NCBI RefSeq assembly: GCF_000001735.4 | Contig: NC_003075.7 | Location: forward strand, 7,627,001-7,691,000 | Reading direction: 5' to 3' | Origin: Arabidopsis thaliana | Lineage: Eukaryota > Streptophyta > Magnoliopsida > Brassicales > Brassicaceae | DNA: 64,000 nucleotides | In this document: piece by piece, positions 1 to 64,000 of the stretch | Layout of the letters: each line of letters opens with the position of its first letter | How positions within the stretch are numbered: position 1 is the stretch's first letter | Notes under the pieces: generated by a model | Told to the model about the DNA's origin: nothing | What the model saw: the letters and a program-made list of their open reading frames with translations, nothing else | Database searches by the model: none | Position numbers and translations under genes: made by a program

Positions 1-1376
1 TATTGGTAATCAACACATGCTTTGTAAAATATATAGATAAGTGATATATAAATAATTTGATTTCTTAAGGGTGTAGAAGTTTTTTTTTTAATTTAAATGT
101 TTGATTGAAAAAAGAAATGGTTATCTGAAAAAATGAGCTCAAAATTTGTTTATTGGGATTTGGTACGATTCATTTCTGTTTATGAGATTTAAAATATTTT
201 TTAATAAAAGTTTTTTTTTTGTTAAAAACGATAAATCAGTATAATATTTTTAATAAAAATTTATTAGTTATATATTTTATTCCTTAAGATATAATTTTAT
301 GTGTATATAAACATTGAAATTGGTGAAATGTATAAAAATTAAATTTTAAACAAAAAATTAGTAAATTTTCACCTTTAGCTATTCAATTCTTCTTATTTAT
401 TATCAAGTATTAGCATGATATAATGGAAGAAATAATATATTATGATTGCTTAAATTCTGTTTAATAATAAAGATAAATTCGTTAAAGAATAAAGGAACGA
501 GTGGGACGTACACAATTTGATACGGGTTCCACAGAATTGCGTAAGTGTGGAAATCTTTAGAAGGATCGAACCAGAGAGCTAACTTCTGTTCTCTATTGCC
601 TTTACCATTAGTAAACACATTTGTTTGCACTGCTAGTTTCCCTTCTTTGTTTCCCAAGAATTCAAAATCAACTTCATCATGTGTGTTTCCCTTCGAAGTC
701 AACTGTTTACCAATACACAAATATATTATATACAAAAGTTAAAATATAACTTTATGTTATCCAGATTAACATGAAATCAGGTCAAGACTAGAACATGGTC
801 TAACCACTACCGACTTATACCGTTTAATTAACTACCATTAAGCCACACGCAAGTTTAAAATTAAAATATGAACAAACAAATGCTAGTAGACATGTTTTTT
901 TTGTAAAAGAATTTCTGTTCAAATTTATGTAAAATGAAAAATAAGATTGCTACAATGCAGAGATAAAATTCAAACTTACATAGAAAGCGGTGACAACGCC
1001 TGAGGTATCTTTTGGAGGCACTTTGATTCTTATTTGGAAGAATCCTGATTCGTAATGATTCTTAGATTCAAAACCAGAACCTGTTTTTGTAGTTTACGTA
1101 GAAATCAATACAAAGGATGGTCTTTAATTCAAACGATTTAAATTTATTAAAAGAAAAATTCAATGGACCTGAAGAATGATCCAATGAAAGCTGAACTTCT
1201 TTCCCTTGGTTAAGTTTCAAGACATTATTTTGTCCCCACGTAACGACGTAGTTATCATCGAAACCTACTTTGCTTTGGTCGATTCCATTAACTTCATAAG
1301 CCCTAGCATCAACCCTAATGATCAAATACAAAACTGAAACAAAACCGAAGATTGAAAGATATTCCATCTTATTCAT
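1..1376 (-). CDS. XTH1: Xyloglucan endotransglucosylase/hydrolase, 5' three exons (partial)
   Basis: Glycoside hydrolase family 16 enzyme that cuts and rejoins xyloglucan chains in the cell wall. Exons read on the minus strand: 1169-1376, 980-1080 and 512-702, with phases matching the neighbouring paralogue exon for exon (exon 2 is 101 nt in both). The last exon, with the XET C-terminal domain, lies left of the window because intron 3 runs off the edge; nothing coding is seen in 1-511. An N-terminal hydrophobic stretch looks like a signal peptide. The active-site strand [11 protein letters not shown] falls at about residues 111-121, with Val where most family members have Ile. The usual N-glycosylation sequon just after it is missing. 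The start could be Met1 or Met4. The symbol rests on recalled gene order (At4g13080); the family call is certain. Confidence 0.9.
778..853 (-). repeat. tRNA-derived SINE-like relic in XTH1 intron 2
   Basis: Read on the minus strand, this has a box-A-like segment (GGCTTAATGGTAG) followed about 35 nt later by a degenerate box-B-like segment (GTTCTAGTCTTGAC). That is the spacing of a tRNA-type Pol III promoter, as in plant SINE heads. There is no clear 3' tail or target-site repeat. Low confidence. Confidence 0.3.
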
Positions 1377-2958
1377 TTTAATTGACCCGTTTGAGTATTT
1401 TTTATATATTTTAGTCCTAGAGCAAAATTCTCTCTTATTTATATAGTTGTGTACTTGTGTATAAAGGATGAATTAGATAGCATTCTAAGTTTGGTAGTTG
1501 AATTGCAATCTTTACAAAATTAATACAATATCTAAATTGAAAATCATATATATGATAGGAGATTTTTTTCCTCAATGCATTCATCCTCATTCAGCATTGA
1601 AATGGTTGTAGACCCTACGATTAATTATTTTAAGTAGCTAATTTTGTATTTAATATACCTAATCCCCCAAAATTCAATTTATGTGATTTTTAGATTTTAA
1701 TTAAGTTATAATTTATACATTAGTAATTGGGTGATTTAAATGTTTTTACTACAAAGAAATGAAGAAGATTGAAAAAAAGATAACAAAAGTATAAGAAAGA
1801 AAATAGAAATCTAACAAAATGATTTAGTACTATACATAATGTGTTATTTTGTTTTAGAGATATCTATATAAATTTGATATCATTAAGAAACAATTTCATG
1901 AAAATAAATTTACAAGGAAAGGATATTAATGGAACAAAGAAAAAAATTTCTAAGAATTACAAAACTTAGAATGTTATTATGACATAAAATATTAAACAAT
2001 TTCTTTCTAATTAACTGTAAATGTAAGATTTATAAGTTTTAGTGGAAATGAGAAAATCATTAATAATATTTCAAATGTAATAAATAAGAAATTAATAAAC
2101 AAAATAATTATTAAAATATTCTAGTCTCAAGACGGGCTAGTGTAAAAATTGATAAAATTGGGTATGATAATAATTTATTTAGAATACCTATGTAAATATA
2201 TAGTCCCATTATTAATATAAATTAATTATCATATAAATTTACAAACATATATAAAAGTTAATATACCATTGTATGTTTTTTTTAAAACAAACTTTGATAG
2301 AGCTTATCTCCAACTTTTATTGTAACAAACAAATTTTCTTTTGTGTTTTGAAAACATAGTAAATATAATTTTCATAAAAATGGCCAATCAATTATGTAAT
2401 TTTTCAGTTTTTAAATATGCATTATACTCATTTTGATAGTATTATATGTTAAATACTGTTGGGTATAATTTTAATTACTTTTGTCCAAACAAAAATGATG
2501 ATGAGGTCATTATTCATAAATTTGAATTTACGTCTATCATTTGTATAAGTGAATTTATCTATAGTTTTTGTAATTTTGGGTCTATTTATTTTTAGATACT
2601 CATTTGTATAAGTGAGTTTTTTTCTTAAATATAAAAATTGCAAGTCTAAAACTACGAAAATTTATACTATCCAAAAAAATAACTTTATTTAGATAAAATC
2701 ATATCTTAATTCATCTTTCTCTAAAATTCTAAGAACTGAAACTATAATTTAAAATTAATATAAAATAATATATGGTCCCAACATTATTAATTTATGGTGG
2801 TTTTACTGTAGTTTATTTATATAAGTATACCTTTGACTAATAAAAAAATATAATATGTATATTAGTATTTAAATTATATATAGTATCATATATGTGTGTA
2901 ATGCTAGAAACCAAGAAGAGAAAAGAAAAAGAATAAAGAAAAAAAAAATATATATATA
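1377..2958. other. XTH1 upstream region, AT-rich, no gene seen
   Basis: About 1.6 kb of AT-rich DNA upstream of XTH1. It should hold the XTH1 promoter; the first 100 bases before the ATG carry TATA-like stretches. No open frame resembles a known protein. A short direct repeat (catttgtataagtga) occurs at about 2538 and 2602. Confidence 0.6.
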
Positions 2959-3493
2959 CAGTTAAACCTCTATAAATTAATAATGTTGGGACTGCAAAAT
3001 TTTATTAATTTAGAGAGGTTTTAATTTATCAATAAATTAATATTTATTAATTTATTGAGAGATTTTCCTAATATAGTAACTTTAAAAAAAAACAAGATAT
3101 TTTTCATTATAAAAAATATCTTTCGAAAATCAATTACAAATACCAAATAATATCATGTCTAGAAAATAACACCAAATTCTTTTGATATAATAACATATTA
3201 GAACTAAATTTCAAATTATAATAGATACAAATTTAAACAAAAAAAATATTACGAATATATTTGAAAGAAATTTCTAATATATAATGTATATATATAGTTG
3301 TACATTTATGCAATTATTAATTTATAATATTGATGGGACCATATATTTATATAGGACTCTCAAAAAAATTATTATCTTATTAATTTATCGATTTGTGTAA
3401 CTTTTTACACTAATCCCAACTCGGGACCGGAAAAATTTATTAATTTATAGAGATTATTAATTTATCGAGTATTAATTTATAGAGGTTTTACTG
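2959..3493. mobile_element. Emigrant-type MITE (pogo/Tc1-mariner superfamily)
   Basis: A 535-bp non-coding element whose ends are inverted repeats starting CAG and continuing roughly TAAACCTCTATAAATTAATA. It is flanked on both sides by TA, the target-site duplication of Tc1/mariner/pogo elements. The length and terminal sequence match the Arabidopsis Emigrant family as I remember it (about 540 bp). The inner parts repeat the motif TTAATTTATAGAGGTTTTA. The element lies between XTH2 and the XTH1 promoter and has no open reading frame, so it would need a transposase supplied from elsewhere. Confidence 0.8.
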
Positions 3494-4534
3494 TATATAT
3501 ATATATATGAAACATAAGCAAGAATTTGAGGTATAATAACTCTCCGAAAATTCTCTTAGATGTTTTGCTCATAATCATCTCTCACATTGGGTGCTCTTTT
3601 GACTTGGGCTGAATACGATTTAATGTCTTATTTTCAAGCATTTTACATATGCTTGCCATCACTACCACTTCGATCTTATGAGATTAGGGTAGCCATTGTA
3701 ATGAGCTGGATAACAAAATGCATGCGTTCTATATGAGGTTTTAAAGATATTAAATCAAATTTGAAGCGCATAAACAACAGAATGAGGAAGACTTTGAGTT
3801 GTCAACTTTGTTGCATGATGATGAGATTTCAAAAAAATAATTTTTTTTGAAAGAGGTTATACTAAATACTCTAATTCTTATCATGTTCAACAACAATTTT
3901 GTTATCTAGGATTGGTATAACTTCCATCCCTGTATTTTACCCCTGGAAATTACACAGCTTATAGTAGACACTTGATAATTGATTGATTTGTTAATCTAGC
4001 TAAGCTGGGAACTAAAAAGGGCAGATAATAACAATTAGGTTCCAATTTCTTCCAGATTAACATCAAATCAACTCAAAATAGAAAAGGAAAAAATAGTCAC
4101 TATGGTAAGTACTCATTGTAAAATGAAGACATGCTTAACCCAACCGCTTAACCCATGCAAGAAGGTCGTGAAAATGCAGATGATTAAAAAAAGTGATGCA
4201 ATGATGGATATTAATTCCTAGCCAAGAAAGAAGATGAAAAGGCAAATGATTTTATTTTTATTTTGCTGAATATTGTTAATGTGCAATTAATATTAAAAAA
4301 AAATCAAAGTTTCATTTCATAAACTCATAACAATCAAAGTTTCATTTCATAAATTCATGACGTGTCACTCAAATGGAAAAAATTCGGTAACTTTCATATA
4401 TATGATTATAGAAATACATTATTATTTTATTATATCTTTTGTTATAGATTAAGGGAACTTTGAAACATATATAAGTTATCAAATGTGTATATTATTTGCC
4501 TTCAATAAAAGTGTGTATGTATTTTTACTATTCA
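3494..4534. other. Intergenic, 3' of XTH2, nothing recognised
   Basis: About 1 kb without a supported gene. It includes the likely XTH2 3' UTR next to 4535 and a tandem duplication at about 4303-4360 in which caaagtttcatttcataaa occurs twice about 30 bases apart. Confidence 0.5.
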
Positions 4535-5870
4535 TCATTGATTCCATCGACATTCACTAGGAGGAACAGGATATCTAGGCCGATCAGAACAATAATCATA
4601 GGTCATGTACTTTGCTCTCACATTCTCCATTACCTTCTGCTCATTTGCACTTAACTGACTATATGTCCTTGTGTTCCACCAGTACCTTGTCGAACCACAA
4701 ACGTTCGCATTATTGCTCTGACCATTTACGTGACAACCATGGTCGGAGAAGCCTTGGTATTGAGCCTTAAATGGAGCATAGGCCCAATTTATCTTTTCTT
4801 TACCACCGCTTGTTGCCCAGTTCTCACCGTTCCACAAACTAGCCACAAGTTGCATGGGCTTTGATGGATAGTTCACACCACTTTTTTTGATATTCTTGAA
4901 TACTCTTATTGGAACTTTGTCCACGTAAAACCTGTTAACAAATCATCCCATAAGTTTGACCTAAATAATTGCATGGGACTTGAAATATAAAGAAGATAGA
5001 TGCATGCAGAGAAAGGAAGTAGAAGAACAAAAAACTTACACAATCTGATACGGATTCCAAAGAATCCCATAAGTGTGGAAACTTGTAGTGGGATCGAACC
5101 AAGGAACAAACTTTTGTTCTCTACCTCCTTGTCCATTGCTAAATACATTTGTTTGAATTGCTATCGGTTTTCCTTGTCTATTCCCCAAGAACTCAAAGTC
5201 AACCTCATCGTGGGTGTCTCCCTTAGAAGTCAACTGTAATTACACAAATATATAAAGAAACAAATTCACAATGATGGAATTCTAAAATCAATGTAATGAA
5301 ATGACAATAGAAAAAAATTTGCATTGAAATGGATAAATACGAACGTACGTAGAAAGCTGTGACAACACCGGCGGAATCTCTTGGAGGCAATTTGATTCTC
5401 ATTTGGAAGAATCCTGATCCGTAGTGGCTTTTAGACTCAAAGCCAGAACCTGTTATATTGTAGCTAGATTATGACAAACTATGTATTTGGATGTTTTGTA
5501 CAAATTTATATATATCGAAAACAATTAAGCTACATAGTCATTTTTGTTACAATAGTTTAGTAAAAAACTAATTAGAAACCTCAAGTATATTCATATAAGA
5601 AAAATGATAGATGATAATACACTCATAAATTTTTAAAACGATGTCGTAGTTTGGAAATTAAAGAAGAAGAAAAAACATTGAACCTGAAGAATAATCCATG
5701 GAGAGCTGAACTTCTTTTCCTTGGTTGAGTTTCAAGATATGATCTTGTCCCCATGTAACGACATAGTTCACATCGAAATCTATAGCTCCACGTCCACGAG
5801 CTCTTGCATTAGCAGTAAACATCAAGAACAATACTGAAACTAATTCAAAACAATATCTTATCCTATTCAT
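4535..5870 (-). CDS. XTH2: Xyloglucan endotransglucosylase/hydrolase
   Basis: Complete GH16 cell-wall enzyme acting on xyloglucan in the apoplast. Minus-strand exons 5684-5870, 5349-5449, 5040-5233 and 4535-4931 give 292 residues, the usual family length. All introns have GT..AG ends. Features: a signal peptide at about residues 1-25; active-site strand [11 protein letters not shown] at residues 104-114, with the nucleophile and acid/base Glu of the ExDxE pattern; and a last exon holding the XET C-terminal domain with four Cys in two pairs near the end. There is no N-glycosylation sequon directly after the catalytic strand, as in XTH1. It is a tandem paralogue of XTH1 in the same orientation, with identical intron positions. 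Symbol from recalled order (At4g13090). Confidence 0.93.
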
Positions 5871-6018
5871 TTTATATGTTACCTTGAGTATATTCTCAGG
5901 GAGAAGAGAGAGCTCCCCTACTTATATTCGTGTGTGTTAGGGGATTAATTAGAGGGTTAGTTAGGTGTTTTTTTCTAAATGGAAGTAATTTTCTAAAATT
6001 CTACCTCGTCAATGTTAA

Positions 6019-6082
6019 CAAAACTACATTTGAACCAAAACTTTGGTCAACAAAACTACATTTGAACCAAAATTTTGGTCAA
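6019..6082. repeat. 32-bp tandem duplication
   Basis: A unit beginning caaaactacatttgaacc is present twice head to tail with period 32 and one visible mismatch. It lies about 150 bp upstream of the XTH2 start codon, so it falls in the promoter. Confidence 0.85.
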
Positions 6083-6207
6083 GAAATTGTTAATAGAAAT
6101 GTTTCCTTTTAACTATTTGGTTACATAAAACCAAAATGAGAATTCTTACCTATAATGACATATCATCATATCTAAAAAATAATAAAAAGTAGCATGCATT
6201 CTCTCTT

Positions 6208-6385
6208 ATATCAATGAATTTTTATTTTGGTCAACATACTAAATTATCATTTGGTATATTAAAAAATCATGATGAACAGAGTTATCGAGAAAACTATTTT
6301 TAGAAATTGGTTATAAAATGACTAGTTTGTCAAAATTTATAAGATATCAATGAATTTTCATTTTGGTGAACATACTAAATTATTA
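6208..6385. repeat. Dispersed direct repeat of about 42 bp in the XTH2 upstream region
   Basis: The segment beginning atatcaatgaatttttattt at about 6208 recurs with few changes at about 6344-6385 (both continue ttttggt.aacatactaaatta). The copies are about 136 bp apart. With the 32-bp tandem repeat next to it, this suggests local duplication in the promoter. Confidence 0.7.
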
Positions 6386-6802
6386 GTATTAAATTTAATA
6401 ACTATTATGGTATAATCAAATCAGATTAAATATATTAAATTCATCAATTTATACTATTATTTTTAATTTATACCTAATTTTTCGTAAAGAAAAAAATGGA
6501 TTGTATCAATGCAAGAAAAAAAGCTAATTGCTATGTACAAAAGGTTTTTTGAAGCTAATAATATGAGAATGTTTTTCACTTAAACTATCATTGATTTTAA
6601 ATGGAACTATAATTCTATCCATTATCAATTTTATTATTATGTTTATTGTACTATTAACAATGGTTGTGAGGTCAACTATGACGAGATATTATGCAAGTGC
6701 ATGATTAAAGTACCTCAATATAATGAAAGGATCAAATCCGCAACCACCAATTAATGTTACATGTCATAAGTTAGATATATATATGGATTGGTCTAAGTAG
6801 AT

Positions 6803-6849
6803 CACGACTTGTGTTTGTGACGTGAATCAAGCAACAAACACAAGTCGTG
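6803..6849. repeat. Perfect 16-bp inverted repeat (hairpin)
   Basis: CACGACTTGTGTTTGT at 6803-6818 is matched exactly by its reverse complement at 6834-6849, leaving a 15-nt loop. No coding sequence covers it. Function unknown; it could be a remnant of a foldback element or form a cruciform. Confidence 0.85.
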
Positions 6850-7135
6850 TACATTGGGAGGAATCAACTTGTAAATACTAACGATTCTATTTCTTGCATT
6901 TAGAATGATGCAAAACACAATAATTAGCAAAATTATTACTTAAGTCGCTAGGTAGAACAAGGTTCAAAGCTTCAAATTAAGTCTTGTGGAAATATGCTAT
7001 TATTCTCATATGGAATGCATTCATTATACCAGAATCTTCTTACCTGCTCTTAAGATGAACGTACGATATTTGATGCTTAACTTGTATATTTGTCATAAAA
7101 GCATACTCTTATTAATTATATTGACATTCAATTGG

Positions 7136-7356
7136 CAAAACATGAAATCTAGCTTGATCAGAAAAATAGTCATAGTTCATATATTTCTCTCCAACATTCT
7201 TGTAGACCATCTGCTCGTAGACGCTTAGCCAATTATACGTCATGGTGTTCCACCAATACATTTATGAACCACAAGCTTTGGAATTGTTACTCACTTCATC
7301 AACGTGACAAACGGAGTCGGAAAAACCTTGGAAATAGGCCTTAAAAAGAGCCTAGG
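7136..7356 (-). pseudogene. Relic of a third XTH gene (last exon)
   Basis: The minus-strand translation matches the last exon of XTH2 over about 70 codons: blocks such as FQGFSD, CHV, SNN, ACGS, YWWNT, YEQ and YMNYDY align in order. The reading frame contains at least one internal stop and there is no upstream exon, so this is a fragment. Similarity stops at about 7356, where LINE-like sequence of the opposite strand begins. It lies about 1.3 kb right of XTH2 in the same orientation, so the locus once had at least three tandem XTH copies. Confidence 0.8.
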
Positions 7357-7361
7357 TTACA

Positions 7362-7520
7362 AAGTTCCCTAGCGGTTACAACAAAGTTAGCTTATCATAG
7401 GACCCGATGCGATATTAATTATAAGAATTTTGAAATAGCAGAGGAAACATTTAATCATTTTTTCTTTGAGTGTCCGCGCTTTCGACAAATCTAGGAATTG
7501 TCTTCAAATTCAGATGGAGT
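7362..7520 (+). mobile_element. LINE fragment (zinc-binding region after reverse transcriptase)
   Basis: One plus-strand frame reads AEETFNHFFFECPRF followed by RQI, the typical E-T-x-x-H-x-x-F-x-C-P signature of the zf-RVT region of plant non-LTR retrotransposons. The preceding residues (RLTTKLAYHR) also fit. A stop follows directly and no reverse transcriptase domain is present, so only a scrap remains. It abuts the broken XTH exon. Confidence 0.6.
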
Positions 7521-7992
7521 TTGCTTTACGGCATAAAACAGAGGTCTAGGATCACTCATATGAAGATCAAAATTGTCTTGAGAGCACATGATCTGGTTCT
7601 TGGAGATGATGATGCTTGGATAATTGAAGACATTCGATAATTGAGAGTAGAAATCTAACAAAGGAGATATACAGGTAAGCCCATAATTTTCAGATTATAT
7701 AATAAAAAAATTTATGATTTGAATTTTTTATTTATTTATTTGAATTTTGTTAGCATAAGAATGTTTACTATATCGATTATTTGAATTAATTGTTTTGACT
7801 ATTCTCCTCATCTATGTATTTGTTATATTTGGTCAAAGTCTTCACATTTGTATTAAAATTATTTCCCAAAAGAGTATTTATATATGTTTTTCTTGTCACT
7901 TGTAATCTATAAAAACGTTCTTCTCTATCCCACATTCAATTTCAAACAGAAATAAGTATTAGATAAACATTATCCTCAAACTTTTTGCAAGC
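7521..7992. other. Intergenic, promoter side of the cysteine-rich peptide gene
   Basis: About 470 bp. The first 140 bp may belong to the LINE scrap. The remainder is AT-rich with a TATA-like run near 7900 and is the likely promoter of the small peptide gene starting at 7993. Confidence 0.4.
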
Positions 7993-8483
7993 ATGGCCAA
8001 ACAATTGTGTTCTTATATGTTCATCTCCATGTTTATTCTCTCAGGTACAAATTCGTATACTAAACACGTTATAAAACTCAAATATAAACTCTTGAGATCG
8101 ATGAGCAGAGACGGTCATTCTTCAATCTTTTTAGAAAACTAGTGAAACATATAATTATCTAGAGTTACGAAAATGAGTAGATGATTAGTTATGGGATGAT
8201 CAATTGGCATCTAAATATTGTTTTTAAAAACTATGCTTTTTTTGTTTATTTAATATACTCAATTTTATTTGTAAGCGTTTTAAAATATTATTTGTTGTTA
8301 GCTTTTTTGGCTTTGCCAAGTGCAGAGGGAGGAGCGACTATAAAAAAATGTGTTGTGGACGTGAAACTTAGCAAGCCATGCACTTTTCAAGAATGCCAAC
8401 CACTTTGTCTTCAAAAGTATAACGGGAATGGCCTTTGTCCCGGAGATGACAACAATATTTGCGCTTGTGTTTACAATTGCTAA
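7993..8483 (+). CDS. Small secreted cysteine-rich peptide (LCR/defensin-like)
   Basis: Two exons, 7993-8044 and 8302-8483, with GT..AG splice sites and phase 1, give a 77-residue precursor. The first exon encodes almost the whole signal peptide (MAKQLCSYMFISMFILS) and the second encodes the mature peptide, the standard gene structure of plant LCR/defensin-like peptides. The mature part has eight cysteines ending C-x-C-x3-C, which would form a compact disulfide-bonded fold in the apoplast. By position it should be At4g13095, possibly LCR37; I am not sure of the symbol. The long second-exon open frame extends upstream into the intron, but the ATG there lacks a signal peptide, so the spliced form is preferred. 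Confidence 0.85.
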
Positions 8484-9546
8484 GCTAATTAGAGATATCT
8501 CTCGTATGTTATAAACTACACCTATAACTTTCAAGGATGAATGAAAATATCATTTAAGAATATACTCTGGTAATTCTTAAAATCATTTCATGAGACTAAA
8601 TATCTTCCCAGCTCCTTCACAAATTAAAAGGCTCGTTTAAATTTAAATCTCTAAAGTAAGCCTTTTTTTTTTTGAATTGGATGTAAAATTTTATTCAACC
8701 AAAAAGCCTCTTTATCTTTATAATAAATGCAACAGTTTGTTTAAAGTGTTAGATGAAAAACAGAGAATGTACTTATGAGAAGCTAATGTTTAGCAGCTTG
8801 CTTATGATGGAGGATGCTTTTACTTAGTTATGATCTCCAGTGTCTCTGATTGAACTGATTCTATGGCGCACATTCTTGTCAATTAGCTTAATGACGCGAT
8901 TCGTTGTTGAGCTGAGTTCTCGGTGGCGTCTTACTATCCTCTGAAGTAAGCCTGGTTTTGATTTATGAATCATAAGAGAGGCATTCAAGGAGACTACAAA
9001 ACACTCAGTTCTAGCGAAAGAAATCATCCATATTTGAAATTTAGAAGATGTTGTATTTAAAACATATATAACTTAGTCAGATTAAATGTATGTTAATTCT
9101 TTCAACCAACGAAAACTATAGGGCTAAGGATATTGAATTAGCAATACTTTTCACCAAGAAAATCAAATGATGGTGGTTCTCAAGGGTTATTCTGGACGTT
9201 ATAATTGGTTCATCATAATACTAGCTAGGTGTTTTTTTTTCCTCTTATCAACCTGGTAATTTCAGAACTAGTGTTTTTAAAAAAAACTTGAACAAAATAG
9301 ATAAGAAAGCAAATCATGATAGTCATTATGCAGATTGTAAAATGTCGTCATGATATCGGTTAATAGAGTAACCATCATGTCTTTCTTTCTACGACGATTT
9401 CGAATGTCAATATGGGAACTTAGTCTCATTTTTGGGTTTTGGCCTTTGATTAAGCATTGTTGTGAAGGTTCATTGTTTGAGATTCACAAACAAACAAGTG
9501 AAGAAAAGTACACTTTAAATGATATAAAATTGCAAAAGAAGCTAAC
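8484..9546. other. Intergenic, no supported gene
   Basis: About 1.06 kb between the peptide gene and the 3' end of the RING gene. A 67-codon open frame on the minus strand (8824-9027) is richer in G+C than its surroundings and may be an old retroelement or gene piece, but I recognise no family. A poly-T run sits near 8665. Confidence 0.4.
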
Positions 9547-10507
9547 CTAGAAAATATCAAGAACTTGTAAAATGGCAGTGTTACATAGTGGACAGTTTCC
9601 TCTCTGTACCCAAAGCTCTCTCGAACACAATCTACAAAACGTATGTCCGCAAGGTATAAAAGCCGCACCTTTACTCCTTACCATACACACGCAACAACCC
9701 AACTCCGCTGCCCCCGTCACCGCCACCGCCTCTCCTCCCCCGTCGCAGCCATCTCTTCCCTCCACTTCCACCTCGTCTCGCGCGCTGAGTTCATACATAT
9801 GTCCATCATTATCCTCCAACAACTCCATTAGAGACATCCTCGGTGGCTGCATTTCCTAATTAGATAAAAAATTATAAGAAAGCTTAAACTTAATTGTTCT
9901 GATACCACATTAGAGTTTTGTTAATATAATCTCATTAATAGTTAATTAGAAACAGAGGATATATATGAAGTTTAACCGTCTAACTAACTAACTAACTAAC
10001 TAACTTACTAAGTAACTAACTAATACACACTAATACCTCTCTCTCCGCCGCCAACACGGTGCCTAGCCGGAGCCTTCCTTCTCGCTCCGCCGCTTCCTCT
10101 GCTGCGTCGCTGACGTCACGACTGCTCCGGTTTGTCTCCGAGTTAGTGAGGAGGAATCCAAGGCGGTTAAATCGGTGGCTGTCGTTATCCGGAGTAAGAA
10201 TATGATTATCCAAGGTAGGGATAGGATTAGACGAGATCCAACCAGTAGCGGTGCGTTTAAGACGGAGCTTATCCCGGAGAGATTTCCAAGCGGTTTTATC
10301 ACGGCGACGCTCTCTTCTCATCACGTCAAGTAAACTACTACTAGAGTGATTCCTCACCGGAGTTGTCGGCGTAGTAAGAGATCGGAAACTGCTCGTTTCA
10401 GCCATCAGAATATCTTCTAAAGTCACTGAGCTCCGGCCATTCTCCACTGTTGACATTCGATCTAATAACGTCACTCTCAGCCTATCTCCACCGTCCATTT
10501 GAATCAT
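9547..10507 (-). CDS. RING-HC finger protein, probable E3 ubiquitin ligase
   Basis: Two exons, 10037-10507 and 9547-9855, encode 259 residues. The C-terminal end carries a C3HC4 RING: CCVCMV, then CGHTFCRLC, then CPLC. RING-HC domains at the extreme C-terminus usually recruit E2 enzymes for ubiquitin transfer. The N-terminal half has a basic, Arg-rich stretch (MRRERRRDKTAWKSLRDKL) and many Ser/Thr, probably disordered. The ATG at 10507 is the first in a frame lacking a signal peptide; the open frame continues upstream, but that part is AT-rich and looks like 5' UTR. Intron 1 holds a CTAA microsatellite. Probably At4g13100. Substrates are unknown. Confidence 0.88.
9981..10023. repeat. (CTAA)n microsatellite in the RING gene intron
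   Basis: A run of taac/ctaa tetranucleotides, interrupted near its right end, lies just inside the 5' splice site of the intron. Confidence 0.85.
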
Positions 10508-11996
10508 CTTGTCAATAATAAAATGTGACCTGAAGACAAGAACCACAAAATCCACTAAATCGTAGAAGAGTATTTTTTTTTTTTTTTGTTTCACTGAGAA
10601 AATAGTCAGTGAGAGTAAAACAGATCTACTTGAATATATATAAGGAACATCGGATACCTTACCTTTCGCCGACAACTTCCCTTCTATTTGCACTAGAATC
10701 CGCAATTCTATAGCAGCAGAGCAGATCTGTAATCAAATAAATATTTTAATCAATCTCTCAGAAACTTTACTTTATACGAAATTTGCAGTTTATATATACT
10801 GTACAACAATCATTTCGTTTCTCAGTTTATTGAATAAAACGATTAAGAATTTTGTGGGTCAAAAAGGAATAAAAACAAAAAGTAAAAGATGATCACTTTC
10901 TTTTAGATATTGGTTTTGCTCTTTTATTCACTTTTTTTTTTCTGTGACTAGTGAATCTCTCTTTTGAAAGAGTGGGAGAGGAAAGAGTTTTAGAACGTAT
11001 ATGAGAGAACCTAATTTTTGATGTTACGTATTTACCCTTTTATTTTAAACATTGTTAATCATTCAAGTTGGGAGGTAGGGGTATATTCGGTAATCAACAT
11101 TATTTTTTCCGTCTTTATGAATCTTTGGACAAGTCTTTTTCCTCTTACAAAGGGTATTTCAAATGTACTTTGAGTTTATTTACTCTGTAATAACGTACTT
11201 TGAATTTTGTTTAGTTATATGTACACTTTTGTCTTATTTATCGTATAGTTTTTTGTATTATCCAGTTCCAACTTTGGAATATAAAATGTTTTAAGAATAT
11301 GAATGTTCATAGTTAATTAGGTACATAGTGGTTAGAGACGTTAAAAAAGCAAAATCAGGGGTTAGGTCGCTGATCAAACCTGAATATGAAATGGTTGGAG
11401 AGCATTTTTAAGCTAATTCACTCATCATTTTTTTTTTAAAAAACAGATTGATCTTGAGGTGTTCCAATTTTGAAAATTGTACAATAATTCAGTTGAGGAT
11501 TTTAAATTTTATATTCAAAGTGTTTGATGACCTAACACATTAATGACCATAACAATACTGGTCCACAAACTTTGTTTGTTGTTATCTCCATAATGATAAT
11601 GTGATGTAAGAGAAACGGTCAAGTTTGTTATGAGTTTTTTCATTTCTACTTTTCCAAACGGATTTGGTTCAATATAAGAAGATTACACAAAAATTTGGAA
11701 CAACAACACATCACTAAACCAGCACCATAGAAAATCAAGGCTGATCCAGATTATTTTTAAAGCAGATAACTCGGAAACAAAAGAAAGAAAGATCAACAAC
11801 ACATTCCATTGGAAATAAGACGTATAACAAAATGTTCATAAGCCAACATCATATGCCAAGATAAGAATCACACTTGAAGACTTAACACAACTCTTGAAAA
11901 CTTCTCACCATGATATAGAATTTGACCCACGGAGGATCAACCAATTAATAACATTTACCTACAATATCTCAAAAACCCCTATTGCATGATATCGTC
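10508..11996. other. RING gene 5' region and intergenic
   Basis: The first 200-480 bp are the likely 5' UTR and promoter of the RING gene. At 11325-11420 (plus strand) there is a faint tRNA-like pattern (tagtggttagagac, then gatcaaacctgaa) that could be an old SINE; this is weak. No coding sequence recognised. Confidence 0.45.
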
Positions 11997-12102
11997 TTAT
12001 TTCTTGATTTTACCTCCAACGCGAAGGGCATGGTCATGGTTCCCTCCTCCCATTGATTGTCCTGCCTATCTAGCTGCCTTCTCTTGCAATGCCCTCGCGT
12101 CT
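11997..12102 (-). pseudogene. SERF (4F5)-like last-exon relic
   Basis: After a plausible acceptor (tggtgtag) the minus strand reads (R)DARALQEKAAR, a stop, then AGQSMGGGNHDHALRVGG and KIKK before a terminal stop. The first block strongly resembles the C-terminal part of plant SERF/4F5 small basic proteins, which carry RERDA.ALQEKAA. An internal stop and the absence of a first exon nearby mark it as broken. Family assignment is by memory of the motif. Confidence 0.4.
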
Positions 12103-12117
12103 CTACACCACAAGAAA

Positions 12118-12385
12118 AATGATACGAGACTATGGTTAGATTGATTAGGCCACGGTTAGGACGTTTTAATTAATTAGTTTTGGTGTTATGGGTTTCTTTT
12201 AATCATGGGTTTTGGAAGTTTTACTTTTAGAATTAGGTTTGAGGTTTCTTTTTACACAATGTATTGTGGCCTATATAAGGTCTCTTCTTCTTAATGAAAG
12301 AACCAAACTCCAACAGTTAGCCTAATTCTCTAAGAGAGAGTTGGGTTAAAAGGAAACTTTTGCTTAAAAACTTTGGTCCATAACA
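12118..12385. mobile_element. Possible solo LTR-like insertion
   Basis: A segment of about 265 bp starting TGATAC and ending ATAACA has a TATATAAGG box and a nearby AATGAA signal, as expected in a plant LTR. The 8-base string acaagaaa occurs at both borders, which could be a target-site duplication with slippage. No internal retroelement part is present. Family unknown; the call is tentative. Confidence 0.3.
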
Positions 12386-13511
12386 AGAAACCAACAATCG
12401 TCCAATCTATCTACCAACATTACCAATTTCACATCCTTAATCAACAATACGAAACAAAATATAATTAGCTCATCTAAAACTAACAAACACAAATAAACCT
12501 AAATTATCAACAAAAATCAACAAATTTAAAGAGCTTCCAAGGCTTATGTCGTGGTTTATCCATTCAGTCTACCAATACAAATATCGAAATGAATCTAAGA
12601 TGAACGTGTTTTACAAAATATCGTGATAAGCCGTTTTTTGTATTGATAATAATAAACTATAATACTCAACTTCTTTTATATACAACATCAAACCAAGGAA
12701 ACGTATGTCAATCTAGATTTAACATCACAAATCAGCTTAAACCAAGGAGATATCCCTCCGAAACCATGTTACAATGCTTACGATTCAAAGATGAAGGAGA
12801 AACTCAGTGGACAAAAGGATCATTGAAAAACATGTTCCCAACCAACCATGACACAATCTTGGTCACAAAGGTTTAAGTATCAAACATTTTCAAAGAAAAT
12901 GTTGATTGGCATTCGATACGGAAACATGAGTGGACACAAATTTAATATCTTGTTGAGCAAGGAAAGGAGATTATTAAGATATGCGAATAAATATCGTGAT
13001 AGGCAAGTAAAAAGTAAACAGGAAACAAATAAAAAAATATGGGTAGCGGTGCAGGAAAGAAATACCAAATAACTTACTCGATTAAAACCTAATAAACTCA
13101 GAAAATCATAAAATTTGTCTCAAATTAAAATCTAAGATCTCTGTAAATCTAATTCATTCATTCGAATTAGAAGCTTCTTTATTCATCTATTCATCATACT
13201 CTCATCAAAATATGCGAATTTGATTTTAATTTCTATGTGTTTATCAATCGATTTTGAGAAAAAATCACATAGACTTCTTAGTTTGAGAGAAATTTTGAGG
13301 ATTTTATGAGCTTATTAGGTTTTAATCGAGTTGTTTAACGTTTTTCTATGAATTAGTAAACATTGACTAAATTTTGGGTCAAATTTGTTGAGTCAACGGC
13401 AATTTAAAGATTAAAATTGTGCACGCGATAGTGCTTATTTTACCGCCTTTGTGGCCCTGTTAATTCACGAGGCCCATATCTTGAACAGCCCATAACAATG
13501 ACATTATCACA
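12386..13511. other. Intergenic, no recognised gene
   Basis: About 1.1 kb. Two open frames of 77 and 74 codons on the plus strand at 12643-13072 match no family I know and are probably chance. A site II-like word (aggccca) lies at 13471. Confidence 0.4.
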
Positions 13512-13991
13512 TTAAGATGAAATAAGCTCAATTAAGGGAGTTGAACCAGCACACTCTTTCGTAGACATGTAGAAAACGATGCTCATCTTGTACGATGAGA
13601 TTCTACGATGCTCATCTTGTACGATGAGAGAAGAATATTTCTTCCATGATGCAACAGAGAACAACAAAGATGATTCTGTATCTTGTAGTGGCAGTAGCAA
13701 ACCACATCTGAAGAAGCGACATAAGGATTTCTTGATCGGAAGGTTATATATCACAGGCCCATGATCGTAATGAAACTCGTCTAATTTGATCGACAAACTA
13801 TAGAAATAGATCAAACCTGATGCATAACCACATGAAAAATGTTTGTCACTACTAGGATAAATGTCCATATTAGGATCCGGAGGGAAATCCATATGAAAGT
13901 AGGCATTTATTACAAGAGACGGCGATGACAACGACTTCTCTTCTAGACTCATTAGACGTTGAGGCAATGACAGGGCCGACCCAAAGTAAAC
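13512..13991 (-). pseudogene. F-box associated domain (FBA type) remnant
   Basis: After an acceptor (gcttcag) the minus strand is open for about 160 codons with F-box-associated-domain hallmarks: a GYASGLIYFYS segment followed by GPVIYN, corresponding to the '.GLIC...VICNP' core of Arabidopsis F-box proteins. No F-box exon is visible in the next 500 bp upstream, so the gene has lost the part that would bind SKP1. A duplicated palindrome near its end (13576-13629) changes the C-terminal coding part. It might still be transcribed, but it is unlikely to be a working F-box gene. Confidence 0.5.
13576..13629. repeat. Tandemly repeated 18-bp palindrome
   Basis: CTCATCTTGTACGATGAG, with six-base perfect arms around TTGTAC, occurs at 13582-13599 and again at 13611-13628 inside a 29-bp tandem unit. 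Confidence 0.9.
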
Positions 13992-14506
13992 CTGAAGCAA
14001 AAACAATTTTATTCCATCATTAAATATAGTTTAAAAAAATATATATTCATAATGTAATAATGAAGGTTCAAACACATCATCTTTGTAGAGAGAATCCAGC
14101 TATTAACCAATCTACCACAATAAATTTCTGTAAAATGATACTCCTAAACTTTGTTATAGTCATTTGCTGCATAAAACTCATGTTTTACGGGCTTTAGCCT
14201 TGGACCAGCCTGCAACGAGAATAATCTCCACCAACCGTTTTCTTCGATGGCAAATAAGCGACGCAAGTATAAAAGAAAAAAAAGGCAAAAGTTCTAAAAT
14301 AATTCAACCGGTTTGGTACAAATTTCCAATTATTACTCGGTTAAGTGAACCGTTTAATATATTTTATTGTTCATACAAAACACATGCCACCGACATCTGA
14401 CTTTTAAAACAGAACCAGTAATCATCGATTCATTATTATTTATTATAGTTTCCGTACGAAATTAAACTTCCTTAAAAAAAACCTAGTTTCCTTGTGCTTC
14501 TTCTTC
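13992..14506. other. Upstream region of the BSD gene
   Basis: Non-coding. It contains several CGGTT/AACCG words at about 14308-14353 and ends in a C/T-rich 5' leader before the ATG at 14507. Confidence 0.5.
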
Positions 14507-15457
14507 ATGGATCATCAACATAGCTCCGATTCACCTATGCATGAATCCACAACTTCTTCTTCTTCTTCTTCATGGAGTTTCGGCAATCTAATCAAAACCC
14601 TATCGACAAAATCCGAATCTGTAATCGGATCCTACCGTCGCGATTTGGTCGAATTCGGATCCGAATTGAAGAAAGAAACCTCAATAATCCGACGAGTAGC
14701 TTCAAGATTACCTGATTCTCTCGAAATTGGCGCCTCCGTCGCTTCGGAATCTCTCGAATCGGTAGGTCAAGTTATCGACGATATCGGCGCCACCGTGTGG
14801 AAATCAACGGCTAAGATTATTTCTCGTGGTAAGGAATCTTTAGAACCGAATCGTGACCGTACAAATCAGGTTTTGTCGTTGAAACCTTATCGTCGTTTTG
14901 AGATGATGTTACTTGCGTTACAATCTGATAAAGGCACGTTTGTTAGAGAACCTGATGATTTAAGTGATTTTGAGAATTGGAGTTTAGGGTTGAAGTTAGA
15001 GGAGAAAAGGAATGAGATTGTTGAGTTGATTAATGGGAACAAAGGTGTTAAAGAGATCTATGAGGAGATTGTTCCTGTTGAAGTTGATGCTGAGACTTTT
15101 TGGAGAAGGTATTATTATAAAGTTTATAAGCTTGAGCAAGTAGAGGAAGCTAGGGTTAAGCTTGTGAAGAGAGCTATTTCTGGTGAAGAAGATGAGGATT
15201 TAAGCTGGGATCTTGATGATGAGAAGGAGAAGGTAGAGAGCAGAGATGTTTCGTCTAAGGATAGTGATTATTCGGTGATTTCGACACAGCCATCGTTACT
15301 TGGTAGTGAAGATCTTGGGTGGGATAAGATGGAAGAAGATATCAGAAGCAATGAGGAGAGATTGGATTGGCGAAGACGGGCCGGTGTAGCGGTGGAGGAA
15401 GAAGAGGATTTATCTTGGGATATTGAAGATGAAGATGATGACTCTGTTCAACAATAG
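14507..15457 (+). CDS. BSD-domain protein
   Basis: Single-exon gene of 316 residues, probably At4g13110. The BSD domain (named from BTF2-like, synapse-associated and DOS2-like proteins) lies at about residues 155-212 and ends in the diagnostic aromatic motif FWRRYYYK (198-205). The N-terminal 25 residues are Ser-rich. The acidic C-terminal third repeats a DLSWD-type motif three times: DLSWDLDD at about 231, DLGWD, and DLSWDIED near the end. The open frame extends five codons upstream, but only from a TTG; the first ATG (MDHQHSS) is the start. BSD proteins are thought to bind DNA or transcription/chromatin partners; the plant role is unclear. Confidence 0.9.
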   Translation: MDHQHSSDSPMHESTTSSSSSSWSFGNLIKTLSTKSESVIGSYRRDLVEFGSELKKETSIIRRVASRLPDSLEIGASVASESLESVGQVIDDIGATVWKSTAKIISRGKESLEPNRDRTNQVLSLKPYRRFEMMLLALQSDKGTFVREPDDLSDFENWSLGLKLEEKRNEIVELINGNKGVKEIYEEIVPVEVDAETFWRRYYYKVYKLEQVEEARVKLVKRAISGEEDEDLSWDLDDEKEKVESRDVSSKDSDYSVISTQPSLLGSEDLGWDKMEEDIRSNEERLDWRRRAGVAVEEEEDLSWDIEDEDDDSVQQ

Positions 15458-15669
15458 ATAGAGTATACTTGTGTTACAGAAAAGGCAAAGATTTAGTGTG
15501 ATCATAGTTATTAAGTGTGATCTATACCTATACAACAATTCTTCGATTTGTATAGTACTCTGCTTTGGTAAATTTAATCCAATATGTTTAAATTACATTA
15601 GATATGCTGCAATTCAAAAGACAATGCAGTTCTAGGAAAAATTAATTTAAGTTCTTAATCTTTTTCTCT

Positions 15670-16165
15670 GTATCAGTATTTTGAGTAACAAGAAGAGCTA
15701 ATGTTAGGTGTAGTAGCGATTGCTAATGTAGAGGAACAAAGCTTGTTGTTGCAGGCTTGCAGCCATCACATAGGTGAAAATTTTAGAACCAAAACTTAAA
15801 ACTTGTGTACACATTTGAAAATCTGTTCACAATAGCACTGCAGTTCCAATAGCAAACATGAAGAATTCTCTAAGGAGAAACACAATCACAAGCCGAATGT
15901 TTGTTAAAATCAGGACCCTTTAGTTTAGTCACCGGATTCACATTCTAACAAAGACTCAAATCAAATATAAAGAAAAGCATATAAACCTGAAGTGGAAGAG
16001 TAATCAAACCACCAAAATAAACACTCTGGAGAAATTCCCTGTGAAGATTCATGTAGGTTGGGTTCAACCAATTAGCTACATGTTGAATCAATTCCGCAAC
16101 AGACTTACAAGAGTACCGGCAAAGAATGTTGTAGGATTCCTCATTCCCAGAGAAAGTCATCGTTT
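15670..16165 (-). pseudogene. Broken partial copy of the DedA-like membrane protein gene
   Basis: This minus-strand segment matches the 3' half of the intact gene at 23326-25237, covering parts of exons 7 to 10 and the introns between them at about 80% or more by eye. One block reads FGGLITLPLQ, as in exon 8 of the intact copy (CGGLITLPLQ). Exon 10 carries an insertion and the frame is lost in several places; exons 1-6 are absent. Because introns are included, it arose from a DNA-level duplication, not retroposition. Confidence 0.85.
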
Positions 16166-17088
16166 TAGTGTCTCCTTCATAATCTAGTTTCAAACTCAAT
16201 TAAAAAAAAAACTACAAATAGAGCTAAATAGATAAGTTAGCAGCAGAGAGTCGAGTCTTATAGCTTCCATCTGAAGATTGCTGAGACAGAGTAGTTTCCT
16301 GCAAAATCACCAACAAAACTCTTAATACATACAATATTTGCTTCTCTTGAATGGATCAAGAAGGCAATGGAACAGTACTCAAAAGACATCAAATATACCA
16401 ACGTCTAGCAACTCTTATGCTGTGACCATTATGGAATATCAATATTCACCAGATAGTGTTTCTTAAGTAAGTTAGTGATATTCTTGTCTATATATATATA
16501 TATCGATTTGAATCTTACAAGTCCGTACAAAATAATGAACAAGAATCCAAGAGACAAAGTGAAGACATGAAGAGAGACTAAAGAGCTAGCAATTCATAAA
16601 TACAAGAATAGAGACTACGAAAAAAATCATATAATGATATAATAGACACTGATCTGATCCGAAAAGGAAAACAAAGGGTGATCCAGATCAAAACTGTCAA
16701 AAACTGATAATCCATCAAATCACAAACAAAAAAGATTCATCATTTTTCCAAAAAGTGCAGATTGATTGGGAACACAAGAAAATACAAATTACCAAAATAG
16801 AGGACTAAAAAATAGAATCGAAGTAAATAATACTTGAAGACAGAAACGACGAGTCTTCTAGAATTATGCAAAGACTGCAGAGACTACAAGCAATGATGCA
16901 AAGGTTGAGCATAGTGAAATCAGTGCAGGAACTGAAAAAAATGCAGAAACTAAAAAAAAGGAAGACATAGAAACACCACAATACAAACAAGTTTTCTACC
17001 TCTACTTGCAGCTAGACCTCAGTAACCAAGAAGGTTGTTTCCGAGGATCTACACCAAAAGAAAAATAAAGTTAGTTAGATAATATTCA
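16166..17088. other. 3' flank of the hAT gene
   Basis: Mostly AT-rich and purine-rich on the plus strand. A possible small last exon of the hAT gene lies at about 16995-17048 (see that entry). A (TA)n run sits near 16490. No terminal inverted repeat of the hAT element could be found here. Confidence 0.4.
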
Positions 17089-19176
17089 TCACTTATGGAA
17101 AAAGTTATAAAAATAAAGAACCGGATTACCAAGTGACTCTTGAAAGTCAAGTTCTTCAAACATTTGCTCTAAATTGGCAAGTGGTGGTTCAGACTGGAGA
17201 GAAGTTCGCAACCATTGTTGTGTGCATATCAAAGCTTCGGTAGTGTAAGGAGTCAAAGAACTTCTATACGGGTCCAAGACTCGACCACTAGTGCAAAAAG
17301 CGGACTCATGAGCAAAAGAAGACATTTGAATAGCAAGAACATCTCTAGCCAATTCTGACAAGATTGGGTAGTTCGGACTATTACGCTTCCACCATGACAA
17401 AACATCGTAATCTGATCCTGAACACCATGGCTCAGCTTTTTCCATCAAGTAATCATCCAGCTCCTTACCTGCTTGTTCTTTTCTCATTTCATTAATCATC
17501 TCTTTGTACAAGTAGTCACTACTTATATACCCATCACACTCACCTGATTGCTCAGAACCCCTATGATCGCTTTGTATTGCAGCATCATCACTTTGAGACT
17601 GTTTATCCAGCATTATAGTATACTCTTCATATAGATGACGCATCACACTTGTAATCGACAATGTAAGATTCTTACTTTCCAAACTATCTTTACCATGGAG
17701 CCTGTCAAAGCAAAGTGAAGTAAACTTCATTTTCTTTCTTGGATCAAACACACTAGCAACAATCACAAGTGGATTTATATTGATCAATCCATCCCAATAC
17801 TTCTCAAACTTGTCCTTTATACTTGTTGCTTCTTTCCTTACTTCTTCATCAACGTTGTTACTTAATTTGATTAGATTCCAGTCAATAGTGGCAATCTCAC
17901 TGTAACCTTTTGAAGAAGCTGCTGCTTTACGTTCTGAAGATTCCACAGTACAATTGAAAAAGATTCCGAGAAATGTTACCAACCTTTCCACTTCATCCCA
18001 AGTAGCTGAAACTGGCGGTCCAACACGTTTTTCTCCAGTCTCCTCCTCTATTTCAAGAAAATATTTACCATAAAGCTTGTCCTCACCCAACATCTTATCG
18101 AAAGCTACCCGTAACTTAAGTGCAGCTACCAACATAAGATACGTCGAATTCCACTCAGTAACGCTATCCAATGACAAGTTGCCTTTAGGAACCTTTCCCG
18201 TCTCTATACGAAACTCGAATGACTTTATTCTTGATAAGGATGACTGCACATACTTCACCGCATTCCGAACAGCAACGATACTATCACTCACATGCTCCAT
18301 ACTGTCTTTTACAAGCAGATTCACAATGTGACCACAACAACGCATACGCAAGAAATCACCATCTTTAACTAACGCATTAGCTCCCTTCAACCTCATAGCA
18401 TCCTGGAATAAGGTTAGAGCCTCATGATCATTACCCTCAGCATTATTAACCGTGACTGTGAAGACTTTCTCAATCCCCCATTCATCTAAACATTCAATAA
18501 GACGTCTTGCAATCGTTTCTCCTTTCTTATCTAAAACAGGCTTAAAGCTAATGATTCTCTTCTGCAATTCCCAATTTGCATCAATCCAGTAAGCTGTTAC
18601 AACCATGTAACTAGATGAGGTAGTAGGAGCTTCCCATATATCAGTAGTCAGAGAGACTCTCATCTTATTAACACTAAACATCACCTTCAAAAAAGACTTC
18701 TCTTGCAAATAGATCACAGCAATATCTTTAGCAACTGTCTGTCGTGATACATCCTCGTACATAGGGATTACATTATGACAGAATCTCCTAAAGCCTTCCG
18801 ATTCAACGAAGGAAAACGGCAGCCCACTAAGAACAATCATCTCACTGACTGTTCTTATAAACTCATCTTGATCACATTTCAAGGATGTGGGATTACCACT
18901 AGTCAAAGCTTTATCTTCACTACTCTCTTGATAAGCCTTAAACAGCTCACATCTTCCAATGTCATTCCTTGTACGATTAGTGCTCTCTTTATCATCGTCC
19001 TTTGGAACAAAGTATTGTCGTATATCAGAACTTTGAGAAAGTTTCTTCCTTGGTTTTAGTTGATGATCAGAACTTGATCTTTGTGTTTCTGTCCTTTTCT
19101 TTCCCACACTAGTCTGAACTTTAACTTCTTCATTAAGCAAGTCATTGTTGTTGGCATGAGAAGAAGGCGAAGACAT
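17089..19176 (-). CDS. hAT-superfamily transposase-like protein, open frame intact
   Basis: A 695-codon uninterrupted frame with hAT (hobo/Ac/Tam3) transposase features: the first catalytic Asp in LTTDIWEAPTTSSSYM; the CCGHIVNLLVKD block corresponding to the RC.aHilNL region; and a C-terminal hATC dimerisation domain (DVLSWWKRN, LARDVLAIQ, HESAFCTSGRVLD) containing the catalytic Glu. The N-terminal BED zinc finger normally used for DNA binding is not visible. The ATG at 19176 follows an acceptor-like tgtgttttgtag, so a 5' UTR intron is likely. At the 3' end, splicing from about 17130 to an acceptor at 17049 could replace the last codons with a short tail. Probably At4g13120. It is either a recently immobile element or a partly domesticated gene. 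Confidence 0.85.
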   Translation of the reverse strand: MSSPSSHANNNDLLNEEVKVQTSVGKKRTETQRSSSDHQLKPRKKLSQSSDIRQYFVPKDDDKESTNRTRNDIGRCELFKAYQESSEDKALTSGNPTSLKCDQDEFIRTVSEMIVLSGLPFSFVESEGFRRFCHNVIPMYEDVSRQTVAKDIAVIYLQEKSFLKVMFSVNKMRVSLTTDIWEAPTTSSSYMVVTAYWIDANWELQKRIISFKPVLDKKGETIARRLIECLDEWGIEKVFTVTVNNAEGNDHEALTLFQDAMRLKGANALVKDGDFLRMRCCGHIVNLLVKDSMEHVSDSIVAVRNAVKYVQSSLSRIKSFEFRIETGKVPKGNLSLDSVTEWNSTYLMLVAALKLRVAFDKMLGEDKLYGKYFLEIEEETGEKRVGPPVSATWDEVERLVTFLGIFFNCTVESSERKAAASSKGYSEIATIDWNLIKLSNNVDEEVRKEATSIKDKFEKYWDGLININPLVIVASVFDPRKKMKFTSLCFDRLHGKDSLESKNLTLSITSVMRHLYEEYTIMLDKQSQSDDAAIQSDHRGSEQSGECDGYISSDYLYKEMINEMRKEQAGKELDDYLMEKAEPWCSGSDYDVLSWWKRNSPNYPILSELARDVLAIQMSSFAHESAFCTSGRVLDPYRSSLTPYTTEALICTQQWLRTSLQSEPPLANLEQMFEELDFQESLGNPVLYFYNFFHK

Positions 19177-19585
19177 ATCTACAAAACACACAGTTCTCAG
19201 TGTCAAGTGTCAACATCAAGCAGATTCACAAGCACATTTATACTTGAAGGAACTGAGAAAGAACAAAACTTTGAAGCAGATTGGGTTTCACGTTTAGACA
19301 AATATAGAAGAAACATGAAAACAAACAAACCTTGTACTATTACATTACGTGAATCAAATCGATGGTGAAGAAACATAACATTTGGAATCGAATAAACATC
19401 AACGAGAAAGCAGACCTTTACCTGGAGATATTAATGTCGGTTGGTCAGAATCCAAGGCTCGGAGAACTGTCACTGTCGAAGATAGTTTCGATGGAGATGG
19501 TCTCGACGGAGATGAGACGCCGCCGCAAGTTTCGAAGTTAGACGAGAAGAAAGAAAACCCAAGTGTCTTAAAATCAGGTTTAGAC

Positions 19586-19790
19586 ATTTTAGTTGTTTCA
19601 TTTCGGTTAGTTCGGTTATAAACCGAACCGAACCGAAAACTGAACTAAAAAGTTTACAGTTGCGGATAAGTTCTCTTCCAGAACCCGAAGTAAACCCGAA
19701 CTTCAACTTCGGGTTCGGTCCGGTTCGGTTCGGTTAAATTTATAATGATCATTATCAAAGTAGGAGAAAAGAACCGAACCCGAAGTAAAT
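19586..19790. repeat. CGGTT/AACCG-rich array upstream of the hAT gene
   Basis: At least ten copies of CGGTT or AACCG, often joined as CGGTTCGGTT, lie in both orientations about 400-600 bp upstream of the transposase ATG. hAT elements carry clustered short repeats near their ends that bind transposase, so this may be the 5' subterminal region. The exact element end and its 8-bp target duplication were not identified. Confidence 0.5.
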
Positions 19791-20388
19791 AATCACTTTC
19801 CTTTTGCATCAACTTGAAGTCCAGTAACTCTTCTAGACGTTTGTGCATGCATGTCTTCTTCTTTTTTTCTTTTTCTTTTTTTTTTTTTGGGCAGCAACAT
19901 TTGTCTCTGTTTTTAAAGCAGAGTATTATCACAAACAAAACAAGAAATCTGTGATCGTTCCAATGGTCTTCCTCACCGGAACCACGGTCGTGATTATCAA
20001 TTTCAAACTAACTAAATTAGTAAATTAGTCCAAGTGTTACTTTTTAAAAAACACTATTATTAGTATAGAAAGTCGAGTAGTTAATTAGTTAGCTGTCGTA
20101 ATATTATAGTATTGTTGAGATATGTAACTCTAAATGAATCGTTGACTTCATATACGGACAGCCTGTAAGTTTGAGATTGTCTCTATGATTATCTCTGCTT
20201 TAAAAAACATATTAAGGCAAGACCCGGAAGCTAGGGGAAAAAATATAGAAAATCAAATAGCTAGAGAACGTGGGAGAGATTACAAATCAATATGTAAAGA
20301 GCACTCAAAATCTCTCATACGACTCAAAACTACTTAGAAATTATCTCTCTATCTCTCTCTCTTGCTCGCTCTTTTTCTTGGCATCTCT
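19791..20388. other. Promoter region of the DC1 gene
   Basis: Contains a T-rich run (19862-19890) and, just before the start codon, a CT-rich leader with tctctctatctctctctctt. No gene seen. Confidence 0.5.
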
Positions 20389-22692
20389 ATGGATTCGGAG
20401 GTGGAGGAGAATGTCATATCGGTCATCACTGACACAACCTTTCTCATCTCCACAAATTTAAAGGTGGATCCGAGGGTAATATCACTCTTTTCTCAACTAT
20501 TCTATGATTGGCGCTCTGTTTATATGGAAATAAAGTCCCTTTACCCGAAGATGGAGTTCCATTTACTCCTTCGTCAAATACTCAAGTTCTGGACCTCTAC
20601 GGACATGGGTAGACAGTGGAAGTTTGTATCCCTCATTTGTAAAATAATGTTTCTGGTTAGCTCTATGGATTTGGATTCGGAGTCAGAGCTCACATCTCTC
20701 ATCAAGAAAATAATTTCTCTCTTCAACTCTAAACCCGATACGGGTTCAGAGCTCGTTTCCCTCATTACACAGTTGATGCGTATCGATACCTCTGTGGATT
20801 CGGATTCAGAGCCAACACAAGAATCTGAGCTTCTATCACTCATTAGCCAACTAGTCTCTGCCAAGCCGGAGCCGGAGCTCACATCACTCACCAGGCGGAT
20901 CATCTCTACCTTCATATCTATGAATTGGGAGCCTATGCAGTTTATTTCCGTATGCCCTCAAGTTATGGTGGAACTTGTACATGGAAAACTGACGACAGAA
21001 GTTGTCCGGCCGAGAAAGGCTAAAGAGCGGGAATGTGAGTTGTATGCTTACGAAATTTGGAAATCTACAAGACAAATCCATTTTCACTGTATACTATGCA
21101 ATGGCGAGAACCATGAAGAGTATGACAAGGTTCCTATAGAGGTCAAACACCCTCTTCACCCAAGACATTCTCTTCAGCTTGCCGTTAGACAATGGTCGGA
21201 GGAGGAAACGATGATTGAATGTTATTGTTGTGATGAATATCTCATGGATTATTATTACTATTGCTCCTCTTGCGATTTTGCTATGAATGTAAGCTGTTTG
21301 GAGAAACCACCACCAGTCTTATCTATAGACCATCCCAAGTGGCATCAGCATCCCCTTATTTTGTTTCCAAGTCAGGCTTCCTTTCCTTGTAACCTTTGTG
21401 CCCTCACACATTCAAGTTGTCCTTTCTATATTTGTCCCCCCTGTGACTTCGTGGTCCATCAAAAGTGTCTCAGCTTACCACATGTCATAAGGATATCCCG
21501 CCACCATCATCGTATCTCCTTCACTCCTTCATTTGAGAAAGGAAATTGGTATTGTGGTATTTGTCGCAAAAAGATGGATAATGATTACGGTGGTTATACT
21601 TGCCTCAAGGACGGTTGTTCGTATGTGGCACATTCAAGATGTGCAACACAAAAGAATGTGTGGGATGGTCTAGACCTTGAGGGAGAGCCAGAAGAAGTTG
21701 AAGAAGAAGAAGTTGAGCCATTTGTGATAATAAGTGACGGAACAATACACCATTTTAGTCATCCACATCATTTGAGAATGGATAAGAATACCGGCAGAGA
21801 CTACGACGAGAATAAGCAGTGTCAAGCATGCATCACACCAATCTATTTTGGTAACATCTACTCTTGTATGCAATGCAACTTCATTCTCCATGAAGAATGT
21901 GCGAATTTTTCTCGCAAAATACATAACCCGATACATCCACATAAGCTCAATCTAGTGGGAGGATACGACGGTGTTACCAAGTATTATAAGGATTTCTGTT
22001 CAGTGTGTCCTAGGATGTGCACCAATGGTTTCTTCTATGAGTGCGGTAAAGAAGAATGTGATCGTTTTAAGCTACATGTGCAGTGTGCCACAATTTCTGA
22101 GCCATTAGTCCATGAAAGTCATGTGCATCCTTTATTCTTAACATCCAAACCAAGAGAACGAAGAAGATGTGGGGTTTGCAAAAAAAAGCCACTTAGCCAC
22201 ACGGAAACATTCAATTGTATTGAAGGTGAGTGTACCTTTGCTTTGTGTTTTGGATGTGCTACTTTACCTCACGAGGTGAGGTATAAGCATGATAAGCACA
22301 TGCTCACTCTTTCTTATGGGGAGGAGACAAGTACCATGATGTATTGGTGTGAAGCCTGCGAGAAAGAGATAAATTCAGAAGAACGGTTTTATAAGTGTGA
22401 TGAATATTGTTGTGTCACCCTGCACATTCAATGTTTGATTGGGAAAGAATTATACTTGAAGCCCGGTTCATCGTTTGAGTACGACCACAGGCATGCAGAT
22501 GTTCTTTTAAAAACTCAGGTTATGTCTCGACCTATTTGCTTCCAATGTAAGAGTCGTTGTCCACATAACACAGTTATCCAGTGGTCTGAGTTAGTATATT
22601 GCACCATTCATTGTTTTTTGTTTGGTCGACTAAGATGGGACGAAGAAGAAAGAAGAAGAAAGCAAGCTGAAATTGACAATAAAGATGTTTGA
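20389..22692 (+). CDS. Cysteine/histidine-rich DC1 (C1-like) domain protein
   Basis: Intronless, 767 residues, probably At4g13130. The C-terminal 500 residues hold about seven DC1 zinc-binding modules with repeated patterns of the type H-x2-H.. C-x2-C .. C-x2-C .. H-x2-C, for example CNLCALTHSSCPFYICPPCD and CQACITPIYFGNIYSCMQCN. DC1 proteins form a large plant-specific family related to the diacylglycerol-binding C1 fold; few have known functions, mostly stress or hormone responses. The first 200 residues are different: several degenerate repeats built on SELTSLI/SELVSLI/SELLSLI followed by a hydrophobic helix and an acidic Asp/Glu/Ser linker. The real start is the ATG at 20389; the frame continues upstream only from a TTG. 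Confidence 0.9.
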   Translation: MDSEVEENVISVITDTTFLISTNLKVDPRVISLFSQLFYDWRSVYMEIKSLYPKMEFHLLLRQILKFWTSTDMGRQWKFVSLICKIMFLVSSMDLDSESELTSLIKKIISLFNSKPDTGSELVSLITQLMRIDTSVDSDSEPTQESELLSLISQLVSAKPEPELTSLTRRIISTFISMNWEPMQFISVCPQVMVELVHGKLTTEVVRPRKAKERECELYAYEIWKSTRQIHFHCILCNGENHEEYDKVPIEVKHPLHPRHSLQLAVRQWSEEETMIECYCCDEYLMDYYYYCSSCDFAMNVSCLEKPPPVLSIDHPKWHQHPLILFPSQASFPCNLCALTHSSCPFYICPPCDFVVHQKCLSLPHVIRISRHHHRISFTPSFEKGNWYCGICRKKMDNDYGGYTCLKDGCSYVAHSRCATQKNVWDGLDLEGEPEEVEEEEVEPFVIISDGTIHHFSHPHHLRMDKNTGRDYDENKQCQACITPIYFGNIYSCMQCNFILHEECANFSRKIHNPIHPHKLNLVGGYDGVTKYYKDFCSVCPRMCTNGFFYECGKEECDRFKLHVQCATISEPLVHESHVHPLFLTSKPRERRRCGVCKKKPLSHTETFNCIEGECTFALCFGCATLPHEVRYKHDKHMLTLSYGEETSTMMYWCEACEKEINSEERFYKCDEYCCVTLHIQCLIGKELYLKPGSSFEYDHRHADVLLKTQVMSRPICFQCKSRCPHNTVIQWSELVYCTIHCFLFGRLRWDEEERRRKQAEIDNKDV

Positions 22693-23325
22693 ATGAAATC
22701 CCAATTTAGGAGACTATAGTTTTGAGTAGAGTTATCAAAGAGACTCTGATGTTCATTGTAAGTTTTGAATCTTGGAAATTTCTCTGATTTGAAAAGCTTG
22801 TTAATGTGTGATTGTGAACATTGTCTTGTTTAATTGAATCTTTGATTTGTGAAGGAGACCGCTAGACGAACTAGAACGGTACATTGGTAGGAAACCATTA
22901 TAATACCACTCTTGTAACAACAAAAACATATGGTTGCTTATATAAGATATTACTTCATCAAATTACAACAAAAACATATGGTTGCTTATATAAGATAGGG
23001 CTTACTCTTTCTACTGGAACAAGTTTGTATATATTTCCAACTTTGATATGATGTCACATGTGGCAACCTTAGTATCATCACAGATCTGATGAGTCTGCTA
23101 AAATGGAGTTCGAATTTTTGTAAATACTCTTAAGATGTCCCAATCCTAAACACAAAACAGTTGTTTTAAAAAACTCAATTGAGCAAGTTTGTATCTATAT
23201 TCCTTTGTACATAATACTCCAGTACAACATAAAGCCATTAATTTGGTTGGCTGAGTACTATAATTGATCTTTTTATATGATCTTACATCTTTCTATGTAT
23301 TGATATTGAGTAGTAACAAGAAGAA
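22693..23325. other. Intergenic between convergent genes
   Basis: Holds the 3' UTRs of the DC1 gene (plus strand) and the DedA-like gene (minus strand), plus the 33-bp direct repeat listed separately. Confidence 0.5.
22917..22997. repeat. 33-bp direct repeat
   Basis: A unit starting acaacaaaaacatatggttg is found exactly at 22917-22949 and 22965-22997, separated by 15 bp (period 48). It includes a TATATAAG word in each copy. Confidence 0.9.
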
Positions 23326-25237
23326 CTAATCTTTCGTGGAGTAGCGACTGCGAATGTAGAGGAACAAAGCCGTAGATGCAGCCACCACATAGGGAAAGAT
23401 TGTCCATATTCCCTGCACAAATATTGGAACCAAAACTTCAAACTTGTGTGAAACCAAATTTACATCAGTTTTCTCTTACTCTACTTACCACTGCAGTTGC
23501 TACTGCTGCAAGAGCAAACATGGGGCGTTCTCTAAGGAGAAACCCAATCACAAGCTGAAACATTTTTTAGAATCAGTATCCTCTAGTTAGTCCTCGGATT
23601 CACATTGTAACAAAGAATCGAAATCGAATATATAAAGAAAAGTAGATAAACCTGAAGTGGAAGAGTAATCAAACCACCGCAACAAACTCCTGCAAAGAAA
23701 CACTCTGGAGATATTCCCTGTAAAGATTCATGTATGATAGGTTTGGTTAACCATATGCTACATATTGAATCAATTCCGCAACAGACTTACAAGAGCCCCG
23801 GCGAAGAACGCTGTAGGATTCCTCATTCCCACAGAAAATCTTTCCACTGCATTCAACACAATATAAACTCATTCATCACATTCTATACGAATGTTTTCCC
23901 CTGCATTCAATTTGCTACTTACCAAAACCTGAGAGGTTGCCATACTTTTGGACTGCCTGAGTAATGCTTAACGCTTTCTCTTTACCTATACCGAGCTTTA
24001 TTATCAAAAAATATAGAAAACAATCAGCTTTTAGGATACACATACATGAATTTGAAAATACAAGAATAGAAAGTAACCTTTGAACAAACATCATCTGATG
24101 CTCCACTTTGTCTAAAGAGCTTACCAATGTAAAACGGTATCATATCGCTTAAACAAACTCCCCTTTTTCGATTTTTTCGCCAACAAAAGCACAAAAGAAG
24201 TTATGATAACCGTTAAGAACCATTGGAGATATGTTGTTTTTGACCAGAGATATAGCTTTTACCAGTAAACCCATGACACAGTAGACACTATATAAGGAGC
24301 ATTCCGAGAAAAAGACTCAGCAAACGATTGCCACGTCCCATCTAGAGTTAACATTCTAGCCAATGTTATCCCAACCTGCATTTAAACAATCACAAGAAAC
24401 TGTCATCAAAATGAAATCTGATTATGAAATGAAGCAGAAGTACTGGCATATAGCACACAAACCCATATATTTAGAGCCTCTTCGCTGATAAAAAGTCCGC
24501 ATCCGGCTGCCATTAGCAACCAAAAGTAAACCCATCTACAAAAAGAATACATTGGAGTTCTTCATAAACATACAAATCTGGTTCATAAGGAAGGTAACTA
24601 GAGATAGTTTAACGGCTAACCCCGGTGCATTTCCTGGAATCATGAATCTGTTTCCAAATGCATTAAACGTAAAGCCTTCTGAAGATGATGAAACTTTGGC
24701 CAAACTCTTAACCTCCTCAAAAGGTGAACCACCACCACCAGAGCCTTTCAAGGCTACACTAATAACTGTAATAATCATAGCTAATCCTAACCCTAAACCT
24801 AACTTTACTATGAATGGAACTCCCTTTCCAGATACTCTTTCATTCTCATCTTCATCTTTGCTATCTCGAGACTTCTCGGAATCATTGTCTCCAACAATTC
24901 CTATTTGAGAGCTTCTTACCTTGATCCTGACACATTAACAACATCAAATTGTCAACCAACAGATCAATGAAGCTAAAGGAAACAAACCCACAAGCCAATA
25001 TCTTGGCGAGCCATACTTCTAAGCAAATTGATAATCAAATTCCACTAAGAAGAGTGGCCTAAATTCCGTACTCATATCTAATCGATTCTATCAAAACTAA
25101 ATTATCAAGAAGTAAAACCTGTAACAAGTAAGCGAGAAGGATCCATAGAAAACTCTGGAGCCATTGAAGACAACAAGGTTAGGTTTTGAAAGGTTTAAGG
25201 AAAACCCATTCACCGGAACCACCATGGAAGACAACAT
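23326..25237 (-). CDS. Multi-pass membrane protein, DedA/SNARE-associated-like, probably plastid
   Basis: Ten exons with GT..AG ends and consistent phase: 25119-25237, 24621-24926, 24463-24535, 24263-24375, 24078-24162, 23923-23995, 23791-23846, 23652-23717, 23489-23554 and 23326-23412, giving 347 residues. The Ser/Lys-rich, acid-poor N-terminus (MLSSMVVPVNGFSLNLSKP) looks like a plastid transit peptide. A hydrophobic helix sits at about 75-95 (KLGLGLGLAMIITVISVAL), followed by several more. The core holds F-x-V-G-M-R-N-P-T-A-F-F-A-G, G-I-S-P-E-C-F-F-A-G and GGLITLPLQ, reminiscent of DedA/VTT-type proteins (SNARE-associated Golgi family). That relationship is inferred from motifs only. Its partial copy lies 8 kb left. 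Probably At4g13150. Confidence 0.8.
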
Positions 25238-26100
25238 TCTTGGGATTTGTGTCTCCAACGAGACCTTGTTTTGACTCTTGTCTGTTTATTCTCTCTGTGA
25301 TTCAAGACACCGTCGTTTTATTGGAAAAAATCCGTAAATAATAAAAATAAAATGATTTTTTGGAAATTAACGATTATCCATCTATAATTTTATTTTTATT
25401 AGATGAAAGTTTCACTATTTAAAATATTTAAAATTTTTAAAAATTAAAGAAAAATTTTAAAATTATAAATATTAACATTTTATACTCCGGATTGAATTTT
25501 AAAATTGATGAGTTAAATCGATACTAATACAAGACGATATATTACGAATGAAATAATATAATTATCTATATATACATTTTTGCAGCCATTTTGTAAAATA
25601 AATCTTGGAGTTAGAACTTATTTACAATGGCAGCCACTGACTTTTAATTATTGATTTTCTTTTAGCAATAAATTGATTAACAAACAAAAAATATTTCAAA
25701 TATATTCCAATCTCATATATCACGCAGATTTCTTCAAAATTTGAACTAGATTTCGGAAATTATTTAAAACAAAAAATATTTGACAAAACAAAATATAATT
25801 GCAATCCCTTCAAATGAGCAAAACGCACATAAATACATTTTTTATCAGTTCACTAAATTTTATTTCTCCAATATTTGAATTAGATTTCGACAACTATTTA
25901 AAACAAAAATTTGTTTGACAAACTAAAATATAATTGCAATTCCGTAAAAAAAAATTTTAAATTAGCGGTGTACTACAGATTTTTTTAACGGGACGGGTTT
26001 GGAAGGATGTTACTTAATAACAATTGTAAACTATAAATATTTTATAGATAAATATAATTTACAGACTTTTATATATACTAATTTTAAAAAATAATTGTTT
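25238..26100. other. AT-rich intergenic, repeat-derived
   Basis: Starts with the promoter of the DedA-like gene, then turns very AT-rich with words typical of Arabidopsis Helitrons (for example gcggtgtact near 25968). No gene. Confidence 0.5.
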
Positions 26101-26475
26101 CCGCGGTGTACCGCGGGTTATAATCTACTATAATCTTAAAAGCTAAACAAAACAAATAAAATTAACAAAGCAAATACGATTTAAAATTTATTTATTTTAC
26201 AAACTCATCTCGATTCTTTTATAAAAAAAATTTAAATATTATAAATATTAAAAAAAATATTTGCTTTGCAATGTATATATTTCAAATATTTTATATATTA
26301 CAAATTAAATAAAATTTCAAATTTCAAATTTTTAGTTAAAAGTTATTGTTTTACAATATATCATACATTTAAATTAAAGAAATAATAATATTTATTTAAA
26401 TCTTGTCTTCAAAATAAAAATTTAATTTTTTAATAAAAATATATGTCCGTAGTATACAGCAAATTAATATCTAAT
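26101..26475 (+). mobile_element. Adjacent non-autonomous Helitron ends (ATREP-like)
   Basis: A perfect hairpin CCGCGGT-GT-ACCGCGG at 26101-26116 is followed 8 bases later by CTAC, close to the Helitron 3' rule of a short hairpin then CTRR. Directly after, TCTACTATAATCTTAAAAG resembles a Helitron 5' end. The next segment runs to CTAA at 26471-26474, again followed by a 5'-like TCTTATAATCTTAAAAC. This looks like two or three short elements inserted end to end. No coding capacity. Confidence 0.5.
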
Positions 26476-26984
26476 CTTATAATCTTAAAACAAATCAAAA
26501 TACTTATTACTATATTTGCTTTGTCACGTGGATCCATCATTTTTGATTATCTGGAGAACTTGTGAAGTAAGCGACAAAATTATTACCGACTCTTTTTTCT
26601 TTTCTTTCATTTCATTTAATTGAAAAACAAACAAAACAACAACCAAGATTCTCTGTCCTAAAAACTCCTTCTTCTTTCTAATCTCTCCTTCGACTTTCAG
26701 GTAGATGTTATACTCTGACCTCAACTTCATCTCTGTCCACTTCTCTTCCGCTTTCTCTCTTTGTCTATTTATCTTCTCAACTACACAATTTATCTTTGAC
26801 TTTGTATTAAGGTTTTTCGTTAGGGTTTCTTTAGTCTAGAAGAGCTAATACCACTTTCTTGATTTTCTTGATTTAGGTTTCTGTTTACAGATCTCCAAAT
26901 TTTTTGGTGTGTGTGTGTTCAGAGTCACAAGGTGAGATTCTAGGATATTCAGATTCAGGCTTATTGATTGAGAGAGAAAGAGAA
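26476..26984. other. Promoter and 5' leader of the GTD-binding protein gene
   Basis: Contains CACGTG at 26526 (a G-box), CT-rich leader sequence (about 26660-26770), and upstream in-frame codons beginning only at a TTG, so translation should start at 26985. Confidence 0.5.
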
Positions 26985-27833
26985 ATGGACTACCAAGAAA
27001 GTTATAGATTGACATTTTATGGAATTTTGGTTGCTTTTATGGAATTAGCATTTGCTTATTGTCTTCTATGCGTATCAGCTTTCGTCTTTATTACATCGAA
27101 GTTGCTACTGTTTATGCCATGTATCGGGTACCAAAACAGTGATCTCTGCATCCAAAAACTTCTCTTTGATTGGCCATTCAGAATCATACTCAGAGTTCAG
27201 AAGCTAGCTACTACTAATAGGCCAAGCGTTTTACATCATCAAGAACAAGAACAAGAACAAGAACAAGAACAAGAAGAGAAGACTATGGTTGATAAAGATA
27301 AGAACTCGGAATTGATGGATAGAGTTAGGTTGTTGGAAGTAGCTGTTGAGCAAGAGAAAGTAGCTAAAGCTGCTTTAATGGTTGAATTGGAACAAGAAAG
27401 AGCAGCTTCAGCATCAGCAGCTGATGAAGCTATGGCTATGATTTTAAGGCTACAAGCGGATAAAGCTTCGCTTGAGATGGAAGGGAAGCAATATGAGAGA
27501 ATGATTGATGAGAAATTTGCTTATGATGAGGAAGAGATGAATATTCTCAAGGAGATTCTTTTTAAAAGGGAGAGAGAAAAGCATTTTCTTGAGAAAGAAC
27601 TTGAGACTTACAAGCACATTGATGATGATCAAGAGACGGAAGACAACGAGAAGAGAGAATGCGATGAGGATGGAGAACCGATTGTGTATGATGTTCATGT
27701 CATTGAGGATAATAGTCAGACTAAAGTGAGGGATGATGATGTAGCAGAACACAAAGAGATGAAGGAAGAAGAGATAGTCAAGGATCATGATTCAGTATCA
27801 TCACCTACTTCATCTTCAACACATCTCCCATAA
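26985..27833 (+). CDS. GTD-binding (DUF593) coiled-coil membrane protein
   Basis: Single exon, 282 residues, probably At4g13160. A long hydrophobic helix at about 11-45 should anchor it in a membrane. Residues 113-205 form the GTD-binding domain: a heptad-rich coiled coil beginning LLEVAVEQEKVAKAAL, with the family marks ALMVELEQERAASASAADEAMAMILRLQ (two halves of one continuous block). Proteins with this domain, such as the MyoB receptors, bind the globular tail of plant myosin XI and link it to vesicles, so a myosin adaptor role is likely but unproven here. A run of Gln-Glu pairs at 86-97 is encoded by a CAAGAA hexamer microsatellite. The acidic C-tail is probably disordered. This member is short compared with the larger MyoB proteins. 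Confidence 0.88.
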   Translation: MDYQESYRLTFYGILVAFMELAFAYCLLCVSAFVFITSKLLLFMPCIGYQNSDLCIQKLLFDWPFRIILRVQKLATTNRPSVLHHQEQEQEQEQEQEEKTMVDKDKNSELMDRVRLLEVAVEQEKVAKAALMVELEQERAASASAADEAMAMILRLQADKASLEMEGKQYERMIDEKFAYDEEEMNILKEILFKREREKHFLEKELETYKHIDDDQETEDNEKRECDEDGEPIVYDVHVIEDNSQTKVRDDDVAEHKEMKEEEIVKDHDSVSSPTSSSTHLP

Positions 27834-28132
27834 GTTTCTAATTCTGATTGTTGAACTCTGTTTTTGTTAATGTATGTGTGTAGATTTGGTGTAATTTGTG
27901 AATATCAATAGACGTTTTATCTTTTAAGTGGTGTCACGCATAAGATGAAATAAAATTGTTTTGATTGAAATAATAACCAACATAAGTTGTATATAGCAGA
28001 ACAATGAGTAAATGAGAAGAGAGAATTCTCACTTTGACACTAACAAAACCAAATTTCAGATGCAAAATCAAAATCAAAACAAGCTTCAACCAAACGGGTG
28101 TAAAACTCTGAGGTGATAGACGTCGGTTTTCT

Positions 28133-29587
<1,455 letters not shown>

Positions 29588-29599
29588 TTATCATATATG

Positions 29600-29690
29600 A
29601 CGCACAACACAAGGCTAGGGTTTAAAATGGGTTTAAAGCCCAATATTGGCCCCTTTACTTAAGAAGCCCAAAATTGGCTTACGTTGGGGA
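29600..29690 (-). promoter_or_regulatory. Telo-box plus site II elements of the RPL13A promoter
   Basis: About 75-130 bp upstream of the ATG lie a telo-box (TAGGGTTT at 29616-29623, i.e. AAACCCTA on the other strand) and several site II words (AGCCCA at about 29637 and 29667, TTGGCCCC at about 29646). This pairing is the known signature of coordinately expressed ribosomal-protein genes, bound by TCP and Pur-alpha/Myb-type factors. Confidence 0.75.
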
Positions 29691-30372
29691 CAAAACTTAT
29701 GATCTGTGGATGAGATATGGAAGAAATCATTATTGGATTTCTAAGAATCATTATGGTACGTATGATACAAGAGTTTAAAGTATTATAGCAGTGAAAAACT
29801 CCACTTATAGAACTCGATAGGCTAATGAGTATTACTATTGGACTATCCAAAGAAGATTGATGATTCTGTTTCATCGATTCAAATATAAACATTCTCATAA
29901 TCTTTAAGTTCTGCTTCAGATTTTGAACCACAACCTTAGCTGCTTTCGTTGGAAACGGTATATGTTGTTCGAATGAAACGGATCAACTAATAAGGAACTA
30001 CTAGAAAGAATAAATCCATCAGAAAAAACCTATTTAAGTTCTTTTGGAGAATTTGCTCTAAACAAATTTTTTTCTTTTTTTTTTGTTAATTATAAACGAT
30101 TTATGTTGTAAGAGAATCCTCCAAACTTCACAATAACTTCAGATGACATTGTCGAAAGATCTTACTAGAAGACAAAACAGAGGAAGGCTAGCTTTTGGAG
30201 TGTTGGTTGTCTTTTTATTTTCAATCAATTTTTTTAAGTTTGATTGAATGTACTTTTAAAAAACATAAGTATTGTCTTGCCCAATAAACAACTCATCATC
30301 ATTGACATAAAAGTAGATCAACACACGAAAAGAAGAAGACAACATCAAATTCCAATGTTAGTTCTTCATTTA
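29691..30372. other. Intergenic, no gene seen
   Basis: About 680 bp between the RPL13A promoter and the SDR 3' end. A 90-codon minus-strand open frame at 29659-29931 has no recognisable features. Confidence 0.45.
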
Positions 30373-31164
30373 TTAGACAACAAAGCCTCCATTGGCTCTA
30401 ATAACTTGACCGTTAATCCATTCACCACCATCACCGGCCAAAAACCCTACAATCTCGGTTATATCCTTTGACTCACCGATCCTCCCCATAGGACAAGCCC
30501 CTGCAAGCATTTTCACCGTTTCATCACTCTTTCCAGCATAAAACATCTCCGTCGCAACCGGCCCTGGCGCCACGCAATTCGCGGTTATCCGGCTTCCCTT
30601 AAGCTCCTTCGCCAACACTTTCACCATTGTCTCAACGGCGGCCTTTGATGCTGCGTAAACTCCATAACCCGGGGCGAGACCACCAACCATTGATGTAGAC
30701 ATCATAATGATTCTTCCACCACCTCCTCTCATAACCCTTTTAGCTGCTTCCTTGCAACACAAGAAAGACCCTCTTGTGTTTATTGTGAATGTGTTATCGA
30801 AATCTTCTAGTGTCGTCTCGGATAAAGATGGATACTTTGGATCCAAAACACCTGCACAATTCACGACGATGTGAACTTTAGATCCGAACTCTTGTTCTGT
30901 TTGATCAAACAAGTTGTTGATCTGGTCCGGGTCTGACACATCTGCTTTAACTGCGATCGCTGACTTTAATTGAGATGAGTCGTTTAGTTCTGAAACCAAG
31001 AGTTCAGCTTTTGATGAGCTCGAGACATAATTGATGGTGACTCTTGCACCAAGAGAGTGGAGGTGAATCGCGATTTCACGGCCCATGCCTCTGGTGGCTC
31101 CGGTCACTATAGCTACACGCCCGGCTAGAGGGAGAGACGATGAGCTTCTTGGATTATTCTCCAT
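30373..31164 (-). CDS. Short-chain dehydrogenase/reductase, NAD(P)-dependent
   Basis: Single-exon classical SDR of 263 residues, probably At4g13180. It shows the Rossmann cofactor motif TGATRGMG (21-28), NCAG (102-105; usually NNAG), the catalytic Ser region RIIMMSTS (151-158), and the active-site YAASK with Tyr170 and Lys174. The C-terminal part (APGPVATEM, then MGRIGESKDI and WINGQVIRANGG) is typical of SDRs of the 3-oxoacyl-reductase-like type. No targeting peptide, so probably cytosolic. Substrate unknown. The Asn-to-Cys change in NNAG is seen in some family members and need not abolish activity. Confidence 0.93.
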   Translation of the reverse strand: MENNPRSSSSLPLAGRVAIVTGATRGMGREIAIHLHSLGARVTINYVSSSSKAELLVSELNDSSQLKSAIAVKADVSDPDQINNLFDQTEQEFGSKVHIVVNCAGVLDPKYPSLSETTLEDFDNTFTINTRGSFLCCKEAAKRVMRGGGGRIIMMSTSMVGGLAPGYGVYAASKAAVETMVKVLAKELKGSRITANCVAPGPVATEMFYAGKSDETVKMLAGACPMGRIGESKDITEIVGFLAGDGGEWINGQVIRANGGFVV

Positions 31165-32434
31165 TTCTCGATCGTGTTTTTTTTCCTCTGAATTTTTGAT
31201 TAAAAGCAGGGAAAAATATGGACCACATTTATAGACTTATAGTTGTTGGATCACTTGACATACAGCCACATGGCCGTCGAGTCAACGGTCTTATTTTGAG
31301 ACATGTTTTTGTTTCGTAAGCAGTGACGTGTGCGCATTACACTCTTTTGACATACTTGTGTCTTCTTGTATCCACCAGAGATCTCTGACAACAACCTCTA
31401 TCAGGCTCCAACTTGTCCCACCATCATACTGCTTTTAGGAGAACCCAACCTGCCTGAAGCGCAGCCACAAAGATCATTACTAATGTTGTCATACCCTTTT
31501 GTTGACAAAATTATTATCATCATCATTATTAGCATCATCTAGTTCTTCTAGATCTTCATTTAACTAGATCTTCAAATGAGTTCTTAAGACGGTTGTGTGT
31601 TTAAGGTCGAAGAATCAAGTTTTGAACATTAACCTACATTTGATGACAAGTATCGGCCATTAGTACAAAAATCCAAATAATATATTAATTATTTCAATTT
31701 TCAAATTGTATAATATCTATGACTGAGTGAATGATGACAATATAACACACTTTTATCGTCGAAATGTGATACTTTCGCTAAAATGTATTGCTAACTGAAG
31801 ATAATGGCAACAATACTATAAATTTAGGCATAATTAGGAAAAATAAAATCAATACAATCAACACAATCTTTATATTGTAGGCACATTTTTCAAATTTTGG
31901 AAGTTGCGAGATAACTGTTATAAACTTTTATGATGTTGTGAGATTTGTTCATTGACTTCATTTTTCTTTGAAATCCGACTGGGTTAAGGTTCAGGTTCAA
32001 GTTCATGTTTGCCTTGTATATAGTTTTGATTTACATTTGGATTAATGTCTTTATCTTCATGATTTATCTGATTTAGATTGTAAAAAGAGAAATAAAAATT
32101 GAAAAAGAATTTCATGTATGAAAAACTAAAAGCTAGCATGCTCTTTTGTATGTTATACGTATATCATCTCTCAAAATATTTGTTATTATTATTTTAGACT
32201 ATGGTAATTAATACCTAAATCTTCAATTAATAATTCAAATAGAACTTACTCGTTAAATGAAATAAAGTAAGCCTTAATACCCATCTACAACTGTAGAGAA
32301 CCCAAGTCATTTGTTAAAAAAAAATTCAATTTTGCAATTTCTTTTGTGAAAATGTTAACTATACAACATTAAATGAATAAAATATAGCTGTGAAAAAACG
32401 TATATTAATTTTGGAAACGTTTGGTAAAAATTTG
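31165..32434. other. Intergenic: SDR promoter and kinase 3' flank
   Basis: About 1.27 kb without a supported gene. The part near 31165-31400 is the SDR promoter. AT-rich elsewhere. Confidence 0.5.
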
Positions 32435-34106
32435 TTATAGTAACGAGTACACATCTCTTGGAGACTCACATTGAAGCCAGCCCTGGTCCTCCACGGTCTT
32501 AGGAGATAAAGGGTTAAGAGCGGTTCCCGTTAGACCGGAAGGTGAACCGGTTTCTGTACTCATAAAACTTAAGGCGGTGACAACATCACTGATTAAAGGT
32601 CGAACTATTGGTTCTTCTTGTAGACACATTGCCGCTATTGCTACAGCTTGGTTCAAACTTTTTTCCGGGAACTCCCCTTGAAGAAGTGGATCCGCTAGCT
32701 CGGGGAATCTATTTGGTTCTCTGAAAATCGGTTGTGCCTAAACCACAATTGTAGATGGTTAAGATTAATGAACTTTAAGCATGTAAGGCTTTTACGGTTA
32801 GGATTGAATAAGAATTGTTGGTTTAATTCCAATTTACAGTTTGATTACTCTTATATGTTGATTAAAATGAAAATGTATTTAAAAGTTAAAGATGGTACTT
32901 ACCCAAGTAACCAGATTTTGTTCATGACATGGTCTCGTTGTGTCGATAACTCGCTTACCGGTTATGAGTTCCAACAACACAACCCCAAAACTATATACAT
33001 CAGATTTAACCGTCAGCTGACCGGTTTTGTGATACTCAGGAGCGCAATAACCATAAGTTCCCACTACTCGGGAAGATACATTTTGTGTGTCCCCAACCGA
33101 ACCAAGTTTTGCCAAACCAAAATCTGATAGTTTTGCATCAAAATCTACATTAAGCAATATATTTGACGATTTGAAATCTCGATATATCACCGGAGGGTTT
33201 GCCTTTTCGTGGAGATATTCGAGCCCTTTTGCGGCTCCTAAGGCAATCCTTATCCGAGAGTTCCAATCCAATGGTTGTTGTCCTACTACAACATCTGGTT
33301 CAATCAAATAATTAAACAGTTCCATTACTATAGTACAAAATTCTAAATTCCTAAAACCAAAAAAAGTTAATAGTTTTAAGTTTTGAGTAAAATAAAACTA
33401 TCCGGCTCAATCCAACAATTTTGACCTAAAAATAAAAGCGGACAAAAGAAAGTGTTAATTTTAGGAATATACCTAGGAGATGATCTTCAAGGGAACCAAG
33501 AGGCATGAACTCGTGAACAAGAAGTCTCTGGTCTCCATCAAGGCAATATCCAATGAGATTGGCAAGGTTGGGATGATGAAGAAGACTTAACCTGAAGATC
33601 TCTACCAGAAACTCTCTATTCCCTTGTAATCCATTACGGTCAAGTTGCTTCACAGCTACCACCTAAAGTCATAATTTCAACAAACAAATAAGACCAAAGC
33701 CATTGATTAATAGAGAAACTCTCTCTCGTTTTCTTACTTTATTTTTACCTGTCCTGTCTTCTCCATCTTTCCTTTGTAAACCCTCCCAAACCCTCCTTCT
33801 CCGATCAAGAACTCTTGCCTGAAACTATTTGTAGCGGTTGCTAATTCACGAAATTTGAAACTCTTTGCCTTGATATTTTTCGGTGATTCTTTGTTCGTTC
33901 CCACCGCTTCCCATGTTGTTATCTGCCTACGATCATTCCCTGTTAACAAAGTTGGAAAATGTTAACGAAAAATGACCGATTTCTCGAAGTTTTATACGAC
34001 TAGAGAGCTTACGTGGTAGGTTTTGTTGTTCATAAGGAGCAGCCATAGATGAGCCTTCATTCTCCCTACTTTTGTTGTTTGTCGATGGACCCAAGAAACA
34101 ACTCAT
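32435..34106 (-). CDS. PBL24: Receptor-like cytoplasmic kinase, RLCK-VII (PBS1-like)
   Basis: Five exons (34013-34106, 33749-33939, 33473-33662, 32903-33294, 32435-32737) encode 389 residues. Kinase features: glycine loop GEGGFGRVY (78-86), VAVK with Lys100, catalytic loop [11 protein letters not shown] (196-206), DFG (216-218), and CAPEY (242-246). YRDFK and the Ser/Thr kinase pattern are hallmarks of RLCK-VII kinases, which relay signals from pattern and hormone receptors at the plasma membrane. The N-terminus MSCFLG lacks Gly2 for myristoylation, but Cys3 could be palmitoylated. The ATG at 34106 is used because the five upstream codons start only from TTG. Probably At4g13190; the PBL24 name is from memory. 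Confidence 0.92.
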
Positions 34107-35663
34107 TTCTAAAGAATCCAAAAACCTAAGCTAAAATTTAGTTTTGTAGGATCTCTCTTGTTAGTTTAAGAATAAATTTTGAAAATTTTCTTGATGGATT
34201 TCACAAGAACAACATAAAGTATGCCAGAGATCCTACAAACCCTGTTTTTATTTATTTATTTATCCAGACTTTAATAGTTGATTATGTTTTGTTGTTAAAT
34301 TCAGATGTTTCTTAAGAAAGAAGACATGTTTGACGATGAAACAAGAACTAAAAAGACAACTTCATGATGAGATGTGAGCAGGCTGTTTTTTTTTTTTTTG
34401 GTTAGAAAACAACTTAGGGTTGAGGATATTAGTAGAACAGAGAATCTTTACTAACGTTTTCCAATAATAATTTACGATTCTTAATTATTACCAGATATCC
34501 TAATTAATGTTGACTTCTTCTTTTAGTATGTTTTTGTTATCTCTATTGTTTTTTGTTTAGCTTGTTTAAGTCTAATAGATCGCTAAAAGAAACGAATACC
34601 TAAAAATAATTCAATCAATTTTACCAAAATTGGGCTTCACTAGTTGTTCAGATCGCAAATGGGAATAATTTCGGGTTCAAACTTTTGATGTAAATTATAT
34701 TCTACATCCTTGGTGCTTGAAAAGTAAAAATAGGGAATAATTTTTTTTATGAATTATTGTTTTAGTTTTTTTTTTTTTTTTTTACTTTTTTGTCATGAGA
34801 TCATTTGTGTATAATATTCACATCGTAAGTCTAAACTATTTTTAATTTTAATGAAATAGTTTTTTTCTAGGTTAAAAAAAAGAAAGAGTAAAAATAGGTC
34901 AAATAGGTTAAAAATTTGTATGCACACCACTTAAACATCCACTTCACAGTTTTTTGACGTGAAACTCTAATAACCGATGACTTAACAAAAACCACCTTAA
35001 ACCGAGATTAATAATCCATAGAATACAACTTAGTCTAAACATGTATTTATTTTGATATATAACTATTCAAACCATTTTTTACTCTTAAAATTGTATCGTT
35101 AAGTATAAAAGTGTCGTTAAAATGAAATAATGTATATTCCACATTCTTAAATTATTTACCGTAGATTTTAAATTTTCTTGTGTTCAACTATTTTTTTTTC
35201 TCTGAGAGTAACCCAATAGAATAAGCTCTAATATAATAAGCAGCCAATTGATTTTTGGCATATTATCATTCGTATGTCCCCATTTATATATATATATATA
35301 TATATATATTTGGTTTAAAATTATAGATATATTATATATACATGCATCACTAAATATATAAAAGAAATAAAACAGAAATGTGAGGGAATTATATACAGAT
35401 GGATACATACACATGTGAAAAGTATTTGTCTCTCCTTTTCTCATACAATGCTAACTTCCAAAACTTAGAAGACGAAGATCAAAAGATTTCAATAAACGAA
35501 GAAGGGAAATTCGTAAAGGAAACATAGATATATAATTAAGAATCCATGACAATTCTCTCCATCCATTACAAAATTCAATATTAATAATATACATTAACTC
35601 ATCTCCAAACACCCCAAATATTTAATTAATTAAATTACCTTACCCAAAAAACCGGTTGCTCAC
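34107..35663. other. Intergenic, AT-rich
   Basis: Kinase promoter on the left, CLE44 3' flank on the right. Simple repeats: a T run at 34764-34782 and (TA)n at 35287-35312. No gene. Confidence 0.5.
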
Positions 35664-36002
35664 CTAGTTGGAGATAGGGTTTGGACCACTTGGAACCTCA
35701 TGAGCTTCAGCTCTGAACTCTCTCCTCCTCTTCCTCGCCGAAGAAGAAGAAGTGCCACTGCGTCTAGGGTGAGCTGTTGGACGCATTTTCATAGTAGATG
35801 AAGATGGAGTGGAAGGTTGTAGAAGGAACCTCTTGGAAGGAGCCATAGTGTTCTTAGATGAGGATTCATGAAGGTGATGATTCATGGAACTTGTAGGGCC
35901 AATGAGAAATAAGAAAGCTAAGAAGATGATTGTGATGATCAAACGGATGACTTGATGGAAATGCAATGACTTGATGCTGGTTTGATCAATTGTAGTTGCC
36001 AT
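35664..36002 (-). CDS. CLE44: CLE peptide precursor (TDIF)
   Basis: Intronless, 112 residues. An N-terminal hydrophobic segment (about 20-40) acts as signal sequence or anchor, followed by a variable Ser/Arg-rich region. The last 12 residues are HEVPSGPNPISN, the exact TDIF dodecapeptide. TDIF is secreted by phloem cells, perceived by the LRR receptor kinase TDR/PXY on procambium, suppresses xylem differentiation and drives cambial division. CLE41 and CLE44 encode the same peptide; neighbouring genes place this copy on chromosome 4, hence CLE44 (At4g13195). Prolines in the motif are known to be hydroxylated in the mature peptide. The RKRRR stretch upstream of the peptide may mark processing. 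Confidence 0.95.
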   Translation of the reverse strand: MATTIDQTSIKSLHFHQVIRLIITIIFLAFLFLIGPTSSMNHHLHESSSKNTMAPSKRFLLQPSTPSSSTMKMRPTAHPRRSGTSSSSARKRRREFRAEAHEVPSGPNPISN

Positions 36003-39000
36003 GCAATTATAAAGAAGAAAAAAACACCCCCCAAAACTTCAAGCAGGGCTCAATATCCATGAACCAGCAGAGCTCTACCAAATAAAAAGGCAAAAGAGAA
36101 ATCTAGTACGAATAAGAAAATGAAGGAGGAGCTTGATGAGCTAATTATGAGAGAGAGAGATATTCAAATTTCCACACACGCACTTTAATCTAATAATGGT
36201 ATAATAAAGATGTTGTTGGAAAACATCGCATCAAAGATTGTTCAGCCTTTGAAGAAAAAAATGGGACACCTGCTTATAAAAAAAGTGTGGCAGATATTGC
36301 ACGAGGTATCAAATTACTAAAGAGCCCTTTTATGTGAGCATCTTTGAAGAGTGTGAGACATATACATGGGACAGAGTAGGGCTTTGAATAAGATGCACTA
36401 TCAGTTCAGGTTTTCTTTGGTTAGGTTACGGTTTTGCCCCCTATGAATGTTTCTAATTTTTTGGTAGGACTGCCACTGGAGAAGAGGAAAATATCGAGGA
36501 AAAGGCCAAAGCATGTAATGGTCAATTGGCTATGGCAAAGAATCTTGAAAGCTAAGGAGAAAAAAGCAAAAGAGACTAGGTGAAATAAAGAAGGTTTTCA
36601 TGCTTTTTTCCTCCTTTTGATTTATTTCTCAAGACTTTTTGTAGCTTTACTTGCTTACCTAAGAAAATGTTATGTTGACTACGCTTCGCCGATTATAGAT
36701 ATTGCGTGTCTAAAATAATGTCCCATTAAAAACTAGTCAAGAGACTCGAAGATAGTGAGTACAATATTAAAAATTACAAACACATTGCAACTTTGCAAGA
36801 TCAATTGTTATTGTTTTACTTTAGTTACATTATTCAATATTATCTTGTAGTAAAAGGTTTGTTTTTTGAAAGCATCATTGTCAATTAATGTTCCATTTTC
36901 GGTGGTATAATAATTAGACAACTTAAGTTTTTTTTTATAATAAGAGTGTATTTTTATGTACACAATTAAACCCCACGAGGGAGGAAGGTGGATTGAATCC
37001 ATTACATGTGACCACCTCACTATATTACCAAAAATACTGTACACCATATTTCCTTTATGAAAACCCCGAGAGAAACCGTAATAGAGATAAAAGCAAACGA
37101 CTATATATTTTCATAAAATATTTGCATGCTACTTAGATTTGATTGAATTCGTGAAGACCAAATTTTTGTCATATCAATTGCTATGACAGAACGAATAGCT
37201 AACATAGGTTTTTAATGAATAATATTAAAGGAAAAAGGAATCATATACTCATGATATCCCCTAGTACAAGCAATGGCTTTTTTTATTTAATATGGTTGAG
37301 GATATATCTTCACGTTATCACCTATGTCTATATTCTCATGTATGTGCTTATCAACCTATATACTCGACGATTAGGGAACCTAATTAAGATGAAAAAACAA
37401 AGAATATAAGGTGGTGGAAGCATTCAAGCATGCAGCTGCAATATCCAGTGATACCTTTAAATTTGTCTTTGCATGAACAAGAATATTAATAAATGAACTT
37501 ATTATATTACTCGATTTTGGAATAGTATAGAGTGCATGATTGTTTCCATACGTTTACGTGTATTATATGGGTCCCAAAATTTTCTCGGTATCGTGCACCC
37601 GAGAACGATAGTACTTCGTGCTCATTATCGTCATTTTTTCATCTCTTTTCCTTTTAATTTTTCTTTTTTATATATCATTTCCTTTTTTGTTTAAGTTAAG
37701 TTTTTTTTTTCTGCCATTAATTGGCCCATTCCCCATCGATGACGTTCATGGTATATACGTAGTTCATAACAGAGTTTTTAAAAATTGATACATATAGCAA
37801 ATAGCAATTTACCATTGTGGGATTGATATTTTATTGTCCCTGATGACAATAACTCATACCTGCTACTGCTAGTCTGTTACCTCTTGTCTCCCTTCAACCT
37901 TTTTCCAAACTTTCACGTACATAAATATTAATACCAAAATTATAGATTATGAAGGTCCATGATTTTCTATGATAACAGAGCCGTATATTTTGTATCGTTT
38001 TGTTTTTGTCGTGGAGTTTTTGTATCTGGTTACATAATTCGTATTAGTATTTTTTGGTGACGTAGTAATTTGTGTTGATGTTCAAATTACGATAGAAGAT
38101 TACAATATTTAACGTATAAGTTTAAAGCGCAATGATATCTTATTTCACATTTAAAATAACGATGATTTTATTTCCTTTAGATTTTAATTATTTTATTAAA
38201 CTATCATTTAGAAAATATTACTTTTATGTATATATTATCCAGATAATTGGATGTACATATCTGGATTAGGATGCAATCAGACGTAAATTAGACGTCATTA
38301 CTACCAAAGCATCATCCAATATTACATTTAATTTAATTTTTGTACTCGATCTTGTAACAATTTAAACGACAGAAGAAACCTAACACATGGACATTGCCTC
38401 CTTGATGTTTTGTTTTGATTATCTTTGTTTAGATTTTTTGACGCCATATATGTTACGTTTCAAACTTTTCCTACAATTTTGGGTTCGAAAGGTCAAAATG
38501 GTGGACCTATAAATCTTATACAATATGGATCTCATATAAAGTTGTTAAACATACATAACTAAAATAATCTAATTTTTGTTTACATTTGTATAACAAAGTT
38601 ATATATATATATAAATATATTTCTTAAAATATAATAGTTACATTATGTTAAGTTTTCATAAATAACTCAGCAAATGTGAAAGAGAATAAAAAGAAAAAGA
38701 AAACAATACTTGTATTGTGTTCCTTATCGTTTTCTATTGTAGATTAGGTGGATTGTACCCTCTAAACTTATAGTAGTCGATTTGTTTTTTTTTAAAACTA
38801 AAATAAAAAGGATGCATGCATTGTAACTTATATATGTATTTCACATTTAATAAATTTTCTCGTCGAAGTGATTAATGATTAATCTAGAGAGTGAACATGT
38901 TTTTTTGTAGGAAGTTTTTAACAATCTCATCACAGATAAAACATTTGAATAGAAATTCATAATGTATAAAGATGAATGTTTGCACACAGTTGAATCAAAT

Positions 39001-40506
39001 GTGAATTTGTAGTAAGCTTATGATGTCGGTTTCATAGTCAAGATCACTATACCACCATCACCATGCCCGAATTACAAAAATCTAATTATAAACAAGGAAA
39101 GGATTTCAAATTCTTGGCAACGCTTATTTCAATCTTACATTTTAACCAAAATGAGAAAATAAATAAATTATAAGGTGTATGAGGACCCCATCCACTACAC
39201 ACACAACCACGCAAAAAAGTCTTTATGATAATAATTTTACAATGATCTAGACTAAATCCTCAGTAAACATATCCAATGACAATTTTCACCAATCTGTTTC
39301 TCCAGATTTTGGATTCCTGGCTTTGTTCTTGACAGTGATGCTTCATCAAACTTTTCGTTTCTTTTTCTTTCTTGTTTTCCATATATTTTGTTTTGCCATG
39401 TTACAGATTAAAAAAAAATGTAAAACAAAGACGAAGAATATAGACTTAATTAGAAAACAAAAAGCGCTGTTCTATATATATTTATTATTGTACGCATGTA
39501 AATGGTGTAGGAGATTACCACAAGTCAAATACAAGATACAAAATTATAAAGGAAATGAGAATGGTCAATGAGATGTATCAAAAATCATTCTTTAGTTTTT
39601 ACTGCATTCTTTCCGAGCATTATATTCTTTATTGCTTTATGTTTGTGTAAGGCTTCACATCCAAAAGAAAAAAGAAAAAAAAAGAGTCTATGAATAACAA
39701 GGGTAATTTCATAAAAAATGTTACAAATTATCATAGCAGATTAGTGGTAAGTTATAGTACATTAGTGGTAAATTACCATAAATTAAACATAAGAAAATCA
39801 AAACCATGTACTTGGTTGATTTTTCCTTCTTTTTTTTTAAATGTTTATTAGTTTTGGTTATTAGTTAAAAGTGAAAATTAATTTAAAATAGGTGAAATAA
39901 AATAAGATATTCCAATTAAAATGTTGTTAAAATAACTAATGATCAATGAAATTGAAGAAAAATTGTATGTAAATTTTGTAAATTTATGAAATATTGTCTT
40001 AAACTAAGTGAATATTTTGAATTATTTTTGGTTTACAGTTATGATAAATTATTTCATTTAATTTTTAAATAATTAAGCATTAATATTTTTGGTGCAAAAG
40101 AAAAAAGCATTAATATTTTTAACAATGTGTAATAACTCTTGAAAATCTATTATTTAGAAACAGAATGTGTAAAAATAATGGCAACTTTTAAAAACTGAGC
40201 AATTGTAGGGAAAAATGTCTTATATGAAATTGGCTAGAAAACATATTTCTAATTAAAAATAAATTGCTAGTCCCTTGTAAAACATAAATAAATTTAATGC
40301 AATGTGAAGGGCAAGTGATCGGAAGTGTCTAGGGAGAATCGTCAAATAGCCTACTAGAGACCTATATAATGCAATGTGAAGAGTTTTCCCGAAGACTACC
40401 AAGACTACCAACTCTCACTCTCTCTATCTCATATTTTCAGTTCTCTGTTGTATATAAATGCATAAACATGAGTCACACTGATTAGGAAGTTAAGAGGGTT
40501 ATTAAA
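36003..40506. other. 4.5-kb gene-poor region upstream of CLE44
   Basis: Long and AT-rich, with no coding sequence I can support on either strand. The first 200 bp hold the CLE44 leader (GAGAGA run near 36150). The remainder may carry vascular enhancers for CLE44. The word taatgcaatgtgaag occurs twice near the right end (about 40297 and 40367). Confidence 0.55.
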
Positions 40507-40615
40507 ATGACAACTTCTATGGTCTCTTCCATGCCTATTTCTCCTTCTTCTTCTTGTATTTCCGCATATAAATAATGCCCTTGGCTCACAAATGGACCTC
40601 CAAGCACTAAGTGAG
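40507..40615 (+). pseudogene. Signal-peptide-like fragment of a receptor-type gene
   Basis: One frame (offset by one from the local ATG) reads LLWSLPCLFLLLLLVFPH followed by INNALGSQMDLQAL, which looks like the signal peptide and first residues of an LRR receptor or receptor-like protein, followed by a donor-like gtgagt. The local ATG frame gives only a 22-residue peptide and the useful frame has no start. No LRR region follows. Tentative. Confidence 0.3.
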
Positions 40616-41291
40616 TCTTTTTCGTTTTTATACGTTTACTAGTTAAGTTTATTTAGTGTTGTTTAGTCCTGATTTTGGTTTTGGTTTTTTCGAGTTAACA
40701 ATTTTCAAAATGCAACAACAAAAGTAAAACTTAACCTAACCTAAATCTTTTGGTACAAAAGAGACAAACCTTCCTGATCAAGTAACGGACAAACTCGGAA
40801 GACTTCCGGATGCTTATTGATCTTATTGACGATCCTTCAGATGCAGCGCAAGTCACAAGTTCAAATGGGTTTAGGTTTTGGTGCTCTGTTTTAGTTAGTC
40901 GATGAGCGTTTGTGTTTCCTTATGGACTTACGATTCCATTTTACTCGTTTTCTTCCAAAGGTCACACTCCTCTCGCTTTAGTTTCCAATGAGTCAATTAC
41001 ATATATCACTTTTTTTTTTCCTTATCTTACGTTGTGGTTTTTCGTTTTCTTCTTAACTTTCTTCTCGCAAATTCAAGTCTTGTTGATTTGCGGCTTGTGT
41101 CTTCTTCAACTAATGTCAAGACAGCCTGAGAGATATAACCATGTATAGTCATGTATCAATGCTGGTTTAACCTTGATTTATATCAACTTACATTGTTTAC
41201 ATCGTTTTTTCAAGTACATATATCTTAACCCTTTTAGACAAGTCTCTGCTGCTATTACCAAATCTTCAACTTAAACCCTTGAAACCATCGT
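40616..41291. other. Intergenic, 3' flank of the plastid protein gene
   Basis: No gene supported. A plus-strand 78-codon frame at 40912-41148 is hydrophobic but has no recognisable origin. Confidence 0.4.
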
Positions 41292-42166
41292 TCAGTCTTC
41301 ATCACTGGAACTCGAGCTTTCCTCTACATCAACCATTATAGTCTTGCTCTCAACGGTCGATGTAGAAGTTACAGAGGCAACAACAACAGCATCCGGATTT
41401 CGAGTAATGGCTACTGGTTTGGAAGCAACAAGTCCTTGTTCCTCCATAGTTTCTCGAGCTGCTCTTTCCTTAGCTTTCTTAGCTCTTTCAAGAACCTCTT
41501 CCTATATTCAATCAATCAATCATTCAATCAAGACGCTTTCGACTTAACTAGTAGCAGTAATCTCCGCGGTTTTCAAGTGCCGTTCTACAAAGCTCACAAA
41601 CCTAATCAGCTTATCAGCTCAATACTAACTAACTTTTTAAGTATCTTCTATGGTGAATAGAGTTTCCAAACCTAACAACAATGCTTCTTCATTGACAAAA
41701 AAGCAAGAAGAGAGTTGAAAAAGTAACCTGAATCTCTTGAACTTGTTTCTGTTGCTCAGCTTGAAACTTTCCAATAGTACTCAACACTTCTCCAACAGTA
41801 GACTCAATTCTCTCATTGATAACCTCAGCTAATGCTTTCCCCAAAAAGAAAGCATCTAACACACTTTTGTTCTCATTTTCACCTTCCCAAACAAATTTCT
41901 ATCAAATTGATTCTCAAACCCTAGAAATTTAAAACTTGAACCTCAGGAAACAAAAATTGAAAGAGATTCTCACCTGAATCTGTACCTTTGGTGGAGCAAT
42001 TGGACCGTAAAGAAGTGCTTCTTCTTCGAGACTCCACATCTAATCGTAACCGGTGGAACTCAAAATTGGAACGAGAATTGCGGAGAGTGAAGGAATGAGG
42101 AGAGGTTTGATTATATGAATTGGAAAGAGAGAAGGAGGAAGGAGATGGAATCGTGAAGCTACTCAT
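41292..42166 (-). CDS. Plastid-targeted small coiled-coil protein (plastoglobule-type)
   Basis: Three exons (41974-42166, 41728-41882, 41292-41501) encode 185 residues. The N-terminus (MSSFTIPSPSSFSLSNSYNQ...) is Ser-rich and acid-free, a typical chloroplast transit peptide. The mature part has one amphipathic helical region, from SVLDAFFLGKALAEVINERI through KFQAEQQKQVQEIQEEVLER, followed by an acidic tail ending SSSSSDED. By position it is At4g13200, which I recall from plastoglobule proteomics as a protein of unknown function. Two site II palindromes lie about 100-150 bp upstream of the ATG. Confidence 0.85.
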
Positions 42167-42252
42167 CTCTCTCTCTGTCTCTCTTACTCTGAACTGAAAC
42201 CGTCTCAGGAAGGTGAACGAGTTTTGGGTTTTGGAGCCGTCGATATGGATTA

Positions 42253-42316
42253 TAAATTATATTTGGGCTTTAAAAGGCCCATATATATGAATTATATATT
42301 TGGGCTTTAAAAGGCC
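42253..42316. promoter_or_regulatory. Duplicated site II palindromes
   Basis: The near-palindrome TTTGGGCTTTAAAAGGCC occurs twice, at about 42260 and 42299, with TATA-like DNA between. TGGGCY/GGCCCA words are TCP-factor site II elements. They lie about 95-150 bp upstream of the plastid protein gene's start codon on the minus strand. Confidence 0.7.
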
Positions 42317-43039
42317 GAAACAATAACCTCTTTCAGTCAAAATAGATAACAAAAAGAAAATATGAAAATAAAAAGCGGGTATGCGGAAACGAAGCGTTTA
42401 GAAATGTGAAAAATTTCGTTAATTTTATTAAACCTATGTAAATATTTAAAATCTTTGTAAATGCATGTATTAAATATTTCACTATAAAATTTATTTATTT
42501 TAAAATAATTATGTAATACTTTATTTATGGGGTTTAAATCATTAATTATATTTTAAATATATATTTTATTAATTTTTGATATTTTATAATTTTTATGTTA
42601 TCCATTACACATATTTTGATCATTTTTTATTTAGCTGTTGCCGCACCAACTGGTTACTAAAAAAAAAATTTCTGCAAAACACAATAATTTTCAACCGCTA
42701 AACAAGTCGTGCAAAACGTTTAATAAGCTTGAAACCGCAATTGCCCGCTTCTAACAAACTTCCACAGTCGCAACTGTTCCTATTGCGTTTATTCCATTCA
42801 GATCCAAAAATCAATAGTTGGTTCAATCGAAATTCAAGATAATATTTATATAGAATTACAAGAAAACTTACTAAACTTTCTAAAAAACCATTATAACATA
42901 ATATAGTATATGTAGTATATATAAACCCTCTCGTCACCTCTCACATCCTCTTTCTTTTACTCTCTAGATCACTCACATAGTTACATTCTCTCTCTCTATC
43001 ACATAGGAGAGGAAATTAAAACTCTAACAACAACCAACA
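42317..43039. other. Promoter region of the pectate lyase gene
   Basis: AT-rich. Near the gene there is a TATA-like tatataaaccc at about 42919 and a CT-rich leader (tctctctctctatc) before the ATG. Confidence 0.5.
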
Positions 43040-46000
43040 ATGGTGGTCGCTAGAACATTGTTCTCAATCTCAGCAACTCTAATCATTTTTCTAGCACTCT
43101 TTCTCCATGTAAATGCGTAAGTTCAAAGATTCACAATGTGATCTCCGTTTTTTTCTATCGTTCGAACAGAGTTTCTTATATTGATGTGTATTAAAATGCA
43201 GAGTTCAAGAAACAAGGGAACCGAAACATGAGAGCTCAAGAAATACATCAACGGTAGATAAGTGAGTTCTCACAACAGCTTTTAGTGTAGATTTAATCTC
43301 AGCCGTTCAGATTCTTTAACTTTGATAATAAAACGATTTTTTTTTGCATGTTCTGTTTTCTCAGTTTATCAGACGGTGAATGGCATGAACACGCCGTTAA
43401 AGACCCAGAAGAAATAGCAGCAATGGTCGATATGTGAGTCTCTCACTATTATTATACATATATAAAATAAGGAAAACAACTTTATTAGATATATTTCGTA
43501 TTAGTAACGTTTTAGTTAGTCAAACTAGATGATGCTTTAACTTTACTAAACCTATGTGTAGACCAAGAAAAACATTTTCTACATCTATGTAAAAAGTTAG
43601 TTTTGTTCTTCTCTATCAGAACTTTTTTTAATAAGCATTGTGATCCACAAAATTTAAAGTTATCAATATATATGACTGAAATGTACTTTTATTTCCTCGT
43701 TCTTGTTCTGCCAGGAAACAAATAAATAAACATGTGAAAACACTTCTGACATAAAAACAGTAGTTTTATTGAATAAAACCACAAACCGTGATTCCCATTT
43801 ATACCTCACTATTTTCTGCTTAAGATCCACCGACGACGCATTTGTATTAATATTTACATACATCCTCTCTGAAGACTGATAATTAAAAACATTTTTTTTC
43901 ATTTCCGGAATTTTTTAATATCTTCTATATATTAATTTATATATAACACTTACTTTACAATTACAATTTTCAATTGTATAAAGTATTATATAAAAAATCT
44001 GAATCTGGTACCCATAGTTTTTGCATTTAATTACGGAATTATGGAGAAATATGACCCCAAATTCCTATATGGATCGTATCCCATGAACATGAAATATATA
44101 ATTCCTTATACAAGAAAAAATTAAATTACCCACGTGGGGCCACCTCACCTTGTCAAATTAAATTCAGTGCTTTCTTCTATTTGCATTTTCCTGTCTCCTA
44201 TATTTTGACTTCTTAAACAGTTGAAGTTGATATCTACAATATCACAAACCTCACGGGTTAATTTTATATAATCTATAAACTATGTTCTCTTTTTGTAATA
44301 TCATTTTATTAACTGGAACATGCATGCAGGAGCATACGTAACAGTACGTATCGTAGAAAGCTAGGGTTCTTCTCCTCATGCTCAACAGGAAACCCAATAG
44401 ATGATTGTTGGCGATGCGATAAAAAATGGCATCGCCGAAGAAAGCGATTAGCGGATTGCGCGATCGGTTTCGGACGTAACGCAGTCGGAGGCCGTGATGG
44501 ACGTTACTACATTGTTACTGATCCATCTGATCATGATCCGGTTACACCAAAACCCGGTACACTCCGGTACGCTGTTATACAAGACGAACCGCTATGGATC
44601 GTCTTTAAACGTGACATGGTCATTACTTTAAGCCAAGAACTAATCATGAATAGCTTCAAAACTATCGATGGTCGTGGTGTCAACGTGCATATAGCTGGTG
44701 GTGCATGTCTCACGGTTCAGTACGTTACGAATATTATCATCCATGGGATAAATATTCATGATTGTAAGCGAACTGGTAACGCTATGGTTAGGAGTTCGGA
44801 GAGTCATTATGGTTGGAGAACGATGGCGGATGGTGATGGTATTTCGATTTTTGGATCTAGTCATATTTGGATTGATCATAATTCTCTTTCGAGTTGTGCT
44901 GATGGATTGATAGACGCAATTATGGGATCTACTGCTATTACCATCTCTAATAATTATCTCACTCACCACAACGAGGTTAGATATTTTTTTCATTGATTCT
45001 ATTCTAGTAATTTATGTTTACCAAATTTGGTAACTAGTTAGGTCATATACCAAAAGATATTAGTAGTATCGGTGCAGAAGTTGGTGATGATTTAGGAGTG
45101 CACATTTACTATGTTTAGAAGTAGGACGGGAAATAGAGGGTAAAAGTCAGAAACCGATAATTCGGTTGTAAGAATTTATTAGCCGAAATATAACCAATTA
45201 TAAAATAAAAGGGGACATGAAATTCAGGTAACATGTGAGATTTGTGAAATTTCTATTAATTGATTGCCCTAATGATGGTAGTGTGTTACTTCATCTGGGG
45301 TCTTTGGTTCATCTTTTGATCAAGATTAAGTTTCCGAAATGCAAACCGGATTGATTAGCTCAGTACTTAACAAAAGCAGTGTTTTGTTTCTTGGTCTAAA
45401 CATCAAAAGCTGACAATAGATGATAATGCAGGCTATTTTGTTGGGGCATACCGATTCATACACCAGAGACAAAATGATGCAAGTAACCATTGCATACAAC
45501 CATTTTGGAGAAGGTCTTATACAGAGAATGCCAAGGTTTTTCATCTAAATTTCATATCATTTTTTCTGTGACAATACTTGTATATTGATTTTTCCTTAGA
45601 GAACCAGTCAGTTTTCGAATGTTATAGAGTTTGGTGTTATTTCAGGTGCAGGCATGGATACTTTCACGTAGTAAACAATGATTACACTCACTGGGAAATG
45701 TATGCAATTGGTGGAAGTGCTAACCCTACCATCAATAGTCAAGGAAACCGGTTCCTTGCCCCGGGAAACCGTTTCGCCAAGGAGGTATTTGATCAAACCC
45801 GTAACACCGGTTGCGAGATTGCTCAAAGATGCATCTAAGTTAGAAGATATAATCTGATAGTTCTAATCAAGAAAATTGAACATAATGACTAATTTGAATA
45901 TATTTTTCGACAGGTGACGAAACGGGTAGGTGCAGGGAAAGGAGAATGGAACAATTGGAATTGGAGATCCCAAGGAGACTTAATGCTAAATGGTGCCTAC

Positions 46001-46135
46001 TTTACTTCATCTGGAGCTGGAGCTTCTGCAAATTACGCCAGAGCCTCTAGTTTGGCTGCTAAATCATCTTCCCTTGTAGGTATGCTTACCTCTAGCTCGG
46101 GTGCTTTGAAATGCAGGATCGGTACACTTTGTTAA
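43040..46135 (+). CDS. Pectate lyase (polysaccharide lyase family 1)
   Basis: Seven exons (43040-43116, 43202-43261, 43365-43433, 44330-44975, 45432-45535, 45646-45784, 45914-46135) encode 438 residues. It cleaves de-esterified pectin by beta-elimination in the cell wall. Features: signal peptide at about 1-25; plant-type N-terminal segment with [14 protein letters not shown] and a Cys cluster ([13 protein letters not shown]); parallel beta-helix domain with [18 protein letters not shown] (236-253, including calcium-binding acids); and the catalytic [17 protein letters not shown] region from residue 316. Intron 3 is long (896 bp), with nothing recognised in it. Exon 6 ends at AAGGAG before gtattt; reading on would hit an early stop, so the spliced form is clear. 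Probably At4g13210. Confidence 0.95.
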
Positions 46136-46329
46136 TTATTTGTATTTGTATAACCAAAGCCGAACACATATGGAAAATATATGAAAACTGCGAGAACGAA
46201 GAAAAAAGAACTCATTCTTCGTTGTTCCCATGTTTTGATTTCAAGTTGTAGTATAGTGCATTGCTCTACTAGTGTATATCTACAATATCTTCTTCTTACA
46301 AATCATCTTCACTCTATATACTATTATTT

Positions 46330-46680
46330 CTCTTCTTGTTCTGCATATACCTGATTAATAACGAGGCCATGACTACAATACTGGTCATTAAACCTATCAC
46401 AAGACCAGCAACAGCAGTTGCTCGCAAACTAGAGGAACCTAGACCGGGTTTTATAGCTAACCCACAAAGACTTGGACTGTTCCCTTCAAAGACAAGTTTT
46501 AATCCACCAAAACTTGGTAATACTCCAGTGAAGTTATTGTCAGAAAGGTTTATGTTTTTCGAGTTTTAACAGAGTCAATCCCCTCAGGAACAACACCCTC
46601 AAACATGTTACTTGACAAATCAAGCTCCTTTAAACTTGGGTATAAACTCAGGGAAACCACCAGATATGTTTTTACCACCA
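46330..46680 (-). pseudogene. TMKL1-like LRR receptor kinase fossil
   Basis: Minus-strand pieces in more than one frame read FPEFIP, LDLSSNMFEGVVPEG, INLSDNNFTGVLPSFGG, FEGNSPSLCGLAIKP, then a membrane helix AVAGLVIGLMTSIVVMASLL and a basic stop-transfer MQNKKRN, followed by a stop. The order and wording match the last LRRs and transmembrane segment of Arabidopsis TMKL1 as I remember it (EGNSPSLCGLPLKPCLGSS, AVAGLVIGLM). The kinase domain and most LRRs are gone and the frame shifts at least once. It sits directly 3' of the pectate lyase gene, tail to tail. Confidence 0.7.
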
Positions 46681-47430
46681 AAATCAAGAACTACAAGTAG
46701 AATCTGGCGAAGCAGGCTCAGGAAAATCCCCAAACAACAAACTTTCATGAACCCTGAAGGCTAACATGGGAAGTGAGAACAAAGAGCAAAAACCAAAGTT
46801 TGGAAAAGAGAAAGAGTAACAACGTTTCTTGGCATATAAACATGTTCCTTCACATTGCTACACATCCAAATGAAAAAACGAGTACACACTAACAAGAGTA
46901 TCACAAGAGACATACACCACAAACTCAAAAAACCATTTATTTTGTTATACTGTTTACCAAGAGGAAAGTGATGCTTTGTGTTTTTGTTTATCTATAAAGT
47001 AATCCCTCAAAGGTAAAGAATATACATAGGACTTGTTAACAACATGTGAAGCATCCGATAAGAGAGAACATTGCAGGATAAAAGAACCAGAAGAAAAAAA
47101 GGTAAAAGAGAGATTAAGCAATGAGAAATGAGAAACTACGCTACGACTTAAACCACATCTGAAAATGTTTCACTCCTATCAAATTAGTCTCAATGATCAT
47201 TCAAAATCCTGAGAGAGGACTTGCTAGTTGCAGCAAAATTTTCAATGATTGCTAATGCTACAACCGTTTCCCCCAATATATTCCAATGTCGAAACTAATA
47301 AAGTTTTGGTATTAGAGGTAACAATTTCTTAAAGAACATATAACATTCCTAAGTATTGTATCTGTATACATTGGAGTTCTGTCTCATGAGCAAAATCTTA
47401 AGCTTAAGTTACATGTAAAGAAGACAACGC
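46681..47430. other. Intergenic, degraded sequence
   Basis: The left part may continue the receptor fossil, but no further match is clear. The right part is the likely 3' UTR of the next gene. No gene supported. Confidence 0.45.
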
Positions 47431-48275
47431 TTACTTGTACTTGTCCATGATTTTCTTTGCTTCTTCAAGTGGATCATCCATTGACTTAGAACCAGAGCTA
47501 TTATCATCTCCTCTTAGTTTAGGAGCTTCATCTTTGTTTAAAGCTATGAATAAGAAATATGCAAATCCCATTGTACCCTGCAACACTCACAGAGAATTAG
47601 CTTTGCAAACACCTAAAAAAAAATCCTAGAAAAAAGAAAGGGGACACACACAACACAACATACCAATACAAAGAAAGCTGTCGATAGAAACGACTTGACA
47701 ACAAACAACGAAACCGCCAATGCTGCAATTGTCACAGAGATTCTCGCTACTGGTCTAGGCACAGAAACCTTATAACAAAAAAGTATACTGGTAAACATAA
47801 CCAAGTATGACTAAAACCATTTAGAGTAGAGTTTGATTAGTGAAGACAAGACTAAAGAGAGCTCACAGGTACAAGATTGGTTCCAGCTTCAATTCCATCT
47901 TTCCCAATATTCCACGCAGTTCTAAGAACTGTTCAACAAAATCACACAAACATTATTACTAAACTCTGTTGCAACAATTTCTTCATCAATCAATGACCCT
48001 TTTGCTCAATTTCATAGACATAGCTATCAAAAGAACAAAGTGAGGGTAAAGAACAAACCTTTCAAGAAACTGGACTGAGCAGACAAAACAAGGGTTTTGG
48101 ACCGAAGTCGTTGTGGTTGAAGAGGAGCAATTCGAGTTCTCAAGTTGAGTAAAGATGCGTTTTTTAACTTCAAAACAGAGCATGGAGAGAGGAATGGAGA
48201 ATTGGGGAATTGGGTTAGGGTTTGTAAGAATCTTGGAGCGAGAGGCGAAGGATTCAAAGATAGAGAAGAAGCCAT
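47431..48275 (-). CDS. Predicted plastid membrane protein of unknown function
   Basis: Four exons (48059-48275, 47867-47928, 47664-47768, 47431-47577) give 176 residues; all junctions fit GT..AG and phase. The first 60 residues (MASSLSLNPSPLAPRFLQTL...) are Ser/Arg/Leu-rich without acids until late, a likely chloroplast transit peptide. Two adjacent hydrophobic segments follow (ISVTIAALAVSLFVVKSFL and FFVLGTMGFAYFLFIAL), then a charged tail ending EEAKKIMDKYK. I do not recognise a named family. Position suggests At4g13220. Confidence 0.82.
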
Positions 48276-48840
48276 GACATGTGATTGCTAAAGCCGCTTG
48301 ATTTACTACTCAGATTCTCTACAAGAAAAGACAAAAATTGGCCTGTTTTAGATAAGAAATTGAGATTGAATTGAAGCTGAGAAACTAATCGGTTTGAGTT
48401 CGGTTTGAGTTGAGTTTCGGATCGCTTTCGGTTATTGATAGATTCGTCGGCTAACCGACTGTATAACCGAATAGGAACCGATCATTTTTTTTTTTAATAT
48501 CTCGACCTTTACATTTCTGAGAGACAGTGAATTCATCTCTTTTGGAGAAGAGATCCCTTCTAACATGCCTCGAACTAATCATCTCCATCTGGAAGATTTA
48601 TGACTGGACCAATAACTCGTTGACCACTCACAAAAGTTTTCAATCAAGATTTACAAATATATCAAATTATTTTTATTAAAACAAACACATGAGTTTCTAT
48701 ATGATCATATCATAACCCGATTTATTCTTACCTAATAATGCAATATGTTTTCTCGATACAAACCAGAAGTGTAAAACAGATTAAAACAAACTCATTAGGT
48801 AAATAACATCTTATTTAATATAGTCAAATTTAGCGTGTTA
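48276..48840. other. Intergenic with CGGTT words
   Basis: The promoter of the previous gene lies at 48276-48480, including several CGGTT-type words (48390-48482) resembling those upstream of the hAT gene, but no element ends were found. The rest is the 3' flank of the LEA gene. Confidence 0.45.
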
Positions 48841-49629
48841 TTATTTGAGGTTCTTGGTGTTCATGCTTCTCTCAACGGTCTTGGCTGTGGCTTTAATAGA
48901 CTCCTTAGTTTCCTCAGTTTTTCCGGTGACCGTATCTTTGATCTTCTCCGTAGTGTCCTTCACCTTATCCCAGGCCTCCTCTGCAGTGTTCTTTGCCTTA
49001 TCCTTCAAGTTACCCGCCGCATCGGAGATCGTCTGTGCCCCTTCGTCTGCCTTCTTGGCCACCTACACCAATCATGTTTAGTTTGGATAACGGAAGCATA
49101 AAACCAAATGTAAAGACAATTACAAATAAAGAAACAAAACAGATTTTTTCTTTTAATATTGTTTGTTACAAATTTACAATCTATATATTATAACTAACTA
49201 TTTCAAAAATTAAAACAAAATCTATGTGGTAGTTATAAATGTAAAAGTCAAATACAAACTATACTTAAAATATTCAAACACAAATTTGACATGTAAACGC
49301 AAATGCACATTGCAAAAAATGATGTTTAAAACATTAAGGCCACAGTTCTTCTTCTTCTTCTTTTAAACTTTAGGAAAATAGCTAGGATACCTTTTGTTGA
49401 GCCTCTGTGGCTTTGTCACAGACGGAGTCTTTCCTCGTAGAAGTAGTCCCCTTAAATCATTTAAAAAAAAATGAAGGATAACTAAAATTTGTTACAAATA
49501 TTAAATAAATATGTATGATAAATTCATACGAAAAGTAAAAGAGATTACATGGACGAGTCTTGTCGGGACGGAAGCACGAACTCTAGGAGCTCTTGTAATG
49601 AGTCTTGCAACGACCGCGAAGCTTGTCAT
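48841..49629 (-). CDS. Late embryogenesis abundant-like protein, organelle-targeted
   Basis: Three exons (49549-49629, 49391-49450, 48841-49062) encode 120 residues. The first exon (MTSFAVVARLITRAPRVRAS...) is Arg-rich, acid-free and amphipathic, the pattern of a mitochondrial presequence. The rest is a Lys/Glu/Ala/Thr-rich stretch of 11-mer-like repeats, e.g. AGNLKDKAKNTAEEAWDKV and KDTTEKIKDTVTGKTEETK, as in LEA_4-type proteins that fold into amphipathic helices on drying. Probably At4g13230. The last-exon open frame looks like a start but is really GTG after a splice acceptor, so the three-exon model is preferred. Confidence 0.85.
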
Positions 49630-50865
49630 GTCTTAGGCCTCTTCTTTCTGTTGATTAGTAATGTGATTAGTTTGTTAATTAGTTGAGTTTGAAGGATTTA
49701 AGTATATATAAGAGAATTGAGAAAATGTATAGGAGATGAGGTGCATGTGAAGAAGACACATGGTTTGATTTGGATGGCATAGTGGGGAGGTTGACTCGGG
49801 ACATCCGATGGTTCAAGTTTTAATTTGCTATTTAGAGATGTGTTAGTGTGTGACACAATCCTTGGCGTCTGTTTTTCCTTATTTGATGCTTGTTCATTGA
49901 CCAATTGAGAATAAAAAAATGTTTGCATTACGGAATTTTAGTATCATTCTGGAATAAAGTATGTTTGAGTTAAGACAAATTTTTTTTGTATGTAATGAAT
50001 ATAAAGATGGTAAAAGTAACGTTCACAATTTTTTGTGAAATTAACTAGACGAGAGGATCAATTTATGGCACATGTTTTGATAGTGGTTTTTAGAGATTAG
50101 TTTAGTAAAATCTGTTTTACTGAAATTTTCATTTTGCAGTGTTTTTTTTTTGTTTAAAAGATACTGTATTATATTTTTAACGTAAAATTTCAAAAGGAAG
50201 CTCACTAATTCTGTTTGAATTTAATTCATTATAATCATTGATATATTAAAATAAGCATATTTGTATAAGATTTTATAATATATTGTGAATGTGTAAAACG
50301 GAGAATTCTTGAGTAGGTGGGGTTAGTGAACACATTCTCATCAGAATTCTTTTGACGAATTCGAATAATTCAAGATATCATAAGCTGGGATCCGAAAAAT
50401 TCAAATAATTCAACTAATCATATATTGGAAATCCAATGGCAATATCACAGTACTACTATACTAACGTTCTTCTTCTTTCATAAAATTAATAATATTTATA
50501 ACCAAAAATATTTAAAAGATCTACTATGATATGTTTCCCCTAAAAAACATTTCTAAATCCGCCACTAAGTATTTGATCGGATGATCATGCACAACAAGAT
50601 AATATGAAAATTGAATCAACAAGATAAGTAAGTCACAAGTCATTATCACATCTGTACAACAAATTCAAAGTTTCTTATTAATTTTGAGATAAAACTTTAA
50701 AGGATAGTGCTTCTTTTTTTTATGAAACAAACAAAGATATACAAGGCTTACAAGTCCAAACCATTATAAGTAGAATGGACCAACAAGTCAAGTCTAGAAT
50801 TCTGAACAACACTTTATTATCTCTCCCAACACCAAGAAAGAGGAAATAGGTGAGTTTGATGAAAC
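49630..50865. other. Intergenic; LEA promoter
   Basis: The first 200 bp are the LEA promoter and leader, with a TATA-like tatatataag at about 49702. Near 50545-50566, tttctaaatccgccacta resembles a plant hAT-type terminal repeat, but its partner end was not found. The remainder is AT-rich with no gene. Confidence 0.4.
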
Positions 50866-51247
50866 CTAAGTATATTTACAGACACAAGAAAGATAAGAAG
50901 CTTGAGGAGACAATTTCTCACAAAACCCACCAAGATGAAACCCATTAGAGACGCAATATTTGTTGCAACGTGGTAATTTCGCACATTCTCCGGCTACGTA
51001 CAGCCATTCCGTCCGACCACTCTTCCCATCCCGTCTTCCCGCGGTTGTGCTCATAGTCCGGCCTGGAGTAGTAGCCATCCCTTCTGCATCATCATATCCA
51101 AAAGATTTGGTATTTTTCCAAAAGAAAAGAAAAAGATCTTAACCGGAGATAAAGTAATATATTCCATGGATCATACAATTTATATATACCTGAAATTAGA
51201 AGAGCAATGTATAAGAAGAGAAAGAGGTAAATGAGCTTCACGGCCAT
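50866..51247 (-). CDS. EDA21: Defensin-like secreted cysteine-rich protein
   Basis: Two exons (51190-51247, 50866-51083) encode 91 residues. The first exon carries the signal peptide (MAVKLIYLFLFLYIALLIS), split at the usual defensin-like phase-1 intron. The mature part begins with a Thr/Arg/Gly-rich extension (TTPGRTMSTTAGRRDGKSGR) and then has six Cys in the order C..C..C..C..C-x-C. Six rather than eight Cys and the long basic extension are unusual for the family. The locus should be At4g13235, recorded as EDA21 (embryo sac development arrest); the symbol is from memory. The frame upstream of 51247 starts only at GTG. Confidence 0.82.
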
Positions 51248-53152
51248 TCTTGTCTTAGTCAAGTGCTCTCTCTTCACTCTTTAATTTGCCTTCGTTTGTA
51301 ATCTTAATGTTCTTCTAATTATAGCAAAACGCATTATTTTATATCGATATGTGTATGTCCCTAGATTACTTTATCTAGTTTTATATACCTAAACATCGTC
51401 TACTTTTGCTGCCAAATAATTTCGACCCGTAAATAGTGCGGAACCATACTTTATTTTAATAAATACATAGCACTATCAACAAAAATATATATTTTGTCGA
51501 TTACAAATATTTAGAAAGATGACTATGGACTCTAAAGGTTAGGGTCACTAATAAAGTGTAAAAATTTTAAAGAAGGGAAAATGGGTTAGTTGAGTCTTTT
51601 ACATAAGTTATTCTACTATTGGTATTGCACACAAAGTCAAAAGTATGAGAGGAGACCAAAAAAAAAAAGAAGAAGTCAAAAGTATGAAAGGGGAGACAAT
51701 AAAAAGATCAAAAGTATGAAAAATGATATTTTAATTTTCTAATTATTATGTTTATATATTGTCCACGTTTCCTATGGGTTCTAAATATTCGGGTGGTTTT
51801 TTCGGTCCGTTTGATTTGACAAATCAATATCAAGAAAAGTTGTTTAATAGAACAAAACAGATTCGGAGCGCACAGAACGAAAACATATTACATGATTCGT
51901 GAGGAAATAAAAACAAAAACAAGGTTGAACAAATATGAGAACAAGTCTTCCAGGTAAGAACATTCAGCGACCTTTTATGAAATATATAAACTCCAAAAAA
52001 GGAGAATCGATAAATTTAAGAAGGAAAATGAAATATTTTCGATAAAAATCTTAATCGATGTATAAAAATATAATTTAAAATATGAACATAAATTTGATAA
52101 ATACTTATATATAATGCATCAAGAACCGTCCATAAATATAGTATATCATTAAACACACGATGAATCATATACAGAAAAGATATTCGAAAGAGGATAAGGC
52201 CGAAATGACGATGTAAAATAAATAGAACTACTAATAAAAAGAAGAAGGATCGGCTGAAAAGAAGAAGAATCGGACTTGTCTTCGAAGTCAGTGTGTACCG
52301 ACTAAAAATAAAGAGCTCTCAAAGAATGAGCAGCAAGTGGCGTACGTACTCCTCGAAGAATGAAAAGCAAAATACAACGAGTCCCACAACCTGAAGTTTT
52401 CCATAAGAAGAATTAGATTATGATACTTATATAAAAATATTTCATTGTTTGCAATTATTTATTTACACAGGTAATAAAAAAAAAGCATAAAGAGAAATAT
52501 AGTTCACCTTTTTTTAATATAAAAATTCACTCTTTCAAAGCTCATCCAAATTCATCGAAATTTATATAACAATTAGTCCATGCCATGTAATTAAAAGCAT
52601 CCAAATTCATTTCACTCATTCAGACAAATTTTGAGAAAATTAGAAATACATTGGCAATAATATTTTCTTTAAAAGTTATTTCTGCGAAAATTTTGTTGGT
52701 GGATAACTATAAGAACCTAACATAGTTTTGTTTTATGAATGGCCTAGTCTTTGTTTATTGTTGAAATAGTTGCCAAGTTTATCGTCTCTCCCGGGCTTTA
52801 CGGAAGCACAAACCACTGATTTACCTTTGAACACCAAAGAGAAAAAAAAAAAACTTAAATAAGGTTTCTGCCTATCTATTGATTTACTATTTTGGTATAG
52901 AACAAATTTCAAATCCTTAAATCTGTGACACTTTCTCGATTCTTCCTCATTTTCGTGCATCCCACGTTTCCTTGATTTGTCATAATTAAGGCTTCCACAG
53001 ATTTAGAAAAATTTGTAGTTGCATACTATAATAATCTGTCGAACAATTTACTTTGATTCTCCGTACAATTAAATTCTCTCTCGTTCTTGGGAATATTAAA
53101 AGTAAAAAGTTTGTATTTGTAGAGAAGAAAACAAAAGAAAGGTTTTGGTACC
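51248..53152. other. Intergenic, 1.9 kb, promoter of ROPGEF9
   Basis: No gene supported. Three imperfect copies of tcaaaagtatgaaagg lie at about 51637, 51677 and 51709, and gaagaagNatcgg occurs twice near 52242-52273. A 75-codon minus-strand frame at 52733-52960 has no known relative. Confidence 0.45.
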
Positions 53153-55414
53153 ATGGTTCCATCGTTGGAACGAGGAATAAGCATCACGAGTTCATTCAAT
53201 CTTGATAGAATGTTTGATTCCTCACCGGGAAAAGAACAACAACAACCTCATCTCGCGGAAACAACCATGCCGGAGAGTCAAACTCAAGACAGCCTCGGTG
53301 GAAGTCCCGTGGAGACTAGCCGCCCGATGACTTCTCGTCTGATTTCCCGTAGACAGGACAAGCAACAATCCGGTGATTAAAGAAGAAGTTTCATTATTTC
53401 TGTTCGTTTAAGAACTAAGAACTCTAGAGATATATATCAAAAAGCTTACAATTTTGCGGGTTTAAACATTGTAGAGACGGAGATGATGAAAGATAGATTC
53501 ACGAAATTACTTCTTGGAGAAGATATGTCTGGTGGTGGTAAAGGTGTATCTTCTGCTTTGGCACTATCAAATGCCATCACGAATCTAGCCGGTAAAAAAG
53601 TAACTCTAATAGTTTTTTTTTTTTTAGTTTTCTTCCTCCACAAGTTACATAGAATCAATCTATGGTTTGGTTTAATTTTTATGTGTAGCGTCAATATTCG
53701 GGGAACAGACAAAGTTGCAGCCGATGGCACCGGATAGACGAGCGAGGTGGAAGAAAGAGATCGATTGGTTGTTGTCCGTGACTGATCACATCGTCGAGTT
53801 TGTTCCATCTCAACAGATTAGTAAGGAAGGAGTCTGCACCGAGGTTCCATTTCTTGAAACTTATAACTATCAATTTCATATTCATCAACATCAGAGATAA
53901 TATTCTGATTCAATGACTATGTCTAGATTATGGTGACAAGACAAAGAGGTGATCTCCTCATGAACATCCCTGCCCTTCGCAAACTCGACGCCATGCTCAT
54001 TGTAAGTGTGTCCCTTATATATTATATACATGTATGTTATGCAATAACTTTGATAGAACGATATTGAAACATGTTAGGATACATTGGACAATTTTAGAGG
54101 ACACAATGAGTTTTGGTATGTATCGAGAGATTCAGAAGAAGGGAAACAAGCACGGAATGAGAGGACAAAGGACAAGTGGTGGCTTCCTCCGGTTAAAGTC
54201 CCTCCTAATGGCTTGTCCGAATCAGCCCGAAGAATGCTTCATTTTCAAAAAGATTCAGTCTCACAAGTCCAAAAAGCCGCCATGGCTATTAACGCGCAAG
54301 TTCTGTCAGAAATGGCTATCCCTGATAGCTATATCGAGTCTCTTCCAAAGGTGATCTTCCTTTTTTGTCTTAAAACCGGTATATAGTTTGGATGATTTGC
54401 TTGCATTTATTTTAAAATATCATATACTATTTTAAGCAAATCAATAATGGTTATTAAGAAGACTTAGATTATTTTCAGAATGGAAGAGTAAGCCTTGGGG
54501 ATTCGTTATACAAGAGCATAACAGAAGAGTGGTTTGATCCAGAGCAGTTCTTGTCAACACTTGACTTATCTACAGAGCACAAAGTGTTGGATGTGAAGAA
54601 TAGGATTGAGGCCTCAATCGTTATATGGAAAAGAAAACTTCATCTAAAAGACAACAAATCTTCTTGGGGATCAGCTGTGAGCTTGGAGAAACGAGAGTTG
54701 TTCGAAGAGAGAGCCGAGACGATCTTGGTCTTGCTTAAACAAAAGTTCCCTGGTCTTCCCCAATCTTCCCTTGACATTTCCAAAATTCAGTATAACAAGG
54801 TAATGCTCAAATGTTATTGCTTTATTTTGTTATTCCGATATGATCGGACAAATCATCATCTAGGAAAGATTCTGAAAATATTGGTGGTCATGAATCATAT
54901 ATAAATTTTTGATATAACATTTTTTAGTAAATTTTAAATAAGATTAACAACACTAACTAACCGTACTTTGGTTGTATATTATATGGTGGTTCATTTGTCA
55001 CTTTATGTGTTCTAACTATAGGATGTGGGACATGCGGTTTTGGAGAGCTACTCAAGGATATTAGAGAGCTTAGGGTACACGGAAATGTCGAGAATCGACG
55101 ATGTACTTTATGCGGATTCTTTAGCCCGGAAGCAATGCACAGGTGAAGAAACATCAGATGGTGGGAAAATAGCAACGGAAACGGACTCAGCGTCTGCTGG
55201 ATCTTCGAACTACTCAGGAGAGGAAATAGAGAAGCTTGAATCACAAAACTCATCAAAGACGACATTGCTTGATTTTATTGGTTGGAGTGACAATAGTTCA
55301 AAAGGGCAGTCAGAGAAACCTCCAAAATCTCCGAGAATGACGCCAAAGAAACTCTCATATTTGGAGAAGCTTGAGAACTTAAATGGTTTTAGGAGCCCTA
55401 AAGATAGGCATTGA
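53153..55414 (+). CDS. ROPGEF9: ROP guanine nucleotide exchange factor (PRONE domain)
   Basis: Seven exons (53153-53372, 53475-53591, 53689-53843, 53927-54001, 54078-54350, 54479-54799, 55022-55414) encode 517 residues, matching ROPGEF9 (At4g13240). The PRONE catalytic domain runs from about residue 74 ([20 protein letters not shown]) to about 440, with the family blocks [32 protein letters not shown] and [14 protein letters not shown] proteins swap GDP for GTP on plant ROP/RAC GTPases at the plasma membrane and act under receptor kinases in polar growth; ROPGEF8/9/12 are pollen-related in published work. The N-terminal 73 residues and the Ser-rich C-terminal tail (after about 445) are variable; the tail is usually an autoinhibitory or receptor-contact region. 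Confidence 0.96.
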
Positions 55415-56522
55415 AGATGAATCAAAAGACATGTGAACAACTAAAATGATACAATTGAAGAAGCCATATAAGTGTGTATATTTAGGCAAAAGAATGAAAC
55501 AATTAGCAATTAACTATTATCTTCCTTCCAGTTTTGTTTCTTGGACAGAGAAGTAAAACAACATGTTACCCCCACATCAATTCTCAATAATTTTGTTTTG
55601 ATAAAAACAAATCATTTACTATAAAATAAAATAAAAAATTCAGTTACTAATTCATTTTATTGTATAAAAATCATATTGAGAAAATAAAAACAAACTACAA
55701 ACAGCAGCCACATTTGACTACTTAATTAACAGTTAATTAGTAATATGTTTGAGTACTATGCAGAATATGTAAACTAAAAAAGAAATGTCATCATAATTTT
55801 TTCTTTTTGTGTGTGTGCACATGAAGTCGTTTGCTCCGATAAGAAAAAAATTGAGTAGCAAAGATACGATTTTCTTTTAATTTTTGGAAAAATCCAAAAA
55901 CAAATCCAAAATAATTTTAATTGGACGATTATTATCCGTTATTTTTATATTAGAATAAAAATACCCCAACTAATTATTTGTGATTTTAAAATACTTCATA
56001 AATTAATAATTTGTGGAATTAAACTCGTAATTATTTATATACAAAATATATTAAAATTACTAATAATTAGATGAGGTATTTTTATTTTAATACAAAAATA
56101 TCAGATAATAATCGTCTAAAGATAAATCTCACTTTTTTCTCTTTATTATTTAATATTCTGATCTTTGCGGATGTAATATTTTCTTTATTATTTATAGTAT
56201 TTATATCCACCATAAAATAAAACATTTATTTATAACACTTTGGACTTTTTTTTGTTGAAATTTTCGTTTTTTTTTTCGTTTTTTTATCATAGAATTGATA
56301 AATAAAAATAGAAATGTAACTTTGGAAAATAGAGTTTGCATTAAGAGTTTGTATAACTAATTTTGACTACTCAAAACCATATTTACTTAAAAGATTATGA
56401 TTTTAAATTTTGTGAATCCAAAGTTTCGGCCGGTTTTAACGGTTTAACCCAAATCCAGTTTTTAACTTAAATCCAAACTCGGCTACATGAACGATTTCTA
56501 ATTTGATAGTAAGCCCTGGTAA
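55415..56522. other. Intergenic, very AT-rich
   Basis: ROPGEF9 3' flank. An inverted pair of related words lies at about 55916-56120 (attggacgattattatccgt near the left, caga.aataatcgtc near the right), with similar sequence in between, so it may be the remnant of a short inverted-repeat element. No gene. Confidence 0.45.
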
Positions 56523-56660
56523 AGCCCAAACTATGATAAGCCCAACAACGTCCGTAGCGGTGTGTGATGTTGAGCACCGTCAGATGTAACAGTGGACACG
56601 TGTCAGAATCTTAACGAGTGAGAAAACCCTAGCGCTCCATATTTATTTTCTGTATAAAAA
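56523..56660 (+). promoter_or_regulatory. Site II, G-box, telo-box and TATA promoter of a non-coding transcription unit
   Basis: In order: AGCCCA at 56523 and 56539 (site II), a palindromic GACACGTGTC at 56595-56604 (G-box), telo-box AAACCCTA at 56624-56631, and TATAAAA at 56653-56659. Plant snoRNA clusters and ribosomal-protein genes share the site II plus telo-box arrangement. No protein-coding frame follows, which fits a non-coding product. Confidence 0.6.
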
Positions 56661-56786
56661 CCCAAAGAGAGAGAGAAGCTTATCATCTCTCAAGCTACAA
56701 ATTGCTCTCGTAATCAAATCCTTATACTTTCTCCAACCCTTACTTTTGTTATTGTCGTATTACAAAATTGTTTTTTTTTTTCTTCC

Positions 56787-56889
56787 GGACAGTGACGATT
56801 GATATTTAAGGTCTCGTTCGTCGTAAAAACGGCCGTAAAAAGCCTATTTGCCGACCATTCTGTTATATCACCACCCATATTCTGAGTCC
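56787..56889 (+). ncRNA. Candidate C/D box snoRNA
   Basis: GGAC (56787-56790) directly followed by a C-box-like GTGACGA (56792-56798; consensus RTGATGA) pairs with GTCC (56886-56889), which directly follows a D box CTGA (56882-56885). A terminal stem closing the C and D boxes is the defining layout of C/D snoRNAs, which guide 2'-O-methylation of rRNA in the nucleolus. The unit is about 100 nt and lies about 130 nt after a TATA box with telo-box and site II motifs. The C box has one mismatch, and I did not identify the rRNA target, so this remains a candidate. Confidence 0.45.
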
Positions 56890-57416
56890 TACTTTTTGAC
56901 TTTTGTTTTTCAATCTTTCTTCTAATCGATTTTTTTGGCCAATGATTTAATCAAAAAAATAGACAAGCATATGTCTGAATTAATCCTTGTTGATAAAATC
57001 TAATCTTCTCTATGAGGCCAAACAATCTTTGGTTTGTTTTTGTTTATTTGGAAAAAAGGGTCAAGTGATGATTAATAATGCATAGTTCAAATGATCTCCA
57101 TGATTACTATTCAGTAGCACAGTCTTTCGCTCCTATCTGATGGCCCTCCACTTTTTTTATTGATGCAATGTTATTGGAGCTGTGTTTTTTTAACTCCGCT
57201 TAATGGGCCTTTAAAGGCCCAACTAGTGAAAACTAGAAAATACTACAATCTGATAAAAGTTTATTACAATCTATTTTTTCATTGTTTTCAACAACGACAC
57301 ATTCTACAACTATAAGAAGTGTTTACATGAACAAATCGGTTCTGTTATATATATGTTTTTTATACATAACATGTACGTTTACAATTTTCTTAAAACACAT
57401 CCGAGGAAGATGTTTG
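56890..57416. other. Intergenic between the snoRNA candidate and the NYC1 3' end
   Basis: Holds a perfect palindrome TGGGCCTTTAAAGGCCCA at about 57204-57221 (two back-to-back site II words). It is the 3' flank of NYC1. No gene seen. Confidence 0.45.
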
Positions 57417-59691
57417 TTATGTGCCTGGAAAAGAGCTAGGTGTTGTGCTTTGTAAGATGATGAAAGCGCAAACAACAGAAAGAGAGAAAACAGAGACCCA
57501 AGTATTCTCTGTATACATCTCCATCGCGTCTGTTAACGACAACCTCGTCCTGTTCTCTGCCCAGTTCCTTAGTCTATCTGCTTCTGCTGCATATAACGCC
57601 CGTCCCTGCAAACACGTACACATCTTTGCGTCAGCTCAGGCTTAACCAAGTGAAGGATTTGTCAAAAAACTTGAACTAGAACTCAAGTGTAACACTTACT
57701 TGGTCATCAAACCATCGGCCTCTCCTTAGCCAGGAAGTGACAATAGCTAACAATATCCGAGGAGGAGTTAGGTAATTGACGGCTTTTCCCGAACCTTTCA
57801 CAACTCGCATTCGTGGTACCAAAGTTCTAGCTACTGTCTCAGGAAGCTCACAGATTATGTTAAACATCTGCTTGTTTTTAATGCTCGAACCACTGCCAAA
57901 TAAATGGTTGCTTCAATAAAACTCCGGAGCATTCTGTTCTAGGCCTTAGTGACAAAGTGTATGCATACCTGAGAAGAAGTTCTGTCAGAACCATGCCAGG
58001 GGATGCAGTGTGAAGGCCAACGTTTGTTTTTTGGCTTTCTTTCACTATAGACCCATGAAACTGCCTAAGTCCACATTTTGTTGAACCATATCTGCGAAAG
58101 CTCACAGACTCAGAAATGTGTTCTAATTCATTAGAGACTAGTAACGAATGATTTGAGTTCTTACACGGCAGTGAGAGGAGTACTTGAACCTCCAGAGCCA
58201 GCACCATCCATGTTAAAGATGTGTCCACCACTGTGCTGTCTGCTCATCACATCCATAGCCCCTCGTGTACATAGAATTGATCCAATCAAATTTGTGGAGA
58301 CAATCTACAAAATAATAGTTACAATTAGACTAATGAACTTCACCATAAGCTCAAGCTGAAATTAAGCTTTAGGTTCAAAAAGGATTTTACCTGTGTGATA
58401 TCTTCTTCCGTGAACTCGAGTAGCGGTCTAAAACCTTTGTTAGTACCAGCATTGTTTATCTATCCAAATGAATATAGACAGTGAGCAAACATATGACTAA
58501 AGATACAAAAAAAGTTACAAACTGTACAAAAAGAAATATGTTTCTTTACCCATATGTTGATGGAACCAAGCTCTTTTACAGCGAAATTCGACAGCTTCTC
58601 AACGTCTTCGGGTTTGCAAACATCACAGGCAATACCAACTACCTTAGCATCACTCAGTTTCTTTCTAGCTGACTCGCTAGCGTTACTCATAATCTCTTTG
58701 AGATTTTGCTCTAGCTCTTTGACAGTCATATCAACAGATTCAGAACTGATTTCACAAACAAAAACCAAAAAACAAATCATATTAAGACTTCATTGCTTGA
58801 TAAAAACTAATCCATAATTCCATATATACAATTTATCAACCTGCGAGATGTGACAATGACTCTGTCTCCAGAGAGAAGAAACTCTCTAGCAAGAGCTTTC
58901 CCTAGTCCCCTAGTGCTAAAACACAGCATAAAAACATACATCAGCATCAAACCAAAACACAAAGAAACAAAAATCAAAAAATGCAAAAACAAAAGTAAAG
59001 AAGGTACCTTCCGGTTATAACAACATTCCGTGGACCGGCTCGATAATGATCTTCCAAAACCATGTTAGCACCAGTCATGGTTCCAATGATAATTCCACCA
59101 AGCCAACTATACCAAACCAATGAGTTCATCGAACTATCTCCACCTTTCATCACAAATACATACACTCAAAATCTCAGTCAAACAAAATTACCAATAAAAA
59201 AACTCTTCTACAATAGTTTTTGCACTAACCTGATAATTGAAACCCAATCAAAAGAATAGCTCCAGTACTTGTCATCGTCACAATGTATCTCGCAATTTGA
59301 ACAGCAACCTACAAAATCACAAACACATAAAAATTAAGCTAATCAAAGCAAAAAGATTGAAAATTTCATTAAGAAAAAAAGAGGAAACTTTAAGACTAAC
59401 CGAAGAGAAAACCATCTCCAAGTTTTCAACTTTCTGATTATACTCATCTTTAGACAAGAACCCTAATTTACTAAACCCTAAAAACCCAGATTTCAAAGAA
59501 TCCCACGACCCATTTCCCTTAAATTTCTCAACTTTTCTCTTTCTTTCAACTTTTTTCTCACACCGATGCACATAAACCCTATTACTACGTTCTCTACAAG
59601 TCAATCTTGACCCGACCCGTATCGGATCTCTGAAGAAGAGACGGTGCTCCAAGACTTGTGGGTACACTTGAATCTTCGTTAAAGTAGTCAT
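57417..59691 (-). CDS. NYC1: Chlorophyll b reductase
   Basis: Ten exons (59401-59691, 59230-59308, 59008-59143, 58841-58915, 58550-58745, 58391-58459, 58165-58304, 57969-58091, 57700-57892, 57417-57605) give 496 residues, the length of NON-YELLOW COLORING 1 (At4g13250). It reduces chlorophyll b to 7-hydroxymethyl chlorophyll a in thylakoids with NOL, the first step of light-harvesting complex breakdown in senescence. Features: transit peptide (first about 70 residues, Arg/Lys-rich), two helices at about 104-155, cofactor motif TGSTRGLG (167-174), active-site YGSTK (330-334), and a C-terminal helix (VSVFSLSVVCAFIILQ). For exon 9 the acceptor at 57893 (tttggcag) is preferred; an in-frame alternative 12 nt later would drop four residues. 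Confidence 0.97.
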
Positions 59692-59964
59692 AGCTATGGA
59701 AGAAGAGTGAGATAATGATAAGCTTTGAAACTCATACAAAAAGATAACTTAGAAAACAAGATAAACGAAGGAGCTTTTTTAGGGACCCAAAAGATAGATT
59801 GTTAGATATTTTTCAGCTTCGGATTCGTCGAAGACGTTAAATAGAGTGATCGGAGGAAGAAGAAGGAGATTAGGACGAAGAAAGAAAGAGGTGAGGGAAA
59901 GAAAGAAGGAAGAGAAGTGTGATGGCCACACGTTACAGCAACCTCATCTCGTTAGCCTAACATT

Positions 59965-59974
59965 GACACGTGTC
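59965..59974. promoter_or_regulatory. Palindromic G-box/ABRE in the NYC1 promoter
   Basis: GACACGTGTC, containing CACGTG, lies about 275 bp upstream of the NYC1 start codon. NYC1 is known to be induced by abscisic acid, ethylene and darkness through ABF/ABI5-type bZIP, EIN3 and PIF factors; bZIP and PIF factors bind this core. Confidence 0.7.
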
Positions 59975-60979
59975 ATTTTGTGTTTCTTTTGTCCCTTCGC
60001 ATGTTTTCAAGATATTTTTTTCTCTCTTTGGGAGCTACTTTAGATTTTGGTTCACATGAACAAAATTTTGATTCAGTTTTGCTTCTAGAAAGCCAAAATT
60101 TGATTTCAAATTACATTTTACTCAGACTTCGTCATTACTTATGTACCTGAGTAAATTATTGTAGTATCCATTGTCACATTTGAGTAGATGATAGAGATTA
60201 TTGTCAAACTACCACTTACTTATTTATATTATTTTAGAACAATAAAAAATTATAAATTAAAAATTTAATATCAAACAAAGAAAAGTTGATAATGTTTGTG
60301 TTTATGATAATTTTCTCCTTTGTGTAAACTTTAAGCTTTTTGTCTCTACCAACTCAATAAATTTATAGTCCCTGTACAAATTTTAAAAATTAATCTTTTT
60401 CTAAACTATAAAACAAAAATTTGGACCCTTTTTATGCTAATTTTTTAAAAACACATTAAAATTGACATTTTCATACTAAAAAAAAAAAAATTGTAGGTCT
60501 TTTCCATACTAATCAGATCCTTAAATTTACCAAAAAAAATTTGGATCTAGAACAAATGCGCCTCATGCACCTCCAAAGAGCCGGTCTGCTTTACGTGAGA
60601 CCCAAATATCAGTAAACCTATTAAAAGTCCAACTTCCCTAATAACGAAAACCTAAACGTGAAAGTATGTGGACGTGTACATATGTATATATGCGTTTATA
60701 TATTTTTCCTCAGTAGCTGAATTTTATGTGTTTTATATGCTCGAAAACATGGAAATAAACATGATTAGATCATGAAGATCATTGAACCCCTACGATCCCT
60801 TGAATGTCCAACTTTTGTCTCTTATTGATCACTTACTATTTACTTGCTTCACTTACTTACAACTGTGACACAATAACAACCCTTTCCCCCTCTTTTATTG
60901 ATTTGTCCTAGTTTTACTCTCTTCTGACAGACTTGTTTGAATTACTTCTCTTCCAATGGAATTCGATCCATAAATACTA
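59975..60979. other. Intergenic upstream of NYC1
   Basis: About 1 kb. From about 60355 to 60592 there are words (aatttggacccttttt, and on the minus strand agaccggctctttggagg and catgaggcgca) like those of plant non-autonomous hAT elements with GGCCGG-type ends; the ends are too worn to call. No gene. Confidence 0.4.
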
Positions 60980-61516
60980 TGTTGGATACAAACCAAAGGT
61001 CCCACATCGAAAGTTTAGAAAAAGAGTTTCTAATATATAAGCCAAGTCCAACTCCAACTAGTATGAGGCCTTTTGGGAAGGAACCCAATAACAAATCTTT
61101 GTGGGCTTGAGCATATAAGCCCAAAGAGGACAATATCATACTAAATGAGAGTTGGAATGGGCTTTGAAAGCCCATTAAATGGTATCAGAGCCAGGTTGAA
61201 ACACTGGACCTAGGGCTTGGGCTATGATCGATGTGGGAAAATCTCTCAAACATGACACGATAAGAAGGTGCCTCAAGAAGGAGGTCCAAGTTCGTGGTCT
61301 TTGGTTTGAAGGGGAGATTGTTGGGTACAAACCAAAGGTCCCACATCGAAAGTTTAGAAAAAGAGTTTCTAATATATAAGCCAAGTCCAACTCCAACTAG
61401 TATGAGACCTTTTGGGAAGGAACCCAATAACAAATCCTTGCGGGCTTGAGCATATAAGCCCAAAGAGGACAATATCATACTAAATGAGAGTTGGAATGGG
61501 TTTAGAAAGCCCATTA
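60980..61516 (+). mobile_element. TRIM (terminal-repeat retrotransposon in miniature), Katydid-like
   Basis: A 537-bp non-coding LTR-type fossil that looks structurally whole: two 198-bp direct terminal repeats (60980-61177 and 61319-61516), a primer-binding site TGGTATCAGAGCC at 61180-61192 complementary to initiator methionine tRNA, a purine-rich tract (gaaggggagat) at 61308-61318, and a perfect 5-bp target-site repeat TACTA on each side (60975-60979 and 61517-61521). It encodes no protein. The two repeats differ at roughly six places by eye (about 3%), suggesting an age on the order of one to two million years under usual plant rates. The family name is from memory. Confidence 0.88.
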
Positions 61517-61623
61517 TACTACAGACGATTAACTGTGCACTTCCAGTAGTCGTGTTGTCAAAATTTGACTAAAGCAAAATAAAACATGCATGTTGGTGTG
61601 TCCTTACCAGATATGTTACACTC

Positions 61624-62455
61624 CTATTTCCCTTTAACCATACATCTAACCAGTGTTCCTAAGGCAAGATAATCACTAATAGCCCACAACAATATAGTTC
61701 TAAGTGTGCAATTCTCCTTCATATAAGAATCATAAACCTCTATACATTCTTTCCACACACCATTTAGATCATCTATAATAGGTGCAAGATACACATCTAT
61801 GTTGTTGTGTGGTGCAGTTGGTCTAGGGAAGAGCATAGTCATCATGATGTTCCCAGCCTTCATACACATAGTCGGCAACATGTTGTAGTTGACTAACAAC
61901 ATCGATCATGTACAATACTTTTTTCTGCATAGAGAACGAGTTCATCCTATCTGTAAAAAAGCCGAGTCGAAGGTTCCTTGGTTTAGTAGAATACTTTGAA
62001 AACTTATCTTTTATTTGAGACCAAGTCAATGAATCAACTGGGTGTCGCATTGGACCGTCTACACTAGCATTGTTGAAATGCCAACACAACTCCTAAGCAA
62101 TCCTTTTTAATCTAAATATCCTCCTAAATCTATCCTTAGATCGAAAAATACCTCTGAACCTTTGCGGGAACCCCTTCTTTTCCTCTCTAGTATGCTTATC
62201 TTACTTCCATCTCGAAGCACTATATCTTGGACAGCTAACAAACTCCTCAAACATCTTTCGATAAAGGATGCAATCATGTGTAAATCAAATCATAACTAAA
62301 ACCAAAAAGCTTCAAGAGCTTCTTCATCTCATGAACAGATTTTGGAAGAACATTATCCACATGTAACATGTCGTGAACTAATTTCATGAACTGATCAAAT
62401 TAGTTCTTGGATATACCACTTTTAACTTTTATGTGGTAGAGAGCCATGATTGTAG
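61624..62455 (-). pseudogene. CACTA (En/Spm) TNP2 transposase fragment
   Basis: Minus-strand translation matches the TNP2-type CACTA transposase over most of the segment: HNVLPKS-like and EMKKLLKLFGFSYD blocks at the right, VPAKVQRYF in the middle, then MCWHFNNASVDGPMRHPVDS, RNLRLGFFTD, a DIDVYL-like NIDVYLAPIIDDL, and CTLRTILLWAISDY at the left. Several stops and frame changes interrupt it, so it is dead. No CACTA terminal repeats were found at either side. The TRIM element ends about 100 bp to its left. Confidence 0.8.
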
Positions 62456-62778
62456 ACACTTTAGTATAGTTGGGACACGTCGAGTAGAGTAGAGTTCAAC
62501 ATCCATCAACTTCTACCTAAACTCAGATTCTTCTTTACTTTCATCATCATCACCCTAATCTCCTCTTTCAGTCTAAAAAAGTGGCGTTTGATGAGAAAAA
62601 GGAAAAGTATTAAAAAAGAATTTTTTTCCCTCTTATCATATGTATTCAATTACATGGATATCAAATGACATATATATTAGAAAAACAATTGACATGAATT
62701 ATAACTTTTGTTCATGTCATAAGCAGCTGAAGAATTACATAAATTTAAACAGTTTTACAAAAATATTAGAACCCGTTT
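62456..62778. other. Intergenic, 3' flank of the SPH gene
   Basis: About 320 bp, AT-rich; may hold worn CACTA sequence at its left. No gene. Confidence 0.4.
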
Positions 62779-63183
62779 TCAATACTTCCAACCTCGTATA
62801 TATCTTCCAGATGGATTATTATAACTTATTTTAAACCATATCCCACTCATTCTGGCAGTCCATACACGTACTTGACCACATTGAGGAGCCTCTGTATTTT
62901 GACTGTATGCTTCTACGTAATTACGATACCTCATGTTAAGCCCTTGCTTAAAGAGACAATGCCATTTTGTTATATTTTTTCCCTCGTCCTGAAGATGAAT
63001 GGTTTTAATAGCATGGAAGTTTAGGTGTTGGACTCCTAAGTCTTTTTTTGTGTAGCGACAATGATATTGGAGAATTCTACCAGGACCGAGATCGTTTATG
63101 ATTACTATTGCATTTTTCTCGCAAGCTTCAGTTTTCGTAGAACAAATAGCAGTAACTAATATAAAAAATATTAAACGTAACAT
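62779..63183 (-). CDS. S-protein homologue (SPH), plant self-incompatibility S1 family
   Basis: Intronless, 134 residues. Signal peptide MLRLIFFILVTAICSTKTEA, then an SPH domain with the expected order: IVIINDLGPGRILQYHCRY, KKDLGVQHLNF, a W-x-C block (TKWHCLFKQG), and QCGQVRVWTARMSGIWF near the end. Four Cys in the mature protein is typical. In poppy the S1 protein is the pistil self-incompatibility ligand; Arabidopsis has dozens of relatives, mostly expressed in reproductive organs and of unknown function. A single open frame with no breaks. I do not recall a specific symbol. Confidence 0.85.
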   Translation of the reverse strand: MLRLIFFILVTAICSTKTEACEKNAIVIINDLGPGRILQYHCRYTKKDLGVQHLNFHAIKTIHLQDEGKNITKWHCLFKQGLNMRYRNYVEAYSQNTEAPQCGQVRVWTARMSGIWFKISYNNPSGRYIRGWKY

Positions 63184-64000
63184 TTCTCGGATCTAAATTA
63201 ATTATTGGAGAAACAAGGGCATTAACAAGTAGTATTTATAATTTTTTTTCTCTGTGTGTGTAAGAAGCTTTTTCTTTATATAATATTAACTAAGTTTAGA
63301 CAAAAACATGAACAAATTAAGCCTTTGGTTAGAAGAGATTTTAGGGTCGAAATGTATGCTTAACCATGAAGAATAAATCAAATGAACTAACCTTAGACAT
63401 TAAAATTGACCACAAAACCCAAACTTAACCATATTATAAGTTTAAGAAGTTTATCTAGTTTGACTAAAAACTTTGAAAAAATAACTAGATTGATTGTCAA
63501 TCGAAATAGATAACTAGAGTAAACTAAATTTTCTGTTAAAACACTAATTAACCTTCAATCAAACTTATTATAACCATTATGCCATACCTATAAAAAATTA
63601 TATACAAATTTGATTCTTTAATTAAATAAATAAAAAACACAAAATTAAGAAACAAAAACCAAAAAACATAATAAGTCTCGATTTAGGTTTTTCGTTTCTT
63701 AAGTTTTTTTCTCTCTCACATATTTTCCAATTCATGTTTTATCTTTTTCGATCTTTCTACTAAACCCTAGCCATCTCTCTTTGAATCTAATGCTCCCACA
63801 AAAGATGGCGACCATTTAGACTAGATTTATTTAACTGCGAAATACTTACATCTATGTGTGTATCAACTTCAAGTCGCATTTAAGGTTCCATGATCTTCTC
63901 TCCTTATCATGTATACGTATATGGGTATTTTCTCATATCCATTCTCTGGACTTCCCCTTACCAATTCTCTCTCTGGATTACTAAAACCTTTGTGGAACAT
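63184..64000. other. Upstream region of the SPH gene, right end of the window
   Basis: SPH promoter (TATA-like tatttataat at about 63232). The rest is AT-rich and without a supported gene. The next gene known on chromosome 4 is YUC2, but its coding sequence is not reached in this window. Confidence 0.5.

Follow-up and report, generated by a model that had tools for sequence, protein, structure and literature searches.

A probable relic of a duplicated TMKL1 receptor kinase gene beside a pectate lyase gene on chromosome 4 of Arabidopsis thaliana

A broken copy of part of the receptor kinase gene TMKL1 lies beside a pectate lyase gene in the window, the 64,000 nucleotides of Arabidopsis thaliana DNA analysed here (C4:7627001-7691000). 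We consider it very probable (about 95%) that this is the dead and mostly missing TMKL1 duplicate which arose when the chromosome segment was doubled, and which was lost by fractionation with the chromosome 3 copy kept. Its status as a fractionation pseudogene rests on homology, collinear position, orientation, a broken frame and missing ends. The kind is already known, and the relic is a clear but ordinary example of it.

Likeness to TMKL1 and state of decay

The genome searched comprised seven contigs (119,662,809 bases), chromosomes 3 and 4 being C3 and C4. The intact gene on chromosome 3 comprises two frames: a first of 476 codons, open from 9003641, and a second, reaching to 9005751, that carries a protein kinase according to Pfam. 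From its sequence and place, we take this gene (chr3:9003641-9005751) to be TMKL1, and presume its number to be At3g24660. The first-pass annotation had placed a TMKL1-like fossil at 46330-46680. That interval does carry real TMKL1 homology, matching chr3:9004259-9004623 in the genome DNA search (E 1.3e-53, 73% identity), but it was drawn too narrowly: the homology spans 46278-46758, or 46292-46758 by a stricter blastn. The alignment score against the TMKL1 gene is 363, as compared with a maximum of 35 in 200 dinucleotide shuffles. The relic corresponds to TMKL1 codons 177-345, i.e. the late LRRs, the transmembrane segment and the start of the juxtamembrane region.

46278..46758, minus strand: TMKL1 relic; aligned with chr3:9004169-9004675 of this genome, 375 of 478 bases being identical; seven non-triplet indels, three in-frame stops
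46314..46565, minus strand: longest still-open piece, 83 aa, a stop-to-stop frame with no start codon implied; last LRR, FEGNSPSLCGL and transmembrane segment; 68% aa identity to TMKL1
46550..46690, minus strand: second open piece, in a different frame, containing an LRR (Pfam LRR_1, E 0.0014, 18.8 bits, below the family cut-off of 20.6)

The LRR, FEGNSPSLCGL and AVAGLVIGLM segments read earlier from the letters are indeed present on the minus strand within 46314-46690, split over two reading frames. Along the relic 157 codons align to TMKL1 without gaps, and three in-frame stops are found among them; a translated search across the relic passes eight stops inside it. In the alignment used, none of the seven indels relative to TMKL1 is a multiple of three, and the deletions include ones of 11, 8 and 8 bases. 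These indels together with the in-frame stops exclude a TMKL1-like protein, so that, as judged from the sequence, a TMKL1-like receptor cannot be made from the relic. Its coding capacity is destroyed by indels, stops and the absence of 5' and 3' parts, a state consistent with the earlier description of a gene caught partway through decay.

Both ends are missing. The chromosome 4 copy lacks about 176 first codons with the upstream region. At its other end it breaks off after codon 345, and the kinase region and the intron are absent as well. The kinase-like region of a working TMKL1 or LRR receptor-like kinase is not present in the relic, and Pfam finds no kinase family in four open pieces of the relic region. 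Relocation of the kinase or N-terminal part to another site was considered and rejected: a DNA search at E 0.001, which passes over simple repeats and very common words, placed the missing TMKL1 5' and kinase DNA nowhere but at TMKL1 itself. Possible further TMKL1 sequence in 47430-46759 was at chance level against chromosome 3 (score reached by 121 of 300 shuffles), and the resemblance of 46860-46759 to the start of the chromosome 3 gene, which was reached by 13 of 300 shuffles, came through a CTCTTT run. Further upstream (48503) is a 24-base A-rich match reached by none of 50 shuffles, which is of low complexity.

On the kinase side, the distance from relic to pectate lyase is 132 bases on chromosome 4 versus about 1.5 kb on chromosome 3, and the spacer at 46146-46277 has in common with chromosome 3 a 28-base stretch only.

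46243..46270, minus strand: 28-base match to the chromosome 3 TMKL1-pectate lyase spacer (9005965-9005992); 23 of 28 identical, score 31

This score was reached by none of 300 shuffles, the margin being narrow (best shuffles 28 and 29 in two runs). The stretch may possibly mark the far side of the kinase deletion, in which case the deletion would fall between chr3 9004676 and about 9005964. The surroundings of the presumed kinase deletion have direct repeats of 6-base words only in common.

The collinear block and relaxed constraint

The first-pass annotation gave TMKL1 as the neighbour of a pectate lyase gene on chromosome 3. This is the case: TMKL1 (plus strand) stands tail to tail with a pectate lyase gene (minus strand, 9008629-9006195) paralogous to the one beside the relic, and on chromosome 4 the relic (minus strand) and the pectate lyase gene (plus strand, matches ending at 46145) are convergent in the same way. 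A pectate lyase table lists At3g24670 as AtPLL22 and At4g13210 as AtPLL23 in the portion drawn on here (PMC12693861).

43205..46145 (extent of matches), plus strand: adjoining pectate lyase gene, paralogue of the chromosome 3 pectate lyase; five blastn pieces, 77-82% identical, to chr3:9008629-9006195
35.7-39.3 kb (four pieces), pectate lyase (five), relic, 48.9-49.1 kb (one), 53.1-57.1 kb (five): blastn pieces of the block, inverted and collinear with chromosome 3

When the window was compared by blastn (threshold E 1e-4) with 90 kb of chromosome 3, all 16 pieces fell in one inverted order. In the translated search of the same two stretches, 102 of 118 rows lay within 3 kb of the collinear line; of the 16 rows off the line, ten were at 32.9-33.9 kb, a stretch that also resembles the TMKL1 kinase frame (42% identity), and six lay at scattered places, including one a little outside the first anchor. 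The collinear inverted block and the convergent pectate lyase pair support the proposal that a gene was lost here after whole-genome duplication. By position and divergence, the doubling would be the event that we take to be the Brassicaceae alpha whole-genome duplication. It would have placed a second TMKL1 copy beside the paralogous pectate lyase gene. Deletions would then have removed the beginning of the coding sequence as well as the kinase region, and the remainder would have been broken by stops and by small indels of non-triplet length, in whatever order the damage may have come. The chromosome 3 TMKL1 would have been retained and the chromosome 4 copy lost by fractionation.

Two further stretches of the block were observed. 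In the translated search (E 0.001), nothing in the 90 kb of chromosome 3 matches the region 46759-48859, where a minus-strand gene ends near 47431, save at the edge of the relic. Likewise, chr3 8993000-9003500, just before TMKL1, has no translated match in the collinear part of the window; it holds a large open frame (L006 7764-9650), presumably ABI3. Gene losses seem to have gone in both directions, on chromosome 3 and on chromosome 4.

Constraint on the relic was compared with that on two pairs of functional genes in the block. For the first of them, the pectate lyases, the comparison used 373 codons from four exon pieces, whose ends are approximate. For the second, at 53.7-55.4 kb, it used four frames of the plus strand, with 78-91% aa identity, which were selected once the identities had been seen. 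Among 0-fold sites, 49 of 295 are different between the relic and TMKL1, against 57 of 736 in the pectate lyase pair (Fisher P 5.8e-5 for the excess in the relic) and 62 of 758 in the 53.7-55.4 kb pair (P 1.3e-4). The corresponding four-fold figures are 21 of 67, 70 of 165 and 78 of 154, so that the relic is less diverged than the 53.7-55.4 kb pair (P 0.008) and not clearly less than the pectate lyase pair (P 0.14). K0/K4 is 0.46 for the relic (bootstrap range 0.29-0.82), 0.13 for the pectate lyase pair and 0.10 for the 53.7-55.4 kb pair. The relic shows relaxed constraint relative to the functional pairs. With the untrimmed set at 53-57 kb the contrast is weaker (137 of 1103 at 0-fold and 95 of 223 at four-fold sites); that set comprises six frames on the plus strand, of which two have aa identities of 62% and 56%. 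A minus-strand set there (four frames, 274 codons) was dropped, as it is not the coding strand of that pair.

The lower four-fold divergence of the relic speaks against a simple shared clock; it may possibly reflect the small sample, a locally slower rate or a later exchange between the copies. A simple dating model, with four-fold sites as a neutral clock and omega assumed, is not relied on. For omega 0.05 to 0.2 its medians for the dead fraction of the time since duplication ran from 0.86 to 0.64 with local four-fold sites and from 0.49 to 0.21 with pooled ones; the 95% ranges lay between about 0 and 1.68, and at omega 0.3 the values were 0.47 and -0.04. An intact paralogue, a collinear block with retained pairs, loss of coding and relaxed constraint, four marks of a fractionation pseudogene, are found here. 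The relic is most likely without function.

Other origins and possible functions

LRRs are common to many receptors, and another LRR receptor gene might be the source of the fragment. With the first TMKL1 frame as query, at least 181 matches are found in the genome at E 0.001 (89 scored among 1003 candidates), and by score the relic is fourth among the matches listed, behind TMKL1 and two longer functional stretches. It nevertheless has the top identity among them after TMKL1 itself (59% versus 50%). In a translated genome search returning seven matches at E up to 1, self included, the 83-aa piece scored 97 bits to TMKL1 versus 22 bits at the next place, so the attribution to TMKL1 held, and a better match to an unrelated LRR receptor, which would have spoken against it, was not among these seven. 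The DNA search likewise found for 46330-46680 no match in the genome beyond itself and TMKL1 at E 0.001, and for the flanks of the relic the window itself and further TMKL1 matches only. We therefore hold a different receptor to be exceedingly improbable. A TMKL1 piece might instead have been inserted later, by retroposition or ectopic copying, without segment duplication. Since the retained part stops short of the intron between the two chromosome 3 frames, a cDNA origin would be compatible with the intron content; the four-fold sites, as described above, have also changed somewhat less than those of one functional pair. PMC2817689 describes, in the portion drawn on here, a further intron within the predicted first exon of At3g24660. 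However, an insertion would have had to fall at the collinear place, in the expected orientation and beside the paralogous pectate lyase gene, with a match to the chromosome 3 spacer on its far side, if one only narrowly above shuffles. Such an insertion thus seems very unlikely.

Preferring the relic of a segmental duplicate, one may still ask about its activity. The sequence might encode a truncated LRR-transmembrane protein or carry a functional non-coding or antisense transcript: the transmembrane segment is kept in the 83-aa piece, and 11 of the 461 21-base words of the relic are one base off the TMKL1 gene. Yet the reading frame is already disrupted upstream of the piece, change at 0-fold sites is in excess, and no 21-base word is identical to TMKL1, the longest exact match being 17 bases. 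We see little chance of a working short gene. It is likewise hardly probable that RNA from the relic, for example read-through from the convergent pectate lyase gene, would be antisense to TMKL1 and tune it via small RNAs; if it were so, a dead duplicate would regulate its surviving twin.

Comparison with known cases of gene loss

The chromosome 3 TMKL1 and the relic are alike in 375 of 478 bases, in their neighbour and in their convergent arrangement; unlike the former, the chromosome 4 copy is frame-broken, starts only after about 176 codons and has no kinase region. Loss of duplicates through deletions is a known course of fractionation, as described in the portion of the maize study drawn on here (Woodhouse et al. 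2010, PMC2893956). There, as in the relic, a gene was lost from one of two duplicated segments by short deletions, of 5-178 bases in maize and including 11, 8 and 8 bases in the relic. The relic differs from the maize cases reported in that portion (PMC2893956) in having two large missing parts besides. Direct repeats were reported there at 10 of 16 gaps (PMC2893956), whereas in the relic, where the kinase deletion alone was examined, only the 6-base words were seen. In willow/poplar, salvia/teak, flax/rubber and pear/apple, relics after genome doubling were described as rare or very transient, according to the part of that work drawn on here (Yu et al. 2020, PMC7775554). A relic that is still readable would be a small counterexample to this description (PMC7775554) or a sign of late loss. 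It shows the dismantling of a duplicated receptor gene in one place, with both ends missing and the middle strewn with small indels.
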